Shown piece after piece: positions 1 to 64,000 of a DNA stretch of 64,000 nucleotides. This DNA comes from an uncultured bacterium. GTDB lineage: Bacteria; Cyanobacteriota; Vampirovibrionia; Gastranaerophilales; Gastranaerophilaceae. The notes beneath the pieces are model-generated. The model was given only the letters and a program-made list of their open reading frames with translations. It had not been told where the DNA came from and made no database searches. The position numbers were made by a program, and so were the translations under genes. The stretch is taken from NCBI GenBank assembly GCA_949282215.1, contig CASDPF010000010.1, positions 23,905 to 87,904 of the forward strand, written 5' to 3'. How positions within the stretch are numbered: the first letter of the stretch is position 1; every line of letters starts with the position of its first letter.

Positions 1-761
1 TTATGTACATTTGATTTTAAAAGTTCTGTCATAAAGTTTTGGATTTGGACTAAAACTTCCATGGGTTCATTGTCTTTTGTCAGGGTAAGAAGTTTGTCAT
101 TCAAATCAAGAACTTTGTTTCTTTCCAGTTCAAGGTAATTTTCTATTGAATCTTTCACCAGTGAAAAGTCACGAGAGTCTTCTTGCATTGATGGTACGAA
201 GAAACATTGAGCACGGGATATAATTGTTGAAATCATATCTGATTTGTCTTTTGTCAAAAAGAAAAATGTTGTATTTGACGGCGGTTCTTCAAAGGTTTTA
301 AGTAATGCGTTAGCTGTCGGCTCTTGGAAGTTATTAGGATTTAGTCCGCATACATTCCCGTCTTTATCTTTGTCACAGAATATTAATACCCGATGATATT
401 CTGAAGTTACCAATAAATCGTTTTTTATCATTCTTGCTTGATCAATTGAGATTACGGTCTTTGATTCGTCGTTAGATGGTTTGTTATCAACCTTTGATAT
501 TGTGAGAACTGCCGGATGTTGGTTTTCTCTAATCCAGTTACAGTTAAGACATTTGCATTCAGGAGTGTGATCTCCATTACAGTTAAGCATTCTTGCAATT
601 TCTAATGCCAAGTCGTACTGTGCCTGAATATCTGTTCCGTAAAAAAGTATGCAGTGAGCAATATTTTTATTAGGTTTTTCTATTCCTTTTGTGAAATATT
701 TTATTAAAAAAGGATATTTTTCTCTTATATTTTCTGTTCCTAGGTTATTTAAAGAAGGCAT
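1..761 (-). CDS. holB: DNA polymerase III subunit delta' (partial, runs off left edge)
   Basis: This is the clamp-loader delta' subunit, a AAA+-fold protein of the replisome. The reading frame is open from the ATG at 759-761 to base 1 with no stop, giving about 253 residues against roughly 320 for the family. It has a degenerate P-loop (LFYGTDIQAQ in place of GxxGxGKT), as expected for delta', then a zinc cluster of four cysteines (C-x7-C-x-C-x2-C) and an SRAQ sensor-like motif. GGAGG lies 7 bases before the ATG. The start overlaps the end of holA by 17 bases, so the two are translationally coupled. The DnaX paralogue is less likely because the P-loop is lost. Confidence 0.85.
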   Translation of the reverse strand, partial: MPSLNNLGTENIREKYPFLIKYFTKGIEKPNKNIAHCILFYGTDIQAQYDLALEIARMLNCNGDHTPECKCLNCNWIRENQHPAVLTISKVDNKPSNDESKTVISIDQARMIKNDLLVTSEYHRVLIFCDKDKDGNVCGLNPNNFQEPTANALLKTFEEPPSNTTFFFLTKDKSDMISTIISRAQCFFVPSMQEDSRDFSLVKDSIENYLELERNKVLDLNDKLLTLTKDNEPMEVLVQIQNFMTELLKSNVH

Positions 762-1716
762 TTTCTACCTCCGCTTCAGGATTTTGTGACAATCCTGATT
801 TAATTTTATATTCTGCTTCTGTAATATTCTGTTTCAGTTTGACTAAATCTTTAAGGTTTGTTGGTTTCAGTTTTTGCAGAGTCAATTTTACAACGTATTC
901 ATGCTGTCCTGTCAGACGAGATAATTCAGAGGGGGTGCATTCTGAATATTTAGCTTTTAAAATTATCCAGCGTCTGAGCATTGTTTGGAGGGTTGAAACT
1001 ATCTCAAGACAATACTTTTTCTCCAATAATTTGCGATACTCTTTTAGTGCTAAATCTTTTTTGCCTTCCATCAAGTAATCTGAGAAGGCGAATAAATCTT
1101 CATTGGAAATACAAATTTCTCTTACCATATCAACTGTTACTAAATCATTCGGATACGCCATTAACTTTAGTTTTTCAAGTTCGGTGTCAATTTGTCTTAG
1201 ATTGTTACCGATTTGTGTAAGCATTGCAGTTGCAGCTTTTGGTTCAAGTTTTAACTTTTTCGATTTAGCCTGTTTGTTTATCCAATATTCAAGTTCTGCT
1301 GTTCTGTATGTCGGAATTGTCGGAAATTCTTTTGCATTATATTTGGATAAGGTTTTAAAAAACTTCTTTCTGCTGTCTAATTTTTTACCTTCATCTCTCG
1401 GTAGTTGTGCAACAAATACTATATCTAAATTTTCGTTGTTATTTTCCAATGCTTCAGAGATTTCTTTTATTTCTTTGTCATCAAACGTTTTTGAAAAATA
1501 TTCAATGCAGTTTATTATAATAAGCATTTTTCCGAACATCATAGGTTGTGTTCTGAGAATGGAAATCAAATCCGGAAACTTAGGGTTATTGTAAGTCTTG
1601 AAACTCATTTCAAGAAAATTTTTATCGAGACCTTTTTTAAGTTTTTCGATTTCCTGTTCTATATTAAAATCTTCTTCACCATAGAAAAAATAAATCATTA
1701 ACTTTATTTTAATCAA
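745..1716 (-). CDS. holA: DNA polymerase III subunit delta
   Basis: Delta is the clamp-loader subunit that opens the beta sliding clamp. The 323-residue length and overall pattern (IYFFYGEED start, central FPTIP, C-terminal LQTMLRRWIILKAKY region) fit HolA. An alternative start at the internal ATG at 1698, giving MIYFFYGEED, is equally plausible because neither has a clear Shine-Dalgarno. The gene is followed by holB with a 17-base overlap, so two clamp-loader subunits are co-expressed. The long open frames on the opposite strand here are shadows. Confidence 0.88.
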   Translation of the reverse strand: MIKIKLMIYFFYGEEDFNIEQEIEKLKKGLDKNFLEMSFKTYNNPKFPDLISILRTQPMMFGKMLIIINCIEYFSKTFDDKEIKEISEALENNNENLDIVFVAQLPRDEGKKLDSRKKFFKTLSKYNAKEFPTIPTYRTAELEYWINKQAKSKKLKLEPKAATAMLTQIGNNLRQIDTELEKLKLMAYPNDLVTVDMVREICISNEDLFAFSDYLMEGKKDLALKEYRKLLEKKYCLEIVSTLQTMLRRWIILKAKYSECTPSELSRLTGQHEYVVKLTLQKLKPTNLKDLVKLKQNITEAEYKIKSGLSQNPEAEVENAFFK

Positions 1717-1746
1717 AAATAAATTATTAGTAAAATTTTTCTAAGA

Positions 1747-1780
1747 AATAGCAAAATTTATTTTTACAATTTTTGTAGTA
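1747..1780 (+). promoter_or_regulatory. AT-rich AGCAAAA upstream element, copy 1
   Basis: The sequence AATAGCAAAATTTATTTTTAC, followed by a T-rich stretch, lies about 50 bases before the FxG-tagged gene at 1800. Similar elements precede four other FxG-tagged genes, at 3284, 13700 (minus), 55709 (minus) and 59874. It may be a promoter element, UP element or operator. Confidence 0.4.
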
Positions 1781-1799
1781 AAAGAAGGAGATATAAATT

Positions 1800-2222
1800 A
1801 TGAGAATTTTACCTGTAATGCCAAATTATGTAAATCGTAATTGTAACAATAACAAAATGACAAATGTCAACAAAAAACAAAATACTTCTTTTCAAGGAGC
1901 TTTAAATAATAAAGAAGTTGTAAAAGTGGTTAATATGCTAGCAGAGAAAAATACTGAAGTCATTGATAACTGTAATATAGCAATGATGAAAAAAGTCATG
2001 AATTCATTATACGAAAAATGGCAGGATGTTACTAATGGCAGTATGGGGTTATATGTTTTAAATAAGGAAGATTTGGCAAAAATTTTAGGGGAAAATGCTG
2101 CTAAATATGATACAAATTGTAAATACGGCGTATGCATCGGTATTGGTGATGTATATGGACCTGTTGAAAAATGGAATAAAGCCTATGAAGTAAAAACTTT
2201 GTTGATGAATGAAAAATTATAA
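1800..2222 (+). CDS. hypothetical protein with N-terminal FxG tag
   Basis: This is a 140-residue protein I do not recognise. Residues 1-28 are Asn-rich and disordered-looking, followed by TSFQG at 29-33, the FxG tag also found in four other proteins of this window. The rest is a small helical domain with a Cys/Gly patch near residues 107-115. Start choice is supported by AAGGAG 9 bases before the ATG. An AT-rich AATAGCAAAA element lies about 50 bases upstream. The gene ends in a strong terminator shared with the convergent glucokinase gene. No signal peptide is visible. Confidence 0.75.
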   Translation: MRILPVMPNYVNRNCNNNKMTNVNKKQNTSFQGALNNKEVVKVVNMLAEKNTEVIDNCNIAMMKKVMNSLYEKWQDVTNGSMGLYVLNKEDLAKILGENAAKYDTNCKYGVCIGIGDVYGPVEKWNKAYEVKTLLMNEKL

Positions 2223-2243
2223 ATTACAAATTAATTAATCAAT

Positions 2244-2272
2244 AAAAAAGGAGGCATTTGCCTCCTTTTTTT
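2244..2272. terminator. bidirectional rho-independent terminator
   Basis: A perfect stem (AAAAAGGAGGCA / TGCCTCCTTTTT) with a 3-base loop is flanked by A and T runs. It serves the gene ending at 2222 on the plus strand and overlaps the stop of the convergent glucokinase gene. Confidence 0.9.
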
Positions 2273-3224
2273 AACTTTCTATAAGTAAGCTTGCTCCGAT
2301 AACTCCTGCTGTATTTCCGAGTTGTGCCGGAACTACTTCTACTGTTTCTCCTGCAATTTTCATTGCTCGGTTTTTAATAGTTTCTTTTAAAGGATTTAAC
2401 AAGATATCTCCTGCATCTGCAACGCCTCCCCCGATAATAATTTTTTCAGGGTTTAGAAGGTTTACTACACTTGCCATTCCGATACCAATATATTCACCCA
2501 TTCTTGTAAAGATTCTTTTTGCAACTGCATCTCCTGCTTTTGCAGCTTCTGCAACTATGAATGGTGTAATATCGTTTCCGTTTGCCATTTCACGATATTT
2601 TGTAGATTTTCCGCCCAAGATATATTCTTCAGCCATTGCAACTATTGCAGGGCCTGATGCAAAAGCTTCCAAACATCCTGTATCACCGCATCCGCAAATC
2701 GGACCGTCATGCATTTGTAGTTTGATATGTCCGATTTCTCCTGCAGCATTTGATGCTCCGCGAACAAGTTTTCCGTTAATAATTAAACCTGAACCGATAC
2801 CTGTGCCTACTGTAATACAAATTAAATTCTGACACCCTTTACCTGCTCCAAAATTCAATTCTCCTAGTGCTGCACATCTTACATCGTTATCTATGCGTGT
2901 CGGAATATGAAATTCATCTTCAATCATTTTTGCAAGAGGAATTTCAACCCATCCGGGAATGTTTGTAATCAATCTTACTATACCGGATTTGAAATCAACT
3001 TGTCCCGGTAGTCCAAAACCTATTCCTTCAATATCTTTTGCTGATAGTTTTGTTTCAGTCATCAAATCTTTAATTGCTTGTTTCATATTGTTGATTGTAT
3101 ATTCATAGCCCATTTCCGCACGTGTCGGAATCGTATTTGAATATCCGATTTTGCCATTTGAATCTACTAATGCTATTTTTACGTTAGTTCCGCCAACATC
3201 AATACCAATTCTGTTTTTAACCAT
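2271..3224 (-). CDS. ROK-family glucokinase
   Basis: This cytoplasmic ROK kinase very likely phosphorylates glucose to glucose-6-phosphate. The phosphate-binding DVGGTN motif sits at residues 9-14. The ROK signature follows the catalytic region: GEIGH, then a zinc site of the form C-x-C-G-x2-G-C-L-E near residues 177-186. A second glycine-rich stretch (IIIGGGV) lies near the C-terminus. The length of 317 fits the family, and there is no N-terminal HTH, so it is a kinase rather than a ROK repressor. AGGGAG precedes the ATG. With malQ and the GH57 enzyme nearby it fits internal glucan breakdown. Confidence 0.88.
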   Translation of the reverse strand: MVKNRIGIDVGGTNVKIALVDSNGKIGYSNTIPTRAEMGYEYTINNMKQAIKDLMTETKLSAKDIEGIGFGLPGQVDFKSGIVRLITNIPGWVEIPLAKMIEDEFHIPTRIDNDVRCAALGELNFGAGKGCQNLICITVGTGIGSGLIINGKLVRGASNAAGEIGHIKLQMHDGPICGCGDTGCLEAFASGPAIVAMAEEYILGGKSTKYREMANGNDITPFIVAEAAKAGDAVAKRIFTRMGEYIGIGMASVVNLLNPEKIIIGGGVADAGDILLNPLKETIKNRAMKIAGETVEVVPAQLGNTAGVIGASLLIES

Positions 3225-3283
3225 TATATTACTCCCTTTTCTAAATAGTTATATTATTATCATAGGACAAAAATATATTTTTT

Positions 3284-3310
3284 AATAGCAAAAAATATTT
3301 TTATTGCTTT
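3284..3310 (+). promoter_or_regulatory. AT-rich AGCAAAA upstream element, copy 2 (palindromic)
   Basis: AGCAA and TTGCT flank an A/T core (AGCAA-N12-TTGCT), making a near-palindrome just before the FxG-tagged gene at 3321, which has no Shine-Dalgarno. It lies in the divergent interval with the glucokinase gene, so it could affect both. Confidence 0.4.
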
Positions 3311-3320
3311 TACTACTAAT

Positions 3321-4421
3321 ATGAAGACGGATAAAATAAATTTTACAGGATTTGATGCACGTCCTATTAAAGCTTTAGTTTTAAGAGATATTGGAGCAGG
3401 AGAACCTTTTACTAAATTAGTAAATGAAATTACTAATATTGGTGAGAATTCAGGGTTTGACGTTTTTGTACAAAATGCGGAAAAAGTTATGAAAGGTAAG
3501 GATTATAAGTTTAACCCTTTTAAAGTTTTGCCTAATGAATTTTATTTTCCTTGGGCTCAAGATAATCTTACATTCCTGCCAAACGGAAAAATGCTCGCTA
3601 CATATCTTTTAAGATCTATTAATCAGGTTGTGGAAAATTTTACTAAAAGACCGCTCGTTGATTTAAAGCATCACATTCAGGGCGGAAACTTTTTTATTAT
3701 AAAAAATAATGATAAAAATTCTTTGTTGATAGGTAAAGACGAACTTGAATATTATAAACTGGATACAATAAAAAAAGAATTAGATGTTAAAAATATTTAT
3801 CCTATATCTCAACCTGATTTTCATATAGACCTTGGAGTCAGACCATTAAAAGATAGTATTGTACTTGTAAATGATTATAATGTTCTTTCAGACGCTTTGC
3901 ATAATGCAATTACAAATGCTAAAGATTTTGCATATAAGAATTATGATCCGGAAGTAAGAGAAGTACAACATATTCTTGAAGAAATGAAAGAAGTTTTTGA
4001 AATAGGCAGAGTTAGAAATCGTTATAAAAATAATGAAAAAATTATTAAAGAGCTGCAAGATTATGGATTCAAAACTGTAAGAGTTCCGGGGTGTTTCATT
4101 AGACCTTCTTTTCAAGGTGATGTAAATGATGAAAATCATTATATGGCAAATTTTATGAATGCTATTGTGCATGAAAAGTCTGACGGTTCACTTGTGTATA
4201 TTACAAATAAATCTTTATTAGACGATATGGCTCATATTACACCGGATATTGAAAAGAAAATAGGATTTAGTTTTCATTCATTATTCAAAAATAGTATCAA
4301 AGATTATGTAAGACCTGAGAATATTCATTTTGTATGCGGAGATGGTTATATTCCTGTCAGTCTTGAAAAATCTCAAGGCGGTATACATTGTTTATGTGCG
4401 GAAGTTCCCGTAATTGAATGA
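3321..4421 (+). CDS. pentein-fold (guanidino-modifying) deiminase-like protein with FxG tag
   Basis: The sequence shows the motif order of the agmatine/arginine deiminase superfamily: WAQDN at 78-82, HIQGGN at 118-123, FHIDLG with a His-x-Asp pair at 168-170, and a C-terminal GGIHC with candidate nucleophile Cys357. Length 366 fits agmatine deiminases. The substrate is unknown; agmatine or a free or peptidyl arginine are possibilities by family. INFTGF at residues 6-11 is the FxG tag. The ATG has no Shine-Dalgarno, but a palindromic AT-rich element sits about 11-37 bases upstream. Overall similarity to agmatine deiminase looks low, so a divergent family is likely. Confidence 0.6.
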   Translation: MKTDKINFTGFDARPIKALVLRDIGAGEPFTKLVNEITNIGENSGFDVFVQNAEKVMKGKDYKFNPFKVLPNEFYFPWAQDNLTFLPNGKMLATYLLRSINQVVENFTKRPLVDLKHHIQGGNFFIIKNNDKNSLLIGKDELEYYKLDTIKKELDVKNIYPISQPDFHIDLGVRPLKDSIVLVNDYNVLSDALHNAITNAKDFAYKNYDPEVREVQHILEEMKEVFEIGRVRNRYKNNEKIIKELQDYGFKTVRVPGCFIRPSFQGDVNDENHYMANFMNAIVHEKSDGSLVYITNKSLLDDMAHITPDIEKKIGFSFHSLFKNSIKDYVRPENIHFVCGDGYIPVSLEKSQGGIHCLCAEVPVIE

Positions 4422-4475
4422 TTTTAATTTTTCACGTTTGCATGATATAATTATCTCAAACGGAGTTAAGATCTT

Positions 4476-6710
4476 ATGATGAGTCAGAATAAAAAATTAT
4501 CCATAGCATTCTATTGGCATATGCACCAGCCTGTCTATCAACTTACTCCGGAAGGTGATTATTTAATGCCTTGGACAAGGTTGCATGCTGTAAAAGATTA
4601 TCTTGATATGGTAACTATTCTTGACCATTTTAAGGATATTAAATTAAATATTAATCTTGCGCCTGTCTTGCTTGATGCTTTTATTGATTATGGAGAAAAA
4701 GGGCTGCATGATCTTCATTCAAGATTAACCGTTACTGATATAAAAGATTTGACAAATGATGATAAAGAATTTATTTTAAATAACTTTTTTGATTCAAATT
4801 ATCGTACAATGATTTTTCCTTATGAGGAGTATAACAGGCTTTTTCAAAAAAGACAAAATATGGCGGAAGCCGATATAAATGCTTTTACAGAGCAAGAGTA
4901 TTCAGATTTAATGGCTTTGTTTAATCTCGCGTGGTTTGACCCTTCTTATAAAAATGAATATATTGAACTTAAAAAGTTGTTTAAAAAAGGAAAAGATTAT
5001 ACTCTTGAAGATCGTCAAAAAATTATTGAAATTCAAAGAGATATTATAAGAAGAATTATTCCATCATATAGAAAGTATGTTGAGGATGGTAAAATTGAAG
5101 TGACAACAAGTCCTTATTACCATCCGATTTTACCGATTCTTTTAGATATAAACAGCATAAAAATAGCTAATAAAGAGGGGTTGCCCGTAGATTTGAAAAT
5201 GCCTTTAGATGCCAAAATGCAAATGATATCAGCCTTGGATAGAATAGAAGAACTTATTGGTAAACGTCCGAAAGGTATTTGGCCTTCTGAACATTGCATT
5301 AGTAAAAAAGAATTGGACTTGTTTAAAGACGTTGGTGCGGAATGGTCGATTTCTGATGAGGGAATTCTTTCTGAATCAATAAATTTTGAGTTTGTTAGAG
5401 ATTTTAAGGGATATTTAGAAGAACCATATCATCTTGTAAAGTCTTATGAGTATAAAAATGGTCTCAAGATGATTTTTCGAAACTCTCTTATTTCAAATCT
5501 AATCGGGTTTGAATATCCGAATTATGACTCGATTGCTGCTGCAAATGATTTGTATGACAGAATTAAAATAATGCAAAGCAAACTTTTATCTTCTCCTGAT
5601 GAAAATCATATTTTAACAGTTGCTATGGATGGAGAAAATTGCTGGGAAAACTATCCTAATGACGGGATTACTTTTTTAAAAACTCTATATGAGTTGATTG
5701 AAAAAGATGATTCTCTTGAGACTGTTTTAATTAGTGATTACATAGAAAAAGAAAAGTTCCATAAACCATTAAAGAATATAGCTTCAGGGTCTTGGATAAA
5801 CAGAAATTTTAAGTTGTGGATAGATGAACCGTTAAAGAATATGGCTTGGAATTATTTGAAACAGGTTCGTGATGATTTTTGCAAGTATGTGAAAGAAAAT
5901 CCTTATAATCCGAATATAGAACTTGCAAGAAGAGAATTGTTTATCGCAGAGGGAAGTGATTGGTTTTGGTGGTATGGAGAACCTAATGATTCAGGTCGAG
6001 ATAACGTTTTCGATTACCTTTTTCGAGAACATTTAAAAAATATTTATGCATACTTGGGAATTGAAATTCCTGATTATTTGGATATGCCATTGTTATCTGC
6101 AATGTCTAAGCCGTCAAGATATCCTAAAGGCGAAATAAACCCTATTATTGACGGAAAAGATGTTTTAGGCGATGAGTCTTGGCTAAATGCTGGTTGTATA
6201 TCTATTCCTGATGGCCCTGTTTTAAAAGAAAATAAATTCTTTGACAAGATTTGTTTTGGATATGACAGGGATAATTTATATTTACGTTTTTATGTCAATG
6301 AATATATAAAAAATAATCCTGATTATTTAAAAAAAACTTATCAAATGTATATTTATACAAGGAATTCTAAACGTAAACATTCTCTTTCACCTATACGTTT
6401 AATTAATAAAACGGAGAATATATTGCCTGTTTCCAAAGAAAAATTTCATAATGAAATTCAACTCTCAATTTATGAAGGCAAATTGAGGCTTTTGAGGCTA
6501 ATAAAAGCAATTCCGAATAATCTTTGGGTAATGCAAAATCCTAGAGATATTGTAGCGGTATTTGATAAAGTTGTTGATTTAAAAATTCCGTTTAATATTT
6601 TGGATATAGCACATGGTGAGAGTTTGGAATTTGTTTTTGTTAACGCAAATATCGGAATAAATGATGTCTTTATTCCTAATGAAATGCTGTTAAATATTAA
6701 AAGGGATTAG
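4476..6710 (+). CDS. glycoside hydrolase family 57 protein (alpha-glucan hydrolase)
   Basis: GH57 enzymes cleave or rearrange alpha-glucans with retention. The N-terminal FYWHMHQPVYQ is the first conserved GH57 region. The catalytic nucleophile is Glu272 in GIWPSEHC, and the acid/base is Asp385 in AMDGENCWE. Length 744 matches the long GH57 subgroup with a C-terminal beta domain after residue ~560. There is no signal peptide, so it is probably cytoplasmic and acts on storage glucan. GGAG precedes the start; either of two adjacent ATGs could be used. The two catalytic residues are present, so it is probably active; exact specificity (amylase, branching, pullulanase) cannot be told. Confidence 0.85.
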   Translation: MMSQNKKLSIAFYWHMHQPVYQLTPEGDYLMPWTRLHAVKDYLDMVTILDHFKDIKLNINLAPVLLDAFIDYGEKGLHDLHSRLTVTDIKDLTNDDKEFILNNFFDSNYRTMIFPYEEYNRLFQKRQNMAEADINAFTEQEYSDLMALFNLAWFDPSYKNEYIELKKLFKKGKDYTLEDRQKIIEIQRDIIRRIIPSYRKYVEDGKIEVTTSPYYHPILPILLDINSIKIANKEGLPVDLKMPLDAKMQMISALDRIEELIGKRPKGIWPSEHCISKKELDLFKDVGAEWSISDEGILSESINFEFVRDFKGYLEEPYHLVKSYEYKNGLKMIFRNSLISNLIGFEYPNYDSIAAANDLYDRIKIMQSKLLSSPDENHILTVAMDGENCWENYPNDGITFLKTLYELIEKDDSLETVLISDYIEKEKFHKPLKNIASGSWINRNFKLWIDEPLKNMAWNYLKQVRDDFCKYVKENPYNPNIELARRELFIAEGSDWFWWYGEPNDSGRDNVFDYLFREHLKNIYAYLGIEIPDYLDMPLLSAMSKPSRYPKGEINPIIDGKDVLGDESWLNAGCISIPDGPVLKENKFFDKICFGYDRDNLYLRFYVNEYIKNNPDYLKKTYQMYIYTRNSKRKHSLSPIRLINKTENILPVSKEKFHNEIQLSIYEGKLRLLRLIKAIPNNLWVMQNPRDIVAVFDKVVDLKIPFNILDIAHGESLEFVFVNANIGINDVFIPNEMLLNIKRD

Positions 6711-6800
6711 ATGTAAAAATTTGTAAAAAATAAGCTATCTAATTAAAGAAAATTTTTATCAGAGCCGTTATAGTACACATAAAAATAAGGAAATACAGAT

Positions 6801-6983
6801 ATGGTTGAATTTAACAGTAATATGCCTGAACCGCAAGGCTTTCCACAGCTTGACAAGGATTATTGGAAAAACCAAAAGCAGGTAGAAAAGTCTGAACCAA
6901 ATTTGTTTGATAATTTAATAAAAACTAATTTTGATGTAGAAAATCTAAAAGGGATTTCAGTATTTACATCAAATAAAAAATAA
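6801..6983 (+). CDS. small hypothetical protein (60 aa)
   Basis: This short soluble, polar protein has no recognised domain. An AAGGA box lies 9 bases before the ATG, and the gene is followed within 20 bases by a strong terminator, which supports it as a real transcription unit. Composition is rich in Asn, Lys, Gln and Pro with no membrane segment. Confidence 0.6.
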   Translation: MVEFNSNMPEPQGFPQLDKDYWKNQKQVEKSEPNLFDNLIKTNFDVENLKGISVFTSNKK

Positions 6984-7000
6984 ATTTTCCTCCTTCTTAT

Positions 7001-7029
7001 AAAAAAAGCCTCATTATGAGGCTTTTTTT
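7001..7029. terminator. bidirectional rho-independent terminator
   Basis: AAAAAAAGCCTC, a short ATTAT loop and GAGGCTTTTTTT form a strong hairpin with T runs on both strands, between the convergent genes ending at 6983 and 7028. Confidence 0.9.
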
Positions 7030-7441
7030 ATTTGCTCGGTGACATAATTCCAATTATAATACCAACGACTAACAAGATTAAAAATATAAATCCGACAGTT
7101 CCATTGTATTCACTAAGTTCATTCTCATCTTTGTCTCTATATTTGTTTAAAGCAATCATTATGTAATCAATTAGCATCCAAATACAACATCCGCCAAAGC
7201 TTAATAACTGAATAATTCCAATAATCGGATATCCGGTATAAAATCTGTGAATGCCCAATGGCCCTATGAATGCACATAATAGCATTGTTGCTAACCAATT
7301 TCTTTTTTTCCGTAAACAACAGGTTGTTCTTGCATTTGAGATGCTTGTGTGTCTCGATACATTGTCATAATACTTAATTCCTTTCAATAATTTGTTAATT
7401 GAGTAATCGTTATTTTTTAATCTGCCAATATAATTATCCAT
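7028..7441 (-). CDS. TM2-domain membrane protein, apparent frameshift near 5' end
   Basis: The TM2 domain is clear: two membrane helices around a GPLGIHRFYTGY loop, a CCIWMLIDY second helix, then a third hydrophobic segment at the C-terminus. The N-terminal ~48 residues of this frame look unnatural. In another frame an ATG at 7366-7368, preceded by AAAGGA, opens a typical start (MTMYRDTQ...QPVVYGKK) that runs into the TM2 frame at a run of seven A (about 7303-7309 on the minus strand). One more A would join them. So the gene is likely 7028-7368 with a 1-base deletion, a sequencing error or a slippage site. It sits just after a paralogue. Confidence 0.65.
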   Translation of the reverse strand: MDNYIGRLKNNDYSINKLLKGIKYYDNVSRHTSISNARTTCCLRKKRNWLATMLLCAFIGPLGIHRFYTGYPIIGIIQLLSFGGCCIWMLIDYIMIALNKYRDKDENELSEYNGTVGFIFLILLVVGIIIGIMSPSK

Positions 7442-7743
7442 ATAGATATGATAAACACGATTAAAGAACCAATAGCTAAATTTTTATTATAGTCAGCTAA
7501 AGGTTGATCTTTACAATCTTTAAACTTATTTGATACAAGCATAACGTAATCTATTAAACTCCAAATACCACAACCGCCGAGTGTTAAAAGCTGGATTACG
7601 CCAATAAGTGTATATCCTGTATAAAATCTGTGAATACCTAAAAACCCCAAGAAAAAGTTCAATAATAATGTTACCGTATAACTTTTTGGAGGTTTTTCTT
7701 CAATTACTTGTTCAGAATGCTCAATATTGTTGTTTTCTTCCAT
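7417..7743 (-). CDS. TM2-domain membrane protein
   Basis: This 108-residue inner-membrane protein has a polar Glu-rich N-terminus (1-22), then the TM2 domain with GFLGIHRFYTGY between two helices and a C-terminal third helix. TM2 proteins are small membrane proteins of unclear role. It is a tandem paralogue of the following gene, with closely similar TM2 cores, indicating a local duplication. The last 25 bases overlap the longest frame of that neighbour. Confidence 0.85.
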   Translation of the reverse strand: MEENNNIEHSEQVIEEKPPKSYTVTLLLNFFLGFLGIHRFYTGYTLIGVIQLLTLGGCGIWSLIDYVMLVSNKFKDCKDQPLADYNKNLAIGSLIVFIISIWIIILAD

Positions 7744-7811
7744 TACTTTAATTCTATCCTTTCTTGTGTAAATATACGGAACGATTTTAGCATTTTATAG
7801 GCTTTTTATAG

Positions 7812-8111
7812 TCATTTATTTAGAGTATTTTTTATCAAAAGCTTAATCCATAAAACTACCATAAGCGGGGCTATGATAATTATGAGATGGTTATTTTCGT
7901 AAGCATTTTTGAAATTGCCTTGAAAAAGGCTGTAAAAAGCTCTGGTTATACCACAACCTAAACACTCATGCCCTGTAATCGTTTTCCAGACACAATTTAA
8001 TAAGTTATAATGGGATAAAACAATTACCGCTATATAAAATAATAGCGGCATTAAAATTATAAAAATAAGTTTGATTTTCTTATTTCCCTGTTGAGCCAAA
8101 TCCGCCAGCAC
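7812..8111 (-). CDS. DUF2752-family membrane protein
   Basis: The [20 protein letters not shown] motif marks the DUF2752 family, with a Cys-x2-Cys-Gly between two transmembrane helices (about residues 14-35 and 77-93). Function is unknown; these proteins often sit beside TM2 proteins, as here. The start overlaps the 3' end of dut by 32 bases. An alternative downstream start is possible, but the 99-residue form keeps both helices. Confidence 0.75.
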
Positions 8112-8517
8112 CTCTTCCTGTTGCTGTTAATTCCGCAACTACTTCAATGTCAGCCTGCTCAACTTTTGCAATAATCATTTGTGCAACTCTCTCATCAGGT
8201 TGAATTGTATAAGTTTCATTAGAAAGATTTACGACAGGAATACATACTTCTCCCCGATAATCCTCATCAATAGTGCCTACGCAATTTATAAGAGTAATCC
8301 CATGTTTTATAGAAAGTCCTGAACGAGGTCTTATTTGAGCTTCATATCCGTGTTCCAATTCTATTGTTAATCCTGTTGGTATAAGAGCTCTTTCTAAGGG
8401 CCTTAATGTTACAGGTTCTGAAATTGCTGCACATAAATCCATTCCTGCAGCACCTTCGGTTTTATATTCAGGTACAAATCTGTTATTTGATAAGCGTTTT
8501 ATTTTTAGTGTTGTCAT
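8080..8517 (-). CDS. dut: dUTP diphosphatase
   Basis: Dut hydrolyses dUTP to dUMP and pyrophosphate, keeping uracil out of DNA and feeding thymidylate synthesis. All trimeric dUTPase motifs are visible: [32 protein letters not shown] and the C-terminal [11 protein letters not shown] that closes the active site. I place the start at the ATG at 8517, preceded by AAGGAGA, giving 145 residues, rather than six codons upstream. The Shine-Dalgarno is in the 3' arm of a 16-bp hairpin, see the hairpin entry. The following DUF2752 gene overlaps its end. Confidence 0.93.
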
Positions 8518-8561
8518 AAAAATCTCCTTATACATTCATAATAGAGTATAAGGAGATTTTT
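8518..8561 (-). promoter_or_regulatory. 16-bp perfect hairpin covering the dut ribosome binding site
   Basis: On the minus strand, AAAAATCTCCTTATAC pairs perfectly with GTATAAGGAGATTTTT around a 12-base loop. The 3' arm contains the AAGGAG of dut and ends in a T run. It can act as terminator of the upstream small gene and would also hide the dut ribosome site in any read-through message. Confidence 0.75.
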
Positions 8562-8584
8562 GTAAAATTATTAAATTATTTTTC

Positions 8585-8836
8585 CTAATTAGGAAGTCTG
8601 TCAAATATATCCGGAATGTCAGAAAATTTTTCATTTTCTTGAGAACTTTTTACCAAAACATCTGATTTAGGTGATTTTTCTAAATTATAATTGTACATTT
8701 TTTTATCAAAATATTTATTAAAATCATCAATACTTGTCATTTTAGCTGGTGTTGATGTCTTAACATGTTTTGCCCATTCAAGTGTTGGTTGTCCGAATCT
8801 ATTTAGTATATCAAAGTCCATAATTGATTTAATCAT
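8585..8836 (-). CDS. small hypothetical protein (83 aa)
   Basis: This is an unrecognised soluble protein, rich in Asp, Lys and Ser, ending in DIFDRLPN. I prefer the ATG at 8836, preceded by GGAG at about 7 bases, over one four codons upstream. A TTTATAAT-like box lies about 30 bases upstream of the start. It is followed by the hairpin before dut. Confidence 0.55.
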   Translation of the reverse strand: MIKSIMDFDILNRFGQPTLEWAKHVKTSTPAKMTSIDDFNKYFDKKMYNYNLEKSPKSDVLVKSSQENEKFSDIPDIFDRLPN

Positions 8837-8944
8837 TTTTTTCTCCATTTTGAGTATTTAGTTGCATTATAAATTCTTTATTTGTTAAAGAGTTTGAAAG
8901 AAAAATTTTGTCAGTTTATAAATAAAAATTTACAATTAAAATTA

Positions 8945-11551
8945 TTAAACTTTTACAGATTTCAAATCATCTTCAATTTTTGAAAGAATTTCATCTAATT
9001 TAGAAGCATCTTTGATACCGCCTTGAGCAAAGTTAGGTCTTCCCCCTCCGTTAGCTCCGGTAAAGCGAGCAATTTCTCCGACAATTTTGCCTGCATTTAC
9101 GCCTTTTTTAACGAAACTGTCTGATACTTTTACTGCAACTGTTTTTGTTGAAGCAAGTACGATAATACTTTCTCCAAGTTTTTGAGAAGCAAATTCTATA
9201 CCGGTTTTTAAGGCATTTCCGTCGATATCTTCTACTTTTGTGATAAATAGTTTTCCGCCGTCAATATCCTCAGCTTTAGATAAGAATGTTGCAAATCTGG
9301 CACGAGTATTTTCTTCTTTTGCTGCAGTTAGTTGTTTTTGTAATTCTTTATTTTCTTCCTGAAGTTTTTCTACACGTTCTACAATTTCATCATAGTGAGT
9401 TTTGAACATCAAAGAAAGTTTGTCCATTTCTTTTACTTTAGCATTCATAAAGTCAAATGCCGCTCTTGAAACTGCAAGTTCAATACGTCTTGTACCAGCT
9501 GCGATTGCCCCTTCTGATACAATTTTTACAAGTCTTAAATCTCGAGTGTTTCTGGCATGAGTTCCTGCACAAAATTCTTTTGATATGCAAGTTTCATTTC
9601 CAATTGAAACGACTCTTACGACTTCATCATATTTTTCACCGAATAAAGCTGTAGCACCGGTGAGTTTTGCTTGTTCAATATCCATTACATCAGTATGAAC
9701 GTTCAATCCTTTTGCTACCCAGTTATTTAGAATTTCTTCGACTTTAACAAGTTCTTCAGGAGTCATTGCTCTTGAGAATGTAAAGTCAAAACGCATTCTG
9801 TCAGGCTCAACCTGAGAACCTGCTTGATGAACTTCTTCACCTAAAACTTTTCTCAATGCTGATTGCAATAAGTGTGCTGATGTGTGGTGAAGTCTTATCT
9901 GTTCACGACGAGGAACATCGATTTTAGCTTTTACAGTCTCACCGATTGTAATTTCACCGTTTATTACTTCTGAACGATGTACAAACAAGTTGTTAACTTT
10001 GAATGTTGTAAGCACTTCAGCTTTAAGGTTTTCATTTTCAATAAATCCGCAATCACCTATTTGACCACCGCATTCTGCATAGAACGGAGTTTTATCAAGT
10101 ACGATATCAACATATCCATCCCCTTCTATTGTTGCAAGAATTTTTGCATCGCATTCATTTTCTTCATATCCGACAAATTCGGTAGAACCGACTTCATCTT
10201 CAAGTTTTGCGTACTTCATATCACCTGTTACGCTGATTTTTGCAGTTGCAGCTTTTGCCCTGTCTTTTTGTTCTTGCATTGCTGTTTTATAGCCTGCTTC
10301 ATCAACTTTTAATCCGTTTTCTTCCGCAATTTCTTTTGTTAATTCAAGAGGGAATCCGAATGTATCGTATAGTTTGAATGCACTTTCCCCATCAATATCT
10401 TTTTTATCTGCTATAAATTCATCAAGCAATTTGTAGCCTCTATCAAGGGTTTTAGCAAATCTTTCTTCTTCTTTTTTGATTGTGTCAATGATTTTTTGTT
10501 TATTCTTAACCAAATCAGGATAAGCTTCGCCGTAGTTTTCAACCACGACATCAACAAGTTTGTACAAGAATGGTAAATCCATACCAAGAATTTTTCCGTG
10601 GCGAAGTGCACGACGTAAAATCATTCTCAATACATAACTTCTACCTTCGTTTCCAGGGATTACACCGTCAGAAATCAAGAAAGAAACACATCTTGCGTGG
10701 TCTGTGATAATTCTCAATGATACATCGGTTTTTTCAGATTTTTTATATGGAACTCCGCTCATTTCAGAAACTTTATCCAATATTGGTTTTAAAAGGTCAG
10801 TTTCAAAAGTTGAAGCAACGCCCTGACATACCATTGTAATTCTTTCCAAGCCCATTCCTGTATCGACGTTTTTGCTTTCTAACGGAGATTGGTTTCCTTC
10901 TTCATCCTGATATAATTCAGTGAATACCAAGTTCCAAATTTCAACCCATCTATCACATTCGCAGGTATCTATTCCGCAATTAGGGTCATCACATTTGTAT
11001 TGTTCGCCTAAATCGTAGTGAATTTCCGAGCAAGGACCGCAAGAACCTGATGCTCCAGGAGGCCCCCAGAAATTATCTTTTTTCCCTTTTCTTTTAATTC
11101 TTTCAGCAGGTACTCCAACGCTTCTCCAAATTTCATAAGCTTCGTCATCTGTTTCAAAAATAGTAATCCATAATCTGTCTTTATCAAGCTTTAAGACTTC
11201 TGTTACAAATTCCCACGCCCAAGGGATAATTTCTTTTTTATAATAATCTCCGAAAGAGAAATTACCTAACATTTCAAAGAAAGTATGATGTCTTGGAGTA
11301 CGTCCTACATTTTCAATGTCACTGTCTTTTCCGCCTGCTCTTGCACATTTTTGACAAGATGTTGCACGGGCTGGGTCATAAGGTGATTTAACAATTCCTA
11401 AAAATATAGGCAAAAATTGCAACATACCAGCTGTAGTTAATAACACTGTAGGGTTGTCAGGCACAAGGCTTGAGCTTTCAACTACGGTATGTTGGTGTTT
11501 GTTTTTAAAATAATCTAAATATAACTTTCTTATTTCGTTTCCGGTTAGCAT
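8945..11551 (-). CDS. alaS: alanine--tRNA ligase
   Basis: AlaRS charges tRNA-Ala and edits Ser/Gly mischarging. At 868 residues it is full length. The class II catalytic core holds the RHHTFFEMLGNFSFGDYY motif 2 region. A Cys-rich insert (CGPCSEIHYD, then CDDPNCGIDTCECD) follows. The editing domain has HHTSAHLL and the CAGTHARNT zinc/editing motif. A coiled coil then leads to the glycine-rich C-Ala domain (GANGGGRPNFAQGG). It appears monocistronic, with about 145 bases of AT-rich DNA upstream. Confidence 0.97.
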   Translation of the reverse strand: MLTGNEIRKLYLDYFKNKHQHTVVESSSLVPDNPTVLLTTAGMLQFLPIFLGIVKSPYDPARATSCQKCARAGGKDSDIENVGRTPRHHTFFEMLGNFSFGDYYKKEIIPWAWEFVTEVLKLDKDRLWITIFETDDEAYEIWRSVGVPAERIKRKGKKDNFWGPPGASGSCGPCSEIHYDLGEQYKCDDPNCGIDTCECDRWVEIWNLVFTELYQDEEGNQSPLESKNVDTGMGLERITMVCQGVASTFETDLLKPILDKVSEMSGVPYKKSEKTDVSLRIITDHARCVSFLISDGVIPGNEGRSYVLRMILRRALRHGKILGMDLPFLYKLVDVVVENYGEAYPDLVKNKQKIIDTIKKEEERFAKTLDRGYKLLDEFIADKKDIDGESAFKLYDTFGFPLELTKEIAEENGLKVDEAGYKTAMQEQKDRAKAATAKISVTGDMKYAKLEDEVGSTEFVGYEENECDAKILATIEGDGYVDIVLDKTPFYAECGGQIGDCGFIENENLKAEVLTTFKVNNLFVHRSEVINGEITIGETVKAKIDVPRREQIRLHHTSAHLLQSALRKVLGEEVHQAGSQVEPDRMRFDFTFSRAMTPEELVKVEEILNNWVAKGLNVHTDVMDIEQAKLTGATALFGEKYDEVVRVVSIGNETCISKEFCAGTHARNTRDLRLVKIVSEGAIAAGTRRIELAVSRAAFDFMNAKVKEMDKLSLMFKTHYDEIVERVEKLQEENKELQKQLTAAKEENTRARFATFLSKAEDIDGGKLFITKVEDIDGNALKTGIEFASQKLGESIIVLASTKTVAVKVSDSFVKKGVNAGKIVGEIARFTGANGGGRPNFAQGGIKDASKLDEILSKIEDDLKSVKV

Positions 11552-11696
11552 AATTTCTTATTCCTTTTTTTATTGAGTAATCTATGTTTTGATTGTAACG
11601 AAAACATAACAAAATTACCAATAAATTTAATTGAAAATAACATTAATCTTAACTAAATTATTCGGAGAAATTTTGAAATTATCCAAATTATTGGTG

Positions 11697-13637
11697 TTAT
11701 GGATTGTATAGTTCATCCATCATTTTCACATAATTGTCAGCCAAATCTTTATATCCTGGATTTATTCCGCTTTTATCGGTACGAGTCAAGAAATCTTTTG
11801 GAAATACTCTGCTCCAGAAAGGTAGGAGTGCTTCTGCAGTTGTTTTCATTTTATATTTATCTTCCATCCCGTTCCAAAATCCTGGGATATTTGGCCTGAA
11901 ATATAATCCCAAGGCATCTTGAAGTGTTGTTTGAACTTGTTTTACATTTCTTGTATAGTGCCATTTCATTAGTTCTTTTAGGACTAAATCTCTATCTGCC
12001 ATTTCATTTTTTGTCAGGTGTAATTCATCTTTGCAAAATTCTCTAAATAGTGCTGGAGAATTTTTTCCATTGATATCTTTTGGTTTATTATCCAAAAGCA
12101 GATCTACATATTCTCTAAGTGGTGGTAGATCATGATTGCCCGTTAATATTGCAATATTCTTTTGTTTTTCAATATTTTCAGGGTTAGATATATTATTTTT
12201 GTCTTGAGCTTTGTTTATATTTTCTCCAATACCCATTGCGATAGGAATTCTTTGGCTTACAAAATCTTCTGCAAAATTGGTTTTAAATTCTTTATATGCT
12301 TTTGTTTCTGCCAGTGGCCCAAAGTCTTCTAATATATAACAATCGGAAGGCTTTAGACCTTGTTCTTTTGCAACACGTTTGAATAGTTCAAACATATTTT
12401 CGCCTTGTGAGTTTGTTTTTTTATCAATTCTTACAATCCAGTCTTCTTCAAAAAAGTCTTTGCCCATTCCACCTTTATCTTTTGGTGCAAATATTTCACT
12501 GTCTTTTAGAATTTTTCCATCTGAAGTTTGGTAAGTTGTTGGAATTTCAGCTCTGTTTATGTATCCTACAAAGTGATCAAGCCTTAGATCACCTTCTTTT
12601 AAAAGTTTTTTTAATGAGTTTTCCTGATATGTCCAAAAATCAGGCGAATCGTAGTTATACAATGCATGTCCCCAGACTTGTGTATAAGGATAGGCCGCTT
12701 CTGGAGGGCAACCGCTTACTTTTGTCGGGTTGTAGTTTTCGTCAAGAAGAAATATGTTTTTATTTGCCCAAGTGTCAACTCCATTTGGATCAACCCCTAT
12801 TGCTAAGTCGAGTATAAGTCTTATTCCTTTTGATTTTAATTGGTTATTAAATTCATTGAATTGTTTATCATAAATAAATTGTTCAAACTTGTATTGATTA
12901 AACTTATCTAGTTCATCATCATTCAAAGCTTTTTCAAAGGAAAGATTTTCCTCTTTTATATTTTCAGGAAGATTTTTTAAATATTCAGGCCAATTCTTCC
13001 AGTTTGTTCCGTATTTTACGGATAAAGTATCATAAGCGGCATAAGTGTCTAACCATAAATCATTATTTTCTTTTTCAAATTTATTGTATTCAATTTTTAA
13101 AGGATGATTGTTATCAAGTTCTTTAAAACGCTCATAAGCTTTTGTAAAACGTGGGTCTTTTTGCTTTTTCAACATATCCATAGTAAACACTGGTGAAGTA
13201 ATGTCATCAGGAAGTTCTGATTGTTTTAATAAATTTCCATATTTATTTTTTGTTAGTTCATTTAGGTTAACAAGATATTTATTTTTGCTAAAACGACCGG
13301 AAGCGTTATATGGGCATAAGTCGTTTCCCAATGCAAAAAGCGGGTTCATAATCCAGTGTGTCTGATGTGATTTTTCTAAAAAATCAATAAACTGGTTTGT
13401 TTGTGGATCTAAGAATTGCCCGCAATAAGAACGTGTTGCAGGAAGGCTTGAAATATGAAAAAGCATTCCTCTTTGTTTTACTTTTCCTTTGCCGTCGACT
13501 CCAGTAAATGGAATTGCATTATATATATTTTGTCTTTCAAAATAATCACTTTGATTTTGATATCTCTGAGTTTCGGATGCTTTTGAATTTTTAATTGCAG
13601 AAACATAATTTAATGCATTAATTTTTGAAATTTTCAT
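11697..13637 (-). CDS. malQ: 4-alpha-glucanotransferase (GH77), FxG-tagged
   Basis: Amylomaltase transfers alpha-1,4-glucan segments between maltodextrins. GH77 motifs are present: GMLFHISSLP, CPYNASGRFS, nucleophile Asp in LRLDHF, acid/base Glu in ILEDFGP, and the third acid in LTGNHDLPPL. At 646 residues it is longer than usual (~500), owing to about 55 extra N-terminal residues that contain IPFTG at 42-46, the FxG tag, and to insertions in the middle. A minus-strand AGCAAAA element lies about 40-60 bases upstream. Together with the glucokinase and GH57 genes it supports storage-glucan metabolism. Confidence 0.92.
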   Translation of the reverse strand: MKISKINALNYVSAIKNSKASETQRYQNQSDYFERQNIYNAIPFTGVDGKGKVKQRGMLFHISSLPATRSYCGQFLDPQTNQFIDFLEKSHQTHWIMNPLFALGNDLCPYNASGRFSKNKYLVNLNELTKNKYGNLLKQSELPDDITSPVFTMDMLKKQKDPRFTKAYERFKELDNNHPLKIEYNKFEKENNDLWLDTYAAYDTLSVKYGTNWKNWPEYLKNLPENIKEENLSFEKALNDDELDKFNQYKFEQFIYDKQFNEFNNQLKSKGIRLILDLAIGVDPNGVDTWANKNIFLLDENYNPTKVSGCPPEAAYPYTQVWGHALYNYDSPDFWTYQENSLKKLLKEGDLRLDHFVGYINRAEIPTTYQTSDGKILKDSEIFAPKDKGGMGKDFFEEDWIVRIDKKTNSQGENMFELFKRVAKEQGLKPSDCYILEDFGPLAETKAYKEFKTNFAEDFVSQRIPIAMGIGENINKAQDKNNISNPENIEKQKNIAILTGNHDLPPLREYVDLLLDNKPKDINGKNSPALFREFCKDELHLTKNEMADRDLVLKELMKWHYTRNVKQVQTTLQDALGLYFRPNIPGFWNGMEDKYKMKTTAEALLPFWSRVFPKDFLTRTDKSGINPGYKDLADNYVKMMDELYNP

Positions 13638-13675
13638 TCTTTATACCCCTTGATATTATTTATTTAATATTAAAG

Positions 13676-13700
13676 CTAAAGTTGAAAAATTTTGCTTATT
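13676..13700 (-). promoter_or_regulatory. AT-rich AGCAAAA upstream element, copy 3
   Basis: On the minus strand AATAAGCAAAATTTTTCAAC lies about 40-60 bases upstream of the FxG-tagged malQ start, matching the elements before the other tagged genes. Confidence 0.35.
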
Positions 13701-13739
13701 ATTAAATTTTTTTTACATAAATCAAGTCGATAGTTAAAG

Positions 13740-13768
13740 TTGACATTATATCAGGACTCTAATATTAT
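13740..13768 (+). promoter_or_regulatory. sigma70-type promoter for glycosyltransferase pair
   Basis: TTGACA (13740) and TATTAT (13763) are separated by exactly 17 bases. The predicted start of transcription, about 13775, is only a few bases before the ATG at 13778, so the message would be nearly leaderless; the GAGG before the ATG would then not be transcribed. Confidence 0.5.
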
Positions 13769-13777
13769 GAGGATGTT

Positions 13778-14758
13778 ATGCCTAAGGTATCAATAATAGT
13801 TCCTGTTTATAATGTTGAGAAGTATTTGACAAAATGTCTTGATAGTTTGATTAATCAAACTTTTCAGGATATCGAAATCGTTTGTGTAAACGATGGTTCT
13901 ACTGATAATTCGTTAGAAATTTTAAATTCTTTTGCGGAAAAAGATTCTCGTGTGAAAATTGTTAACAAACAAAATGGCGGATTGTTTTCGGCTCGACATG
14001 AGGGAATGAAGTATATAAACGGAGAATATTTAATTTTTGTTGATTCTGATGATTGGGTTAGTGAAAATTTGGTGGAAAAATGTTTGACTGCTGCAGGTTC
14101 TGATATTCCTGATATTGTCGTGTTCGGAGCATTTTCTGTAAGAGAGAAAAACGGAAAGCCTGTCATAAAAAGAGGCGGATATGATTATTCAAAAATTCCT
14201 TTAAAATTTCAGAAAAAAATGTTCGGATGCAAGGATTTGCATAAAGATTTATTTAAATTTCCTCCTACAGCTTGGAGTAAGATGTATCGTGTGGATTTTA
14301 TCCAAAGACATAATATAAGATTTCAAGAAATAAAGAATGGAGAAGATCAATTATTTTTTATTCATTCAATGTTATGTGCTGATAAAATTAAAGTTGTCAG
14401 TGATAATTTGTATTATTATATAAAAAGTCGAGCAGGGGCTATTACTGCGGTTAATAAAAAAACGAGCTTATCACCTATTTATAATGTTTATGAAATTGAA
14501 GCTTTGTTAAATGGTTTAAATATAGATGATAATTATAAGAAATTTATATTAGGAAAATATTTTGAAAAATCGCTTTCTTGGTATACTAAATCCAGTGAAG
14601 AGATTGCAGATGAGTTTTTTGAGGCTGTTTTAAAGTTACAACGCCACTTAAACGATAACTATCCAAAATGTTGGTGGACTAGGTTAAAAATTCAAAAGGG
14701 AATTTCTTATTTTGAATTGAAATTAAAAATTATTTTTGCAAAATATAGTTGGAGATAA
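13778..14758 (+). CDS. family 2 glycosyltransferase
   Basis: This cytoplasmic GT2 (GT-A fold) enzyme probably adds a sugar to a surface polysaccharide or lipid carrier. It starts with VSIIVPVYNVEKYL, then VNDGSTDNS for nucleotide-sugar binding and VDSDDW (DxD-like metal site) near residues 88-93. Its 326 residues include a variable acceptor region with no transmembrane helices. The next gene is a related paralogue two bases on, so the pair is an operon. Acceptor and donor cannot be told. Confidence 0.88.
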   Translation: MPKVSIIVPVYNVEKYLTKCLDSLINQTFQDIEIVCVNDGSTDNSLEILNSFAEKDSRVKIVNKQNGGLFSARHEGMKYINGEYLIFVDSDDWVSENLVEKCLTAAGSDIPDIVVFGAFSVREKNGKPVIKRGGYDYSKIPLKFQKKMFGCKDLHKDLFKFPPTAWSKMYRVDFIQRHNIRFQEIKNGEDQLFFIHSMLCADKIKVVSDNLYYYIKSRAGAITAVNKKTSLSPIYNVYEIEALLNGLNIDDNYKKFILGKYFEKSLSWYTKSSEEIADEFFEAVLKLQRHLNDNYPKCWWTRLKIQKGISYFELKLKIIFAKYSWR

Positions 14759-14760
14759 AA

Positions 14761-15648
14761 ATGAGTGAAAATATAAAAGTTTCAGTTGTTATTCCTGTGT
14801 ATAATGTTGAAAAATATATAAGACAATGTCTTGATTCTGTTGTCAATCAAACTCTTAGAGAAATAGAGATAATTTGTATAAATGATGGTTCAAAAGATAA
14901 TACACTAGATATATTAAAAGAATTTGCACAAAAAGATTCCCGCATAGTTTTGGTAGACAAAGAAAATGAAGGCTTATCTATAGCAAGAAATCAAGGTACG
15001 GAAATTGCTTGCGGGGAGTATATCAGTTATATTGATTCTGATGACTGGGTTGATATTCATTATTTAGAAGAGCTTTATAATGCTGCAAAAAAATATAATA
15101 GTGATGTTGCTTGCAGTAGTATAATAAGAGTTACCGGAGGAAGAAGAAGAAATAAACTTATTTATAAAAAAGAAGAATTTACTAGAGATATAGATAAGAA
15201 AAATGAGTTAACTAATGTACCTATTTATAGTTATGTATGGAATAAAATATACAAACGGGATAAATTAATTCAATCCGGAGTAAAATTTCCGATAGGCAGA
15301 GTATATGAAGATATAATATGGTCTATTCAAGCTATATATTATTTGGATGGTGTAGTTACGGTTCCATCTGCAATATATTATTATCGTAAAAACCCAACGT
15401 CTGTAATGTCCAGTAAAGCTAAACAAAATGCAATAGATTGTGCTACATCTGAAAAAGAAATGTTAGAGTTCGCGAAAGAAAAGGGTCTAAAATTATTAGA
15501 CGGTTATAAATATGCAAAAAGAGATCGTTATCGATTTTTAGGTATAACCTTATTGAAACGTTTTTATTATTATCCTGATATTATAGAGTATTGTTTATTA
15601 GGTTTTATACCGATATATCGTGGGAAAATAAAAGAAAAAAATAAATAA
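14761..15648 (+). CDS. family 2 glycosyltransferase
   Basis: This is a second GT2 enzyme, closely similar at its N-terminus to the preceding gene (VVIPVYNVEKYI, INDGSKDN, IDSDDW). It starts at the ATG at 14761, preceded by GGAG overlapping the stop of the upstream gene; a TTG four codons earlier is less likely. The C-terminal half is basic and aromatic-rich, as in surface-polysaccharide GT2s. The pair probably acts in series on one glycan. Confidence 0.87.
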   Translation: MSENIKVSVVIPVYNVEKYIRQCLDSVVNQTLREIEIICINDGSKDNTLDILKEFAQKDSRIVLVDKENEGLSIARNQGTEIACGEYISYIDSDDWVDIHYLEELYNAAKKYNSDVACSSIIRVTGGRRRNKLIYKKEEFTRDIDKKNELTNVPIYSYVWNKIYKRDKLIQSGVKFPIGRVYEDIIWSIQAIYYLDGVVTVPSAIYYYRKNPTSVMSSKAKQNAIDCATSEKEMLEFAKEKGLKLLDGYKYAKRDRYRFLGITLLKRFYYYPDIIEYCLLGFIPIYRGKIKEKNK

Positions 15649-15745
15649 ATATTGCAAAAGAAAATGTTTATGTTAATATAAAATCAATGAGGGATGAATA
15701 CAGATACCCCACAGAAACCAAACGTCTGGAAAGTTCCTCTGACAA

Positions 15746-15792
<47 letters not shown>

Positions 15793-15819
<27 letters not shown>

Positions 15820-17277
15820 AATATTTTCAAAAACAGCCTTTTTTGCAATGTAGCAGAAGGGCTTTTTATATGTCCAGCTTAATTTTCCGTCTTTTAGTGT
15901 ACAGTTCGAAAGCAGAGTTTTGAGTAGATTAACCTTGTTTTCATCTGAAACCTGTAAATACTTGCTATACATATCATTTAGAAGTTCGAGGATAGAATTT
16001 ACATCATCCATGAATTTTTGATTTGTTTCATCAAAAGCTTCAATTCTTGCTCTAATAGAGATTAACCGTTGTTGTCGGAGTTCGTTTTCAGCTTGCCACT
16101 GGTCTATTGTAATTAAGCCATCAAGTTTGTCTTGATAAGTTGCGTGAATTTCTTTTCTGACTTTTTCCGCTTCAGCGTTTAGTCTTTTCAGGCTTTCTTG
16201 TTGAAAATTCTGTTCCTGATTATTAAGTTCGATAATTGCGTCTAATAGTTTTTTACGGCAGGCATTGTCTAATTGAACAGCCTTTACAGCGTTGCCAAGT
16301 TGGTCTAACAGTTCCTTTTCATTGTAATATTTATGATTTTTACATTTGTCTTTTCCATAAGCCCAGGTGCAATGATAATAAATATATTTTTGCTTTTTTA
16401 TTTCTGCAACAATAGAACATCCGCAATCTCCGCAGGTGATAAAATTGCCTAATAGAAAGGTATGCTTTCTGTAAAGCGGTTTGTTATCTTTACCGAATGC
16501 CCGTTGTACTTGAAGGAAAAGATTGTTAGACACAAGAGGAGTATGAATACCCTGCATTAATTGCCCTCTGAATCTGAACATGCCTGTATAAAACGGGTTT
16601 TTTAATATATCTTCCAAAGCTCCTGGTGAAATTTTAGGAGAGTAGGAACGGTAGAAGAATCCTTCTTTAACAAGCTGGTTAGCAGTGTCTTTAATAGAAA
16701 TGTTTCCGCGTGAATATATTTCAAAAGCTCTTTTAATAAATGGTGCGGTCGCGGGATTAATTTCAATGATACTTTTGCCGCGTTCATTTCTTACATTTTT
16801 GTAACCATAAGGTGCTCGGTTCGGGAAAATTCCTTCCTCGGCTTTTTCTTTTAGCCCTTTTCTAGTTTCTTCACGCAAGTTATCTATGAAATTTTTTGCC
16901 ATTAAGACTTTTAAACCGTGAATAAATTTTTGGTGAGATGATGCTTCATCATTAATAATTTCGTGTTCTTTAACAAAATGTAGTTCAAATTTTCCTTCAT
17001 CAATAAGCCCGTAGTCTGACGGGTTACGATAAAGTCTGTCGGTTTTTTCAACAAGGATGGTATTTACTTCTTTTGAGGCTTTAAGATATTTCACCATAGC
17101 ATTAAATTCTTTTCGTCCAGATTTTTTAGCGGTTTCAGCTTCGGTGAACTCTTTTACTATTTGAATATTATTATGACGAGCATAATCTTTGAGTAGTTTA
17201 ATCTGTGCCGGTATAGAGAATCCCTGCCGTTCCTGTTCATCGGATGAAACTCTGGCATATATTACAGCTTTTTTCAA
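15793..17277 (-). CDS. large serine recombinase (integrase)
   Basis: This enzyme would integrate and excise the element. The N-terminal resolvase domain starts AVIYARVSSDEQ, with catalytic Ser at 11 or 12, and includes the TDRLYRNPSD active-site stretch. A recombinase domain (about 165-260), a zinc ribbon (CGDCGC...HCTW...C) near 285-325 and a long coiled coil (about 345-430) follow. Length 494 is typical. The stop lies inside tRNA-Arg, so the last eight residues (YPGCDSNA) come from host tRNA sequence. Using a tRNA gene is unusual for this class. A divergent gene starts 103 bases upstream. Confidence 0.93.
15818..15827 (+). repeat. attL core direct repeat
   Basis: TAAATATTTT starts on the last base pair of the tRNA-Arg acceptor stem and is repeated exactly at 29512-29521. 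Downstream of both copies the sequence is recombinase 3' end; upstream they differ (tRNA versus element right end). Confidence 0.65.
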
Positions 17278-17380
17278 ATTTTTTACTCCTTTTTGTTTAT
17301 AATATAATTTTACATAAAATTTGTATCTGCATAAATATAATATTGCAGGAATTTCATGAAGTTAAGTAAAGGATTTAAAC

Positions 17381-18373
17381 ATGCCGGACACCTTGAAAAG
17401 AATTGATGACCGAACATTTTTTATTATGTATGCACTGACGAAACAGCCGTGGCTTTATGTACCGATACTTTCAATACTTTATGGAGAAATGCCATTTAAA
17501 GAAATTTGTATAGAAGTTGACAATCTGAAAAAATTTGGGATTGAAACAATGCTGACATATCTTCCAAGCGAAAATATCGATATTAAAACACTGGAGAAAA
17601 TTAAAGAATATGAAATTGAGATTAAAGAATTTCTAAATGGAGAAAGGGGTGTGCAACAAACCTCTATTGTTGCAAGAAAATTAGTACCTTATGCTGCTAA
17701 AGCTCAATTTACCTGCAGGTCACCGGAAAGATTACAAGAAAAAATTGATGAATATTTTACAAATTCAGAATCAAGCCGGAAATTATACTTTTACAACTAT
17801 GAAAAACATATAAAAATCTTTAAGAAGTTAAAAGAATGGGCGATTACCGGCATGACAGCACCGTATAAAATAGGTTTTGACAGATTCTCTCAATTTATTC
17901 AGGAAGAGAATATAAGTAAATATGCATTTTTTCATTTTTTATATCAGCTTGAAAAGTCAGGAAGTATTAAAATATCAGAATTATCCGTTCAGGGAGGCTT
18001 CCCGCTTATAATATTTGAAACTTTGAATCAAAAAATCCATGAACCTGTGAAAAAAGAAGCACCGTCGGGTAGAGAATTAGCCAATTTTATAACTCTTCAT
18101 TTATATGAAAACGGAATAATTGATACTGCACAAGAAGGGAAATTCTTCCGGTGCGATAATATAGAAGTCAGTTTATTTGAGATGTTTTTTAAACAGCCAT
18201 ATAAGAATTATTCATACAGCTCGATTGAATCTAGGATAGGTGTTGACAAAGAGATGCCTAAAAGAATTTCAAAAGCACGAACAAAACTTCAAAGAATTTT
18301 GAAAAATAATAACAAAAAATATTTTATCAATAATCAAAAAAATAAAACCTACAAATTTACAGAGCCTGATTAG
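17381..18373 (+). CDS. hypothetical protein of the mobile element (330 aa)
   Basis: I do not recognise this protein. It is soluble, rich in Lys, Glu, Phe and Tyr, with predicted helices throughout and a basic C-terminus (KARTKLQRILKNNNKKYF), which suggests DNA binding. It is the first gene after the divergent recombinase and ends in its own terminator, a position typical of replication-initiation or excision-control proteins; that is inference from place only. No catalytic motif is visible. Confidence 0.7.
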   Translation: MPDTLKRIDDRTFFIMYALTKQPWLYVPILSILYGEMPFKEICIEVDNLKKFGIETMLTYLPSENIDIKTLEKIKEYEIEIKEFLNGERGVQQTSIVARKLVPYAAKAQFTCRSPERLQEKIDEYFTNSESSRKLYFYNYEKHIKIFKKLKEWAITGMTAPYKIGFDRFSQFIQEENISKYAFFHFLYQLEKSGSIKISELSVQGGFPLIIFETLNQKIHEPVKKEAPSGRELANFITLHLYENGIIDTAQEGKFFRCDNIEVSLFEMFFKQPYKNYSYSSIESRIGVDKEMPKRISKARTKLQRILKNNNKKYFINNQKNKTYKFTEPD

Positions 18374-18401
18374 AAAGTAATTAAAAATCTTCACACTAAA
18401 A

Positions 18402-18432
18402 TAAAATCTTCACTTTTTGTGAAGATTTTTTA
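18402..18432 (+). terminator. rho-independent terminator
   Basis: AAAATCTTCAC and GTGAAGATTTTTT pair around a short T loop, 28 bases after the stop of the 330-residue gene. A partial copy of the arm (AAATCTTCACAC) precedes it. Confidence 0.85.
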
Positions 18433-18531
18433 TTTAGCAACCACCCCGATTTGTTTGATGTGACGGAAAAAATATTCACAAATTTTCTGCAAATCATTTT
18501 TAGATTTTTAAGTGAACCATACACTTAAAGT

Positions 18532-18684
18532 ATGTATAAAAATTTTCAAAATGAAAAAGACTTCTGGCAGAAGTACACAGACCACGACCTCTCGGAAGAA
18601 GATATTTTCGAGATTAACTATAATCTGCAAAATTTTGCCAAGACTCTTTCGATAATTTACAAAGAAATACAAGAAAAGGAGTAA
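18532..18684 (+). CDS. small hypothetical protein (50 aa)
   Basis: An ATG at 18532 opens 50 codons to a TAA at 18684, giving an acidic, helix-prone peptide (MYKNFQNEKDFWQK start, IYKEIQEKE end). Its end carries AAGGAG, which is the ribosome site of the next gene two bases further on, so the two are coupled. Function is unknown. Its own Shine-Dalgarno is weak. Confidence 0.5.
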   Translation: MYKNFQNEKDFWQKYTDHDLSEEDIFEINYNLQNFAKTLSIIYKEIQEKE

Positions 18685-18686
18685 AG

Positions 18687-18902
18687 ATGTCTGAAAAACA
18701 AAATAAAAAATCACAGCCATATTTAATTTTTGAGGATATGAGCAGCGGAAAAATGATAGTTTTACCCGCATATGATTTTGATGACGCAACTATTGAATGG
18801 ATTGAAAATAATCCTGATAGGTTTAACGAAGTCCTTCAAATTGCACAACAACAGTATAAGCAAAAGAATGCTGAGAAAGAAAATGATGTAATAGACTTAT
18901 GA
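18687..18902 (+). CDS. small hypothetical protein (71 aa)
   Basis: This unrecognised soluble protein has a strong AAGGAG box before the ATG. A central MIVLPAYDFDDATIEWI and a Gln-rich helical tail are visible. It lies between the 50-residue ORF and the primase gene (16-base gap) and is probably co-transcribed with both, so a replication-accessory role is possible. Confidence 0.65.
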   Translation: MSEKQNKKSQPYLIFEDMSSGKMIVLPAYDFDDATIEWIENNPDRFNEVLQIAQQQYKQKNAEKENDVIDL

Positions 18903-18918
18903 AAAATGGAGGTTTTTA

Positions 18919-21234
18919 ATGAATACTTTTGAAACTGACAATTTAATTAAAATGTACAGAGCCGGTTATAAGCTTGTACCGGTTCCTTATAAAAGTAAAC
19001 ATCCGATTTTAAAAGATTGGAGAAACGCTTATTTTAGAACGGAAGTGGCCTTAAGAGAATATCTTCACGCAACGCCTAAAACCAATATGGCTATTATACC
19101 TCTTGACGACTGGATTGTTTTAGATATTGACCGGCATAATGGTGATGAGGATTACAGTGAAATTCAAAAATATTTTATTCCGACATTTACAGTTAAAAGT
19201 GGCGGAAACGGGCAACATTACTACTACAAATGTCCGAAAAATTTTAATCAAAAGCTAAGACGAAAGATAAAAGGTTATAATACTATAGAAATACAAACAT
19301 CTTCAATGTGTCTTATTGCCCCCGGAAGTACTCATCCAAACGGAAATAAGTATGTTATTGCAGAGGGAAGTATAGATGAGATAGTAGAAATTCCGCCAAT
19401 ATTGTTAAAGCTGTGTATCGATGATGGAACGGCTGACGAAAACCCATCTCGAGGATTTTTGACATCAACAACAACCTTTATTCCGACTGGTTCGCGTAAT
19501 ATAACATTAACATCTGTCGCGGGCAAGTTTTTTGCAATGGGTTTAAACAAAGAGCAGGTACTTACTTTAATAAAAAAAGTGAATGAGGAACAATGTGACG
19601 TTCCTTTACCTGAAAAAGAAATCGACGCTATAGTTAACAGTGTTAGCCGTTACGATAATTATAATCAAAAAATACTGCAGAATAAAAATAAGATGAATAT
19701 TACAGAGCAAATAGACAGTATCCTCAATTTCCCAAAAATAAAACCAGAGGTTAAGAAACGACGGATATGTGTTACAATTATTAAATATCTTATTAATGAA
19801 GGATACGTTTTTTATAAGGCAAACGATAATTTTTATATATTAGATAGCAAAACGAAAAAATTAATCTGGTTGGATAGAGGTAATAGAAATTTTAAAAGAC
19901 TTATATATTCTTGTGGTATAAATCCAGCGAGTGATATGTATAATCATATATTTGAGGCATTGTGTGCACACTGTGATATTAATGGTGATGAAACAGAAGT
20001 ATATAAGTTTGCACATGTTGATACTATAAATTTTAATCTATATATTAAAACAGGTATTAAAATACTTAAAATTAGCCCAGATAGTGTGCAACTTTGTGAT
20101 AATGGTACGGATAAGGTGATGTTTGCAGATGATGTACTTGTTGAATCTTTTGAATATATTCCGAATCTTTCAGAGGATTATATGGATAAATATTTATTTA
20201 ACAAGCCTAATTATAATGCAACATCTTATCTTAGCCCTGAGGAATTAAAGACGCTATGTAAGATATATTTCTTAGCAATGTTTATGCCGGACTTTCTTAG
20301 AACTAAACCAATAATTTCAACTGTAGGTGCTAAAGGAAGCGGCAAAACTTCCCTGTTACGTATGATGATTAAATGTCTTTATGGCAGGTTGCCTGATGTG
20401 TTGTCGATGACAAATAAGTTAGAAGATTTAGATACTATTGCCGCGAAACGGCATGTCGTTTTTATTGATAATCTTGACACATACAAGGATACTATTAATG
20501 ACAAATTAGCAACCTATGCAACAGGCATAACCAATGAAAAGCGAAGGTTATATTCAAATGGAGAGGTATATCGTGAAAAAATTGATGCCTTTATTGGAAT
20601 TTCAACAAGAAATCCTGTTTTTCGCAGGGATGATGTTGCACAGAGAGTTTTGATAATTTATCTTGATACGCTAAAAGAATATAAAAATGAAGCAGCAATC
20701 ATTGAACCAATAATAAAGCACCGGAATGAAATACTATCACAGGTTATTGATATGCTTCAAATAATCTTGAAAAGAATGAAAGAGGAGGGAAGTGATGTTG
20801 AATACACCTCAGCGTTACGTATGTCAGACTTCGCACATTTTACGGCATTATACTTCGGAAATAAAGAGCAAGCGGAAACTCTGCTCAAAAAAGTTTCTAA
20901 AAATCAAAAAGCTCTTGCTACAGAGGGAGATATTCTATTTACATATCTTACAAAATTTGTGTCCGAGGTACAGGATGATGGTTGGTATAATGCCAAAACT
21001 CTTTACCGAAAACTTGATGGACTTGCAGCTGTGGAAGTAGTTGATACTTTATTGAAAAACGATTTTAGAGCAAAATATGATAATCCAGTCAGCCTTGCAA
21101 AACGGCTCCAGAATATTAAAGAAGATGTTGCAGAGTTTATAAAAATAGATACTCAGAAACGCCGTGGGAATATAACATTTTACCGAATCACAGCCGGAGA
21201 AAACTTTAAAGACTGGGAATTTTCTTTACTGTAA
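18919..21234 (+). CDS. bifunctional DNA primase-polymerase / helicase
   Basis: This 771-residue protein probably primes and unwinds the element's DNA. The N-terminal Prim-Pol domain (about 10-170) has a catalytic DID at 69-71 and the SGGNGQHYYY nucleotide-site region. A PriCT-like helical domain follows (PTGSRNITLTSVAGKFFAMG, about 190-245). A P-loop ATPase lies in the C-terminal half: Walker A GAKGSGKTS near 469-477, Walker B VFIDNLDT near 514-521. This architecture is typical of plasmid, satellite and ICE replication proteins. GGAGG precedes the ATG. The next 575 bases hold inverted repeats that could be its origin. Confidence 0.85.
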   Translation: MNTFETDNLIKMYRAGYKLVPVPYKSKHPILKDWRNAYFRTEVALREYLHATPKTNMAIIPLDDWIVLDIDRHNGDEDYSEIQKYFIPTFTVKSGGNGQHYYYKCPKNFNQKLRRKIKGYNTIEIQTSSMCLIAPGSTHPNGNKYVIAEGSIDEIVEIPPILLKLCIDDGTADENPSRGFLTSTTTFIPTGSRNITLTSVAGKFFAMGLNKEQVLTLIKKVNEEQCDVPLPEKEIDAIVNSVSRYDNYNQKILQNKNKMNITEQIDSILNFPKIKPEVKKRRICVTIIKYLINEGYVFYKANDNFYILDSKTKKLIWLDRGNRNFKRLIYSCGINPASDMYNHIFEALCAHCDINGDETEVYKFAHVDTINFNLYIKTGIKILKISPDSVQLCDNGTDKVMFADDVLVESFEYIPNLSEDYMDKYLFNKPNYNATSYLSPEELKTLCKIYFLAMFMPDFLRTKPIISTVGAKGSGKTSLLRMMIKCLYGRLPDVLSMTNKLEDLDTIAAKRHVVFIDNLDTYKDTINDKLATYATGITNEKRRLYSNGEVYREKIDAFIGISTRNPVFRRDDVAQRVLIIYLDTLKEYKNEAAIIEPIIKHRNEILSQVIDMLQIILKRMKEEGSDVEYTSALRMSDFAHFTALYFGNKEQAETLLKKVSKNQKALATEGDILFTYLTKFVSEVQDDGWYNAKTLYRKLDGLAAVEVVDTLLKNDFRAKYDNPVSLAKRLQNIKEDVAEFIKIDTQKRRGNITFYRITAGENFKDWEFSLL

Positions 21235-21250
21235 ATACAAAAATGAGTGA

Positions 21251-21343
21251 GGTGGTTAAGGTTTTTAGCTGCCTTTTTTCTTTAAATCTTTTTTTTTACA
21301 CATATTATTTTTATTTTAAGATGTATAAAATACCTTAACCACC
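21251..21343. repeat. 12-bp inverted repeat downstream of primase gene
   Basis: GGTGGTTAAGGT (21251) and ACCTTAACCACC (21332) are perfect inverted copies 69 bases apart around T-rich DNA. They follow the primase stop. The stretch 21235-21645 holds no gene I can support. Confidence 0.6.
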
Positions 21344-21645
21344 CTAATCAGAGTGCATACTTACAAATTCCTGAACAACAAACATACCCTTGCTTTGTTC
21401 GTTCCCTATCCCAAACCCACCCCGCCACCCTTTAGGGCGGAAGAGTGTATTGTAATTTTTTTTTATTTATAATCACAAGTTGGGGAAAAGTCTCGGTGAA
21501 TAAAAATATCTAACTTTCTTATACCTGTCCCTGTCTCAATAATTTATTAACACATATTATTATAAAAACAATCAATAAGCGTTTAGATGTTTTATATGTA
21601 TGAATTATAACTAATTCACAGTAAAGCCTTTTTAATCCGGTATTT

Positions 21646-21818
21646 ACAGGCATAAAACCCTCATTGATTCTGACAACTCATGGCTTATATTAGCAGACAA
21701 ATTCAACTATTCAAGGCACGTTATACCTGCCGGAGGTTCCGCCTTGAATAGTTTTTAATTGCCTGCTTTTGCTGTAGCACATAAGTTTTACAGAATAAAA
21801 TGAGGGTTTTATGCCTGT
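21646..21818. repeat. nested inverted repeats, candidate origin or regulatory RNA
   Basis: Outer arms of 20 bp (21646-21665 and 21799-21818) match perfectly; then ATTCTG/CAGAAT (21667, 21791), AGCAGACAAATT/AATTGCCTGCT (imperfect, 21692, 21757), and inner 13-bp arms AACTATTCAAGGC/GCCTTGAATAGTT (21705, 21741). The whole 173 bases can form one long cruciform or RNA hairpin. The right outer arm covers the ATG at 21811. Confidence 0.65.
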
Positions 21819-22083
21819 AGAGAAAAGTTTTAATTTGTTACGTTATGTTTATGGTGAATTATTTTTAAATTCATTAAACAAAACGGCTGCTAGTATCACT
21901 GTTGAGAAGTGGAAGGCCTATGCTTGGCGAAATATTTTACTTTGGCTGAATGAACGTCAGCATATAATGTGTATGCAAATAGAATATGTTAGTCCGACAC
22001 ACCAACGTATCAGTTATATGTTTAACGACAGTAACTTATTATATCCCCAATACATATTATATTTAAAGCGATTAGCGGAATAG
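21811..22083 (+). CDS. hypothetical protein of the mobile element (90 aa)
   Basis: This is an unrecognised protein, aromatic and Leu-rich (W34, W39, W45) and soluble, with no known motif. GAGG lies about 9 bases before the ATG. Both lie in or next to the right arm of the long inverted repeat, so folding of the RNA would hide the start. No gene is visible between it and ardC, 133 bases on. Confidence 0.55.
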   Translation: MPVEKSFNLLRYVYGELFLNSLNKTAASITVEKWKAYAWRNILLWLNERQHIMCMQIEYVSPTHQRISYMFNDSNLLYPQYILYLKRLAE

Positions 22084-22216
22084 GCATACTTACATTGGAA
22101 TGTCAAATTACTTTTTAAGCCGTGCTTATTTTATTCGGGTCTATTTTACTAATGGAATATTTTTCTACACAGTTTAATCAGCTTTTAAAAGTTCACAGAA
22201 CAGAAAGGATTATATT

Positions 22217-23029
22217 ATGAAACAAGCTTATAAAGAAAAAATTACTAACCAGATTATTAAAGCACTTGAACAAGATAAAATTCCTTGGGTTTCTCCATTT
22301 GAACAACAACTTATCTCCATTAATTACCTGACCAAAAGACCATACAATGGTGTAAATCTATTGTCATTGTGGGTTACAGGTATGGTGCGGGGCTATACCG
22401 GAAATTACTGGATAGGGTTTAGGCAGGCTAATCAGATTGGTGGAAGGGTTAGAAAAGGTGAAAAGGGGACACCTATAACTGTATGTTGTCCGTTAAGGAT
22501 TGAAAAAACAGAGGATGATAAAGATGTTCAAAGATATTATTATAAAACTGATTATGTATTTAATCTATATTCCCAGATTGAGGGTGTAGATTTTGATACA
22601 GAATTGCATGCGTACAGACCGATAAAAGAATTGGATAACCTGGTAATCCATACCGGCATGAGGGTAAGATATCAGGGTGAGCGAGCTTATTATTCAGCTA
22701 AAGGCGATTTTATAAATATGCCATTTAAATCAAAATTTAAAACACAGACTGCATATTACCAAACGTTAGCACATGAGCTAATCCATTCTACAATGAAAGA
22801 CTGCAGATGTAACTGGGAGAATGATAATAGAGCATTAGAAGAATTAATTGCAGAAATAGGAGCTGCATATTTGTTTGCAGAGTATGGAGTAAAGGCTGAC
22901 TTGCATACCGCCGCTTATATACAAAGCTGGATAAAAGAATTAAAAAACGATACAGATTATATTTTTAAGGCTTCAAAATCTGCAAAATACGCTGTAAAGT
23001 TTCTGCTTAGTTCTAACGTAAAGATTTAA
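22217..23029 (+). CDS. ArdC-family antirestriction protein
   Basis: ArdC proteins bind single-stranded DNA and protect incoming mobile DNA from host restriction. The N-terminal ssDNA-binding domain (about 5-130) includes PYNGVNLLSLW, the GNYWIGFRQANQIGG core and VRKGEKGTPI. The C-terminal zincin-like metallopeptidase domain has HELIH near 189-193 and the downstream glutamate in EELIAEIGAAY. The length of 270 fits. AAAGGA precedes the ATG. Its 3' end overlaps the convergent XRE gene by 17 bases. Its presence with an R-M system fits self-protection on entry. Confidence 0.85.
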   Translation: MKQAYKEKITNQIIKALEQDKIPWVSPFEQQLISINYLTKRPYNGVNLLSLWVTGMVRGYTGNYWIGFRQANQIGGRVRKGEKGTPITVCCPLRIEKTEDDKDVQRYYYKTDYVFNLYSQIEGVDFDTELHAYRPIKELDNLVIHTGMRVRYQGERAYYSAKGDFINMPFKSKFKTQTAYYQTLAHELIHSTMKDCRCNWENDNRALEELIAEIGAAYLFAEYGVKADLHTAAYIQSWIKELKNDTDYIFKASKSAKYAVKFLLSSNVKI

Positions 23030-23330
23030 CCATTCTATATACAGCGGTTAAATCTTCCGGAGTAAGATACTCAATGTTTGTTTTGATATAATCTGCCATA
23101 TTTTGTTGATTCATATCCAAATGTTGAAAGTCGAAAAGAGCTTGTAAATCAATATTTAAAGCTGTTGCAATTTCTAATAAAGCCTTAGACGGAAATGTGT
23201 CGCCGCATTCAATATGACTTAAATTTCTCTGGTCAATATTAGCAAGCTCAGCAAGCTGCTGTTGAGAAATTCCCTGAGCTTTACGAAGTTCTTTAATTCG
23301 TTTACCTAAAAGTTTTTTAATATCATTCAT
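23013..23330 (-). CDS. XRE-family transcriptional regulator
   Basis: This is a 105-residue single-domain repressor-like protein. The helix-turn-helix spans about 8-62 (IKELRKAQGISQQQLAELANIDQ then NLSHIECGD); the C-terminal tail is short and helical. It is divergent from the secreted-protein gene at 23482. The intergenic DNA has two direct copies of ATTATTTGAA (about 23362 and 23377) that may be its operators. A second XRE protein lies at 25815. Confidence 0.85.
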   Translation of the reverse strand: MNDIKKLLGKRIKELRKAQGISQQQLAELANIDQRNLSHIECGDTFPSKALLEIATALNIDLQALFDFQHLDMNQQNMADYIKTNIEYLTPEDLTAVYRMVKSLR

Positions 23331-23481
23331 AACCTTACCTCAAGAATAACTGTTCTTTTCCATTATTTGAACGATATTATTTGAATAAATATTGACATTA
23401 AGACAATTTATATAGTAATTTACAATATATATTGGTATAATATTTAATTTTTAGAAAGTTTATTATGTAGAAAGGACATGT

Positions 23482-23769
23482 ATGAAAATTTTTACTATTG
23501 TTATTTCGTTATTAGTTTTTTCTGTTTCTCCATTATTGGCCGCACAGATTAATTATGATAGTTACCCATCGGGTTTTAATGGTGAAAGGACTGGAACTGT
23601 ATGGCTTAATCATGAAAAATATGATGTTACTGAAAGACCTACTTTTGGAGGACAAACTGAAGTGGAAATAAAAAATTTCAATAATACATTTAGAGGCACT
23701 GTTGATTCTTTCGGATATGGAACTTTAAGAGATTTTAACGGTAATACAGTAAAAATAAAACCGTATTAA
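23482..23769 (+). CDS. small secreted hypothetical protein
   Basis: The protein has 95 residues with a clear signal peptide (MKIFTIVISLLVFSVSPLLAA, cleavage near 20-21) and a mature part of about 75 residues rich in Gly, Asn and Thr, predicted beta. No family is recognised. AAAGGA precedes the ATG. It is followed after 17 bases by a TPR protein, so it is probably the first of a three-gene exported cluster inside the mobile element. Confidence 0.7.
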   Translation: MKIFTIVISLLVFSVSPLLAAQINYDSYPSGFNGERTGTVWLNHEKYDVTERPTFGGQTEVEIKNFNNTFRGTVDSFGYGTLRDFNGNTVKIKPY

Positions 23770-23786
23770 ATGAAAGGTAGGATATT

Positions 23787-24575
23787 TTGAAAAGAAAATT
23801 TTGTGTGACTTTATTAATAATTTGTGGTTTGGGCTTTCAATTTTTTTTAATATCTAGTGCTGGAAATGATACTATTAATATATATGATTTGAATGAGCAG
23901 CAGACTGCAATACAAGCAATAAATGAGTTATATTCCGGAAATCCTGAAAAAGCGTATATTTTAATTAATGAAGCTATTAAAGTAGAGCCAAATGCTCCCC
24001 AGCTATATAACACAAGAGCTCTAGTCCGAGGTGCATTACATGATTATTACGGAGCTTTTGACGATTATGCTCATGCAATATTCTTAGCTACGGATTATCC
24101 TACACCATATTATAATAGGGCTAATCTATTAAGAGATTTAGGGCAGTATCAAAAAGCACTTTCTGATTATAATGCCGCAATAGCTTTTAATTTTAAAGGT
24201 GGTGGTGCTTATATTAATAGAGGGTATGTAAAACTGGAGCAATTACAGGATATTGAAGGGGCTTTTTCTGATTTTGATACTGCAATTAAAAGCGGTGATG
24301 AAAGTGAAGGGGCGTATTATGGTCGAGCCGTGTGCAATTACCATAAAGGGTATTATGAGAAAACAATAAGTGACGCAACTAAAGCTATTCTTTTAAATTA
24401 TAAAAATCCGGATGCTTATCTCATACGTGGTCAGGCAAAGATAAAATTAAAGCAAATACAATCAGGTTTACAGGATTTGCAGTGGGCAGAGCAGCAGTAC
24501 AATCAGCTATTAGATACTAGTGGTGCTAAAAAAGCGAAAGACTTGTATATTTATTATTCTAGAAAAGGTTCTTAA
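23787..24575 (+). CDS. exported TPR-repeat protein
   Basis: An N-terminal hydrophobic segment (about 4-24) is followed by at least five tetratricopeptide repeats (around 38-230; e.g. PYYNRANLLRDLGQYQKALSD, AYYGRAVCNYHKGYYEKTIS). TPRs mediate protein binding. The start is TTG, with TAGG upstream. It lies three bases before the next TPR gene. Partner and role are unknown; presence on a mobile element suggests an envelope interaction. Confidence 0.75.
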   Translation: MKRKFCVTLLIICGLGFQFFLISSAGNDTINIYDLNEQQTAIQAINELYSGNPEKAYILINEAIKVEPNAPQLYNTRALVRGALHDYYGAFDDYAHAIFLATDYPTPYYNRANLLRDLGQYQKALSDYNAAIAFNFKGGGAYINRGYVKLEQLQDIEGAFSDFDTAIKSGDESEGAYYGRAVCNYHKGYYEKTISDATKAILLNYKNPDAYLIRGQAKIKLKQIQSGLQDLQWAEQQYNQLLDTSGAKKAKDLYIYYSRKGS

Positions 24576-24595
24576 TCGTGGTAAGTAGGTGTTAT

Positions 24596-24967
24596 ATGAA
24601 AAAATCATTACTTTGTTTTTTATTTGTTCTTATTTTTAATATTACATTTAGTTATGCCGGAACAGTTAAGGATTTACCTAAAAATAATCCGCTGCGTTAT
24701 TATGCAGAGAAAGCTAGTGCTGCATACTATTCAAAGAATTATTATGTCGCAATAGAAAATTATTCCAAAGCTTTAGAGATACATAAAGTTCCGGACGGGT
24801 ATCTTTATAGAGGATATTCCTATTTATATACGAAGCAATATGAGTTAGCCAAAAAAGACTTTATCACGGTAATAGCACTATGTCAGTACTATAATGATGA
24901 GCGTTGTAAAGAATATTCATATTATGCCGCTGATTTGTTAAACCTGTTAGATAATATTAAGTACTAA
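24596..24967 (+). CDS. exported TPR-repeat protein (short)
   Basis: A signal peptide (MKKSLLCFLFVLIFNITFSYA) is followed by two TPR-like repeats (PLRYYAEKASAAYYSKNYYV, GYLYRGYSYLYTKQYELAKKDF). I chose the ATG at 24596 because it gives a standard signal peptide; a GTG at 24578 would add six residues. It is the last of the exported trio and may interact with the longer TPR protein. Confidence 0.7.
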   Translation: MKKSLLCFLFVLIFNITFSYAGTVKDLPKNNPLRYYAEKASAAYYSKNYYVAIENYSKALEIHKVPDGYLYRGYSYLYTKQYELAKKDFITVIALCQYYNDERCKEYSYYAADLLNLLDNIKY

Positions 24968-25076
24968 CTTGTGTTATCCGACTGGCATGGGGATTTTTAT
25001 AAGGATATATAATATCTAAAATACATGTGCTACATGAATTTGAACCTGTGCATACCTACATTTATAATAAGGATTT

Positions 25077-25610
25077 TTGCAAACAATGAACAGGCATATA
25101 AGAAAATATTATGAACAATTAATCTCCAAAGAAGAATCGATTACTATAATAGGAAGTCAGGTGGAATTGTTAAAAGTTCTTGCTAAGGGTTATACCCTAA
25201 AAGTTACGGCAGAAAAGCTAAACACTTCATATAACAACATACAAAAACGAACCCAGCTTTTATATAAAAAGTTCAATGTGAATAATAGACAGAACTTAAT
25301 CTCTGTGGCATTGAAATTTAATATAATTCCATATTCCGCGGTTACAAACAAATTTCGTGAGCGTTTCTGTAAAAAATCAAGGCTATACGAATATGCAGAA
25401 CCTGTCCTAAAAGAACCCCTTACAGAAATGGAAATTGAATACTTAAAGTTATCGTCACAGGGTAAACGCAAGAATGAGATAATAGAAGAACTTAATCTTT
25501 TGAATATGAATTACTGTAATTATGTTTTATCGCAGGTATGCCGTAAACTAAATTCCAAAAATATAACGCAGGCGGTATCAAATGCGTTTCGTTTAAATAT
25601 TATTGAGTAA
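25077..25610 (+). CDS. tandem LuxR-type HTH regulator
   Basis: Two GerE/LuxR-like helix-turn-helix units lie in tandem: first at about 27-85 (LLKVLAKGYTLKVTAEKLNTSY, then IQKRTQLLYKKFNVNNRQNL), second at about 115-170 (EYLKLSSQGKRKNEIIEELN, then VLSQVCRKLNSKNITQAV). No receiver or ligand domain is seen. Doubling could let one chain bind both half-sites. AAGGAT lies 5 bases before a TTG start; the ATG at 25086 is an alternative. It is likely an element-encoded regulator. Confidence 0.65.
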   Translation: MQTMNRHIRKYYEQLISKEESITIIGSQVELLKVLAKGYTLKVTAEKLNTSYNNIQKRTQLLYKKFNVNNRQNLISVALKFNIIPYSAVTNKFRERFCKKSRLYEYAEPVLKEPLTEMEIEYLKLSSQGKRKNEIIEELNLLNMNYCNYVLSQVCRKLNSKNITQAVSNAFRLNIIE

Positions 25611-25711
25611 GTTTTTATGAAGTTTAAAATATTACTATATTTTAGTGGAAGATAAACTTCTAAAACCATAATCCTGATTCAATTTTACGGAAATATTATT
25701 TAAAAACTATA

Positions 25712-25775
25712 GACAAAAATTGTCCCTAATATTTTATATACAAGTTTAATTTGTATTAATATATACAAATTGTAT
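25712..25775 (+). promoter_or_regulatory. cluster of three inverted-repeat operators upstream of XRE gene
   Basis: GACAA-AAA-TTGTC (25712-25724), ATACAA-N7-TTGTAT (25738-25756) and ATACAA-A-TTGTAT (25763-25775) share the half-site (A/G)-T/none-ACAA. They lie 40-100 bases before the XRE gene, so autoregulation by that repressor is the simplest reading. Confidence 0.5.
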
Positions 25776-25814
25776 TATATAGAAAGAACCTGAAAACTAA
25801 TATATTCTTTTATT

Positions 25815-26138
25815 ATGGATGAATTTTTAGAGAAGTTTGGAGAAAAAGTCAAAGGATATAGGGAGTTATGTGGTTATAGCCAGGAGAGATTAGCGGAATT
25901 ATCTGAGGTTTCTACTAATACAATCAATTCTATTGAGAACGGAAAGACTTTTTTAACATACCAGACTTTAAAAAATATATGTTCTGCTCTTAATGTAACA
26001 GCACCGGATTTATTTAATATAGAGGTCAAAAACTATAGTGTTGAGGATAAACTGTTACATCAAATAATTGTCCGAGCAAAATCCCTAACCCCTGCACAAC
26101 AAAAACAAGTTATTGAAATCCTAAAAACATTTGAGTAA
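25815..26138 (+). CDS. XRE-family transcriptional regulator
   Basis: The helix-turn-helix covers about 10-64 (YRELCGYSQERLAELSEVS, then TINSIENGK). A 40-residue C-terminal tail (LTPAQQKQVIEILKTF) resembles that of the XRE at 23013, suggesting paralogues. No strong Shine-Dalgarno is seen. Three inverted repeats upstream are candidate operators. The membrane-protein gene follows after 8 bases and is probably under the same control. Confidence 0.85.
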   Translation: MDEFLEKFGEKVKGYRELCGYSQERLAELSEVSTNTINSIENGKTFLTYQTLKNICSALNVTAPDLFNIEVKNYSVEDKLLHQIIVRAKSLTPAQQKQVIEILKTFE

Positions 26139-26146
26139 TATATTAT

Positions 26147-26869
26147 ATGCTATCAGAACTCAATCAATTTGCAAAAGATTATGAATATTTAATAAAAGCC
26201 ATTGGAACGTTACTACCATTTTTAGTTACATTATTTATGGCTATTATAGCTTATCAGCAATGGCTTATTAATAAACGAAATGAGTATATTTCATACTCCG
26301 AAAAAATGCTTAACAAAATCTATAAGCCATTAAAAAGTTGTACAGAAGAATTTAATAAAATACTGTTGAATAGTGAAGATAAGGTTAATCTTATAAACAG
26401 TGTCTTGAAATATGTAAATGTAATAAAAGATATAATAAAAGAAAATTCTTATTTAATTTGTCATTCCGATTATGAAATGATTCTATGTTCTTTAAAACAC
26501 TTTATAAACAATCTGGAACAATTAAAAAATCAGGATAAGAATATAAAGAAAAGATTGATAATTGTTTATAAACTCTTATGTTCTGGAGCAAATTCGTTTT
26601 TTGCCTTAAGAGAGTTAGACAGTTATAGATTTGATAGAAATTTAACTATATATGAAGTTATATTTAATTTTATAATAGCTATTTATAGATTTTTTGTTCC
26701 TAAGTTTATACAAAAATTTATAAGAAAAATTCTAATCCCATTGATTTTATTGCTTTATATTATATATACTTTAATAAAATTACTTCCACGATTTTTATTT
26801 CAAATCTTAAAAATTATATTTAAGATGTCTCTTTTAAATATTAAGAAACTAGTTAAAAAAAATATTTAA
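26147..26869 (+). CDS. hypothetical membrane protein next to XRE gene
   Basis: This 240-residue protein has an N-terminal membrane helix (about 17-38, ending YQQWLINKRN), a Lys-rich helical cytoplasmic middle, and strongly hydrophobic C-terminal segments (about 165-230). I recognise no family. It is encoded with an XRE regulator, and the layout (repressor plus membrane effector) resembles abortive-infection or immunity loci, but no catalytic motif is visible. It is extremely AT-rich compared with its neighbours. Confidence 0.6.
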   Translation: MLSELNQFAKDYEYLIKAIGTLLPFLVTLFMAIIAYQQWLINKRNEYISYSEKMLNKIYKPLKSCTEEFNKILLNSEDKVNLINSVLKYVNVIKDIIKENSYLICHSDYEMILCSLKHFINNLEQLKNQDKNIKKRLIIVYKLLCSGANSFFALRELDSYRFDRNLTIYEVIFNFIIAIYRFFVPKFIQKFIRKILIPLILLLYIIYTLIKLLPRFLFQILKIIFKMSLLNIKKLVKKNI

Positions 26870-26904
26870 TGGACTATGCCGGACAAAAGAATATAAAATA
26901 GAGT

Positions 26905-27186
26905 TTACATAAACTTCTTTTCATCTCTATCCATAGCTTGTTTTAGGGTGGATTTAATGTATGTTTGATAAGGCATACCAAGTTTTTGTGCGATTTTTTT
27001 TGCTCTTTTAATCTCAAATTCGGACCAGCGGAAATTAACGTTGGCAGTTTGTTTCATTTCCGCAATATCAGAATCAGCCTGAGCTTCAAAATCCTGAATA
27101 AGTTGTTCTTCTGCTGGTGACGGAGTGTAGTCACAAACTTCTGCCATGCCAACAGTAGGAATATGTTCAATTCTATTTTTATCCAT
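26905..27186 (-). CDS. ribbon-helix-helix (CopG/BrnA-like) antitoxin
   Basis: The C-terminal VNFRWSEFEIKRAKKIAQKLG, then MPYQTYIKSTLKQAM, matches the ribbon-helix-helix DNA-binding region of CopG-type antitoxins. The acidic N-terminus (about 1-50) would bind the toxin. Its 93 residues overlap the upstream toxin-like gene by 8 bases, the usual toxin-first layout of BrnT/BrnA-like modules. It probably represses its own promoter. Confidence 0.75.
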   Translation of the reverse strand: MDKNRIEHIPTVGMAEVCDYTPSPAEEQLIQDFEAQADSDIAEMKQTANVNFRWSEFEIKRAKKIAQKLGMPYQTYIKSTLKQAMDRDEKKFM

Positions 27187-27469
27187 CTTGACCTCCTTGG
27201 TGAAAAGCTGTTATTAACAATATATCTTGTTCTTTAAGGTAAGTATAAAAAACAGTTATATCTAAACTGCTGCTGTATAATTCATATCGTTTGCGTTCTT
27301 CATTGTAGATTTCAGATGTTTTAGAAAAGTAAGCCGCGATAGCCTGTTGCGGGGTAACTAAATGTCTGATGTACATATGATATTCAAACTCATTTGTCAA
27401 AGGGTTTAAATCCATTTTTACAACGAATTTTTGTCCTTTAATTTTGAACATTTTATATTTGTACTGCAT
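27179..27469 (-). CDS. putative toxin partner of RHH antitoxin
   Basis: This ~96-residue basic protein is encoded directly upstream of, and overlaps, a CopG-like antitoxin. It has no motif I can name; position and size indicate a type II toxin, with BrnT-like proteins as one option. A longer frame extends to 27520, but a perfect promoter (TTGACA, 16-base spacer, TAATAA) lies inside that extension, and its predicted transcript starts at or next to the ATG at 27469. So I place the start there (leaderless) or at the ATG at 27451. Confidence 0.55.
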   Translation of the reverse strand: MQYKYKMFKIKGQKFVVKMDLNPLTNEFEYHMYIRHLVTPQQAIAAYFSKTSEIYNEERKRYELYSSSLDITVFYTYLKEQDILLITAFHQGGQDG

Positions 27470-27476
27470 ATTAATA

Positions 27477-27504
27477 TTATTACATATTGTGTTGTAAATG
27501 TCAA
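27477..27504 (-). promoter_or_regulatory. sigma70-type promoter of TA-like pair
   Basis: On the minus strand TTGACA (27504-27499) and TAATAA (27482-27477) are 16 bases apart. Transcription would begin about 27470, on the ATG at 27469, giving a leaderless message. Confidence 0.6.
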
Positions 27505-27556
27505 TACATTGTAAAGACATTCATATAAGTGAGATATTTTTAAGCAACATCTTTAA

Positions 27557-27595
27557 GTATCGCCCAAGTTCGAATCTTGCGTGCCAGAGGGTAGA
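27557..27595 (+). other. tRNA 3'-end-like fragment
   Basis: CAAG-TTCGAAT-CTTG is a T arm and loop, followed by acceptor-like GTGCCAG, but no 5' half of a tRNA precedes it. It may be a scar of an old integration or a carried attachment site. A terminator follows at once. Confidence 0.35.
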
Positions 27596-27598
27596 CTT

Positions 27599-27628
27599 AA
27601 AAAAGACTAGTTTAAACTAGTCTTTTTT
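27599..27628. terminator. bidirectional rho-independent terminator
   Basis: A 30-base perfect palindrome (AAAAAAGACTAGTTT and its complement) gives a strong hairpin with T runs both ways. It insulates the TA pair from the R-M operon. Confidence 0.85.
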
Positions 27629-27723
27629 TATTTACTATATTCAGGCAATATATAATAATTTATTACTAATTAATAAGTTAATCTAACATATTTATGCTAA
27701 TATTTATAATAGGACTTTAATTT

Positions 27724-28731
27724 ATGCAAAAAGCAATAAAAAAATTAAAATTTATAGATTTTTGCTCAGGTATTGGTGGAGGACGACTAGGGCTTGAATT
27801 ATTAGGCTTGATTTGTGTTGCACATAGTGAAATTAATATTGATTCTGACTATACTTACCAAAAATTTTTTAATGATAATAAAAATATAGGAGATTTAACT
27901 CTTCTTGATTATGACAGTATTCCTGAATGTGATATATTAATAGCAGGCTTTCCCTGTCAAACATTCTCAATTGTTGGGAAAAGGGCTGGCTTTGAGGATA
28001 AACGAGGACAAATAATATATTATTTAAAGGATATACTAAAACACAAAAGCATACCTTATTTTATACTTGAAAATGTCAAAGGTTTAGTTAATCATAATAG
28101 AGGGCAAACATTAAATTCTATTATCAAGTTGTTAAATCAAGCAGGATATAATATATCATATAAAGTTTTAAATAGCATTGATTATGGTGTTCCTCAATTA
28201 AGAGAACGGATTTATATTGTAGGGATAAGGAAAGATTTATATACGAAACCTTTTGAATTTCCAACACCTGTTAAGCATAAAAGTATAAAGGATTTTTTGT
28301 TATCAAATAATAATGACATATTAGATTTAAATAATCCAACATTCCAAAAGTATTTGTCTAATAAATACAATAAGGATAGAATTAATATTAATGAACTTTT
28401 AAAACAAGATTATACAATTATTGATACAAGGCAATCTGATTTAAGAGTTTATATTGATAAATGTCCAACATTAAGAACAGGGCGACATGGAATATTGTAT
28501 GTGCGTAATAAAAAATTACATAAATTATCAGGCCTAGAATCTTTGTTATTACAGGGTTTTCCTAAGGAATATGTTATGAAAGCAATTGACATAACAAATT
28601 CTAAATTATTGGCTCAAACAGGTAATGCAATGACGGTTAATGTAATAAGTGCAATAGGAAAAAATTTGCTTAATTATGTAGAAGGGAATTCTATAGATGA
28701 ATTTAGTACAAAGAGGCTCACAAACTGCTAG
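27724..28731 (+). CDS. DNA (cytosine-5-)-methyltransferase, HinP1I/HhaI-like
   Basis: This modification enzyme would methylate the R-M recognition site (predicted GCGC). C5-methylase motifs are in order: I FIDFCSGIGGG (10-20), IV GFPCQTFS with catalytic Cys78, VI ENVKG (116-120), VIII PQLRERIYIVG, a short target-recognition region, then IX/X with LLLQGFP and QTGNAMTVNVI. Length 335 fits single-chain M.HhaI types. AGGA precedes the ATG. It overlaps the endonuclease gene by 35 bases, so methylase is made first. Confidence 0.93.
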   Translation: MQKAIKKLKFIDFCSGIGGGRLGLELLGLICVAHSEINIDSDYTYQKFFNDNKNIGDLTLLDYDSIPECDILIAGFPCQTFSIVGKRAGFEDKRGQIIYYLKDILKHKSIPYFILENVKGLVNHNRGQTLNSIIKLLNQAGYNISYKVLNSIDYGVPQLRERIYIVGIRKDLYTKPFEFPTPVKHKSIKDFLLSNNNDILDLNNPTFQKYLSNKYNKDRININELLKQDYTIIDTRQSDLRVYIDKCPTLRTGRHGILYVRNKKLHKLSGLESLLLQGFPKEYVMKAIDITNSKLLAQTGNAMTVNVISAIGKNLLNYVEGNSIDEFSTKRLTNC

Positions 28732-29440
28732 AGATGGATTTCATAACGAGCAAAATATATGTGACAAGTTTAACAATTGGCAATTTGACAATGAAGCTCA
28801 GCAATGGCTGACCATTATGCAATATGATTTAAGTAAAATTGAATACGTAAGAGCAGTTGTTTTACATGGTTATAAAGCTGATGTCAATGTACAGGTGCAA
28901 ATAAGATTAAAATCCGCAATTGATTCGGAAAATATACAGGTAAAATTAGTATCAAATCGAAAAGGGTTTAATCAAGTAGATAAACGTTGGTTATTGCACT
29001 ATAAAGAAATGTGGAATATGCCTGATAATATTTATAGTTTGTTAAAATATTATACTGGAGAAGACAAGCCATATAAAACAGGTGTAAGAGATTCTCGTAG
29101 AATGTTTATGGATGAATTCACAAATGAAGAACAAGAGTTATTATTGGATTGGTTTTCTAATAATAAAACATTAATATTAAGTGATATTATTAAGGGGAGA
29201 GGTCAATTCAGTGCGGAATGGATTTTAGTGGTTCAAAAGATAAATAATAATGCTCGTTGGATGTTAGTTAATATTAATCAAGCATTACAACATTATTCTT
29301 CAGGAGATGTAAAAATTAGTCCAAAAGGCTCAATGCATATAGGACATGTGACTATGCAAAGAAAAGGTGGAGATGGTGGTCGAAATACTTCTAAAATGTT
29401 GCAATTCAAATTAGATCCTACACAATTATTTGATATATAA
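28697..29440 (+). CDS. type II restriction endonuclease, HinP1I-like (predicted GCGC)
   Basis: The sequence closely follows R.HinP1I as I remember it: start MNLVQRGSQTARDGF, KLVSNRKGFNQVDKRWL, RRMFMDEF, RGQFSAEW and the ending MLQFKLDPTQLFDI. The HinP1I/MspI-type catalytic signature D-x18-Q-x-K is present as Asp62, Gln81, Lys83, the same numbering as in HinP1I. Predicted cleavage is within GCGC. At 247 residues it is full length and apparently intact. It overlaps the methylase gene and is the last gene before the right att core. Confidence 0.92.
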   Translation: MNLVQRGSQTARDGFHNEQNICDKFNNWQFDNEAQQWLTIMQYDLSKIEYVRAVVLHGYKADVNVQVQIRLKSAIDSENIQVKLVSNRKGFNQVDKRWLLHYKEMWNMPDNIYSLLKYYTGEDKPYKTGVRDSRRMFMDEFTNEEQELLLDWFSNNKTLILSDIIKGRGQFSAEWILVVQKINNNARWMLVNINQALQHYSSGDVKISPKGSMHIGHVTMQRKGGDGGRNTSKMLQFKLDPTQLFDI

Positions 29441-29511
29441 ATCTAAATAAAAAATCCCCAGATTTGATTACGCCACATTTTCAACCAACCAAGTTCTGAA
29501 CTCGACTCTAT

Positions 29512-29521
29512 TAAATATTTT
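29512..29521 (+). repeat. attR core direct repeat
   Basis: This is an exact copy of the 10-base core at 15818-15827, followed directly by the recombinase remnant. DNA at 29441-29511 is the element's right end and holds no gene I can support. Confidence 0.65.
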
Positions 29522-29630
29522 GAGAAACAGCCTTTTTGGCAATGTAACAGAAGGGCTTTTTATATGTCCAATTTAATTTTTCGTCTTTTAATGCTTATTT
29601 TGAGATAGAATTTTAACAGATTTATATGGA
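29512..29630 (-). pseudogene. 3' remnant of a second serine recombinase
   Basis: On the minus strand this encodes LKDEKLNWTYKKPFCYIAKKA, then VSQNI and a stop, nearly the same as the C-terminus of the recombinase at 15793. Similarity fades, with a frameshift, at about 29600-29630. The rest of the gene is gone. It marks an older related element at the same site, now decayed. Confidence 0.8.
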
Positions 29631-29749
29631 CTCTAATGGTTGTCGCTTATTTTGGTTTATTTTTGTTATTAAAATTTACAAGTTGCAAACTTTTACTTGA
29701 CATTACAGGTCGTAAAATGAGAAAATTGCTTAATAAGATTGGAGGGTAT

Positions 29750-30028
29750 ATGTTAAAAAAATTACTCGGAATAATAATTTGTATTACGTTAGTATCATCT
29801 TTTTCGGCAGTATATGCACATGACGGCTCTTTTACTTGGTTTGGGTTAAGGCGTAATAATACTGAAATTGAATTCCGCAGCGGTGATGCTCATCATGATA
29901 ACGGTCGTCATTTAGGGCATTGTGAACCTAAGCATAAATGCCATCATAAAAAACCTCCAAAGCCACCAAAGCCACATAAACATAAAAAAGATCCTAAACA
30001 TCATAGATTTTTTAAATTTTGGGATTAA
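29750..30028 (+). CDS. secreted His/Lys/Pro-rich small protein
   Basis: The start at ATG 29750 is fixed by GGAGGG 3 bases upstream and a standard signal peptide (MLKKLLGIIICITLVSSFSA, cleavage after VYA). The mature protein of about 70 residues ends in a His, Lys and Pro-rich tail (HCEPKHKCHHKKPPKPPKPH), which could bind metal ions or the cell surface. No family is recognised. It is the first chromosomal gene right of the element. Confidence 0.65.
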   Translation: MLKKLLGIIICITLVSSFSAVYAHDGSFTWFGLRRNNTEIEFRSGDAHHDNGRHLGHCEPKHKCHHKKPPKPPKPHKHKKDPKHHRFFKFWD

Positions 30029-30034
30029 TGTTTG

Positions 30035-30571
30035 ATGTTGTATTCATCTTGTTATTTTAGTCCGTTGGGAAAGTTGCTTATACTAAGTGATGAAAATTCT
30101 ATTTATGGAATTGGACTTGATGGACAAGAAATTTTTGCTAAAATTTTTTCACAAGAAGAAATTGTTGAAAAACCGGATTTGGATATTCAAAAGCATGCAA
30201 GAAAATGGTTTGAGAATTATTTTTCAGCGAAAAATCCTAGTTTAGAGGAAATTAGTTTAGCTCCTCAAGGCAGTGATTTTCGTAAAAATGTATGGAAAAT
30301 TTTAACCGAAATTCCGTATGGTGAAGTTATGACCTACGGAGAAATTGCAAAAAAGCTTGCAGTAAAATTAAATAAAGAAAAAATGTCCTCTCAAGCTGTA
30401 GGGAATGCTATTGCTAATAATCCTATTTTGATTATGATTCCATGTCATAGAGTTATTGGTGCAAATGGAAATTTAACAGGATTTTCCGCGGGAATTAACA
30501 ATAAAGCCAGACTACTTGAATTTGAAGGACATAAAATTCAAGTATATAATCAAAAATTTTATGTCAGGTAA
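30035..30571 (+). CDS. ogt: methylated-DNA--protein-cysteine methyltransferase
   Basis: This DNA repair protein takes the methyl group from O6-methylguanine onto its own cysteine. The active-site IPCHRVIG, the upstream helix-turn-helix with YGEVMTYGEIA, and the GFSAGINNKARLLEFEG C-terminal stretch are all present. An N-terminal ribonuclease-H-like domain (about 1-85) makes it Ogt-like at 178 residues. I prefer the ATG at 30035 to the TTG one codon earlier. It converges on the gene at 30615. Confidence 0.93.
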   Translation: MLYSSCYFSPLGKLLILSDENSIYGIGLDGQEIFAKIFSQEEIVEKPDLDIQKHARKWFENYFSAKNPSLEEISLAPQGSDFRKNVWKILTEIPYGEVMTYGEIAKKLAVKLNKEKMSSQAVGNAIANNPILIMIPCHRVIGANGNLTGFSAGINNKARLLEFEGHKIQVYNQKFYVR

Positions 30572-30614
30572 ATTTGTTTTGAGAGAAGGAGAATTTTTAG
30601 TTGATACGGATAAT

Positions 30615-31328
30615 TTACTGACATTGTTTTTTTATACATAAGTCTTCGCAAAGCATTATTATAATAGATTCTCCGGCTTTTGCATGATATTTTAATCCGG
30701 GAGTTATAAGTCCTGTTATCAAGCCGACAGTTGTACCTACTGGAATACCTATAGCATAACCGACACCAAGTTTTGCAGGATTTGGAATGAATGCAAAGCC
30801 TGTACCTGCTCCTGCACCGACTATCCCAAGTCCAAGAGTCCATGATGCAAGTTTGCCTGCCGTATGCCAAGGACCCTCTTTTAGGGAAGAATCTTTTGTG
30901 CATGGTTTTGCATTCATAGCTATTGCTGTACCGTCCGGTAATAATAAACAGTCAAATGTCATGTAAACACGTGCATTTTTATTAGGAACTCTTTGTTTTT
31001 CAATTCTTATTACGGTTGCTACTATTTTGGAACCTGCAGGAATTAACAATGTTCCTTCTTGAGTATAAATTGCTTCCGGTACACTGAAATTTACTTTGTC
31101 CCCTGCTTTCGAACATTCTGACCAGAATTTGCAATCAAAAACAATTTTAAATGCATTGCCTTTGCAAATTACATTCTCCAAATTTTTAATCAATACCTGA
31201 TTGCATTCTGCACATTTTTCGCAAAACATGTGTTCTCGTGCAATAATTCCATCTTCACAATTACAAGTTTCTGCATAAGCACTTATTCCTAGCATAATTA
31301 TTAAAAGTGTTGCAATAAATTTTTTCAT
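30615..31328 (-). CDS. exported Cys-rich hypothetical protein
   Basis: A signal peptide (MKKFIATLLIIMLGISAYA) is followed by a Cys-rich stretch of about 50 residues containing several C-x2-C pairs, a beta domain (LLIPAGSKIVATVIRIEKQ...YMTFDCLLLPDGTAI) and a C-terminal Gly-rich hydrophobic segment (about 165-215) that could enter a membrane. The beta part recalls the TrbI/VirB10-type fold loosely; I would not call it that. The ATG at 31328 is preferred over one two codons upstream. Confidence 0.65.
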   Translation of the reverse strand: MKKFIATLLIIMLGISAYAETCNCEDGIIAREHMFCEKCAECNQVLIKNLENVICKGNAFKIVFDCKFWSECSKAGDKVNFSVPEAIYTQEGTLLIPAGSKIVATVIRIEKQRVPNKNARVYMTFDCLLLPDGTAIAMNAKPCTKDSSLKEGPWHTAGKLASWTLGLGIVGAGAGTGFAFIPNPAKLGVGYAIGIPVGTTVGLITGLITPGLKYHAKAGESIIIMLCEDLCIKKQCQ

Positions 31329-31376
31329 ATACAAACTATGTGTCGATATATGAAAAATTTCTATTGCTCGACTGGG

Positions 31377-32429
31377 TTAGTTTTTATTATAAATAGCAAT
31401 TTTCAAGCAATTATCCTGTTTTTCTTCAAACATTTTATATGCTTTTATAATTTTTTCCAGTGGAAGTTTTTTTGAAATTAAAAAGTCTGTATTAATTTTT
31501 CCATCAGAAATCATTTTTAAAAGTTTTTCGCAATGGATAGCATCAACGCCGCCTGTTTTGAAAATTAAATTTTTTCCATACATTTCAGGTAAAGGGAGTT
31601 TTTGAGTTTTTTCATACATTGCAACTATTGCCACTACAGAATTTGGTCTTGCAATTTTCCAAGCCATTTCAAGTGTATTCTCTCCCCCTGCACATTCTAT
31701 TACGCCATCTGCTCCGTGATTGTTTGTTATTTCTTTAACTGTTTTTTCCGTATTTTCAATTTTTGAATTTATTATGAAATCTGCAAGATTAAGTTTTTTT
31801 GCAAATTCAAGGCGAGTTTTATCAATATCTATTGCAATTATTTTAGATGCCCCAAGAATTTTAGCACACATCATTGCACATAATCCTACAGGTCCGCAGC
31901 CGATTACAGCTATTATATCTCCTTTTTGAATTTCGCATAATTCAGCTCCGAAATAGCCGCTTGATAAAATATCTCCTGTAAATAATGCATTTTCATCGCT
32001 TACATTATCAGGAATTTTAGAAAGTCCTGTATCTGCAAAAGGGACTCTTATGTATTCAGCTTGGCAGCCGTCAATTTTGCATCCTATTTCCCATCCTCCG
32101 TTTTCGCAATTATTTATAAATCCTTTTTTACAAAAGAAGCATTCTCCGCAAAATGTTATACAGTTTGCTGCAACCCTATCTCCTTTTTTTAAATTTATGA
32201 TACCATTCCCAACTTCAACTATTTCACCTACAAATTCATGTCCTAAAGTAGTTTCGGGAATTGCAGAAGGTACAGCACCATGCATTATATGTAAGTCGCT
32301 TGTGCATATCGTGGATAATGTTACTTTTACTATAGCATCTTTTTCATTTTCGAGTTTTGGAATAGGTTTTTCGGTTAATTCTATAGACCCGTCTTTATGC
32401 CATATAAGTGCTTTCATTTTTTCTCCCAT
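31377..32429 (-). CDS. zinc-dependent alcohol dehydrogenase (MDR family)
   Basis: This is a cytoplasmic NAD(P)-dependent dehydrogenase of the medium-chain family. The catalytic zinc site starts with CTSDLH and GHEFVG. The structural zinc lobe has four cysteines in CGECFFC...FINNC. The Rossmann motif is GCGPVGLCAM near residues 175-184, followed by an IDIDKTRLEFA acidic residue pointing to NAD. Length 350 fits. AAGGAG precedes the ATG. Substrate (alcohol, polyol or threonine) cannot be told; CxxxD with HGAVPSAI resembles alcohol-type members. Confidence 0.88.
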   Translation of the reverse strand: MGEKMKALIWHKDGSIELTEKPIPKLENEKDAIVKVTLSTICTSDLHIMHGAVPSAIPETTLGHEFVGEIVEVGNGIINLKKGDRVAANCITFCGECFFCKKGFINNCENGGWEIGCKIDGCQAEYIRVPFADTGLSKIPDNVSDENALFTGDILSSGYFGAELCEIQKGDIIAVIGCGPVGLCAMMCAKILGASKIIAIDIDKTRLEFAKKLNLADFIINSKIENTEKTVKEITNNHGADGVIECAGGENTLEMAWKIARPNSVVAIVAMYEKTQKLPLPEMYGKNLIFKTGGVDAIHCEKLLKMISDGKINTDFLISKKLPLEKIIKAYKMFEEKQDNCLKIAIYNKN

Positions 32430-32482
32430 TTTATGCTCCTTTTGTTTTTATTGAGTATAGCATAAACAGTTTTTTCAAAATT

Positions 32483-33331
32483 TTAGAAAATAATGAGAAT
32501 TGTAGCTCCGATTACCATTATGCAAGAACCTATTAATTTTTTTAGTAAATCTTTTTCTTTAAATATTTTCCAGCCCAAAATTACATTCAACAATGCAGAT
32601 AGTTGAAATAATGCAAGTGCGTAACTTACGTTCATTTTTTCAAATACAAAATTCGTGCTAAACTGCATTATCCCTGCTGTTGCAATTAGGCCTATAATAT
32701 AAATAATTTTTGTTGTGTTGATTTTTACTAATTTGATTTTATGTATAAGTATCAATAAATATGCAAATATTGCACCAAAAATGCACCATAGTATAAATGA
32801 CGTCAAAATATCCGAGTTGTTTATTACGTTTTTTATGAAAACGGCTTCTATTGCTGTGAAAATTAGTGCATAAATCCTGTATTTTATATCTTTGCGTTTT
32901 AAAAGTTCAATTGAAAACCCTTCTTTTGTTCCGTTGAAAATGATATAGCTTCCGAAAATTAATAATCCAATTCCAAAAATTCCGATAATTGACGGAATTT
33001 CTCCAGCTAAGAAGATTGCAAAAATCATTGCAACTAAAGCTTTATAAGCATTTATCGGCCCAAGAATTGATAATTCCCCCTTGCTTAATGCTTTTATTAA
33101 ATAGTAGTTGCCTAAGGATCCGAATATTCCGCCGATTAATGCATTGGTTAATACTGCTGGTGTAAGTGGAGTTATATTTTTTATTAGAGGAATTGAAAGA
33201 ATACTTAGTCCTGTGTATGTATAAAAATTTATCGCAAACGAATTTAATCCGCTTTTTGTGAGCCGTTTTTGAAAAACATTTGATAATGAATTAGAACATA
33301 TTCTTATTATTACTGCGAGTATTGTGAGCAT
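32483..33331 (-). CDS. EamA/DMT-superfamily transporter
   Basis: The 282 residues contain about ten hydrophobic helices in two similar halves, as in drug/metabolite transporters. Typical features are the first-helix start (MLTILAVIIRICSNSLSNVF), the end-of-half motif with GSLGNYYLIKALSKGELSI, and FALFQLSALLNVILGW in the second half. It sits in the inner membrane; substrate is unknown. It is one base downstream of the GNAT gene, so the two are an operon. Confidence 0.85.
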   Translation of the reverse strand: MLTILAVIIRICSNSLSNVFQKRLTKSGLNSFAINFYTYTGLSILSIPLIKNITPLTPAVLTNALIGGIFGSLGNYYLIKALSKGELSILGPINAYKALVAMIFAIFLAGEIPSIIGIFGIGLLIFGSYIIFNGTKEGFSIELLKRKDIKYRIYALIFTAIEAVFIKNVINNSDILTSFILWCIFGAIFAYLLILIHKIKLVKINTTKIIYIIGLIATAGIMQFSTNFVFEKMNVSYALALFQLSALLNVILGWKIFKEKDLLKKLIGSCIMVIGATILIIF

Positions 33332-33332
33332 T

Positions 33333-33905
33333 TTAGTTATTTGATTTTATTAATTCCAAGGTTTGATTTTTTGATTTTACATCAGAATGTAAATTTTCAA
33401 ATACAAATAATATTTGGTTTATAATTTCATTTTTTTTCGGTAAGTTTTCTTGTAATGGTTTGAATAAAAGTTCCATTTTTAGTTTTTTAATATCATTTGG
33501 AAAGTAATAATTAAAATTTAAATTTTTACATCCTAATTTTTTATAAAAATTCATTCTTTTTATTGTTTGAATGTTCTCTTGATTTTCAGGTTCGACTTCA
33601 AAAAAAACACCTTTAAGATGTGAATATTTTTGAAAAAGGCTTTCAAGGATTTTACTCCCGTATCCTTTTGAATGGTATTCACGAAAAATTGCAACGTAAT
33701 CTACCCAAATATATTCATTTTCTAAATATAAAATATAACCTACAGGCGTTTTTTCATCAAAGAGAATTTCACATTTGTAATGTGTTTTTTCAAAAAGTTT
33801 ATTAAAATTTTCAAAGGATTTTATTTCTTCAGGCGGAAATTGTTTTTCCATATCCTGAAAGATTTCTGCAGACAGCTTATTTTTAATTTCAAGATGTAAA
33901 TTCAT
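33333..33905 (-). CDS. GNAT-family N-acetyltransferase
   Basis: This protein probably transfers an acetyl group from acetyl-CoA to an amine. The GNAT core is visible: the beta4 strand VDYVAIF followed by REYHSKGYGSKILESL, the acetyl-CoA pyrophosphate loop (Q/RxxGxG/A variant), and NIQTIKRMNFYKKLGC near the end. At 190 residues it has an extra C-terminal helical tail. It is followed by the transporter after a single base. Confidence 0.8.
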   Translation of the reverse strand: MNLHLEIKNKLSAEIFQDMEKQFPPEEIKSFENFNKLFEKTHYKCEILFDEKTPVGYILYLENEYIWVDYVAIFREYHSKGYGSKILESLFQKYSHLKGVFFEVEPENQENIQTIKRMNFYKKLGCKNLNFNYYFPNDIKKLKMELLFKPLQENLPKKNEIINQILFVFENLHSDVKSKNQTLELIKSNN

Positions 33906-33927
33906 AAACAGATTATATCAGAAATAT

Positions 33928-35226
33928 TTATGCAATAGCCGGAATTTTTTCTGCAGCTCGAGGTATTTTAAATCCTAAAATATTTTTATTTGAAGGATCA
34001 CTTGTGATAAAAACTTTACCATTATGAGCTCTGATAATCTGGCTTGAGTAATATAATTTCAGACAGAATCCTATTTTATTGTAAGTTTTAGTCTGACCTA
34101 AATATTGGTCAAATATATATCGAATATCTTTTGGTGGAATATATGGACCTTCAGTATTTACGGTCAATGAAATTTCGTCATTTTCTTCATAGAGATTTAT
34201 TATTACTTTTGTATTTTCATAGGCATGAGATATACTATTTTCTATAAAATATAGTATTGCATCTTTTAAAAATTTTTCATCTGCATTTATATTATTTTGA
34301 AGTAATTCATGATTGATAATTATTTCAATATTTCTCTCTTTTGCAAGGCTGGATACTTCAACGCAACAATCTAATAACAAATCTGTCATATTAATTTCAG
34401 TTGAATTTAGTTTAATTTCATTATTGTCAAATTTATATGAAAACAATGTCGCAGATACAAGAGAATACATGCTTTTACAAGATTCTAGAGTTAGTTGTAA
34501 TAAGTCTTGCTGAGTATTATTTATTTGACCGAAACATCCCTTTAAAATAAGTTCCAATGACCTTATTTGAGCAATGATAGGGGTCTTTAAGTCATGGCTT
34601 AATGTAGCTATGTAGTGCTCCTTTTGTCTTTTAACGAGTTTTGCAGCACCTATATCTTCTATAAATACTGCGATTTGATTTATTCCTCCATTTATGTCAA
34701 CTATTGGAGATTTACATATCCGATACCAAGATGGATTATGATTAGAAAATTTATAATAATGTTCAAGCAATATATTTTGTTTACTTGTTAATATGAAAGC
34801 AATTTCTTCTTTTATTTTTTTACAAGTTTGTCCGAAATATTTTGTGCAAATATTTTTTTTGTTTAATTCTGATTCTTTTACTCCGATTAACTCTTTTAGT
34901 TTGCTATTTCCTGTTATATATTTACCGTCTAAATCAATTATGAATGCCGGTATAGGAATATTATTTAAAATAGAAGTTTGCGGAATTTCATTTTCCACAT
35001 TTTTAATTATAGGTTTATGACAAATTTTTATGTTTTTATATTCATTTTTTAATTTTTTCAAGTGTTCATTTTTATCAAGATATGCATTCATCATAAATGC
35101 AAGGATAAACATATTTACAAGGCTTCTTGGTGATGATTTTATTGCGTCATCGTATATGCACAGACCTAAAAGGAGTGCAAAAAGAGCCAAAAATATAATT
35201 TTTGCTTTTAAAGGATTTTTTTTCAT
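33928..35226 (-). CDS. membrane sensor histidine kinase with PAS domain
   Basis: Two N-terminal hydrophobic segments (about 9-25 and 36-50) anchor it. A PAS domain spans about 85-195 (IPAFIIDLDGKYITGNSKL). The dimerisation/phosphoacceptor helix has ATLSHDLKTPI with His211. The ATPase domain shows FIENSISHAYEN (N box) and a weak G region ending IYIRAHNGK-like. It lies 11 bases after the response regulator gene and almost certainly phosphorylates it. The input signal is unknown; it may be a cytoplasmic ligand at the PAS domain. Confidence 0.9.
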   Translation of the reverse strand: MKKNPLKAKIIFLALFALLLGLCIYDDAIKSSPRSLVNMFILAFMMNAYLDKNEHLKKLKNEYKNIKICHKPIIKNVENEIPQTSILNNIPIPAFIIDLDGKYITGNSKLKELIGVKESELNKKNICTKYFGQTCKKIKEEIAFILTSKQNILLEHYYKFSNHNPSWYRICKSPIVDINGGINQIAVFIEDIGAAKLVKRQKEHYIATLSHDLKTPIIAQIRSLELILKGCFGQINNTQQDLLQLTLESCKSMYSLVSATLFSYKFDNNEIKLNSTEINMTDLLLDCCVEVSSLAKERNIEIIINHELLQNNINADEKFLKDAILYFIENSISHAYENTKVIINLYEENDEISLTVNTEGPYIPPKDIRYIFDQYLGQTKTYNKIGFCLKLYYSSQIIRAHNGKVFITSDPSNKNILGFKIPRAAEKIPAIA

Positions 35227-35237
35227 AGAAATTTTCT

Positions 35238-35918
35238 CTAAAATAAATTGTATTCTTTTGCCTTTATGGCAGCTTCAAGTCTTGCCTTGACCGATAATTT
35301 GCGGAGAATTTTCGATACATGAGATTTTGCGGTATGTCGACTGATATGGAGGGTCTCTCCTATTTGTCTGTTAGTTTTTGCATCATGGATGAGTTTCAAG
35401 ATTTCAATATCTTGATCTGAAAACTTAATATTAGGTTTTTTCTTTGGTTTATTTTTTACGTATAAATTATCCAAATCCGTAGATTCAGGTTTTGGTAAAA
35501 GATCCACAACAATATCTGCAATTCTCGGATCAAACCATACTACACCGTTTGTGGCTGACTTGATTGCCGTAATAAGTGTAGGGAATGGAATATCTTTTAT
35601 TGCGTAAGCATTTGCACCTATTGTAATTGAGGCACATATTTCATCACTTCTTTCATGAGATGTAAGCATTAAGACTTTTGTCTTTGGGAATTGTTTTTTT
35701 ATAAGTTTTGTTGCTTCTATTCCGTTCATGTGGGGTAAACCTATATCCATAAGTACTATATCCGCCGGTTGTTTTTCCAGTTCAGCTAAACATTCTTCAG
35801 CTGTTTCAAAGCATTCAAGCAGATTAATCTCATCTGATACTTGATTAAATAAATGCTTATAAGTTGTTCTTGCTAATTTGTCATCTTCCACTATATATAC
35901 AGATATTACTTCTTCCAT
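35238..35918 (-). CDS. NarL/FixJ-family response regulator
   Basis: The receiver domain (about 6-122) has the acidic pair EDD at 11-13, phospho-acceptor Asp58 in VLMDIG, Thr in LMLTSHE and Lys in IKDIPF. A LuxR-type HTH (about 160-222) contains DIEILKLIHDAKTNRQIGETL, then SRHTAKSHVSKILRKLSV. It forms an operon with the kinase downstream. It is a DNA-binding activator or repressor whose targets cannot be read from this window. Confidence 0.93.
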   Translation of the reverse strand: MEEVISVYIVEDDKLARTTYKHLFNQVSDEINLLECFETAEECLAELEKQPADIVLMDIGLPHMNGIEATKLIKKQFPKTKVLMLTSHERSDEICASITIGANAYAIKDIPFPTLITAIKSATNGVVWFDPRIADIVVDLLPKPESTDLDNLYVKNKPKKKPNIKFSDQDIEILKLIHDAKTNRQIGETLHISRHTAKSHVSKILRKLSVKARLEAAIKAKEYNLF

Positions 35919-36024
35919 AACAAAACTTCCGTTCCTGTTTAACTGAGATTATCCTATTTTAACCTCATAAATGGAAAAAGAGAATTACCCGACTGGGTAT
36001 AATTATTTTAGGGCTATAATCCTT

Positions 36025-36693
36025 TTATAATATGGTCTTTACATTATTTCTGCCGTTATTTTTCGCTAGATAAAGTGCTTTATCCGCACCATCTAAAAAT
36101 TCTCCTGCTGTCTCAACTCCTGATTCTGTTGAATTGACACCTATACTTATTGTAACTTGAAATTTATTATCATTGTATTCAAACGGATATTTTTCAATTC
36201 TTTTTCTTAATCTTTCGAGTGGAATAAGTGCTTTTTCTAAAGGTGTTTCAGTCAGTAATGCAACGAATTCTTCTCCTCCGTATCGAAATACCATGTCAGT
36301 TTTTCTTAACGTATCCAAAATCATATATGCGACTTCTTTTAATACATAATCTCCGCATAAATGTCCATAAGTGTCATTTACTTTTTTGAAAAAATCTATA
36401 TCAATAACAGCAATACTTAAATTATTGTGATATCTTTTTGACCGCAAAAACTCACGTTCTAAATTTGCATCCAAATGTCTGCGGTTGTAAAGCCCTGTGA
36501 GAGCATCAGTTAAGGAAAGATACCTTGTATGAGAGTACATGAAATTAATTTTTTTTATAACATCAAGTTTGTTTGTTTCAGGTACAGGAAAATTCCTAAT
36601 AATTTCTTCAATGTTTTGCTGAATTTCATCAAGAACTTCCGGCGGAAGGTCAAAATTCATATTTTCAAAATCGTTGTTATCAATTTCAGCCAT
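36025..36693 (-). CDS. diguanylate cyclase (GGDEF)
   Basis: This cytoplasmic protein makes cyclic di-GMP from two GTP. The GGDEF domain (about 58-222) has the active-site GGEEF at 139-143, the metal Asp in IDIDFFK, and an RxxD inhibitory site at 130-133, so product feedback is likely. The N-terminal ~55 residues form a helical region for dimerisation. It is divergent from the HD gene at 36769. No EAL or HD-GYP partner and no PilZ are seen in the window. Confidence 0.92.
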   Translation of the reverse strand: MAEIDNNDFENMNFDLPPEVLDEIQQNIEEIIRNFPVPETNKLDVIKKINFMYSHTRYLSLTDALTGLYNRRHLDANLEREFLRSKRYHNNLSIAVIDIDFFKKVNDTYGHLCGDYVLKEVAYMILDTLRKTDMVFRYGGEEFVALLTETPLEKALIPLERLRKRIEKYPFEYNDNKFQVTISIGVNSTESGVETAGEFLDGADKALYLAKNNGRNNVKTIL

Positions 36694-36768
36694 AATCTCT
36701 CCCTATACAAATTTAATTATACCATAAAAATTGCATAGAAAAAATTTTTTTGATAAAGTTTACACATA

Positions 36769-37359
36769 ATGAGATTGAATGCAGAAAGTATGTTATCAAA
36801 ATTTGCAAACAGCTCTTCACATCCGACAGAAGTGAGGCGTTTGAGCATGATGATTTTTGATGAAATGAATGAAAAAGTATGCGAAATGTCTAATCGTGAA
36901 AGAAAAATTCTTGAGTCTGCAGCACTCTTACATGATATCGGATATTACGTCGATTCAAAATCACATAATAAACATTCCAGAGATATGATAATTGAGCATG
37001 GTCTGGAAGGCTTCAGTGATAAAGAAACCCTTATGACTGCATCAATTTGCCGTTATCATAGAGGAAATTTACCTGATAAAAATAAACATGAACTCTATGG
37101 AGGATTTGAGAAAAAAGAACGTAAAATTGTTAAAAAGCTCGGTGGTATTTTAAGAATAGCTGATGGTCTTGATAGAGCACATCTTTCATTAATAAAAAAA
37201 ATTAAAATAAATTACGATGATGAGAATAACATTGTAGAATTTATTCTTACTCCGAATACTCCGGAGTTCCGTCCTGATATTACTTCTGCAATTAGAAAAC
37301 GTGATTTGTTTGAAATAGGTTTTAAATGTCAGTCTGTAATTAAGTTTTCAGATATTTAA
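36769..37359 (+). CDS. HD-domain protein (Ppx/GppA C-terminal-like)
   Basis: The metal-dependent phosphohydrolase core is visible: a leading His in SSHPTEVRRL, the HD pair in LLHDIGYYV, a downstream His in CRYHRGNLP and Asp in RIADGLDRAH. The RIADGLDRAH motif is typical of the C-terminal HD domain of exopolyphosphatases, but here it stands alone in 196 residues. It may act on nucleotides such as (p)ppGpp or on polyphosphate, but this is inference. No Shine-Dalgarno is visible. Confidence 0.75.
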   Translation: MRLNAESMLSKFANSSSHPTEVRRLSMMIFDEMNEKVCEMSNRERKILESAALLHDIGYYVDSKSHNKHSRDMIIEHGLEGFSDKETLMTASICRYHRGNLPDKNKHELYGGFEKKERKIVKKLGGILRIADGLDRAHLSLIKKIKINYDDENNIVEFILTPNTPEFRPDITSAIRKRDLFEIGFKCQSVIKFSDI

Positions 37360-37475
37360 TTGTAAAATATTGTAAAAATTTTCCTAAAAATTGTAACATT
37401 TCTTTATGAAGAATACTTTATATATATAGGGAAAAATATGAAAGGCAATTGGGTTAAGCCCCGATTGATACGGTA

Positions 37476-37766
37476 ATGAGTGGTTTCGACGTAAATGTTT
37501 TGAGCACAAAGCCAATTATTCGGGAAGCCGCAAATATGCAAAACGACGGCGGCGGTGGAAATCTTGGCTATATGCAGCAAGGTGAAAACCGAGAAGATGA
37601 AAAAAGAAAACAGGTGTTTGACGAAAGTATCTTCTCGAAAAAAAATGAATTTGATTGTTTCGTGTTTGAAAAAGATTTAGAAGGTTTTAAAGATGATGGG
37701 TTCTCTATTGCAAAATTTATAGCAAATTGTATTTTATCAATTAAAAAGCTATTGAAAATCAAGTAG
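37476..37766 (+). CDS. hypothetical protein (96 aa)
   Basis: No family is recognised. A Gly/Asn-rich stretch (QNDGGGGNLGYMQQGENRED, about 23-42) separates an N-terminal start from a helical, Lys-rich C-terminus. The 40 bases before the ATG can fold into a small hairpin (CAAT-GGG / CCC-ATTG), and no clear Shine-Dalgarno is seen. Confidence 0.5.
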   Translation: MSGFDVNVLSTKPIIREAANMQNDGGGGNLGYMQQGENREDEKRKQVFDESIFSKKNEFDCFVFEKDLEGFKDDGFSIAKFIANCILSIKKLLKIK

Positions 37767-37785
37767 AACCTATTTACAATCGAAA

Positions 37786-37840
37786 AACTTCGTATTATAT
37801 TATTAGTGTATGATTTACACTAATAAAAAAGGACGAAGTT
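37786..37840 (+). promoter_or_regulatory. nested hairpin enclosing the ribosome site of the next gene
   Basis: AACTTCGT (37786) pairs with ACGAAGTT (37833-37840), which ends at the ATG. Inside it ATTAGTGTA (37802) pairs with TACACTAAT (37816). The AAGGA box lies between the two stems. This could control translation or be an operator. Confidence 0.5.
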
Positions 37841-38182
37841 ATGAAGATTAATTTTAAACCCCAAAGATTATTATCAAGTTTAGTTACAGAAGAGAAAATT
37901 CCAAATGGAATAAGACGTATTATCCAAACGGAAGGTCAAAAAGCAAGAACAATTGATATGGAATTAAGCCATTTAGATTCTCTTGGAAATGTTTATCCTA
38001 AGGAATATTATGTTTCTTCTGTTAAAGTTTATGATACAAAAAGCAGTAACTTATTAAAAATGATGCAAAGAGAAGTGACAGGAACTACTAATAGTGTAAC
38101 TAACCTTGTTACCAGAAATTACGACGGTAAATATGATAAATCTTTGATAGTTAGAAATAACGGTTCTATAATAAAGCAATAG
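37841..38182 (+). CDS. hypothetical protein (113 aa)
   Basis: This unrecognised soluble protein starts MKINFKPQRLL, resembling the FxG tag but with Pro in place of Gly. It is rich in Ser, Thr, Val and Lys and predicted mainly beta. AAAAGGA lies 8 bases before the ATG within a nested hairpin. It ends in a strong terminator. Confidence 0.65.
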   Translation: MKINFKPQRLLSSLVTEEKIPNGIRRIIQTEGQKARTIDMELSHLDSLGNVYPKEYYVSSVKVYDTKSSNLLKMMQREVTGTTNSVTNLVTRNYDGKYDKSLIVRNNGSIIKQ

Positions 38183-38195
38183 GTTTGACAAAATA

Positions 38196-38232
38196 AAAAA
38201 ACAGCCTAAAATTATTTTAGGCTGTTTTTTTT
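38196..38232 (+). terminator. rho-independent terminator
   Basis: AAAACAGCCTAAA and TTAGGCTGTTTTTTTT form a strong hairpin with a T run that ends exactly at the ATG of the next gene (38233). Confidence 0.88.
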
Positions 38233-38949
38233 ATGCAAGAAAAATTTTTATATACAAACGACAATATTAAAATTGCCATAAATCATTATGATAAAGGAAA
38301 AGAAAGTGTATTAATCATAATTCCGGGATGGTTTATGACAAAAGATAGCAAGGCTTTTTTAAAAATTTCAAAAGCTTTTGCTCAAGAGATGGATGTAATT
38401 TGTATGGACTGCCGGGGGCATGGAAAAAGTAGCGGATTCTATACATTTACAGCAAAAGAGACTGCGGATATTAAAAAAATTGTGGACTTTGCAAAATCAA
38501 AATATAAAAAAGTTTATCTTGCGGGGTTTTCTTTAGGTGGTGCATTAGCTGTAATTCATGGGGGAATTAATCAAAATGTGGATAAAATTATAGCTGTTTC
38601 TGCTCCTTCCAGTTTTAGAAAAATAGAAAATCAAATGTGGCATTATAATGCCTGGATTCCTACAATGAAGAAATTTGAGTTTTCCCGTTGGGTTTCAGTT
38701 CGACCCTTGATAATTCCGTTAAAAAAAATTAAACCTATAGATGTTATTAAAAAAGTTGATGTACCAACCCTTTTTATTGCAGGCGGGAAGGATGTTACCG
38801 TGAAAAAATGGCATACAGAAAAACTTTTTGATTTGGCTGTTTGTAAGAAAAAATATGTACTGTTTGAGAATTGTATCCATGCAGAAGATATATTTTTGCA
38901 GGAAAAAGATAAATTTATACAAACCTGCCTTGATTGGTTAAAAGAATAG
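38233..38949 (+). CDS. alpha/beta hydrolase
   Basis: This is a cytoplasmic serine hydrolase, probably an esterase or lipase. It has the DCRGHGKSSG oxyanion-side motif, nucleophile elbow GFSLGG with Ser100, an acid in GGKDVT and a catalytic His in CIHAED near the C-terminus. Its 238 residues fit the family. The ATG abuts the T run of the preceding terminator and has no Shine-Dalgarno, which is odd; there is no other Met for 35 codons, so the start is probably right. Confidence 0.85.
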   Translation: MQEKFLYTNDNIKIAINHYDKGKESVLIIIPGWFMTKDSKAFLKISKAFAQEMDVICMDCRGHGKSSGFYTFTAKETADIKKIVDFAKSKYKKVYLAGFSLGGALAVIHGGINQNVDKIIAVSAPSSFRKIENQMWHYNAWIPTMKKFEFSRWVSVRPLIIPLKKIKPIDVIKKVDVPTLFIAGGKDVTVKKWHTEKLFDLAVCKKKYVLFENCIHAEDIFLQEKDKFIQTCLDWLKE

Positions 38950-38997
38950 ACTTTATCAAATTTAGTAAGTTTTTTGTGTTTGTGTTAAGCTTGTTCT

Positions 38998-40281
38998 ATG
39001 GAAAATATAAATAAGAAAATTAAAATCGGTTTAATTGGTCTTGGTACCGTGGGTTCTGGTGTTTTTAAAACCCTAAAATCATTTGACCATGTTGAAGTTA
39101 CTAAAATTGCGGTTAAAAATATTAACAAACCTCGAAATATTGAAGGACTTAATCGTTCAATTATGACCGATAATCCTTTTGAAGTGGTGGATGACCCTGA
39201 AATTGATATAGTAGTGGAACTTATCGGGGGACTTAATCCTGCTTTTGATTTGATAAAAACTGCAATCAAAAACGGTAAACATATTGTTACTGCAAATAAA
39301 GAACTCTTAGCAAAAGAGGGCGAGGAATTATTTAACTTTGCAGAAGCAAATAACAAAGTTATTCTCTATGAAGCAGCGATAGCAGGCGGTATTCCTATCA
39401 TTATGCCTATCAAAACTATTCTTGCAGGGAATAAGATTACAAGAATTGAAGCAATTTTGAACGGTACAACTAACTACATATTAACTAAGATGGATGTACA
39501 GGGTGCATCTTATGAGAATGTATTAAAAGAAGCTCAAGATTTAGGATACGCAGAAGCTGATCCTACAGGTGATGTTGAAGGGTTTGATGCTGCATACAAA
39601 ATTACAACTCTTGCAACTTTGGCATTTAAAAAACGTATAAAAATTGAGAATGTTTACCGCGAGGGAATAACAAAAATCCGTGCTCAGGACATGCATGCTG
39701 CAAATGATTTAGGATACAAAATTAAACTTATCGCATCTGCATATTTAGATGAAAATAATAGAGCTGATGTAAGGGTTCATCCTATGTTAGTGTCAAAAAA
39801 ATCTACACTTGCACATATTGATTATGTAACAAATGCTGTTTCATTAACCGGACATCCTGTAGGTTCAATTACACTTTCAGGTCCCGGAGCAGGAGAATTT
39901 CCTACCGCAAGTTCTGTTGTCGGGGATATTTTAGCGATTGCAGCAGAGGTCGGGACAACTGATTATCTTCTTCCTATGATGAGATGTAATCATAGTGAAG
40001 CTGCTATTCCTGTAAATATACTTGATACTCAAAATAAATATTATCTTTCGATTAATGCAAAAAACAGCAAAGGTGTTATCGGTAAGATCGGGAAAATTTG
40101 CGAAGATAACGACATAAGTCTTGCAAGTATTGTTCAAAGAGGCGTATCAGAAGACAATACCGCTGATATTACGGTTATCACAGAGCTATGCAAAGAAAAA
40201 GATATGCAAAAAGCTATTGAAACTTTTGAAAATGATGAATTCATAAATAAAGTAAACAGCTTGATAAGAGTTCAAATATAA
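38998..40281 (+). CDS. hom: homoserine dehydrogenase
   Basis: Hom reduces aspartate semialdehyde to homoserine on the way to threonine, methionine and isoleucine. The Rossmann motif GLIGLGTVGSGV is at 12-23; the catalytic region includes NGTTNYILTKM, YAEADPTGDVEGFDAAYK (substrate and catalytic Lys) and GPGAGEFPTASSV. A C-terminal ACT domain (about 350-427) indicates feedback control, usually by threonine. Length 427 is full. thrC follows after about 50 bases, forming a threonine operon. Confidence 0.95.
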   Translation: MENINKKIKIGLIGLGTVGSGVFKTLKSFDHVEVTKIAVKNINKPRNIEGLNRSIMTDNPFEVVDDPEIDIVVELIGGLNPAFDLIKTAIKNGKHIVTANKELLAKEGEELFNFAEANNKVILYEAAIAGGIPIIMPIKTILAGNKITRIEAILNGTTNYILTKMDVQGASYENVLKEAQDLGYAEADPTGDVEGFDAAYKITTLATLAFKKRIKIENVYREGITKIRAQDMHAANDLGYKIKLIASAYLDENNRADVRVHPMLVSKKSTLAHIDYVTNAVSLTGHPVGSITLSGPGAGEFPTASSVVGDILAIAAEVGTTDYLLPMMRCNHSEAAIPVNILDTQNKYYLSINAKNSKGVIGKIGKICEDNDISLASIVQRGVSEDNTADITVITELCKEKDMQKAIETFENDEFINKVNSLIRVQI

Positions 40282-40333
40282 GCAGTTTTTTATAGGGCTT
40301 TTATAAATAAAAATGAAAAGAAGGAATATGAAA

Positions 40334-41386
40334 ATGTATTATCAAGGATTAATTAACACGTTCAAAGAATATTTGCCAGTATCTGACAAAACACCTGTTA
40401 TTACTTTAAATGAAGGTAATACCCCTTTAATTAAAGCTGATAATTTAGCTAAAAAAATCGGGTTGGATGCAGAAATTTATTTGAAGTTTGAGGGTTGCAA
40501 CCCAACGGGAAGTTTTAAAGATCGTGGTATGACCATGGCTGTATCAAAAGCAAAAGAAGCTGGTTCAGGTGCTATCATTTGTGCTTCTACAGGTAATACT
40601 TCAGCGTCAGCGGCAGCTTATGGGGCAAAAGCCGGCATGAGAACTTTTGTATTAATCCCTGATGGATATATTGCTCTTGGTAAATTATCTCAGGCTATGA
40701 TGTATGGAGCTGAAATTATTGCGATTAACGGAAATTTTGATCAAGCACTGGAAGCAGTTAGAGCAATTGCTGAAAAATATCCGATAACTCTTGTAAATTC
40801 AGTTAACCCATATAGAATTGAAGGCCAAAAAACAGGTGCCTTTGAAATTTGTAACGCTTTAGGTCAAGCACCTGATTATCATTTTATTCCTGTCGGTAAT
40901 GCCGGTAATATCACAGCATACTGGAAAGGTTATACAGAATGGTATCAGGCAGGAAAAATTCCATCACTTCCTAAGATGATGGGATTTGAGGCTGAAGGTT
41001 CAGCTGCAATCGTTCGCGGGGAAAGAATTCTTAAGCCTGAAACTCTTGCAACAGCTATTCGTATCGGTAATCCTGCAAGCTGGAAACAGGCTGAGGCTGC
41101 AAGAGATGAAAGCAACGGTATGATTAACTGTGTAACTGATGAAGAAATCGTTAGTGCATATAAACTTATCGCTTCTTGTGAAGGTGTCCTTGCAGAACCT
41201 GCAAGTGCTGCATCTGTTGCTGGATTGATTAAGTTCAAAGACCAAGTTAAAGAAGGTTCAAAAGTCGTATGTATTTTAACAGGTAACGGTCTGAAAGACC
41301 CTGATAACGCTATAAAATATTCAAACGCGGATGTCAAAAAGACTTCATCGGATTTAACCGATATTTTAAAAGCTATGAATGTATAA
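40334..41386 (+). CDS. thrC: threonine synthase
   Basis: ThrC converts O-phosphohomoserine to threonine with pyridoxal phosphate. Lys in GSFKDRGMT binds the cofactor; [19 protein letters not shown] (phosphate loop) and [10 protein letters not shown] follow in order. The length of about 350 puts it in the short bacterial class. I prefer the ATG at 40334, 8 bases after AGAAGGA, over ATGs at 40313 and 40328. It is co-transcribed with hom. Confidence 0.95.
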
Positions 41387-41390
41387 AATG

Positions 41391-41419
41391 TTAAAAGCCC
41401 TCTATTGAGGGGTTTTAGA
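41391..41419 (+). terminator. probable terminator after thrC
   Basis: AAAAGCCCTC and GAGGGGTTTT form an imperfect hairpin shortly after the thrC stop, with a short T run. Confidence 0.55.
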
Positions 41420-41443
41420 TTAATTACACTTAGTTTTTCCATC

Positions 41444-42172
41444 CTAACTCAAGTCATCGCAATGCAAATAGTCCATGTTATCGTTGTATAAAACCCACGC
41501 TGTACAGCTTCTGCCTTGACTATTAGCAACAATGCCTTTAGAATTTTTTCTGTCACAATATTCTTTAAAGGGTCTGACTGTTTGCTCTCTGTCTCCCCAA
41601 GGTTTTATTCCTTCAGGTGTTAAGTAAAAATAAAAAGTACTTACTCCAAGTTGAGCGGTTTTTTCAGGTAAAAAGACTTGAATATCACCACAACTTACGG
41701 CTTGGTTATTACAGTCTTCGTTTGCCCAACCGAAAGCTACCATAGTACCATCTGCTAGGTATAATATATTTTCACTCTTTAGCTCTGCATTTCCATTCGT
41801 TTCATAGTTTCGTCCGTCAAGAGAAATATATTTTCTAAAGGAATGTTTGTGTTTGCCTTTTGCTTGTTTTATATATTGGCTAAATAGTGTTTTGACCAGG
41901 TTTTGGCTGCTTGAGTCTATAATATTATTGCCTTCTTCATCCTTCCCAATCACAGAATTTGTAAAGCCCCAATAACGCGGATCTCCATATTCTAATTTCA
42001 CCATGTTAAATGCTTGAGATAGTGTTGAATAAGCTTTTTTGAGTTGTGTAATTCTTTGTCTTTCTTTATATTTTTGAACAATAGTTGGTAGTGTCATTGC
42101 CGCTACTATACCTATAATTCCCAAAGTAATCAGTACTTCGGCAAGCGTAAATCCTTTTCTTAATAGCTTCAT
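41444..42172 (-). CDS. type II pseudopilin-like protein
   Basis: The N-terminus MKLLRKG-FTLAEVLITLGIIGIVAA is a class III/prepilin signal with cleavage after Gly7 and Glu at +5, then a membrane helix and a long amphipathic helix. The C-terminal globular part has Cys residues and a YLADGTMVAFGWANEDC stretch, as in minor pseudopilins of this lineage. The start at 42172 is fixed by AGGAGG 8 bases upstream. The poly-G leader that precedes the other two pilin genes is absent here. The substrate system is not in the window. Confidence 0.85.
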   Translation of the reverse strand: MKLLRKGFTLAEVLITLGIIGIVAAMTLPTIVQKYKERQRITQLKKAYSTLSQAFNMVKLEYGDPRYWGFTNSVIGKDEEGNNIIDSSSQNLVKTLFSQYIKQAKGKHKHSFRKYISLDGRNYETNGNAELKSENILYLADGTMVAFGWANEDCNNQAVSCGDIQVFLPEKTAQLGVSTFYFYLTPEGIKPWGDREQTVRPFKEYCDRKNSKGIVANSQGRSCTAWVLYNDNMDYLHCDDLS

Positions 42173-42246
42173 TAAAATCCTCCTTTTTATAAAAAATGTC
42201 AATGTCACTGATTTTTTATAATGTCAGTATAGCTGATAATGTAAAA

Positions 42247-42468
42247 ATGAACAAGCCATTTTTACAAAAATTTGCAGAAAATCTCAAAAGGATAAGAAAG
42301 ATAAAAAAAATAAAGCAGGATGATTTCCTAGCTATAAGCGGTATTTCTCGGTCTACAATAGCAATGGTAGAGACTGCCAGAACTGATATTACACTTTCAA
42401 AACTGAAAATTATTGCAGATGTTCTTGGGGTAGAACCTAAAGAGCTTTTAGATTTTGAAAGTGAATAA
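42247..42468 (+). CDS. XRE-family transcriptional regulator (small)
   Basis: The 73 residues are almost only the helix-turn-helix: FAENLKRIRKIKKIKQDDFLAISG, then STIAMVETARTD. I use the ATG at 42247; a longer frame from 42196 runs through the promoter region. TATAAT at 42217 lies 30 bases upstream, and TCAG-TATAG-CTGA (about 42224-42236) between box and gene could be its operator. It is divergent from the pseudopilin gene and may control it. Confidence 0.75.
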   Translation: MNKPFLQKFAENLKRIRKIKKIKQDDFLAISGISRSTIAMVETARTDITLSKLKIIADVLGVEPKELLDFESE

Positions 42469-42487
42469 TTTATGTTATAATTTGATT

Positions 42488-43405
42488 ATGAAAAGATTTT
42501 TATTGTTATCTTTAATTATTGCTTCTTCTTTATATACAGCGGTTTATGCCAATGAAATGGTAGAAGATTATATGGATATAGCAAAAAATTATGCTGTACA
42601 GGGTGATTATAGCGGTGCAACGGCATATTTTAACAGGATTTTGGCTATAGAACCCAATAATCTTGAAGTGAAAGATAATATAAAAATGCTTCAAAGATTT
42701 GTTTCGCCTGTAAAAAAATCTTATGCCTCAAGGGTTAATCAGAATTTGGATAATGCAATGAATGCGAGAAAAAACGGTGATATGCAGGGTACTTTAAATT
42801 ATATTAAAAGTGCATCATCAGGGGCAGGATTTTTGTATTATAACTTTTTAGGTGAATATTACAAAGAAACTCGTCAATATAATCTTGCAATAGCTGCATT
42901 TAATCAGGCACTACAGGCAAATCCTGATTTTACTCAAGCACATTTAGCTGTTGCTTTATGTAATTACGAGATGGGTAATTATGAGGGCGTAATTCCTCCT
43001 GTTACAAGATTTATATATTATAATCAACAGGAAGATTTCGGTTATGCCTTGAGAGCAAAAGCTTATATGAAAATGGGCAGGTATAACGATGCAGAGACGG
43101 AAATAGTTACTGCACTTGCCCTAAATGATGATATAGAATATAAGCTTTTGAAAGGCATTATTCAATGCAATAAAAATCAATACAGACAGGCTATCGAAAC
43201 TTTAGCTCCGTTAGCTGAAAGTATACAAACCTCCGATTTGTATAAATATTTGGGGATTGCATATTATGGAATTCAAGATTATAACAATGCACTTTTAAAC
43301 TTGGATAAAGCAATCATACTCTCTGATGATGATAAAGTTTTGAGTGCAAAGTATAATGAAGTAAAAATGAAATTAAATTCTCAACCACAAGGAAATATGG
43401 ATTAA
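42488..43405 (+). CDS. exported TPR-repeat protein
   Basis: The start at ATG 42488 gives a signal peptide (MKRFLLLSLIIASSLYTAVYA). Then come TPR units: about 25-60 (YAVQGDYSGATAYFNRILAIE), 125-160 (YNLAIAAFNQALQANPDFTQ), 190-220 and 265-295 (NNALLNLDKAIIL). It probably scaffolds envelope complexes. The metallophosphoesterase gene begins one base after its stop, so they are coupled. Confidence 0.8.
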   Translation: MKRFLLLSLIIASSLYTAVYANEMVEDYMDIAKNYAVQGDYSGATAYFNRILAIEPNNLEVKDNIKMLQRFVSPVKKSYASRVNQNLDNAMNARKNGDMQGTLNYIKSASSGAGFLYYNFLGEYYKETRQYNLAIAAFNQALQANPDFTQAHLAVALCNYEMGNYEGVIPPVTRFIYYNQQEDFGYALRAKAYMKMGRYNDAETEIVTALALNDDIEYKLLKGIIQCNKNQYRQAIETLAPLAESIQTSDLYKYLGIAYYGIQDYNNALLNLDKAIILSDDDKVLSAKYNEVKMKLNSQPQGNMD

Positions 43406-43406
43406 G

Positions 43407-44381
43407 ATGAAGCGTAAATACAGAAAAAAAGAGACTATTATAACAAAACTGTTTAATGCTGTGATTACTCTGGGACTTGCAGGGATTATGGTATATGGGC
43501 TTCAATGTTATAGTTCATCGGATTTAAAGTTTGTACAGCTGAGTGATGTTCATTTTTCTGATGCAGGAGTAAATACTACATTCAAAATGACAGGGGAATC
43601 TCCAAAACTTTTGGAGGATGCGGTTAACCAAATAAATGAAATTCCCGATGTAAATTTTGTAATGTTTACGGGGGATCAAGTCAATGTACCTTATGAAAAG
43701 GAATTGCAGGCATTTTTAAAATATGCGGAAAAAATAAAAGCACCTTGGTATATTACATTTGGAAATCATGACAGATGTGTCGGAGGATATCTTACAAAAG
43801 AATTATATCTTGATATAGTTGCACAACATAATGAAAATTTTAAGTTTAAGAATTCATATTATTCTTTTGTCCCACGTAAAGGATATAAAGTTATTGTGCT
43901 GGATACAATAATTAGTGATAAATTAACTTCAAACGGACGAGTCTCGGATGAACAGCTTGTATGGCTTGATAAAGAGCTAAATGATGCTAAAAAAGATGTT
44001 GTACTAATTTTTATGCATGTTCCTATTATTGAACCGTTTCCGAGTAACGGGCATAAGTTGTTAAATGCAACAGAAGTGCAAGGTATAATAGAAAAATATA
44101 AAAATCCTATTGCAGTTTTTGAAGGGCATTATCATGCAGCTAAGATTACGCAAAACGGAAACGTATTGTATGTTGCATCCCCTGCATTGGTGTCTTATCC
44201 TAATGCTTTTAGAGTTATCAATGTTCGTAATGAACGTAAAAAAGTAGTATTCAATATTGAAATGCGTGAGACCCGAGAGAAAAATATTCAAAAACTTGCA
44301 AAGCTTTTAGTATTTGGTTCAAGCATATATATGGGTGAAGAAAAAGACAGAAACGGTATTTACGAAATAAAGAAAAACTGA
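43407..44381 (+). CDS. membrane-anchored metallophosphoesterase
   Basis: A single N-terminal membrane helix (about 17-34) precedes a calcineurin-like phosphoesterase domain: DVHF (about 47-50), FTGDQVN, FGNHDRC, MHVPII and GHYHAAK in order, which supply the two-metal site. It would act outside the inner membrane; substrate unknown (phospholipid headgroup or nucleotide are possible by family). It is encoded directly after the TPR protein and before an MBL-fold hydrolase. Confidence 0.88.
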   Translation: MKRKYRKKETIITKLFNAVITLGLAGIMVYGLQCYSSSDLKFVQLSDVHFSDAGVNTTFKMTGESPKLLEDAVNQINEIPDVNFVMFTGDQVNVPYEKELQAFLKYAEKIKAPWYITFGNHDRCVGGYLTKELYLDIVAQHNENFKFKNSYYSFVPRKGYKVIVLDTIISDKLTSNGRVSDEQLVWLDKELNDAKKDVVLIFMHVPIIEPFPSNGHKLLNATEVQGIIEKYKNPIAVFEGHYHAAKITQNGNVLYVASPALVSYPNAFRVINVRNERKKVVFNIEMRETREKNIQKLAKLLVFGSSIYMGEEKDRNGIYEIKKN

Positions 44382-44391
44382 GGATATGAAA

Positions 44392-45324
44392 ATGGGTGAT
44401 TTTAAAGTTAAATTCAGAGGTGTCAGAGGAAGTTATCCTTTAGCAAAAAAAGAGTTTTTAAATTATGGTGGTAATACTTCTTGCGTAGAAGTCAATGTAG
44501 GTGGACATTTGATTGTTCTTGATGCAGGTACAGGACTAATTGACGTTGGAAATGAGCTTTTAAGAGATTATATATCATCAGGTTTGAGACCTGAAGATAG
44601 AATACCTATACAGGCTACAGTTTTGTTATCACATATTCATCTTGACCATATTCAAGGTTTTACATTTTTTAGACCTCTTCATATCCCATCTACTGTTTTA
44701 AATGTTTTTGGAAATGTTAATTATAATGAGACGTTATCTGATGAGTTAGCAGGACTATTATTTGGAAAATCATTCCCGCTTGATTTGGGTGATATAGCAG
44801 GAAATCTTAATATAAGAGATATAAACGAAACAGAAGGTATAATTCTTAGAAAGGATGCAGCACCTATTATCAGAAGAATTGAAAAGGAAGATGATTTAAA
44901 AATTGAAGAAGACGATGTTTTGATAACCTGTTACCGTTCTTATGCTCATCCTCAAGAGGGTGTATTTATTTACAAAATATCTTATAAAGGTAAAAGTCTT
45001 GTATATGCTACCGATAAAGAAAGTTATCTCGGGGGGGATAAAAAGCTCACGAACTTTGCAAGAGGTTGTAATCTTTTAATTCATGACGCTCAATATACAA
45101 CTGAGGATTATTTAAATTCTTTTGTTCCTAAACAAGGTTATGGGCATTCAACTTTTGATATGGCTGTTGAATGTCAAAATCAAACAGGGGCTGAAAAGTT
45201 GGTATTTTTCCATTTTGATCCGGAATATGATGATGAAAAACTTGATTCAATTAAAGAACAATATAAAACTATTTCAGATAGAGCTATTCTTGCCTATGAA
45301 GGTTTGGAAATTGATTTGTTGTAA
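44392..45324 (+). CDS. MBL-fold metallo-hydrolase
   Basis: This is a cytoplasmic metallo-beta-lactamase fold protein. The core motif LLSHIHLDHIQG (HxHxDH variant) is near residues 75-86, with LDAGTG earlier, AHPQEG, YATDKES and a late FFHFDPEYDD. The pattern with GGNTSCVEV at the front resembles RNase Z-like or phosphodiesterase-type MBL proteins, including cyclic-nucleotide phosphodiesterases. A run of seven G at 45031 is read through in frame. GAGGA precedes the start; an ATG two codons upstream is also possible. Confidence 0.82.
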   Translation: MGDFKVKFRGVRGSYPLAKKEFLNYGGNTSCVEVNVGGHLIVLDAGTGLIDVGNELLRDYISSGLRPEDRIPIQATVLLSHIHLDHIQGFTFFRPLHIPSTVLNVFGNVNYNETLSDELAGLLFGKSFPLDLGDIAGNLNIRDINETEGIILRKDAAPIIRRIEKEDDLKIEEDDVLITCYRSYAHPQEGVFIYKISYKGKSLVYATDKESYLGGDKKLTNFARGCNLLIHDAQYTTEDYLNSFVPKQGYGHSTFDMAVECQNQTGAEKLVFFHFDPEYDDEKLDSIKEQYKTISDRAILAYEGLEIDLL

Positions 45325-45339
45325 TTATATATATAAAAT

Positions 45340-45915
45340 ATGATGAAAAAGATTTTAGTAATAACTTTATTATTTTGTTCTATCTTTGTATCCGGTTACA
45401 GAAAACCTGATACTTATGTGATAGATTCTGAAAAGAATGCTACCGTACATAATAATATGGGACTTTTGTATATGAAAGATTATTGGTGGTATGCAGCTAT
45501 TCAGGAATTTAAGATTGCAATAAGTTTGAGTCCTAATGTGCAGGCATCTTCTGTATATTACAATAATCTCGGGGAATGCTATATGAAAGTCGGAGCTCCA
45601 GACTTGGCACAAGATTGTTTTGAAAGAGCATTAGGGCTTTATACTTTAAATTTTAAATATTATTTAAATCTTGCAGAATGTTACCAAGCTTTGAAAATTG
45701 TTGATGCAAAACTTGCTCAGACTTATGAAAATGAAAATCCCCTGAATATGATTATGCGAGGACTATTATTGGAGAAAAAAGGTCAATATCGGGATGCAAT
45801 AGTTGTACTGGATGAATTCGCAGTAAAGGAACCTGATTTAATAATTACTGCTGCTGTTAAGGATTATATAAAAAAACTTGTAACCGAAATGTATAGTGGA
45901 GGTGTCGATTTATGA
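45340..45915 (+). CDS. exported TPR-repeat protein
   Basis: A hydrophobic signal region (about 4-19, ending SIFVSGY) is followed by TPR-type repeats (NNMGLLYMKDYWWYAAIQEF, YYNNLGECYMKVGAPDLAQD, then KGQYRDAIVVLDEF). Its 191 residues end in an ATGA overlap with the next gene, so both are made together. It probably interacts with that membrane protein, but this is inference. Confidence 0.75.
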   Translation: MMKKILVITLLFCSIFVSGYRKPDTYVIDSEKNATVHNNMGLLYMKDYWWYAAIQEFKIAISLSPNVQASSVYYNNLGECYMKVGAPDLAQDCFERALGLYTLNFKYYLNLAECYQALKIVDAKLAQTYENENPLNMIMRGLLLEKKGQYRDAIVVLDEFAVKEPDLIITAAVKDYIKKLVTEMYSGGVDL

Positions 45916-46721
45916 AAAAAAAAGCAGCTAAAGTATACGGCATTTTTATTATAGTTTTATTATTAGTAACAATATTGGTATTATTTTGGGGGAATTTTGC
46001 AGACAGAAATGAGTCAGTGACGGAAAATTCTCAGCTTGAGCTGCAGCATGGAGTAAAACAATCTCAAAATATGCCTGATAAAATAACACAAGATATTATA
46101 CCGTCAGATATTGGTAATACTTTTGTAAACGATACAACAGATACTCAATTGTTATATGAAAACCCGACTTCAAATAAAATTCCGACTCTTGCTGTTGCTC
46201 GTAAAAATAAAGGAAACAAATGCAGTAATAATCTTGAAGTTTATTCATTTTCATCAGTAATGGGTTGTCTTGACGGTAAAACCAAATCGTTTACTTTCAA
46301 CGGGAAAAAATACAGTTGTCCGATTTTACTGGATGGCGAATTGCTTTCGAGTAAAGAATGTGAAAAAATAAAAGACCAATATGGTATTCCGTTTTGTTCT
46401 AATCATGATAATGATAACTGGGGGACTGCTGTAAAAATCTGCGGCGGAATAGATAAATTACCTAGTGTTGAGGAATTGCTTACAATTAACAAGGAATTAT
46501 ATATGCCTGCTGTCAAGCAAATGGACTCTTCGCTTTGGCAAGGGACTCATAATGTTCAAGTCGTTGTGTCCAAAGAATTGACTCCTGTTAAAGTTATTAA
46601 TTATGAGCCAGGAGATACTTACGGATATATTGGCGTAACTTTTGACCCTGTATTGTCTCTTCAACTTACTAATTCTATAAGGAATACTACCTGCCACTAT
46701 GCAATCTGTAAACTAAATTAA
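45912..46721 (+). CDS. membrane-anchored protein with pseudopilin-type C-terminal domain
   Basis: One N-terminal membrane helix (about 8-27) is followed by a polar linker (30-100) and a Cys-rich domain. Residues 146-269 align with residues 229-356 of the pseudopilin at 49500: both have ECE-x2-KD-x2-GI-x2-C, then N-D-x-W-x2-AVK-x-CGG, L/MP, a later SLW and a final AIC. The type of domain recalls DUF1566/Lcl-like C-terminal modules. There is no prepilin signal here. It may be a receptor or partner for the pilin system. Confidence 0.65.
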   Translation: MKKKAAKVYGIFIIVLLLVTILVLFWGNFADRNESVTENSQLELQHGVKQSQNMPDKITQDIIPSDIGNTFVNDTTDTQLLYENPTSNKIPTLAVARKNKGNKCSNNLEVYSFSSVMGCLDGKTKSFTFNGKKYSCPILLDGELLSSKECEKIKDQYGIPFCSNHDNDNWGTAVKICGGIDKLPSVEELLTINKELYMPAVKQMDSSLWQGTHNVQVVVSKELTPVKVINYEPGDTYGYIGVTFDPVLSLQLTNSIRNTTCHYAICKLN

Positions 46722-47122
46722 TGGATTTGGAAAACACATTTTGTACAGTGAGCTTTTGGATGAAGTACCAAATTATCTTCTAAGTCATACATTTTAGCAA
46801 CTCTTGTAATCAAAGGAGCTCCGCATTTAGGGCATTTTAATCCGCCGGCTCCGTTTAGAATTAATTCCTTTAAGCTGTCAATAATTTTATCATCAGCAAG
46901 ATAGTGTGTATCAAAATCTTTTTCGAATTTTTTTATTTCCTCTGGCGGACATTTTAATCCTTTTGCAAGGCTCTGACGAATAGTCACAGGTAAAAATAAC
47001 TCTTTTCCTGCTTCTATATCTTCAATTAAATTCAAATCGAGATTGCACATCATCGCAAGACCTTTTGGGGAAAGGCCTAAATCATCTCGTTTTTTTTGAA
47101 CAAATTGTGCTAAAGTTTTCAT
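46718..47122 (-). CDS. HTH and zinc-ribbon protein downstream of recA
   Basis: The N-terminal half (1-60) resembles an XRE-type helix-turn-helix (VQKKRDDLGLSPKGLAMMCN, then IEDIEAGKE). The C-terminal half has a zinc ribbon: CPKCGAP and, later, CTKC. At 134 residues it lies 6 bases after recA, so it is probably co-expressed with it. It could regulate the recA operon or be an accessory DNA-binding protein. It overlaps the end of the convergent gene by 4 bases. Confidence 0.7.
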   Translation of the reverse strand: MKTLAQFVQKKRDDLGLSPKGLAMMCNLDLNLIEDIEAGKELFLPVTIRQSLAKGLKCPPEEIKKFEKDFDTHYLADDKIIDSLKELILNGAGGLKCPKCGAPLITRVAKMYDLEDNLVLHPKAHCTKCVFQIH

Positions 47123-47128
47123 AAAAAT

Positions 47129-48151
47129 CTACTGAGCAAGTTTTTCTCTAACCAGAGTCTCAACTTGAGCAAGGATGTCAGGATTTTCTGTCAAGAAATC
47201 TCTTGCTTTATCTCTTCCTTGTCCTAATTTTTCGTCATTAAAGCTGAACCAAGAACCTGCTTTTTTAACAATATCAAGATTTACAGCGACATCAAGAATA
47301 TTTCCGACTTTGCAAATCCCTTTTCCGAAAATAATATCAAATTCAGCAGTTCTAAATGGAGGTGCTACTTTGTTTTTCAAAACTCTTACTCTAACATGGT
47401 TACCAATTTCGCCATCATCGCCTTTAACACCTTCTGTACGTTTAATTTCCATACGAACCGAAGCATAATATTTTAAGGCGTTACCACCTGTAGTGGTTTC
47501 AGGGTTTCCGTACATAACACCTATTTTCATACGTAATTGGTTAATGAAAATAACGGTTGTATTTGTTTTTCCGATAACACCTGTGAGTTTTCTTAAAGCT
47601 TTACTCATCAAACGAGCTTGAAGACCCATTTGCTGATCTTCCATAGATCCTTCAATTTCAGCTTTAGGAACAAGTGCAGCAACAGAGTCAACTACAACAA
47701 CATCAACAGCACCTGAACGAACAAGTTCTTCTGTAATATCAAGTGCCTGTTCACCTGTATCCGGTTGTGAAATAAGCAAATCATCAACTTTTACTCCTAA
47801 TGCTCTTGCATATTCAGGGTCAAGTGCGTGTTCAGCATCTACGAATGCTGCAATACCGCCTTTTTTCTGGCATTCAGCAACAATGTGTTGAGCAAGAGTT
47901 GTTTTGCCTGAGCTTTCTGGACCATAGATTTCAATAATACGTCCGCGTGGAACTCCGCCTATACCTAATGCAACGTCTAGGGCTAAAGAACCTGTAGGTA
48001 TAGCATCAACATTAACTGTAGCCTTATCGCCGAGTTTCATGATTGAACCTTTACCGAAATCTTTTTCAATTTTTTCTATTGCTAATTTTAATGCTTTACT
48101 TCTTTCATCTGATGGAGATAGAGTCTCTGTTTCTTTTTCTTTAACTGCCAT
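47129..48151 (-). CDS. recA: recombinase RecA
   Basis: RecA forms the ATP-dependent strand-exchange filament on single-stranded DNA and triggers the SOS response. Walker [10 protein letters not shown], Walker [10 protein letters not shown], the L2-region [24 protein letters not shown] and the core GSIMKLG are intact. Length is about 340. I start at ATG 48151, about 9 bases after AAGGGA; the ATG three codons upstream overlaps that box. No SOS box was recognised upstream, though I did not search exhaustively. Confidence 0.97.
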
Positions 48152-48250
48152 TATTTTCATCCCTTATAATTTTATTTTGTAGCTCACTTGCTTATAACGG
48201 CAAATTCGAGCTTTTTTTAACAAAAACTCTAAAGCCTCAGCTTGCTCGCA

Positions 48251-48748
48251 TTATTCCCATATATGTCCGGTTTTTTTTCTGTATAAACCAAGTCCGATTG
48301 GCTTATAAGAACTCAAATCATTTTTAAGTTGATATACTTCTTTATTTAAATCAACAATTTTTTGTCTTAAAGTTTCGTTGTCAGTCTTACATCTGATAAG
48401 TTCTACAACAACCTCATCCATGCCTTCAAGTTTTTCATCAATAACTTTAGCGATTTTATCACTAAGTTTTGTTTCCATTTCCTGTAATGAAGTAAGAATA
48501 TTCTGAATAGCTGTAGGCGGTTTTTGGGCTTGTTGTACCATAGGAACACTAACTCCTTGTTTTTGTGCTTGTACTTTTCTTAAACTTTTTACTTCATCAT
48601 AAGAAAAGTAAGTTTGACCTTTGCTATTTTTTCTCGGCAAGATAGAAGCACGTTTGCATAGCTCGACAATTTCTTTATTGTCTGTATTTAAAATTGCTCT
48701 AACTTCTTGTGGTGATAAAGTTTTCTCTCTAATTGCATCTTTTAACAT
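48251..48748 (-). CDS. putative DNA-binding protein with coiled coil
   Basis: An N-terminal MerR-like winged helix (about 1-60: LSPQEVRAILNTDNKEIVEL, then SYDEVKSLRKVQ) is followed by a Pro/Gln linker and a long coiled coil (about 90-150). The ending is GLYRKKTGHIW. It may be a chromosome- or replication-associated protein. The start at ATG 48748 is preferred over a TTG six codons upstream, although GAGGG is about 12 bases away. It lies upstream of recA on the same strand. Confidence 0.6.
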   Translation of the reverse strand: MLKDAIREKTLSPQEVRAILNTDNKEIVELCKRASILPRKNSKGQTYFSYDEVKSLRKVQAQKQGVSVPMVQQAQKPPTAIQNILTSLQEMETKLSDKIAKVIDEKLEGMDEVVVELIRCKTDNETLRQKIVDLNKEVYQLKNDLSSYKPIGLGLYRKKTGHIWE

Positions 48749-48867
48749 AAATAAATAATCCCTCAAAACTTTCCCAACACTATTGTATTTTATTCGTGTA
48801 AAAAAGACAAATAATTTACCAATGTTGTAACATCACTTAATATAATTTTTTGTGATAATATAAAAAT

Positions 48868-49216
48868 AAATAAAGCAGTCGGATAATCGCGCATAAAAAT
48901 GTGAGGAAAGTCCGTGCATTCAAGGACAGACCGCCGGAGAAACTCCGGGCAGCGTGAGCTGGCGGATTAGGACTACAGAAAATATACTGCTAACGGCTTT
49001 ATTTTTAAGTACGAGCGATGGTGCAACGGTGAGTTAAGAGCTTCACCAGCGATATTGAGAAATATCGGCTAGGCAACCCCCGGTCGAATGCAAGATTAAA
49101 TTGAAGGTTATAAAGGCTGTCCGCCCACTTCTAAAAAATCGCTAGAGATTGAGAGTAATCTCAATACCAGACAGATGATTATCTAAAACAGAACACGGCT
49201 TACGGGCTGCTTTATT
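48868..49216 (+). ncRNA. rnpB: RNase P RNA (bacterial type A)
   Basis: The catalytic RNA of RNase P matures tRNA 5' ends. Diagnostic blocks are present: GAGGAAAGTCCGTGC near the 5' end, GACCGCCGG, the AGGGTGCAA-like ATGGTGCAACGG region, CAGCGATATTGAGAAATATCGGCTAGG, AACCCC with GGTCGAATGC, and the 3' ACAGAACACGGCTTACGGGC. The P1 stem is AAATAAAGCAG with CTGCTTTATTTTT at the ends. The U-rich 3' strand of P1 could also serve termination. Confidence 0.96.
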
Positions 49217-49245
49217 TTTTATATTTCATTGCTAATATTCTAACG

Positions 49246-49499
49246 TCTTGAAAAATTTAAAAAATAGTTTAATATAATAATATAAAGATAAATGAACTAA
49301 TCAGGAGGCGAATATGCAAAAATCAAGTATAGATAGAATTTCGGGGGGGGGGGCTACCAACTAACAGTTAAATCAAGCATTTCCGACTTAGACCTCCGAA
49401 GTAAAGAAAAGAGCAGAAAAGTAAGCCGTGCCAAAAGACACGGTGATTTGTGATGCAAAATTTTTGAAAAACAGATAATAAAAATTAACGGAGGATTAA
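49246..49499 (+). promoter_or_regulatory. poly-G leader region, copy 1, upstream of pseudopilin
   Basis: It starts with a promoter-like TTGAAA and AATATA 17 bases apart, then AGGAGG, a 16-codon ORF with an 11-G run (49343-49353), a conserved segment with CCTCCG (49393-49398), a CCGTG/CACGG hairpin (49426-49443), and the pilin Shine-Dalgarno CGGAGG (49489-49494). From 49302 to 49399 only a few bases differ from copy 2, including bases past the ORF's stop. This argues for function as RNA. Confidence 0.75.
49314..49364 (+). CDS. 16-aa leader peptide with poly-G-encoded Gly run
   Basis: An ATG five bases after AGGAGG opens MQKSSIDRISGGGATN and a TAA. The Gly-Gly-Gly is encoded by part of an 11-G tract. 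The same peptide is encoded in copy 2 with a different stop codon (TAG). A change of one G would remove this stop and extend the ORF in another frame. Its translation could control the downstream pilin gene. Confidence 0.6.
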   Translation: MQKSSIDRISGGGATN

Positions 49500-50570
49500 A
49501 TGAAAAAGAGAAACGCATTTACGTTAGCAGAAGTGCTAATAACATTAGGAGTAATCGGAATAGTCGCAGCGATAACACTACCTGTATTAAATCAGGCAGT
49601 AAACAAGAAAGTACGAGCAGAACAGATACGAACAGTCAAGTACAAATTTACGAAAGCAACGGAAAAAATGGCTAGTTTAGGGTTAATAGGCCCGTATGAT
49701 AGTACAGCAGCATTTGTAGCAGAGTTACAGAAACATTTAAAAGTAGCAAAGGTATGCCCGTCAAGTAAACTAAGAGAATGTTGGCCTTATGATACGATAA
49801 CATTACTTGACGGTAAAGAATATGAAGTAGAAAAACTCCAGACAGGTAAGAATTTTCAAATGAAAAACAGCGATAGTGCAGATTATAGCAGTCCGAATGT
49901 AGGTATAATAACAGCAGATGGAACGCCAATGATACTATCCTACAATACCAAATGTGAAGCTTTAGATCCAGTAAAAACTTATGGCTGGTCAACAGAGGAT
50001 AACAAACCCGTATCAAATGCGACATCAAACTGTGTCGCAGCAGTGTTTGAAATAAACGGAAGTAAGAAACCGAATAAACAAAACGAGGATGTAGCTCTAT
50101 TCAATGCAAATGGCTTAGGTTCAAGTTGTGCAATAGAACTGGATAGCGGAAGATGTTTCGGTTCATCATTTACGCCAACCCCAATGACAGAGGCTGAGTG
50201 TGAGGCTCAAAAAGATGTGCTAGGAATAAGAGATTGTCGCTTTAATAATGATTACTGGGCAGGTGCAGTGAAACAATGCGGAGGAGTAAAAAATATGCCG
50301 ACTATGGCTGATCTTGGTAAAATAGCAAGTGCAATATACAAGGGCAATCCAACAGTCGGAGCAGATCAAGATATTTCCAACTTAACCTACGAATCAGGCA
50401 CAGCAACTTCATTAGGTCTTCCAGAACCAACCTTCTCTTTGTGGTCGGATAGAGAGACCTCTGATAGTAATACCAAATTTCGAAGCTTCGCTCCTACATA
50501 TACGATGCACTACAACGTCGATATAAGCCGTAACAAAAGCAATGTACATGCAATTTGTCTTGGTGATTAA
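49500..50570 (+). CDS. type II pseudopilin-like protein with Cys-rich C-terminal domain
   Basis: The prepilin signal is MKKRNA-FTLAEVLITLGVIGIVAA, with Ala in place of the usual Gly before the cleavage site and Glu at +5. A long alpha helix and globular domain follow (to about 205). Residues 229-356 form a second, Cys-rich domain shared with the membrane-anchored protein at 45912. At 356 residues it is large for a pseudopilin, so it may be an adhesive tip subunit. CGGAGG precedes the ATG and can pair with CCTCCG in its leader. It is intact. Confidence 0.85.
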   Translation: MKKRNAFTLAEVLITLGVIGIVAAITLPVLNQAVNKKVRAEQIRTVKYKFTKATEKMASLGLIGPYDSTAAFVAELQKHLKVAKVCPSSKLRECWPYDTITLLDGKEYEVEKLQTGKNFQMKNSDSADYSSPNVGIITADGTPMILSYNTKCEALDPVKTYGWSTEDNKPVSNATSNCVAAVFEINGSKKPNKQNEDVALFNANGLGSSCAIELDSGRCFGSSFTPTPMTEAECEAQKDVLGIRDCRFNNDYWAGAVKQCGGVKNMPTMADLGKIASAIYKGNPTVGADQDISNLTYESGTATSLGLPEPTFSLWSDRETSDSNTKFRSFAPTYTMHYNVDISRNKSNVHAICLGD

Positions 50571-50713
50571 TTATTTAATCATTCAGTCATTTAGCTATGA
50601 TGTATTTTGATATATAAAGATATTTCCAAATAGCCTAATGGCGGTTTTCTTTTTTATTATAATTTGTTATTATATTAGTACACAGCTATACTTGTGTTTT
50701 GCATACTTATTTT

Positions 50714-50741
50714 GGCGGCACCTCCTGCCGCCCGTTTTTTT
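50714..50741 (+). terminator. rho-independent terminator after pseudopilin
   Basis: GGCGGCA, a CCTCC loop and TGCCGCC followed by CGTTTTTTT form a strong hairpin. The 260 bases between the pilin gene and the foldase gene hold no gene, only this and the next terminator. Confidence 0.8.
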
Positions 50742-50778
50742 AACTTTTTATTTCATATTTAAGATAAAATTTTGATAC

Positions 50779-50816
50779 AAAAAAGAGGGTGGAAAATTAT
50801 TTCCATCCTCTTTTTT
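50779..50816 (-). terminator. terminator for the foldase gene (bidirectional)
   Basis: AAAAAAGAGGGTGGAAA and TTTCCATCCTCTTTTTT form a 17-bp stem (one G-T/A mismatch) with A and T runs on both sides, just past the stop of the gene at 50832. Confidence 0.8.
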
Positions 50817-50831
50817 AATTTGTTTTAGAAA

Positions 50832-52001
50832 TTATTTTTTTTCAGTTGTTTCTTTTGCTGCATCTGTTTTAGCTGCGTTTTCTTTGATTTCTTTGGCTTT
50901 TTCACTGCCTTGTTTAATTTCTGTTTGCAATGATTCTTGAATAACTTTCGGATCGTATTCTTTATTTACGTATTCAATTGTTGCATTTTTCTTCAAAGAT
51001 TCAACAAGTTTGTCAATAGCTTCTAATTGTTTTTGTGTTTCTAAGAAACCTTTAATATCATTTTTAACTTTTTCAAATGGTTGCTGACCTGCTTCCATTC
51101 TGTCTGTTACCATTATAATGTGATAACCGAATTGCGTTTTTACAAGGTTTGATACCGTATTAGGTTTCATTGAAAATGCTGCTTTTGAAAATTCAGGTAC
51201 CATTTCTTGTGCTGCAAAGAAGCCTAAATCTCCGCCTTTTACAGCTGTTGTTGTGTCATCTGAGTTTTCTTTAGCGAGTTTTGCAAATTGAGCCGGAGCT
51301 TTTTTAGCTTCTGCTAAAACTTTTTCTGCTTTAGCTTTTTTATTTGCAATTTCTGCATCTACTTTTTTCTTAATTTCTTCTTTTGAAAGACCTGCATTTT
51401 CTTTATCTGATGTTATGATTTCTTCAATTTCTTGAGGGCTTACAGAAATAAGGATGTGTGCAGCTCTTACTTTTTCAGGGTATTTGAATTGTTTAATGTT
51501 ATCATTGTAATATTTCTTTGCATCTGCTTCTGAAACGTTGCTGTCTGTAAGTTCTTTAGCAAGTTTTTTCATTTTAACTTCTTCAGTTAAGTCTTTTTTG
51601 AATTGTGCAGTTGATACGCCGTTTTGTTTAAGTATTTGATTTAACTGTTCTTTTGAACCTACCTTATCAACGATTTCTTTTATTGCATCTTCAACGTCTT
51701 CGTTTGTAACTTTAATTCCGCGTTTTTCGATTTCTTGGTTCAATAATTCTTTTACGATAAGTTCGTTTACGACTTTATCTTTGATTAAATAATATAAAAA
51801 GTTATTTTTACCGTCTTTAACATTGATGCCTAATTGTGACATCATACCGCCTTGAGTAGATTTATTAAAGCTTTCGTCGAACTGTCCTTGTGTTATGTTT
51901 TGACCATTAACTTTAATAATTGTTTGAGCTGATTTAATACCGCAGCCTGTAAACAAAATTGCAGATAGTGCAACGGTTGCAAGTAATTTTTTTCCTTTCA
52001 T
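50832..52001 (-). CDS. peptidylprolyl isomerase lipoprotein (SurA/PrsA-like)
   Basis: This is an exported chaperone with cis-trans prolyl isomerase activity. The lipobox LFTGC gives a signal peptide with Cys20 as lipid anchor. A SurA_N-type chaperone region spans about 25-150, and the parvulin domain about 172-300 with AAHILIS, GGDLGFFAAQEMVPEFSKAAF and FGYHIIMVTDR. A Lys/Ala/Glu-rich tail ends it. The gene is 20 bases downstream of mfd and could share its message. It probably assists folding of outer-envelope or secreted proteins. Confidence 0.88.
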   Translation of the reverse strand: MKGKKLLATVALSAILFTGCGIKSAQTIIKVNGQNITQGQFDESFNKSTQGGMMSQLGINVKDGKNNFLYYLIKDKVVNELIVKELLNQEIEKRGIKVTNEDVEDAIKEIVDKVGSKEQLNQILKQNGVSTAQFKKDLTEEVKMKKLAKELTDSNVSEADAKKYYNDNIKQFKYPEKVRAAHILISVSPQEIEEIITSDKENAGLSKEEIKKKVDAEIANKKAKAEKVLAEAKKAPAQFAKLAKENSDDTTTAVKGGDLGFFAAQEMVPEFSKAAFSMKPNTVSNLVKTQFGYHIIMVTDRMEAGQQPFEKVKNDIKGFLETQKQLEAIDKLVESLKKNATIEYVNKEYDPKVIQESLQTEIKQGSEKAKEIKENAAKTDAAKETTEKK

Positions 52002-52020
52002 AAACTCTCTCTTTCTTTGG

Positions 52021-55000
52021 TTAATTTTTGTATTCGTGACTAATTTTATGTATATAATAAAACAAATCTGTTAAAATGTTAAATACTTCATTAAAATTCA
52101 TATATGAATTATTTAATAATAAAATTGAACAGCCTTCCTGACAGGATGAGGGGGCTATTGTGAATTTTATACGTTTTAGAATTTCGGATGGAAGTTCTTT
52201 TTGAATAATTTTCCATTCAGGTTGTGTGTATGGAGTATAAATTCTTATATTATCCTGAGTTTCTCTAATTGCTGCAATTTTCACATCACTTGCTGCAAGA
52301 CGAATTCTAATTAATTTTATTAAATTTTCAACGCTTTCAGGTGGTTTTGCAAATCTATCTTTCCATTCTTCTGTTATGTAATCAAGTTCCACATCATTTT
52401 TTACATCTGCCAGACGTTTATATTCAATCATTTTTTGTTCAGCTGAGCCGACCCATTCATCAGGAATAAATGCAGTGACGTTTATATCTACTATTGTTGC
52501 AACTTCTTTATCTACATGTTCGCCTTGGATTTCCTGAACGGTTTCTTCCAAAAGTTGACAGTATGTGTCAAAGCCGACATTTATCATATGTCCGTGTTGC
52601 TTTGTCCCTAAAATGTTTCCAACACCTCGGATTTCCACATCTCTTAATGCTATTTGATAACCGCTTCCAAGTGTTGTGAATTCTTTGATTGCTTTTAATC
52701 TTTGGACTGCTTCTTTTGTCATTTCTTTTTGACGTTTGTAGAAGCAATAACAGTAGGCTTGTCTTTGAGAACGTCCTACACGGCCTCGCAGTTGATATAA
52801 TTGAGCAAGACCAAATCTATCAGCTTCATGTATAATCATTGTATTGGCATTTGGAATATCTATGCCGTTTTCAATAATTGTGGTCGCAAGAAGAACGTCG
52901 TATTCATGGTTTGCGAAATCAACTATTACCTGCTCAAGTGCTTTTTCATCCATTTGTCCGTGTCCTATTGCTATTCTTGCATTAGGCACAAGTTGTTGGA
53001 GTTGGATTTTAAATTCCTCTATAGTTTCGACTCTGTTATATAAATAAAATACTTGACCTTCTCTATCAAGTTCATGGACAATGGCATTTTTAACCATATT
53101 TTCGTTCCACACTCCGACAAATGTCTTTATCGGGAGTCTGTTTTTCGGTGGAGTATTTATCACAGACATATCTTTAATGCCTGATAATGACATATAAAGC
53201 GTTCTTGGAATAGGTGTAGCGGACATTGTAATTATATCAATATTTTCTCTTAATGATTTAAGTTTTTCTTTATGTCTCACACCAAAGCGATGTTCCTCGT
53301 CTATTACAAGTAATCCTAAATCCTTAAAGACAATTCCGTCTTGTAATAGTCTGTGAGTACCTACAACTACATCACATTTACCTGTTGCAAGGTTTTTTAC
53401 GGTCTCTTTTTGTTCCTTTGTAGTTCTAAAGCGGGAAAGTAATTCTACTTGGACTCCAAAAGGTTTAAATCTTTCTGACATTGTCTGGAAATGCTGGAGG
53501 GCAAGGATTGTTGTCGGAACTACCACTGCTACTTGTTTACCTGAGGTTACTGCTTTAAATATCGCACGCATTGCAACTTCTGTTTTTCCAAAACCGACAT
53601 CACCGCAGATTAGTCTATCCATAGGGTTTTCACTTTCCATATCAGCTTTGACGTCAACTATTGCTTTCATCTGATCAGGAGTTTCTGTATATTCAAAAGC
53701 TTCTTCCATTTCTACCTGCCAAGTTGTATCAGGCAAAAATTGGATACCTTTTTGCATTTTTCTTCTTGCGTAAAGTCTAAGAAGGTCATAGGCAACTTGT
53801 TCTACTTCTTTTTTTACTCTGGCTTTTGTGTTTTCCCAATCCTTGCCGCCCATTCTGGATAGTTTAGGTTTTATATTTCCTGATCCTCTGTATCGGCATA
53901 GGAGATTAATTTGTTCTGCCGGAATGTGAAGCTTATCCTTGCTTGCATATTCTATCGTGAGATAATCCTTCAACTGACCGTCGATTTCTTGCTGAGTTAA
54001 ACCTTTATAAATCCCGACACCATGAATGCTGTGGACAACGTATTCACCTTCTTTAATATCGTTTATACTTTCGATAAATTCAGGTTTTTCTTTGTAATAT
54101 GAGCGTTTAGTCGAGGTAACTTCTTTTGTTCTTTTGTTGAAAAGCTCTCTGTCTGTGAGAATTATCGTTTCAAAATCTTCTAAAATTCCGCCGTGTGAGG
54201 CTATGCTTTCTGTGTAATCAATTTCTGTGAAAACTTCTCTTTCGGAAAGAATTTCCCTTACTCTTTCCGGGTAATCCGTTGCAATAATTATTCTGTATTT
54301 TTGGTTATCTAAAATGAATTTTGCTATTTCATCTAAATTAGCGGCAAAACTTTTGACAGGTTGGGTATTAAATTCTACAATTTCATCCATTTCTCCGTCA
54401 AGAAAATTATTCAAACCTATTTTTATAAAACAGGCGAGTTTTTGGATAAATTCTTCATAAGTTATGTGATTTAGTCCGTCAAGTTCATAATTTAGACCTA
54501 GTTTTAAATTCTCTTGTAGTTGTTTTGTAAAATTTTCGTCCATAAATTCAAATTTTGCATAGACTTCAGGGGTTTCATCAAAAATGACGGTATAATTTTT
54601 GAAATAATCCAGTGCGGATACTAAATTTTGATTAAAATAATTCTGGTAAATCTCAATACCTTCAAAGTATCCTTCTTCTTCAATTTGTTCTTTTATTTCT
54701 TTCGGTAAATTTTGGGGCTTATCCAACAGAAATTTATATACAGGCAGAATTTCTATCTCTTTAACTTTTTCTACTGATTTTTGAGTTTCATTATTAAAAT
54801 AACGCAGGTCAACAACTTCATCTCCCCAAAGCTCAATACGAACAGGGTTTTTATCAAGTGAAAATATATCTGCAATATCGCCTCGAATACTGAATTCAGC
54901 GATATCTGATACCATTGTTGAACGTTTATAGCCGAGATTTACAAGTTTTTGTGATAATTCTTTGAGGTTAATTTCATCTCCGACTTTTATTATAAGTTTA

Positions 55001-55392
55001 TTTTTTTCGTAAAAATTTGAGTCAGGAAATTTTTCCAGCAAAGTTTTGACAGGTGCAATTACAATATCTGGCTGCTCTCTAAGAATTTTTACCTGTTCGG
55101 CATAATCATATACGTTTGAAGCTACGCTTTCGTACATTGAAATATTTTGAAACGGCAAAAGACTCGTTTCAATCCCGAAAGCTTTTTTAAAATCGTTTTG
55201 GTATCTTAGAGCATTTTGCTCTGTAGATGTTATAAAAAGAATTTTTTTCTTGGATATTTCACGAGCTTTTTGTACGAGCAAAAGTCTTAGGATAGTCAAA
55301 AGCCCTGTTACGGCAAATGACATCCCAGCTTTTACGTCTGCTTTAAATAATTGATAATTCTCATTCGTATTTAAACAGTCTATACTGAACAT
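52021..55392 (-). CDS. mfd: transcription-repair coupling factor
   Basis: Mfd removes stalled RNA polymerase at lesions and recruits UvrA. Its 1123 residues contain the UvrB-like N-terminal region, the RNA-polymerase-interacting domain (GEYVVHSIHGVGIYKGL), then the RecG-like translocase: Walker A GDVGFGKTEVAMRA, DEEH box VIDEEHRFG, SATPIPRTLYMSLSG, and RGRVGRSQRQAYCY, with the C-terminal TRCF domain ending in a helical region. It is complete. Weak Shine-Dalgarno at the start. Confidence 0.96.
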   Translation of the reverse strand: MFSIDCLNTNENYQLFKADVKAGMSFAVTGLLTILRLLLVQKAREISKKKILFITSTEQNALRYQNDFKKAFGIETSLLPFQNISMYESVASNVYDYAEQVKILREQPDIVIAPVKTLLEKFPDSNFYEKNKLIIKVGDEINLKELSQKLVNLGYKRSTMVSDIAEFSIRGDIADIFSLDKNPVRIELWGDEVVDLRYFNNETQKSVEKVKEIEILPVYKFLLDKPQNLPKEIKEQIEEEGYFEGIEIYQNYFNQNLVSALDYFKNYTVIFDETPEVYAKFEFMDENFTKQLQENLKLGLNYELDGLNHITYEEFIQKLACFIKIGLNNFLDGEMDEIVEFNTQPVKSFAANLDEIAKFILDNQKYRIIIATDYPERVREILSEREVFTEIDYTESIASHGGILEDFETIILTDRELFNKRTKEVTSTKRSYYKEKPEFIESINDIKEGEYVVHSIHGVGIYKGLTQQEIDGQLKDYLTIEYASKDKLHIPAEQINLLCRYRGSGNIKPKLSRMGGKDWENTKARVKKEVEQVAYDLLRLYARRKMQKGIQFLPDTTWQVEMEEAFEYTETPDQMKAIVDVKADMESENPMDRLICGDVGFGKTEVAMRAIFKAVTSGKQVAVVVPTTILALQHFQTMSERFKPFGVQVELLSRFRTTKEQKETVKNLATGKCDVVVGTHRLLQDGIVFKDLGLLVIDEEHRFGVRHKEKLKSLRENIDIITMSATPIPRTLYMSLSGIKDMSVINTPPKNRLPIKTFVGVWNENMVKNAIVHELDREGQVFYLYNRVETIEEFKIQLQQLVPNARIAIGHGQMDEKALEQVIVDFANHEYDVLLATTIIENGIDIPNANTMIIHEADRFGLAQLYQLRGRVGRSQRQAYCYCFYKRQKEMTKEAVQRLKAIKEFTTLGSGYQIALRDVEIRGVGNILGTKQHGHMINVGFDTYCQLLEETVQEIQGEHVDKEVATIVDINVTAFIPDEWVGSAEQKMIEYKRLADVKNDVELDYITEEWKDRFAKPPESVENLIKLIRIRLAASDVKIAAIRETQDNIRIYTPYTQPEWKIIQKELPSEILKRIKFTIAPSSCQEGCSILLLNNSYMNFNEVFNILTDLFYYIHKISHEYKN

Positions 55393-55415
55393 AACTGTAT
55401 TTTAACACGAATTAT

Positions 55416-55643
55416 TTAATATATTATATTCTGATTATTTTTTTCTGCTTCTGGAAGAGGTTCTGTTTTTATTTGTTGAGAAGGGTGAATTGTGGCTTTA
55501 TTATAGTTTGCCAAAGCTTCATTGCCATCAGTTTTAGGTGCTTCAGCCGGTTTTGCTTCCGGTTGTTTATCTTCTACTTTTGGTTTTTCTTCAACTTTGT
55601 CACCTTTAAAATATAATGGGTTAATGCCTACAGGTTTAATCAT
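55416..55643 (-). CDS. small FxG-tagged Pro/Lys/Glu-rich protein
   Basis: This 75-residue low-complexity protein starts MIKPVGINPLYFKGD, so the FxG tag (YFKG, 11-14) lies at the N-terminus. The rest is disordered, with repeated KxExKP units. AGGAGG lies 8 bases before the ATG. On the minus strand a TAGCAATTTTTTT element lies about 50-65 bases upstream, similar to that of the other tagged genes. Function unknown. Confidence 0.65.
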   Translation of the reverse strand: MIKPVGINPLYFKGDKVEEKPKVEDKQPEAKPAEAPKTDGNEALANYNKATIHPSQQIKTEPLPEAEKNNQNIIY

Positions 55644-55690
55644 AATTTTTCCTCCTAAAATAATTCGGTATATTTCTATTAAAACAATCG

Positions 55691-55709
55691 GGTGAAAAAA
55701 ATTGCTATA
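55691..55709 (-). promoter_or_regulatory. AT-rich AGCAA upstream element, copy 4
   Basis: TATAGCAATTTTTTTC on the minus strand, about 50-65 bases upstream of the small FxG-tagged gene, resembles the AGCAAAA elements at 1747, 3284, 13700 and 59874. Confidence 0.3.
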
Positions 55710-55762
55710 AATAAGGTTTTTATGTTAAAATAGTGTTAAACTTTTTAAATAGGAGTATTAAT

Positions 55763-56599
55763 ATGCTGAGAGGCCCGTTTTTAGATAGAAATTGGATTGG
55801 ACAAAATGAAGATTATGCATCTTCTGATATTATAATGCTCGGATTGCCTTTTGACGGGACGGTTTCTTACCGCCCAGGTTCAAGGTTTGCTCCTGAGCAG
55901 ATTAGACTTGCAAGTTGGGGGTTGGAAGATTATTCTCCGAGGTTTGATAAGTATTTGCAAGATGTAAATTTTCACGATGCAGGTGATTTGGAGTTTCCTC
56001 TTGGCAATACTTACAAAACCCTTGAGGTTATTGAAAAAAATGTTGAAGATATTTACCGTGACGGAAAAAGAGTTTTCGGAATCGGTGGAGAGCATTTGGT
56101 TACTCTGCCTGAAATTAAGGCTGTTTCAAAGTTTTACAAAGATTTTGCAATTGTCCATTTTGATGCTCATACTGACTTGAGAGAAGAATATTTGGGTGAG
56201 GAAATGTCACATTCAGCAGTTATTCGTCACGCTTCGAAAATCGTAGGCCCGCAAAATGTTAAACAAATCGGTATTCGTTCAGGTTTGAAAGAAGAATTTG
56301 AATTTATGAAAGAGCATAATACTCTTTGTCATAAATATTCTGATTTGGATGGTATAAAGAATAAGAAGATATTTGTGACAGTGGATTTGGATGTGCTTGA
56401 TCCTTCTGTTATGTCTGGTACCGGTACTCCTGAGAGCGGAGGTATGCAGTTTAATGAACTTATGGGATGGTTTGAGTATTTGAAAAATTTTGATATAATA
56501 GGTGCTGATGTTGTTGAACTTGCACCCGATTATGATTCGTCAGGTGTATCTACCGCTGTTGCAACCAAAGTTATCAGAGAACTTTTAATGATTATGTAA
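55763..56599 (+). CDS. speB: agmatinase
   Basis: SpeB hydrolyses agmatine to putrescine and urea. The ureohydrolase two-manganese site is complete: GGEHLVTLP, HFDAHTDLR, and DLDVLDPSVMSGTGTPE. Length 278 fits, and the start at ATG 55763 follows GGAG by 7 bases. Related arginases are longer and have different entrance loops, so agmatinase is preferred. ligA follows after 23 bases. The pentein-type protein at 3321 may act in the same arginine/agmatine pathway. Confidence 0.92.
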   Translation: MLRGPFLDRNWIGQNEDYASSDIIMLGLPFDGTVSYRPGSRFAPEQIRLASWGLEDYSPRFDKYLQDVNFHDAGDLEFPLGNTYKTLEVIEKNVEDIYRDGKRVFGIGGEHLVTLPEIKAVSKFYKDFAIVHFDAHTDLREEYLGEEMSHSAVIRHASKIVGPQNVKQIGIRSGLKEEFEFMKEHNTLCHKYSDLDGIKNKKIFVTVDLDVLDPSVMSGTGTPESGGMQFNELMGWFEYLKNFDIIGADVVELAPDYDSSGVSTAVATKVIRELLMIM

Positions 56600-56622
56600 A
56601 ATTTTAGTTTCGGGAGAGGTAA

Positions 56623-58611
<1,989 letters not shown>

Positions 58612-58614
58612 AAT

Positions 58615-59031
58615 ATGAAAAAAAATGCAAAGATTATTGAAATAAAAGGTATACGTGGAATTTTTATGGTTCTTTTTATTGCAGCATGTTTAGGTGCGGG
58701 ATTTGTGGTATTTCCGGCTAAAGTTGCTGTATTTGCCTGGAATTATATAGCATTAAATTACATAGCTCTACCTACAATTTCATTATGGCAGGGACTTCTT
58801 TTGTGGTCAGCTATAGCTATGTCAGTATATATTGTTAATTCTAAAAGCAGAGCTTTGTCTTACCGTTCTACGGCTCAGTTGAGTGAAGCTGAAATGAGAA
58901 TGCTTATGGATAGAATTAGAATTCAAGCTGAAGCAAGAAGATTAAATAATATGATTATGAAAGAGAACTTTGAGAAAAAAGAAGAGTCTAAAGATATAGA
59001 TAACAAAGATATTTCTGAAAAACATTCTTAA
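58615..59031 (+). CDS. two-helix membrane protein
   Basis: Two hydrophobic segments (about 14-40 and 55-78) lead into a charged, helical cytoplasmic tail with a possible coiled coil (EMRMLMDRIRIQAEARRLNN) and an acidic end. It is 138 residues with no family recognised. It begins 3 bases after ligA, so it is translationally linked to it; any functional link is unknown. Confidence 0.7.
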   Translation: MKKNAKIIEIKGIRGIFMVLFIAACLGAGFVVFPAKVAVFAWNYIALNYIALPTISLWQGLLLWSAIAMSVYIVNSKSRALSYRSTAQLSEAEMRMLMDRIRIQAEARRLNNMIMKENFEKKEESKDIDNKDISEKHS

Positions 59032-59070
59032 TGTTTTACCTGTGTTAGTTAGTTTAGAAAAGGAGAAGTT

Positions 59071-59826
59071 ATGAAAAAAGTAATTGTAGCGGTTGCTGTA
59101 TTAGGTGTAATCGCAGGTATTGCAGCTACTAATGTTAATGCTGCAACGGTTGTAACTACTGAAGAAAAAGGGTATATCACAGTCAGTACTTCTGCTAATA
59201 CCGAATTAAATCCTGATGTCGTTGAAATCAGTATTGCTGTAAGAACAGAAGATAACAAATCTTTGCAGAAGGCGACTGCTGAAAATAAGGAGATTTCTGA
59301 TAAGGTCTATAATGCTTTAAAAGAAATGATTAATACAACAGCAGGAGATTATGTAAAGACTGCCGATTTCTCAGCTTCACCGATTTATACATATTCCGGA
59401 AACAAAAGAAATCTTGACAAATATCAAGTTTCGAATAACGTAATTGTACATACAAAAAATATTTCTAAAGCTGGCGATATTATAGATAAAGCAATCGCAC
59501 TTGGAGCAACTAATATTAATAATTTAACATTTTCAGTATCAAATTACGATCATGAATGTAATGAATTGTTAGGCGTTGCAACGAGAAAGGCTAAGACCAG
59601 AGCTGATGTAATTGCTAAAAATGCTTCATCAGCAGTAACAGGTGTCAAATCAATGAATATTAGCTGCAGTATGAATCAAAATAATACCGTACAATATCGT
59701 TTAATGGCTAAAAATTTGTCATTTGAAGCATCAGCAGATTCTGCAGCTCCGGAAGCTGCTACTCCAATCCAAAGCGGTGTGATTAAACTATATGCAAATG
59801 TGAATGCAAGCTTTTTCGTAAAATAG
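59071..59826 (+). CDS. SIMPL-domain (DUF541) periplasmic protein
   Basis: The signal peptide (MKKVIVAVAVLGVIAGIAAT, cleavage near VNAA) is followed by a SIMPL domain: GYITVSTSANTELNPDVVEISI, a central YQVSNNVIVHTKNI and TRKAKTRADVIAKN. SIMPL proteins are periplasmic or outer-membrane proteins of unclear role, some tied to oxidative or envelope stress. AAAGGAGAA precedes the ATG. It ends in a strong terminator. Confidence 0.88.
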   Translation: MKKVIVAVAVLGVIAGIAATNVNAATVVTTEEKGYITVSTSANTELNPDVVEISIAVRTEDNKSLQKATAENKEISDKVYNALKEMINTTAGDYVKTADFSASPIYTYSGNKRNLDKYQVSNNVIVHTKNISKAGDIIDKAIALGATNINNLTFSVSNYDHECNELLGVATRKAKTRADVIAKNASSAVTGVKSMNISCSMNQNNTVQYRLMAKNLSFEASADSAAPEAATPIQSGVIKLYANVNASFFVK

Positions 59827-59839
59827 ATAATTTAAAAAT

Positions 59840-59873
59840 AAAAAAGACCGTTTTTTCTAAAACGGTCTTTTTT
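59840..59873 (+). terminator. rho-independent terminator
   Basis: AAAAAAGACCGTTTT, a short loop and AAAACGGTCTTTTTT form a perfect hairpin just after the SIMPL gene. Confidence 0.9.
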
Positions 59874-59903
59874 AATAGCAAAAAAAATTTTTTACTTGTT
59901 TTA
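59874..59903 (+). promoter_or_regulatory. AT-rich AGCAAAA upstream element, copy 5
   Basis: AATAGCAAAAAAAATTTTTTAC lies 10-40 bases before the FxG-tagged gene at 59912 and directly follows the terminator, so the gene needs its own promoter here. It is closest to copy 2. Confidence 0.4.
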
Positions 59904-59911
59904 GGATATCT

Positions 59912-60370
59912 ATGAATAAGATAACTTTTACCGGAATAAATAATTTAAGCGTAGTTCACTCCAAGTCAGTTCCTAGTGAAAAACATCCGTATAATATAAA
60001 TATTTATTCATTTCACGGATATTTGACCGATGATAATTTGGGTAGCGACAAATCAAGGTTTAAAAAGGCTTTGGAGAAAGTCGGCAGTCCTGAAGATTAT
60101 TATTATACCAAAATGGTTGAACCTGATAACTTTTTTATTCAGGTAATTGAAACAGATTTACCTAATTTTAAACTTCCAAAATTAGTCAATTTTGCATTAA
60201 ATTATACTGCAATAAAGCCTAATTCAGACAAAATTTTGCCGTTATTTTCATTTATGGGTCAGACATTGACTAGAATTCAAGAAACTTTTGCTGAGCCTAA
60301 TATTAAACAAGTAGCTGGTGCAGCTAATGATTTATTGATGAAAGAAATGATGAAATATTTTAAAATTTAA
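59912..60370 (+). CDS. hypothetical protein with N-terminal FxG tag
   Basis: This 152-residue protein starts MNKITFTGINNLSV, the FxG tag at residues 4-8 (TFTG). It has a small alpha/beta core with no recognised family; a PDNFFIQVIETD segment and a helical end (QTLTRIQETFAEPNIKQ) are visible. The ribosome site is weak (AGGATA). It overlaps the end of the convergent phosphodiester glycosidase gene by 4 bases. Confidence 0.7.
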   Translation: MNKITFTGINNLSVVHSKSVPSEKHPYNINIYSFHGYLTDDNLGSDKSRFKKALEKVGSPEDYYYTKMVEPDNFFIQVIETDLPNFKLPKLVNFALNYTAIKPNSDKILPLFSFMGQTLTRIQETFAEPNIKQVAGAANDLLMKEMMKYFKI

Positions 60371-61167
60371 TATACCATGATAAATGATTTTAATTGTCTA
60401 CCGGCACCGTCACCTTTTGTAGAGATTACATTGTATTGATTTTTGTAATTCATAGAGGTTGAACTTCCGCCATCCATTGCCATAGCTCTTTCAAATCCTA
60501 AATCTTTGCATAATTTTTGGACTTCATACATATCCATAGGATGTTCGTCAGTTATTATTAAAATATGTAATTCGCCATTTTTCAAACCTAGAATAGTTCT
60601 GGCTACTTTATGTAATACAGAGCAGGATTCTCTTATAATTTCTTCTCCGTTTTTTACAAGAAAAAGTTCTTCTTCCAACCGCAACTCGGGTAAAATTAAC
60701 GGTCCGCCTTGTACTGCGTATTTTATATCACAAGCAAAATCAACGGGTGTATTATGTGGAACCATTTCATATTTATAAACTTTTCTATCACATTCTACAA
60801 TTCGAAACTCTGTTCTGTTTAGGATTTTATTCAGATTTTTTCTTAAAAATGAATTAGCTAAAAGGTTTTCGTTAAGCATTGGATCTTCGTAGATGTGTCC
60901 ATCCATAGTGACATAAGAAATGGTTTTTTCGTTTTGCGGATCAAAGTATCCTGCATTAACTGTAAGCTTAGCTCCGGATTCTTTGTGAATTTCAGCATTT
61001 GTACGCAGACCTGAAGTTGCGTATACTTTTATTTTTTTTATTATTTTATCTCCACTGAGTGTAATATGATAAATTCCGTCATTGTATTTAATATCAATGT
61101 CATCTTTTGCAAAAGCACAGGTTTGCAAAAGAATAATACCTAAAAATAATAAAAATAATTTTTTCAT
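60367..61167 (-). CDS. exported phosphodiester glycosidase (NAGPA-like)
   Basis: The start at ATG 61167 gives a signal peptide (MKKLFLLFLGIILLQTCAFA). The catalytic NAGPA/DUF2233 fold is visible: NAGYFDP, YAVQGGPLIL, ARTILGLKNGELHILI and MAMDGGSSTSM. Such proteins cleave N-acetylglucosamine-phosphodiester bonds or act on envelope glycans. Its ATG overlaps the stop of the permease gene (TAATG), making it the third gene of the lpt operon, which points to an envelope role. Confidence 0.82.
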   Translation of the reverse strand: MKKLFLLFLGIILLQTCAFAKDDIDIKYNDGIYHITLSGDKIIKKIKVYATSGLRTNAEIHKESGAKLTVNAGYFDPQNEKTISYVTMDGHIYEDPMLNENLLANSFLRKNLNKILNRTEFRIVECDRKVYKYEMVPHNTPVDFACDIKYAVQGGPLILPELRLEEELFLVKNGEEIIRESCSVLHKVARTILGLKNGELHILIITDEHPMDMYEVQKLCKDLGFERAMAMDGGSSTSMNYKNQYNVISTKGDGAGRQLKSFIMVY

Positions 61168-62279
61168 TACAGATCCTTTGATTTGTAAAACGCTATAATT
61201 GCACATAAAAATGCAAAAGGCGGGAATATTGCTGTAATAAGCGGAGGCAATACCCCTTTTTCTGCCAATAAGTCAAAGAATGGCAGAGTTATATAGTATA
61301 AAAAGATACATCCTATTGCTATAGTAAAACCTACTAATCTTTGTTCTCTAGGTTTGCTAAAGCCTAGTAAAGTTCCCATAATTGCAAGTAGAACGCATAC
61401 AAAAGGATGGAAAAATCTTTGAAGATATTTATTCAACATATATCGATATTCTTCATCAAGTCCTTCTTTTTTAAGGAGTTGAATATAATTTTTCAAGTTA
61501 TAATTAGTAATTTCACGTTCTTTTTTTGTTGAATATGTCATTAAAATGAAAGCATTTTTAGCATCTTCACCGTTTAGGATATCCATTGTTTTTAGGGTAT
61601 TTATTTGTGTAAAAATACCGTCATTATTAATTTTATATTGTGTAATGTCGTTTAATCTCCATTTATCACCAAGATATTTTCCTGTTTTTGCAGAATAAAT
61701 ATTTGAAAGCTGGTGAACATCTGCATAATATTTATTTGAAAAATCAAGTACAATAACATTATTCATTGTATCTTTTCTAAATCTGGATATTATTACAGCG
61801 AGTTTTGGACTGCTGTCTTCATTTTTTTGAGTGTAAATATATTGAGTTGACGGATATCTGTCTTTAATCATATTAATTTTGTTCGCAGATATCGGGATAA
61901 GTTTGTCATAAGTGACAAAACAGCATCCTGTTACAATAAAACTTAATACGAGTACAGGAGCAAGAATTCTTTGAAAAGACATACCTACAGCTCTGAATAT
62001 TGTAAGTTCTGAATCTTTGCTTAACTTGTCAAAAGTGAAAAGTGTTCCAAGCAAAAGACCTACAGGGAAAGCTTTTCCTAAAATTTTCGGTAATTCATAA
62101 AATAATACAAGACAAGCTGTCCTGACCGTATATTCTCCTGCTAGAGTTTTTTTAATAGTATTGAGAAGCATTTCCGGAGCAATCCAGACAACCGTGAACA
62201 AAAGAATTGCAACGAAAGTCGTGATTAAAACCTGATTAAAAATATATCGGTCGTAAATTGTTATTTTAGGAAACTTCAT
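61167..62279 (-). CDS. LptF/LptG-family LPS export permease
   Basis: This inner-membrane subunit of the LPS transporter has six membrane helices in two groups of three (about 15-110 and 280-365) around a large periplasmic beta-jellyroll domain (about 125-270). Family markers are GKAFPVGLLLGTLFTFDKLSKDSELTIFRAVG near the front and PFVCVLLAIMGTLLG. Its ATG overlaps the stop of lptB by one base (TAATG). Only one permease gene is here, so F versus G cannot be assigned; a homodimer or a distant second gene is possible. Confidence 0.88.
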   Translation of the reverse strand: MKFPKITIYDRYIFNQVLITTFVAILLFTVVWIAPEMLLNTIKKTLAGEYTVRTACLVLFYELPKILGKAFPVGLLLGTLFTFDKLSKDSELTIFRAVGMSFQRILAPVLVLSFIVTGCCFVTYDKLIPISANKINMIKDRYPSTQYIYTQKNEDSSPKLAVIISRFRKDTMNNVIVLDFSNKYYADVHQLSNIYSAKTGKYLGDKWRLNDITQYKINNDGIFTQINTLKTMDILNGEDAKNAFILMTYSTKKEREITNYNLKNYIQLLKKEGLDEEYRYMLNKYLQRFFHPFVCVLLAIMGTLLGFSKPREQRLVGFTIAIGCIFLYYITLPFFDLLAEKGVLPPLITAIFPPFAFLCAIIAFYKSKDL

Positions 62280-63007
62280 TACAGTTCAAAATCCTTTCCT
62301 AAATAGAATTCTTTAGCAACAGGGTCGACTGCAACTTCCTCACTGCGGCCTTGAATTTTAATTTTACCGTCAAAGATTACGTATGCTCTATCTGTAATTG
62401 AAAGTGTAGCTTTCGGGTTGTGGTCGGTAATCAATACTCCTAAGCCTTTTTCTTCAGAAATTTTTCTAATATTATCTTTAATATCCCCGATAGCAATAGG
62501 GTCGATACCTGCAAAAGGTTCATCGAGAAGCATAAAATCGGGACTGGCAGCAAGGGCTCTTGCAATTTCTACTCTGCGTCGTTCACCTCCTGAAAGTGCC
62601 ACTGCAGGGTATGAGCGAAGTCTTAGTACACCGAATTCATCTAATAATTCTTCAAGTTTTCTGCGTTTTTCATTGACCGTTAATTTATGGTTCATTTCTA
62701 GTACGAGTTTAATATTATCTTCAACACTTAATTTTCTGAAAATTGAAGCTTCCTGAGGCAGATATCCGATACCTAACTGAGCTCTTTCGTTCATAGGCAT
62801 TGCTGAAATATCTTTATCATCCAAAAATATATGACCTTTATTAGGTTTTACAAGTCCTACTACCATATAAAAAGTTGTCGTTTTCCCGGCACCGTTCGGG
62901 CCTAAAAGACAGACAACTTCACCTTTATCGACATGAAAAGATACGTCATTTACAACGCTTCTGTCTCCGTATATTTTTATAAGATTCTTAGCCTCAATTC
63001 TTCTCAT
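62279..63007 (-). CDS. lptB: LPS export ABC transporter ATP-binding protein
   Basis: LptB powers lipopolysaccharide extraction from the inner membrane. Walker A GPNGAGKTT, Q loop GYLPQEAS, signature LSGGERRRVEIARAL and Walker B FMLLDEPFAGIDP are all standard for LptB. The ATG at 63007 (MRRIEAKN), following GGGGAATGT, is the start; an extended frame to 63154 is not natural. Length is 242. Its presence implies a Gram-negative type outer membrane. It is divergent from the second poly-G leader. Confidence 0.95.
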   Translation of the reverse strand: MRRIEAKNLIKIYGDRSVVNDVSFHVDKGEVVCLLGPNGAGKTTTFYMVVGLVKPNKGHIFLDDKDISAMPMNERAQLGIGYLPQEASIFRKLSVEDNIKLVLEMNHKLTVNEKRRKLEELLDEFGVLRLRSYPAVALSGGERRRVEIARALAASPDFMLLDEPFAGIDPIAIGDIKDNIRKISEEKGLGVLITDHNPKATLSITDRAYVIFDGKIKIQGRSEEVAVDPVAKEFYLGKDFEL

Positions 63008-63070
63008 ACATTCCCCTTTTTTTAATAATGACATGTTACTTGAAAAAATATTCCTTTGCAAGCTGTTGAA

Positions 63071-63327
63071 AGTCTTGAAAAATTTTAAAAATAGTTTAAT
63101 ATAGTAATATAAAAACAAATAAGCTAAATTAGGAGGCGAATATGCAAAAATCAAGTATAGATAGAATTTCGGGGGGGGGGGCTACCAACTAGCAGTTAAG
63201 ACAAGCATTTCCGACTTAGACCTCCGATTTGACGCAAAAGAGCAGAGAAGCAAGCCGTGCCAAGTGACACGGTGATTTTTGGTGCAAAAAATGTTAAAAT
63301 AAGAAATAGTATATAAACGGAGGATTT
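63071..63327 (+). promoter_or_regulatory. poly-G leader region, copy 2, upstream of pseudopilin
   Basis: This has the same layout as copy 1: TTGAAA/AATATA with 17 spacing, AGGAGG, the 16-codon ORF with an 11-G run (63171-63181), CCTCCG (63221-63226), a CCGTG/CACGG hairpin (63255-63272) whose loop differs, and CGGAGG before the pilin ATG (63318-63323). Conservation is highest from the Shine-Dalgarno to just past CCTCCG and falls off towards the pilin start. Confidence 0.75.
63142..63192 (+). CDS. 16-aa leader peptide, copy 2
   Basis: It encodes the same peptide as copy 1, MQKSSIDRISGGGATN, followed by TAG instead of TAA. AGGAGG lies five bases before the ATG. The 11-G run is the same length as in copy 1. 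Confidence 0.6.
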   Translation: MQKSSIDRISGGGATN

Positions 63328-64000
63328 ATGAAAAAGAAAAATGCTTTTACCTTAGCAGAAGTGCTAATCACATTAGGAATAATCGGAGTCGTAGCTGCGA
63401 TGACATTACCGACATTAGTCCAAAAACATCAAAAGAAAGTGATAGCAACAAGATTAAAACAAACATATAGTCAATTATATCAGGCTTTAAATATGGCTCA
63501 GGCCGATTATGGTGATATGAAAAATTGGGATGTAAATGATAATTATGGAACATCAAAAGTATACAAATGGCAGAAGTTTTTGCAGAAAAATATTTTACTC
63601 CATATTTGAAACATACAGGTAATCCAAGACGAGATAAGCTTAAAAATCTTGGATATACTGATTATAATGGAAAAAACGGAGTTGTATATGTTTCAGCAAA
63701 TAATAATGGCTATTGTTTAGAATTACCTAATGGTGTTTCTTTATTTTTTAGTTATAATGGTACAACAACGAATTATTCATTACCTATTATATTTGTAGAT
63801 ATTAATGGAAAGGCAAAACCAAATATAGTTGGACGAGATTTATTTATGTTTACATTGGATTCAGTAAGCAATATGAAGATTTTGCCTTCAGGACATCAGT
63901 ATGATCGCACAGAGCTTCTTCAAAAATGCTCCAGCAGTGCAAGTGCAGTTTCAAATTTAGATTGTACTGCACTTATAATGAAAGATGGCTGGGAGATAAA
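63328..64000 (+). pseudogene. type II pseudopilin-like protein, frameshifted and cut by right edge
   Basis: It starts MKKKNA-FTLAEVLITLGIIGVVAA like the pilin at 49500. The frame reaches a stop at 63609, but another frame, from about 63553, reads on to the window end as a normal pilin body (MAEVFAEKYFTPYLKHTG...YCLELPNGVSLFFSYNG). Adding one A to the AAAA run at about 63555-63558 would join them (SKSIQMAEVF). So there is a 1-base deletion, an assembly error or a switchable tract. CGGAGG precedes the ATG. Confidence 0.7.

Follow-up and report, generated by a model that had tools for sequence, protein, structure and literature searches.

Poly-G runs ahead of about eighty pilin genes in an uncultured Gastranaerophilaceae bacterium: probable phase variation, direct or by way of a leader

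About 80 prepilin-type genes in the genome of an uncultured Gastranaerophilaceae bacterium stand behind a long run of G, and the best reading of this arrangement, which we hold to be probable but with considerable reserve, is poly-G phase variation by slippage, direct in one form of the locus (fused form) and through a short leader in the other (window form). A change of one G in the run, most likely made by slippage during DNA copying, would move ribosomes into another frame, so that frames would change mainly through DNA slippage. In the fused form the frame of the pilin depends directly on the number of Gs. In the window form, termination in frame 0 would leave CCTCCG free to pair with CGGAGG and hide the ribosome site of the pilin, as folding predicts, and a ribosome in the shifted frame would pass the block, expose the site and turn that pilin on. 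The consensus state would then be off for nearly all copies in the own genome, and the purpose would presumably be a changing choice of surface pilins.

The window, that is the whole stretch of 64,000 nucleotides that was analysed, carries two copies of the window form (Table 1), with the order promoter, 16-codon leader with 11 G, stop, CCTCC block, hairpin, ribosome site and pilin. The elements that the initial annotation had described in the first copy (AGGAGG, the 16-codon ORF, 11 G, CCTCCG, the CCGTG/CACGG hairpin and CGGAGG) were all present. Its promoter-like pair was present as well but alone was at chance level (1 found versus 1.2 expected in shuffles); an exact TATAAT was seen upstream in 64/83 leader copies, compared with 20/83 after shuffling. 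The -1 frame from 49314 stopped 100 nt beyond the run, and CCTCC lay at +39 from the run in nearly all leader copies. The RNase P RNA (class A) was located at 48871-49218, directly 5' of the leader. A search of Rfam 15 at the gathering score gave no family in the leader, its matches in the window being RNase P and one tRNA only. Searching viral_contigs with the leader gave 0 matches, so a viral origin of the leader was rejected.

Table 1 Features of the two leader and pilin copies (window positions)
Feature	Position	Strand	Remark
Leader promoter, TTGAAA (49248-49253) and TAATATAAT (49270-49278)	49248..49278	+	Read from sequence
AGGAGG, ribosome site of leader frame	49303..49308	+	Conserved across aligned copies (n=84)
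Leader frame 0, ATG 49314, 16 codons, MQKSSIDRISGGGATN	49314..49364	+	Stop TAA 49362-49364
11-G run	49343..49353	+	Within the 16-codon leader frame
Long leader frame (-1 shift at the run, or one extra G)	49314..49453	+	Crosses CCTCC block and hairpin
Short leader frame (+1 shift, or one G less)	49314..49371	+	Stop at +18
CCTCCG block, predicted partner of pilin ribosome site or G-run	49393..49398	+	Sequence, folding
Hairpin CCGTG/CACGG, terminator-like on both strands	49425..49444	+	In RNAalifold consensus (84 copies)
CGGAGG, pilin ribosome site	49489..49494	+	Read from sequence
Prepilin-type pilin gene, 356 aa, N_methyl PF07963	49500..50570	+	ATG 49500
Leader frame, second copy	63142..63192	+	Stop TAG
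G-run, second copy	63171..63181	+	
CCTCCG block, second copy	63221..63226	+	
Hairpin, second copy	63254..63273	+	
CGGAGG ribosome site, second copy	63318..63323	+	
Pilin gene, second copy, open frame of about 99 aa	63328..63627 (C10:87232)	+	End computed from length

The genome contained 86 distinct runs of at least 8 G, with 8 G in 2, 10 G in 9, 11 G in 68, 12 G in 5 and 13 G in 2. Thus the run length, which according to the initial annotation should not be fixed if the run is a switch, varied from 8 to 13 G within the own genome. The same annotation had called an 11-G run very unusual, and such runs were indeed far above chance (0.007-0.03 runs of at least 11 G expected), but with 75 distinct ones they are not rare in this genome. 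A pilin motif was found at most 360 nt downstream of 80 of the 86 runs; three of the other six were at contig ends (L103, L064 and L069), one was before a Stealth protein (L039), and the last two were L107 and L109. At least 150 N_methyl prepilin-type genes (150 scored of 206 candidates) were counted in the genome of 2.2 Mb. The claim that the leader is conserved was upheld, as the exact 11-G run was found in 22 of the 39 genomes searched, own included, nearly all of the same family (11/12 same-genus relatives, 9/11 from other genera of the family and 1/15 from other families of the order), and the leader recurred in BRZ_P__bin23 and E02__bin124, assemblies of Candidatus Gastranaerophilales, to which the nearest named relatives of this genome belong (19 stretches with 21 matches, 18/21 with 11 G). 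Run length differed by genome, since 29 of the 37 listed runs of G018 had 10 G.

Some G-runs of the family stood in other surroundings. The sampled leaders of G018 (L164, L189 and L332) were of another type, with a separate pilin ATG in 2 of 3. At six loci of G015, which belongs to another genus (L097, L136, L140, L151, L158 and L160), prepilin leaders of great length and repeat-like make-up (stretches such as RHSETPQAGSESV) came after the G-run leader and were kept open in one frame. Non-pilin surface genes were also seen behind G-runs, namely Stealth (L039 by Pfam, L218 and L081 by likeness) and, in relatives, a family 2 glycosyltransferase (L188) and RgpF (L215, of which L101 is an in-frame relative). 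The genes behind the runs are thus of the surface or host-interaction kind that contingency loci usually control (80/86 pilins; Stealth, GT2 and RgpF).

A recognisable leader start was present in 81 window-form copies (59 own and 22 from relatives, mostly the same-genus genome G003), and 54/59 own and 19/22 other copies had exactly 11 G; L091 and L105 were left out of the folding and counts of this class (class A), as were copies in which no start, block or ribosome site could be recognised. Each of the 73 G11 copies examined had its leader start 29 nt ahead of the run, a frame-0 stop at most 20 nt past it, and a shifted frame open past +44, beyond the block. An early frame-0 stop together with an open shifted frame has a chance of 0.25 per unrelated sequence, and the 73 copies are related and do not count as independent trials. 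The open frame was -1 in 70 copies (51 own, 19 others), +1 in 12 (9 and 3) and both in 9 (6 and 3), and in most window-form copies the +1 shift met a stop 18 nt past the run. In the divergent copies L014, L206, L030 and L063 the +1 frame stayed open as far as the pilin or into it, and their +1 reading (e.g., SKHFRL) was similar to the start of fused pilins (L061, SKGFTL), which suggests the fused form as a possible ancestor of the window form.

Copies with other run lengths were also compared. Three of the four own 10-G copies (L108, L111, L112 and L113) kept the early frame-0 end at +18, and L113, the region of which is shortened, had it at +60. L057 had 12 G but one base less before the run, which kept the frame, and the same was true of L300 from G003, a 12-G copy missed by the motif. 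Among the 35 G003 copies picked by the motif, 29 had 11 G, 4 had 12, 1 had 10 and 1 had 9, and in the four 12-G copies the long leader was in frame 0, with stops at 64, 64, 64 and 94.

RNA folding was used to predict what the frame would do to the ribosome site of the pilin. In the preferred footprint model, folding was restricted to the RNA that lies 3' of the terminating ribosome, and the predicted accessibility of the pilin site over 69 copies was 0.03 for frame 0, 0.12 for the +1 stop and 0.61 for the -1 stop; for the window copy the values were 0.00, 0.00 and 0.76. The -1 stop raised the accessibility by more than 0.2 in 62/69 copies, and holding the block single-stranded gave 0.37. When the block-bearing stretch before the hairpin was shuffled, accessibility was 0.45, compared with 0.025 observed (71 copies). 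The first footprint model, in which pairing across the ribosome was permitted, instead favoured the +1 stop (0.11 for frame 0, 0.55 for +1 and 0.17 for -1, 70 copies), and the downstream-only model was chosen on steric grounds, which is a matter of judgement. A leader frame with a hidden downstream ribosome site, as in translational attenuation, is therefore predicted by downstream-only folding, and cross-ribosome folding is against it.

The initial annotation had proposed that the two ribosome sites compete for one block. Pairing with the pilin site was supported, but pairing with the leader start was weaker: among 84 MFE folds, the block was paired with the pilin site in 52, with the leader-start region in only 5 and otherwise in 24 (3 were not scored). 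In ensembles the block paired with the pilin site (0.77) rather than with the G-run (0.16), and the RNAalifold consensus of 84 copies paired the G-run with CCTCC and kept the hairpin; the MFE fold of the window copy also paired the run with the block. The block is thus predicted to pair with either the G-run or the pilin site, which together with the hairpin would make three mutually exclusive pairings. Compensatory changes in the hiding helix were looked for among the 84 copies and none was found, not one double change of block and ribosome site; both hardly vary, so covariation, which had been proposed as a check, was uninformative. Unusual stability of the leader was rejected, as no excess over shuffles was found (z -1.46 and -0.39). 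The proposed slippage switch through CCTCCG and CGGAGG was borne out in part, in that the anatomy and the predicted hiding of the pilin ribosome site both fit it. The genome-wide repeat, the fused form and the regularities of frame were outside what the initial annotation had described.

In the fused form, a short start frame with its ribosome site contains the run, and the gene downstream lacks a start of its own that is backed by such a site. Sixteen of the 19 own fused loci carried one G more than the downstream frame allows, at run lengths from 10 to 13 alike, and need one G fewer or a +1 shift; L104 and L110 had one too few, and L037 was in frame. A weak inner TTG was found in L037, the sole own fused locus with such a start, and L016 had just 19 nt, without a start codon, between the run and the mature pilin. 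A change of one repeat unit thus alters the frame of the gene itself at these 19 loci and only the frame of the leader in the window form.

We then counted fused loci in all genomes fetched: among 242 runs of at least 9 G, 207 had a leader, 89 of these had a long downstream frame, and 65 were without a backed inner start. The frames of the 65 were +1 in 46, -1 in 12 and in frame in 7 (16, 1 and 0 in the own genome; 30, 11 and 7 in others), or +1 in 17, -1 in 7 and in frame in 4 of 28 clusters; this count is mechanical, 12/65 came from the exact-11-G sample and the other relatives from the first loci per genome, and some long frames (G015, G009 and G004) may cross intergenic repeats. A +1 shift kept everywhere was rejected, because 19/65 loci differed. 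All three frames were present among fused homologs, and inside families the frame moved with run length. For example, L144 with 10 G was in frame and its family members L097, L136 and L151 with 11 G were out by one, and further examples are L085 (11 G) against L221, L226 and L249 (12 G) and L230 (9 G) against L233 (11 G). Homologous loci were therefore in both on and off states, as judged from their frames. Proteins with the two parts joined in frame were also present in the database: relatives of L037 had GGGG ahead of the pilin motif in 10/12, in a sample that is biased because the query itself is in frame, and among six relatives of L016 with at least 75% identity, 3 were called only from an inner Met, 2 had GGGG in frame and 1 had another start. 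In ortholog pairs with G003, the distance between ATG and the last G of the run was kept in 4/5, and the G count differed in two of those four, a pattern that a base change at the edge of the run would give.

Free switching would not be expected to leave the off frame so uniform (46, 12 and 7 among the 65 fused loci, and 4/5 ortholog pairs). Furthermore, the window form piles up one G short of the predicted on state and the fused form one G over, and these opposite sides are not explicable by a single slippage bias. mutS was intact (874 aa, 935.7 bits), so slippage is expected to be slower, and missing mismatch repair was rejected as a cause. Owing to these three points programmed recoding stays alive, although we consider it rather unlikely; in that case the genome sequence would be constant, the run would act as a permanent slippery site where either the ribosome (+1, Gly-GGG) or RNA polymerase slipped with a set frequency, and each pilin would be made in small, limited amounts. 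Recoding would agree with the frame being kept rather than the G count, since 13/23 fused loci without 11 G were still +1 (p 0.02 versus 1/3) and the frame was kept in the ortholog pairs mentioned above, as well as with the excess of +1 over -1 (46 to 12 loci; 17 to 7 clusters, p 0.06) and the depletion of in-frame loci (7/65, p 2.5e-5; clusters 4/28, p 0.02), where the p values by locus are too small since copies are related and the cluster counts are given beside them. In addition, frame 0 stopped soon after the run in +1 fused loci (median 3 codons, versus 7.5 in the -1 frame, p 0.005). However, the 19/65 loci that were not +1 and the change of frame with run length inside families speak against recoding, as does the stop 18 nt past the run that the +1 shift hits in most window-form copies. 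A Gly tRNA reading four bases was rejected, as the Gly tRNAs among 44 tRNA matches (UCC, CCC and GCC) had ordinary 7-base anticodon loops, and no bacterial poly-G recoding element was found in the literature searched. A bolder version, which is likewise rather unlikely, is a new recoding-based gate of this Gastranaerophilaceae-like family, in which slippage of ribosomes or RNA polymerase at a fixed poly-G site would meter about 80 pilin genes singly and the commonest form would be a three-way RNA switch; the G-run, the anti-ribosome-site block and the pilin ribosome site would compete, and the frame after the run would decide pilin synthesis.

The folding of the G-run onto CCTCC, with the hairpin kept, in the consensus of 84 copies and the run-block pairing in the MFE fold of the window copy would also suit attenuation without slippage, which we regard as improbable. 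The leader peptide and three exclusive pairings (G-run/CCTCCG, CCTCCG/CGGAGG and the hairpin) would form a translation-sensing switch in which the Gs act both as a strand for pairing and as rare Gly codons, whatever their exact number. The higher share of 11 G in own window-form copies (54/59, versus 11/19 in fused loci, Fisher p 0.002) agrees with this, but ensembles prefer the pilin site to the run, frame does matter at the fused loci, whose runs are of the same kind, and the switch has no known ligand or signal. The G-run might also act as DNA, for instance as a G-quadruplex that drives recombination among pilin copies, in the way that the pilE G4 of Neisseria drives pilin recombination. 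Leaders were more alike (mean identity 0.77) than their pilins (closest paralog, identity times coverage, median 47%), as recombination would have it, but the kept frames and the frame-0 stops are left unexplained, donor and expression sites were not apparent, and we give it very little credence. Phase variation by slippage remains the reading that we prefer.

The pilin itself is variable at its end. In the 356-aa pilin, the last 45 or so codons (window 50430-50567) were hypervariable at scattered positions between fixed residues among 82 aligned homologs, and the entropy over these homologs averaged 2.31 bits at residues 321-340, compared with 0.2-1.3 elsewhere before residue 320. A similar pattern is seen in targets of diversity-generating retroelements. 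A search of the own genome for a template copy of the variable end (E 0.001) found none, the only matches being three pilins at C10, C21 and C28. Elsewhere, at L337 (G000:C6, near 58711), a reverse transcriptase gene (452 aa) adjoins a protein with a Ser/Tyr-rich, variable-looking end; this region looks like a phage-type diversity-generating retroelement, without a match to the pilin end.

With about half of its at least 150 prepilin-type genes behind a putatively frame-gating G-run, this genome would have a surface repertoire gated gene by gene on a very large scale, in a gut lineage that is common and uncultured. The arrangement escapes gene callers, which either start a fused pilin at an inner Met or leave it out. 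The leader family also offers dozens of natural replicates for asking whether poly-G frames are set by DNA, RNA polymerase or ribosomal slippage. In the open-licence literature we found no description of G-tracts or phase variation in this lineage, nor of a repeated leader that would convert frame into ribosome-site exposure at such scale.

Poly-G/C contingency loci are found in Neisseria (pilC) and Campylobacter, and the loci described here share with them a G homopolymer placed within or close to the 5' coding part of genes for the surface, with the frame presumably deciding expression; unlike them, a single leader type stands before dozens of paralogs, nearly all off by the same frame. In erm-type leaders, translational attenuation depends on a drug-stalled ribosome. 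The leader here is similar in its short frame, its hidden downstream ribosome site and the predicted position of the ribosome as the deciding factor, but the proposed decision is the frame past the G-run and not a drug-stalled ribosome. As described in a GeneTack survey of frame transitions, the causes of which include phase variation, poly-G and translational coupling (PMC3711429), prfB (+1) and dnaX frameshifting also have a frame-0 stop near the slippery site and one favoured direction; unlike these, the run here is a long run of G and the frame is inconstant in families. The closest published likeness is the G-tract phase variation of sortase-dependent pilus genes in Bifidobacterium breve (PMC9187656), also a gut commensal, in which a G-run (10-12 in B. 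breve) lies between the start frame and the pilin frame, the recorded length is off, joining needs -1+3n and the second frame has no active start. B. breve has 1-2 pilus clusters per genome and another pilus type, compared with about 80 prepilin-type genes per genome here, and most loci here differ in having a separate leader and a hiding block, with the pilin keeping its own start. Poly-G phase variation itself is thus already known; what would be unusual here is its scale, together with the leader-switch variant.
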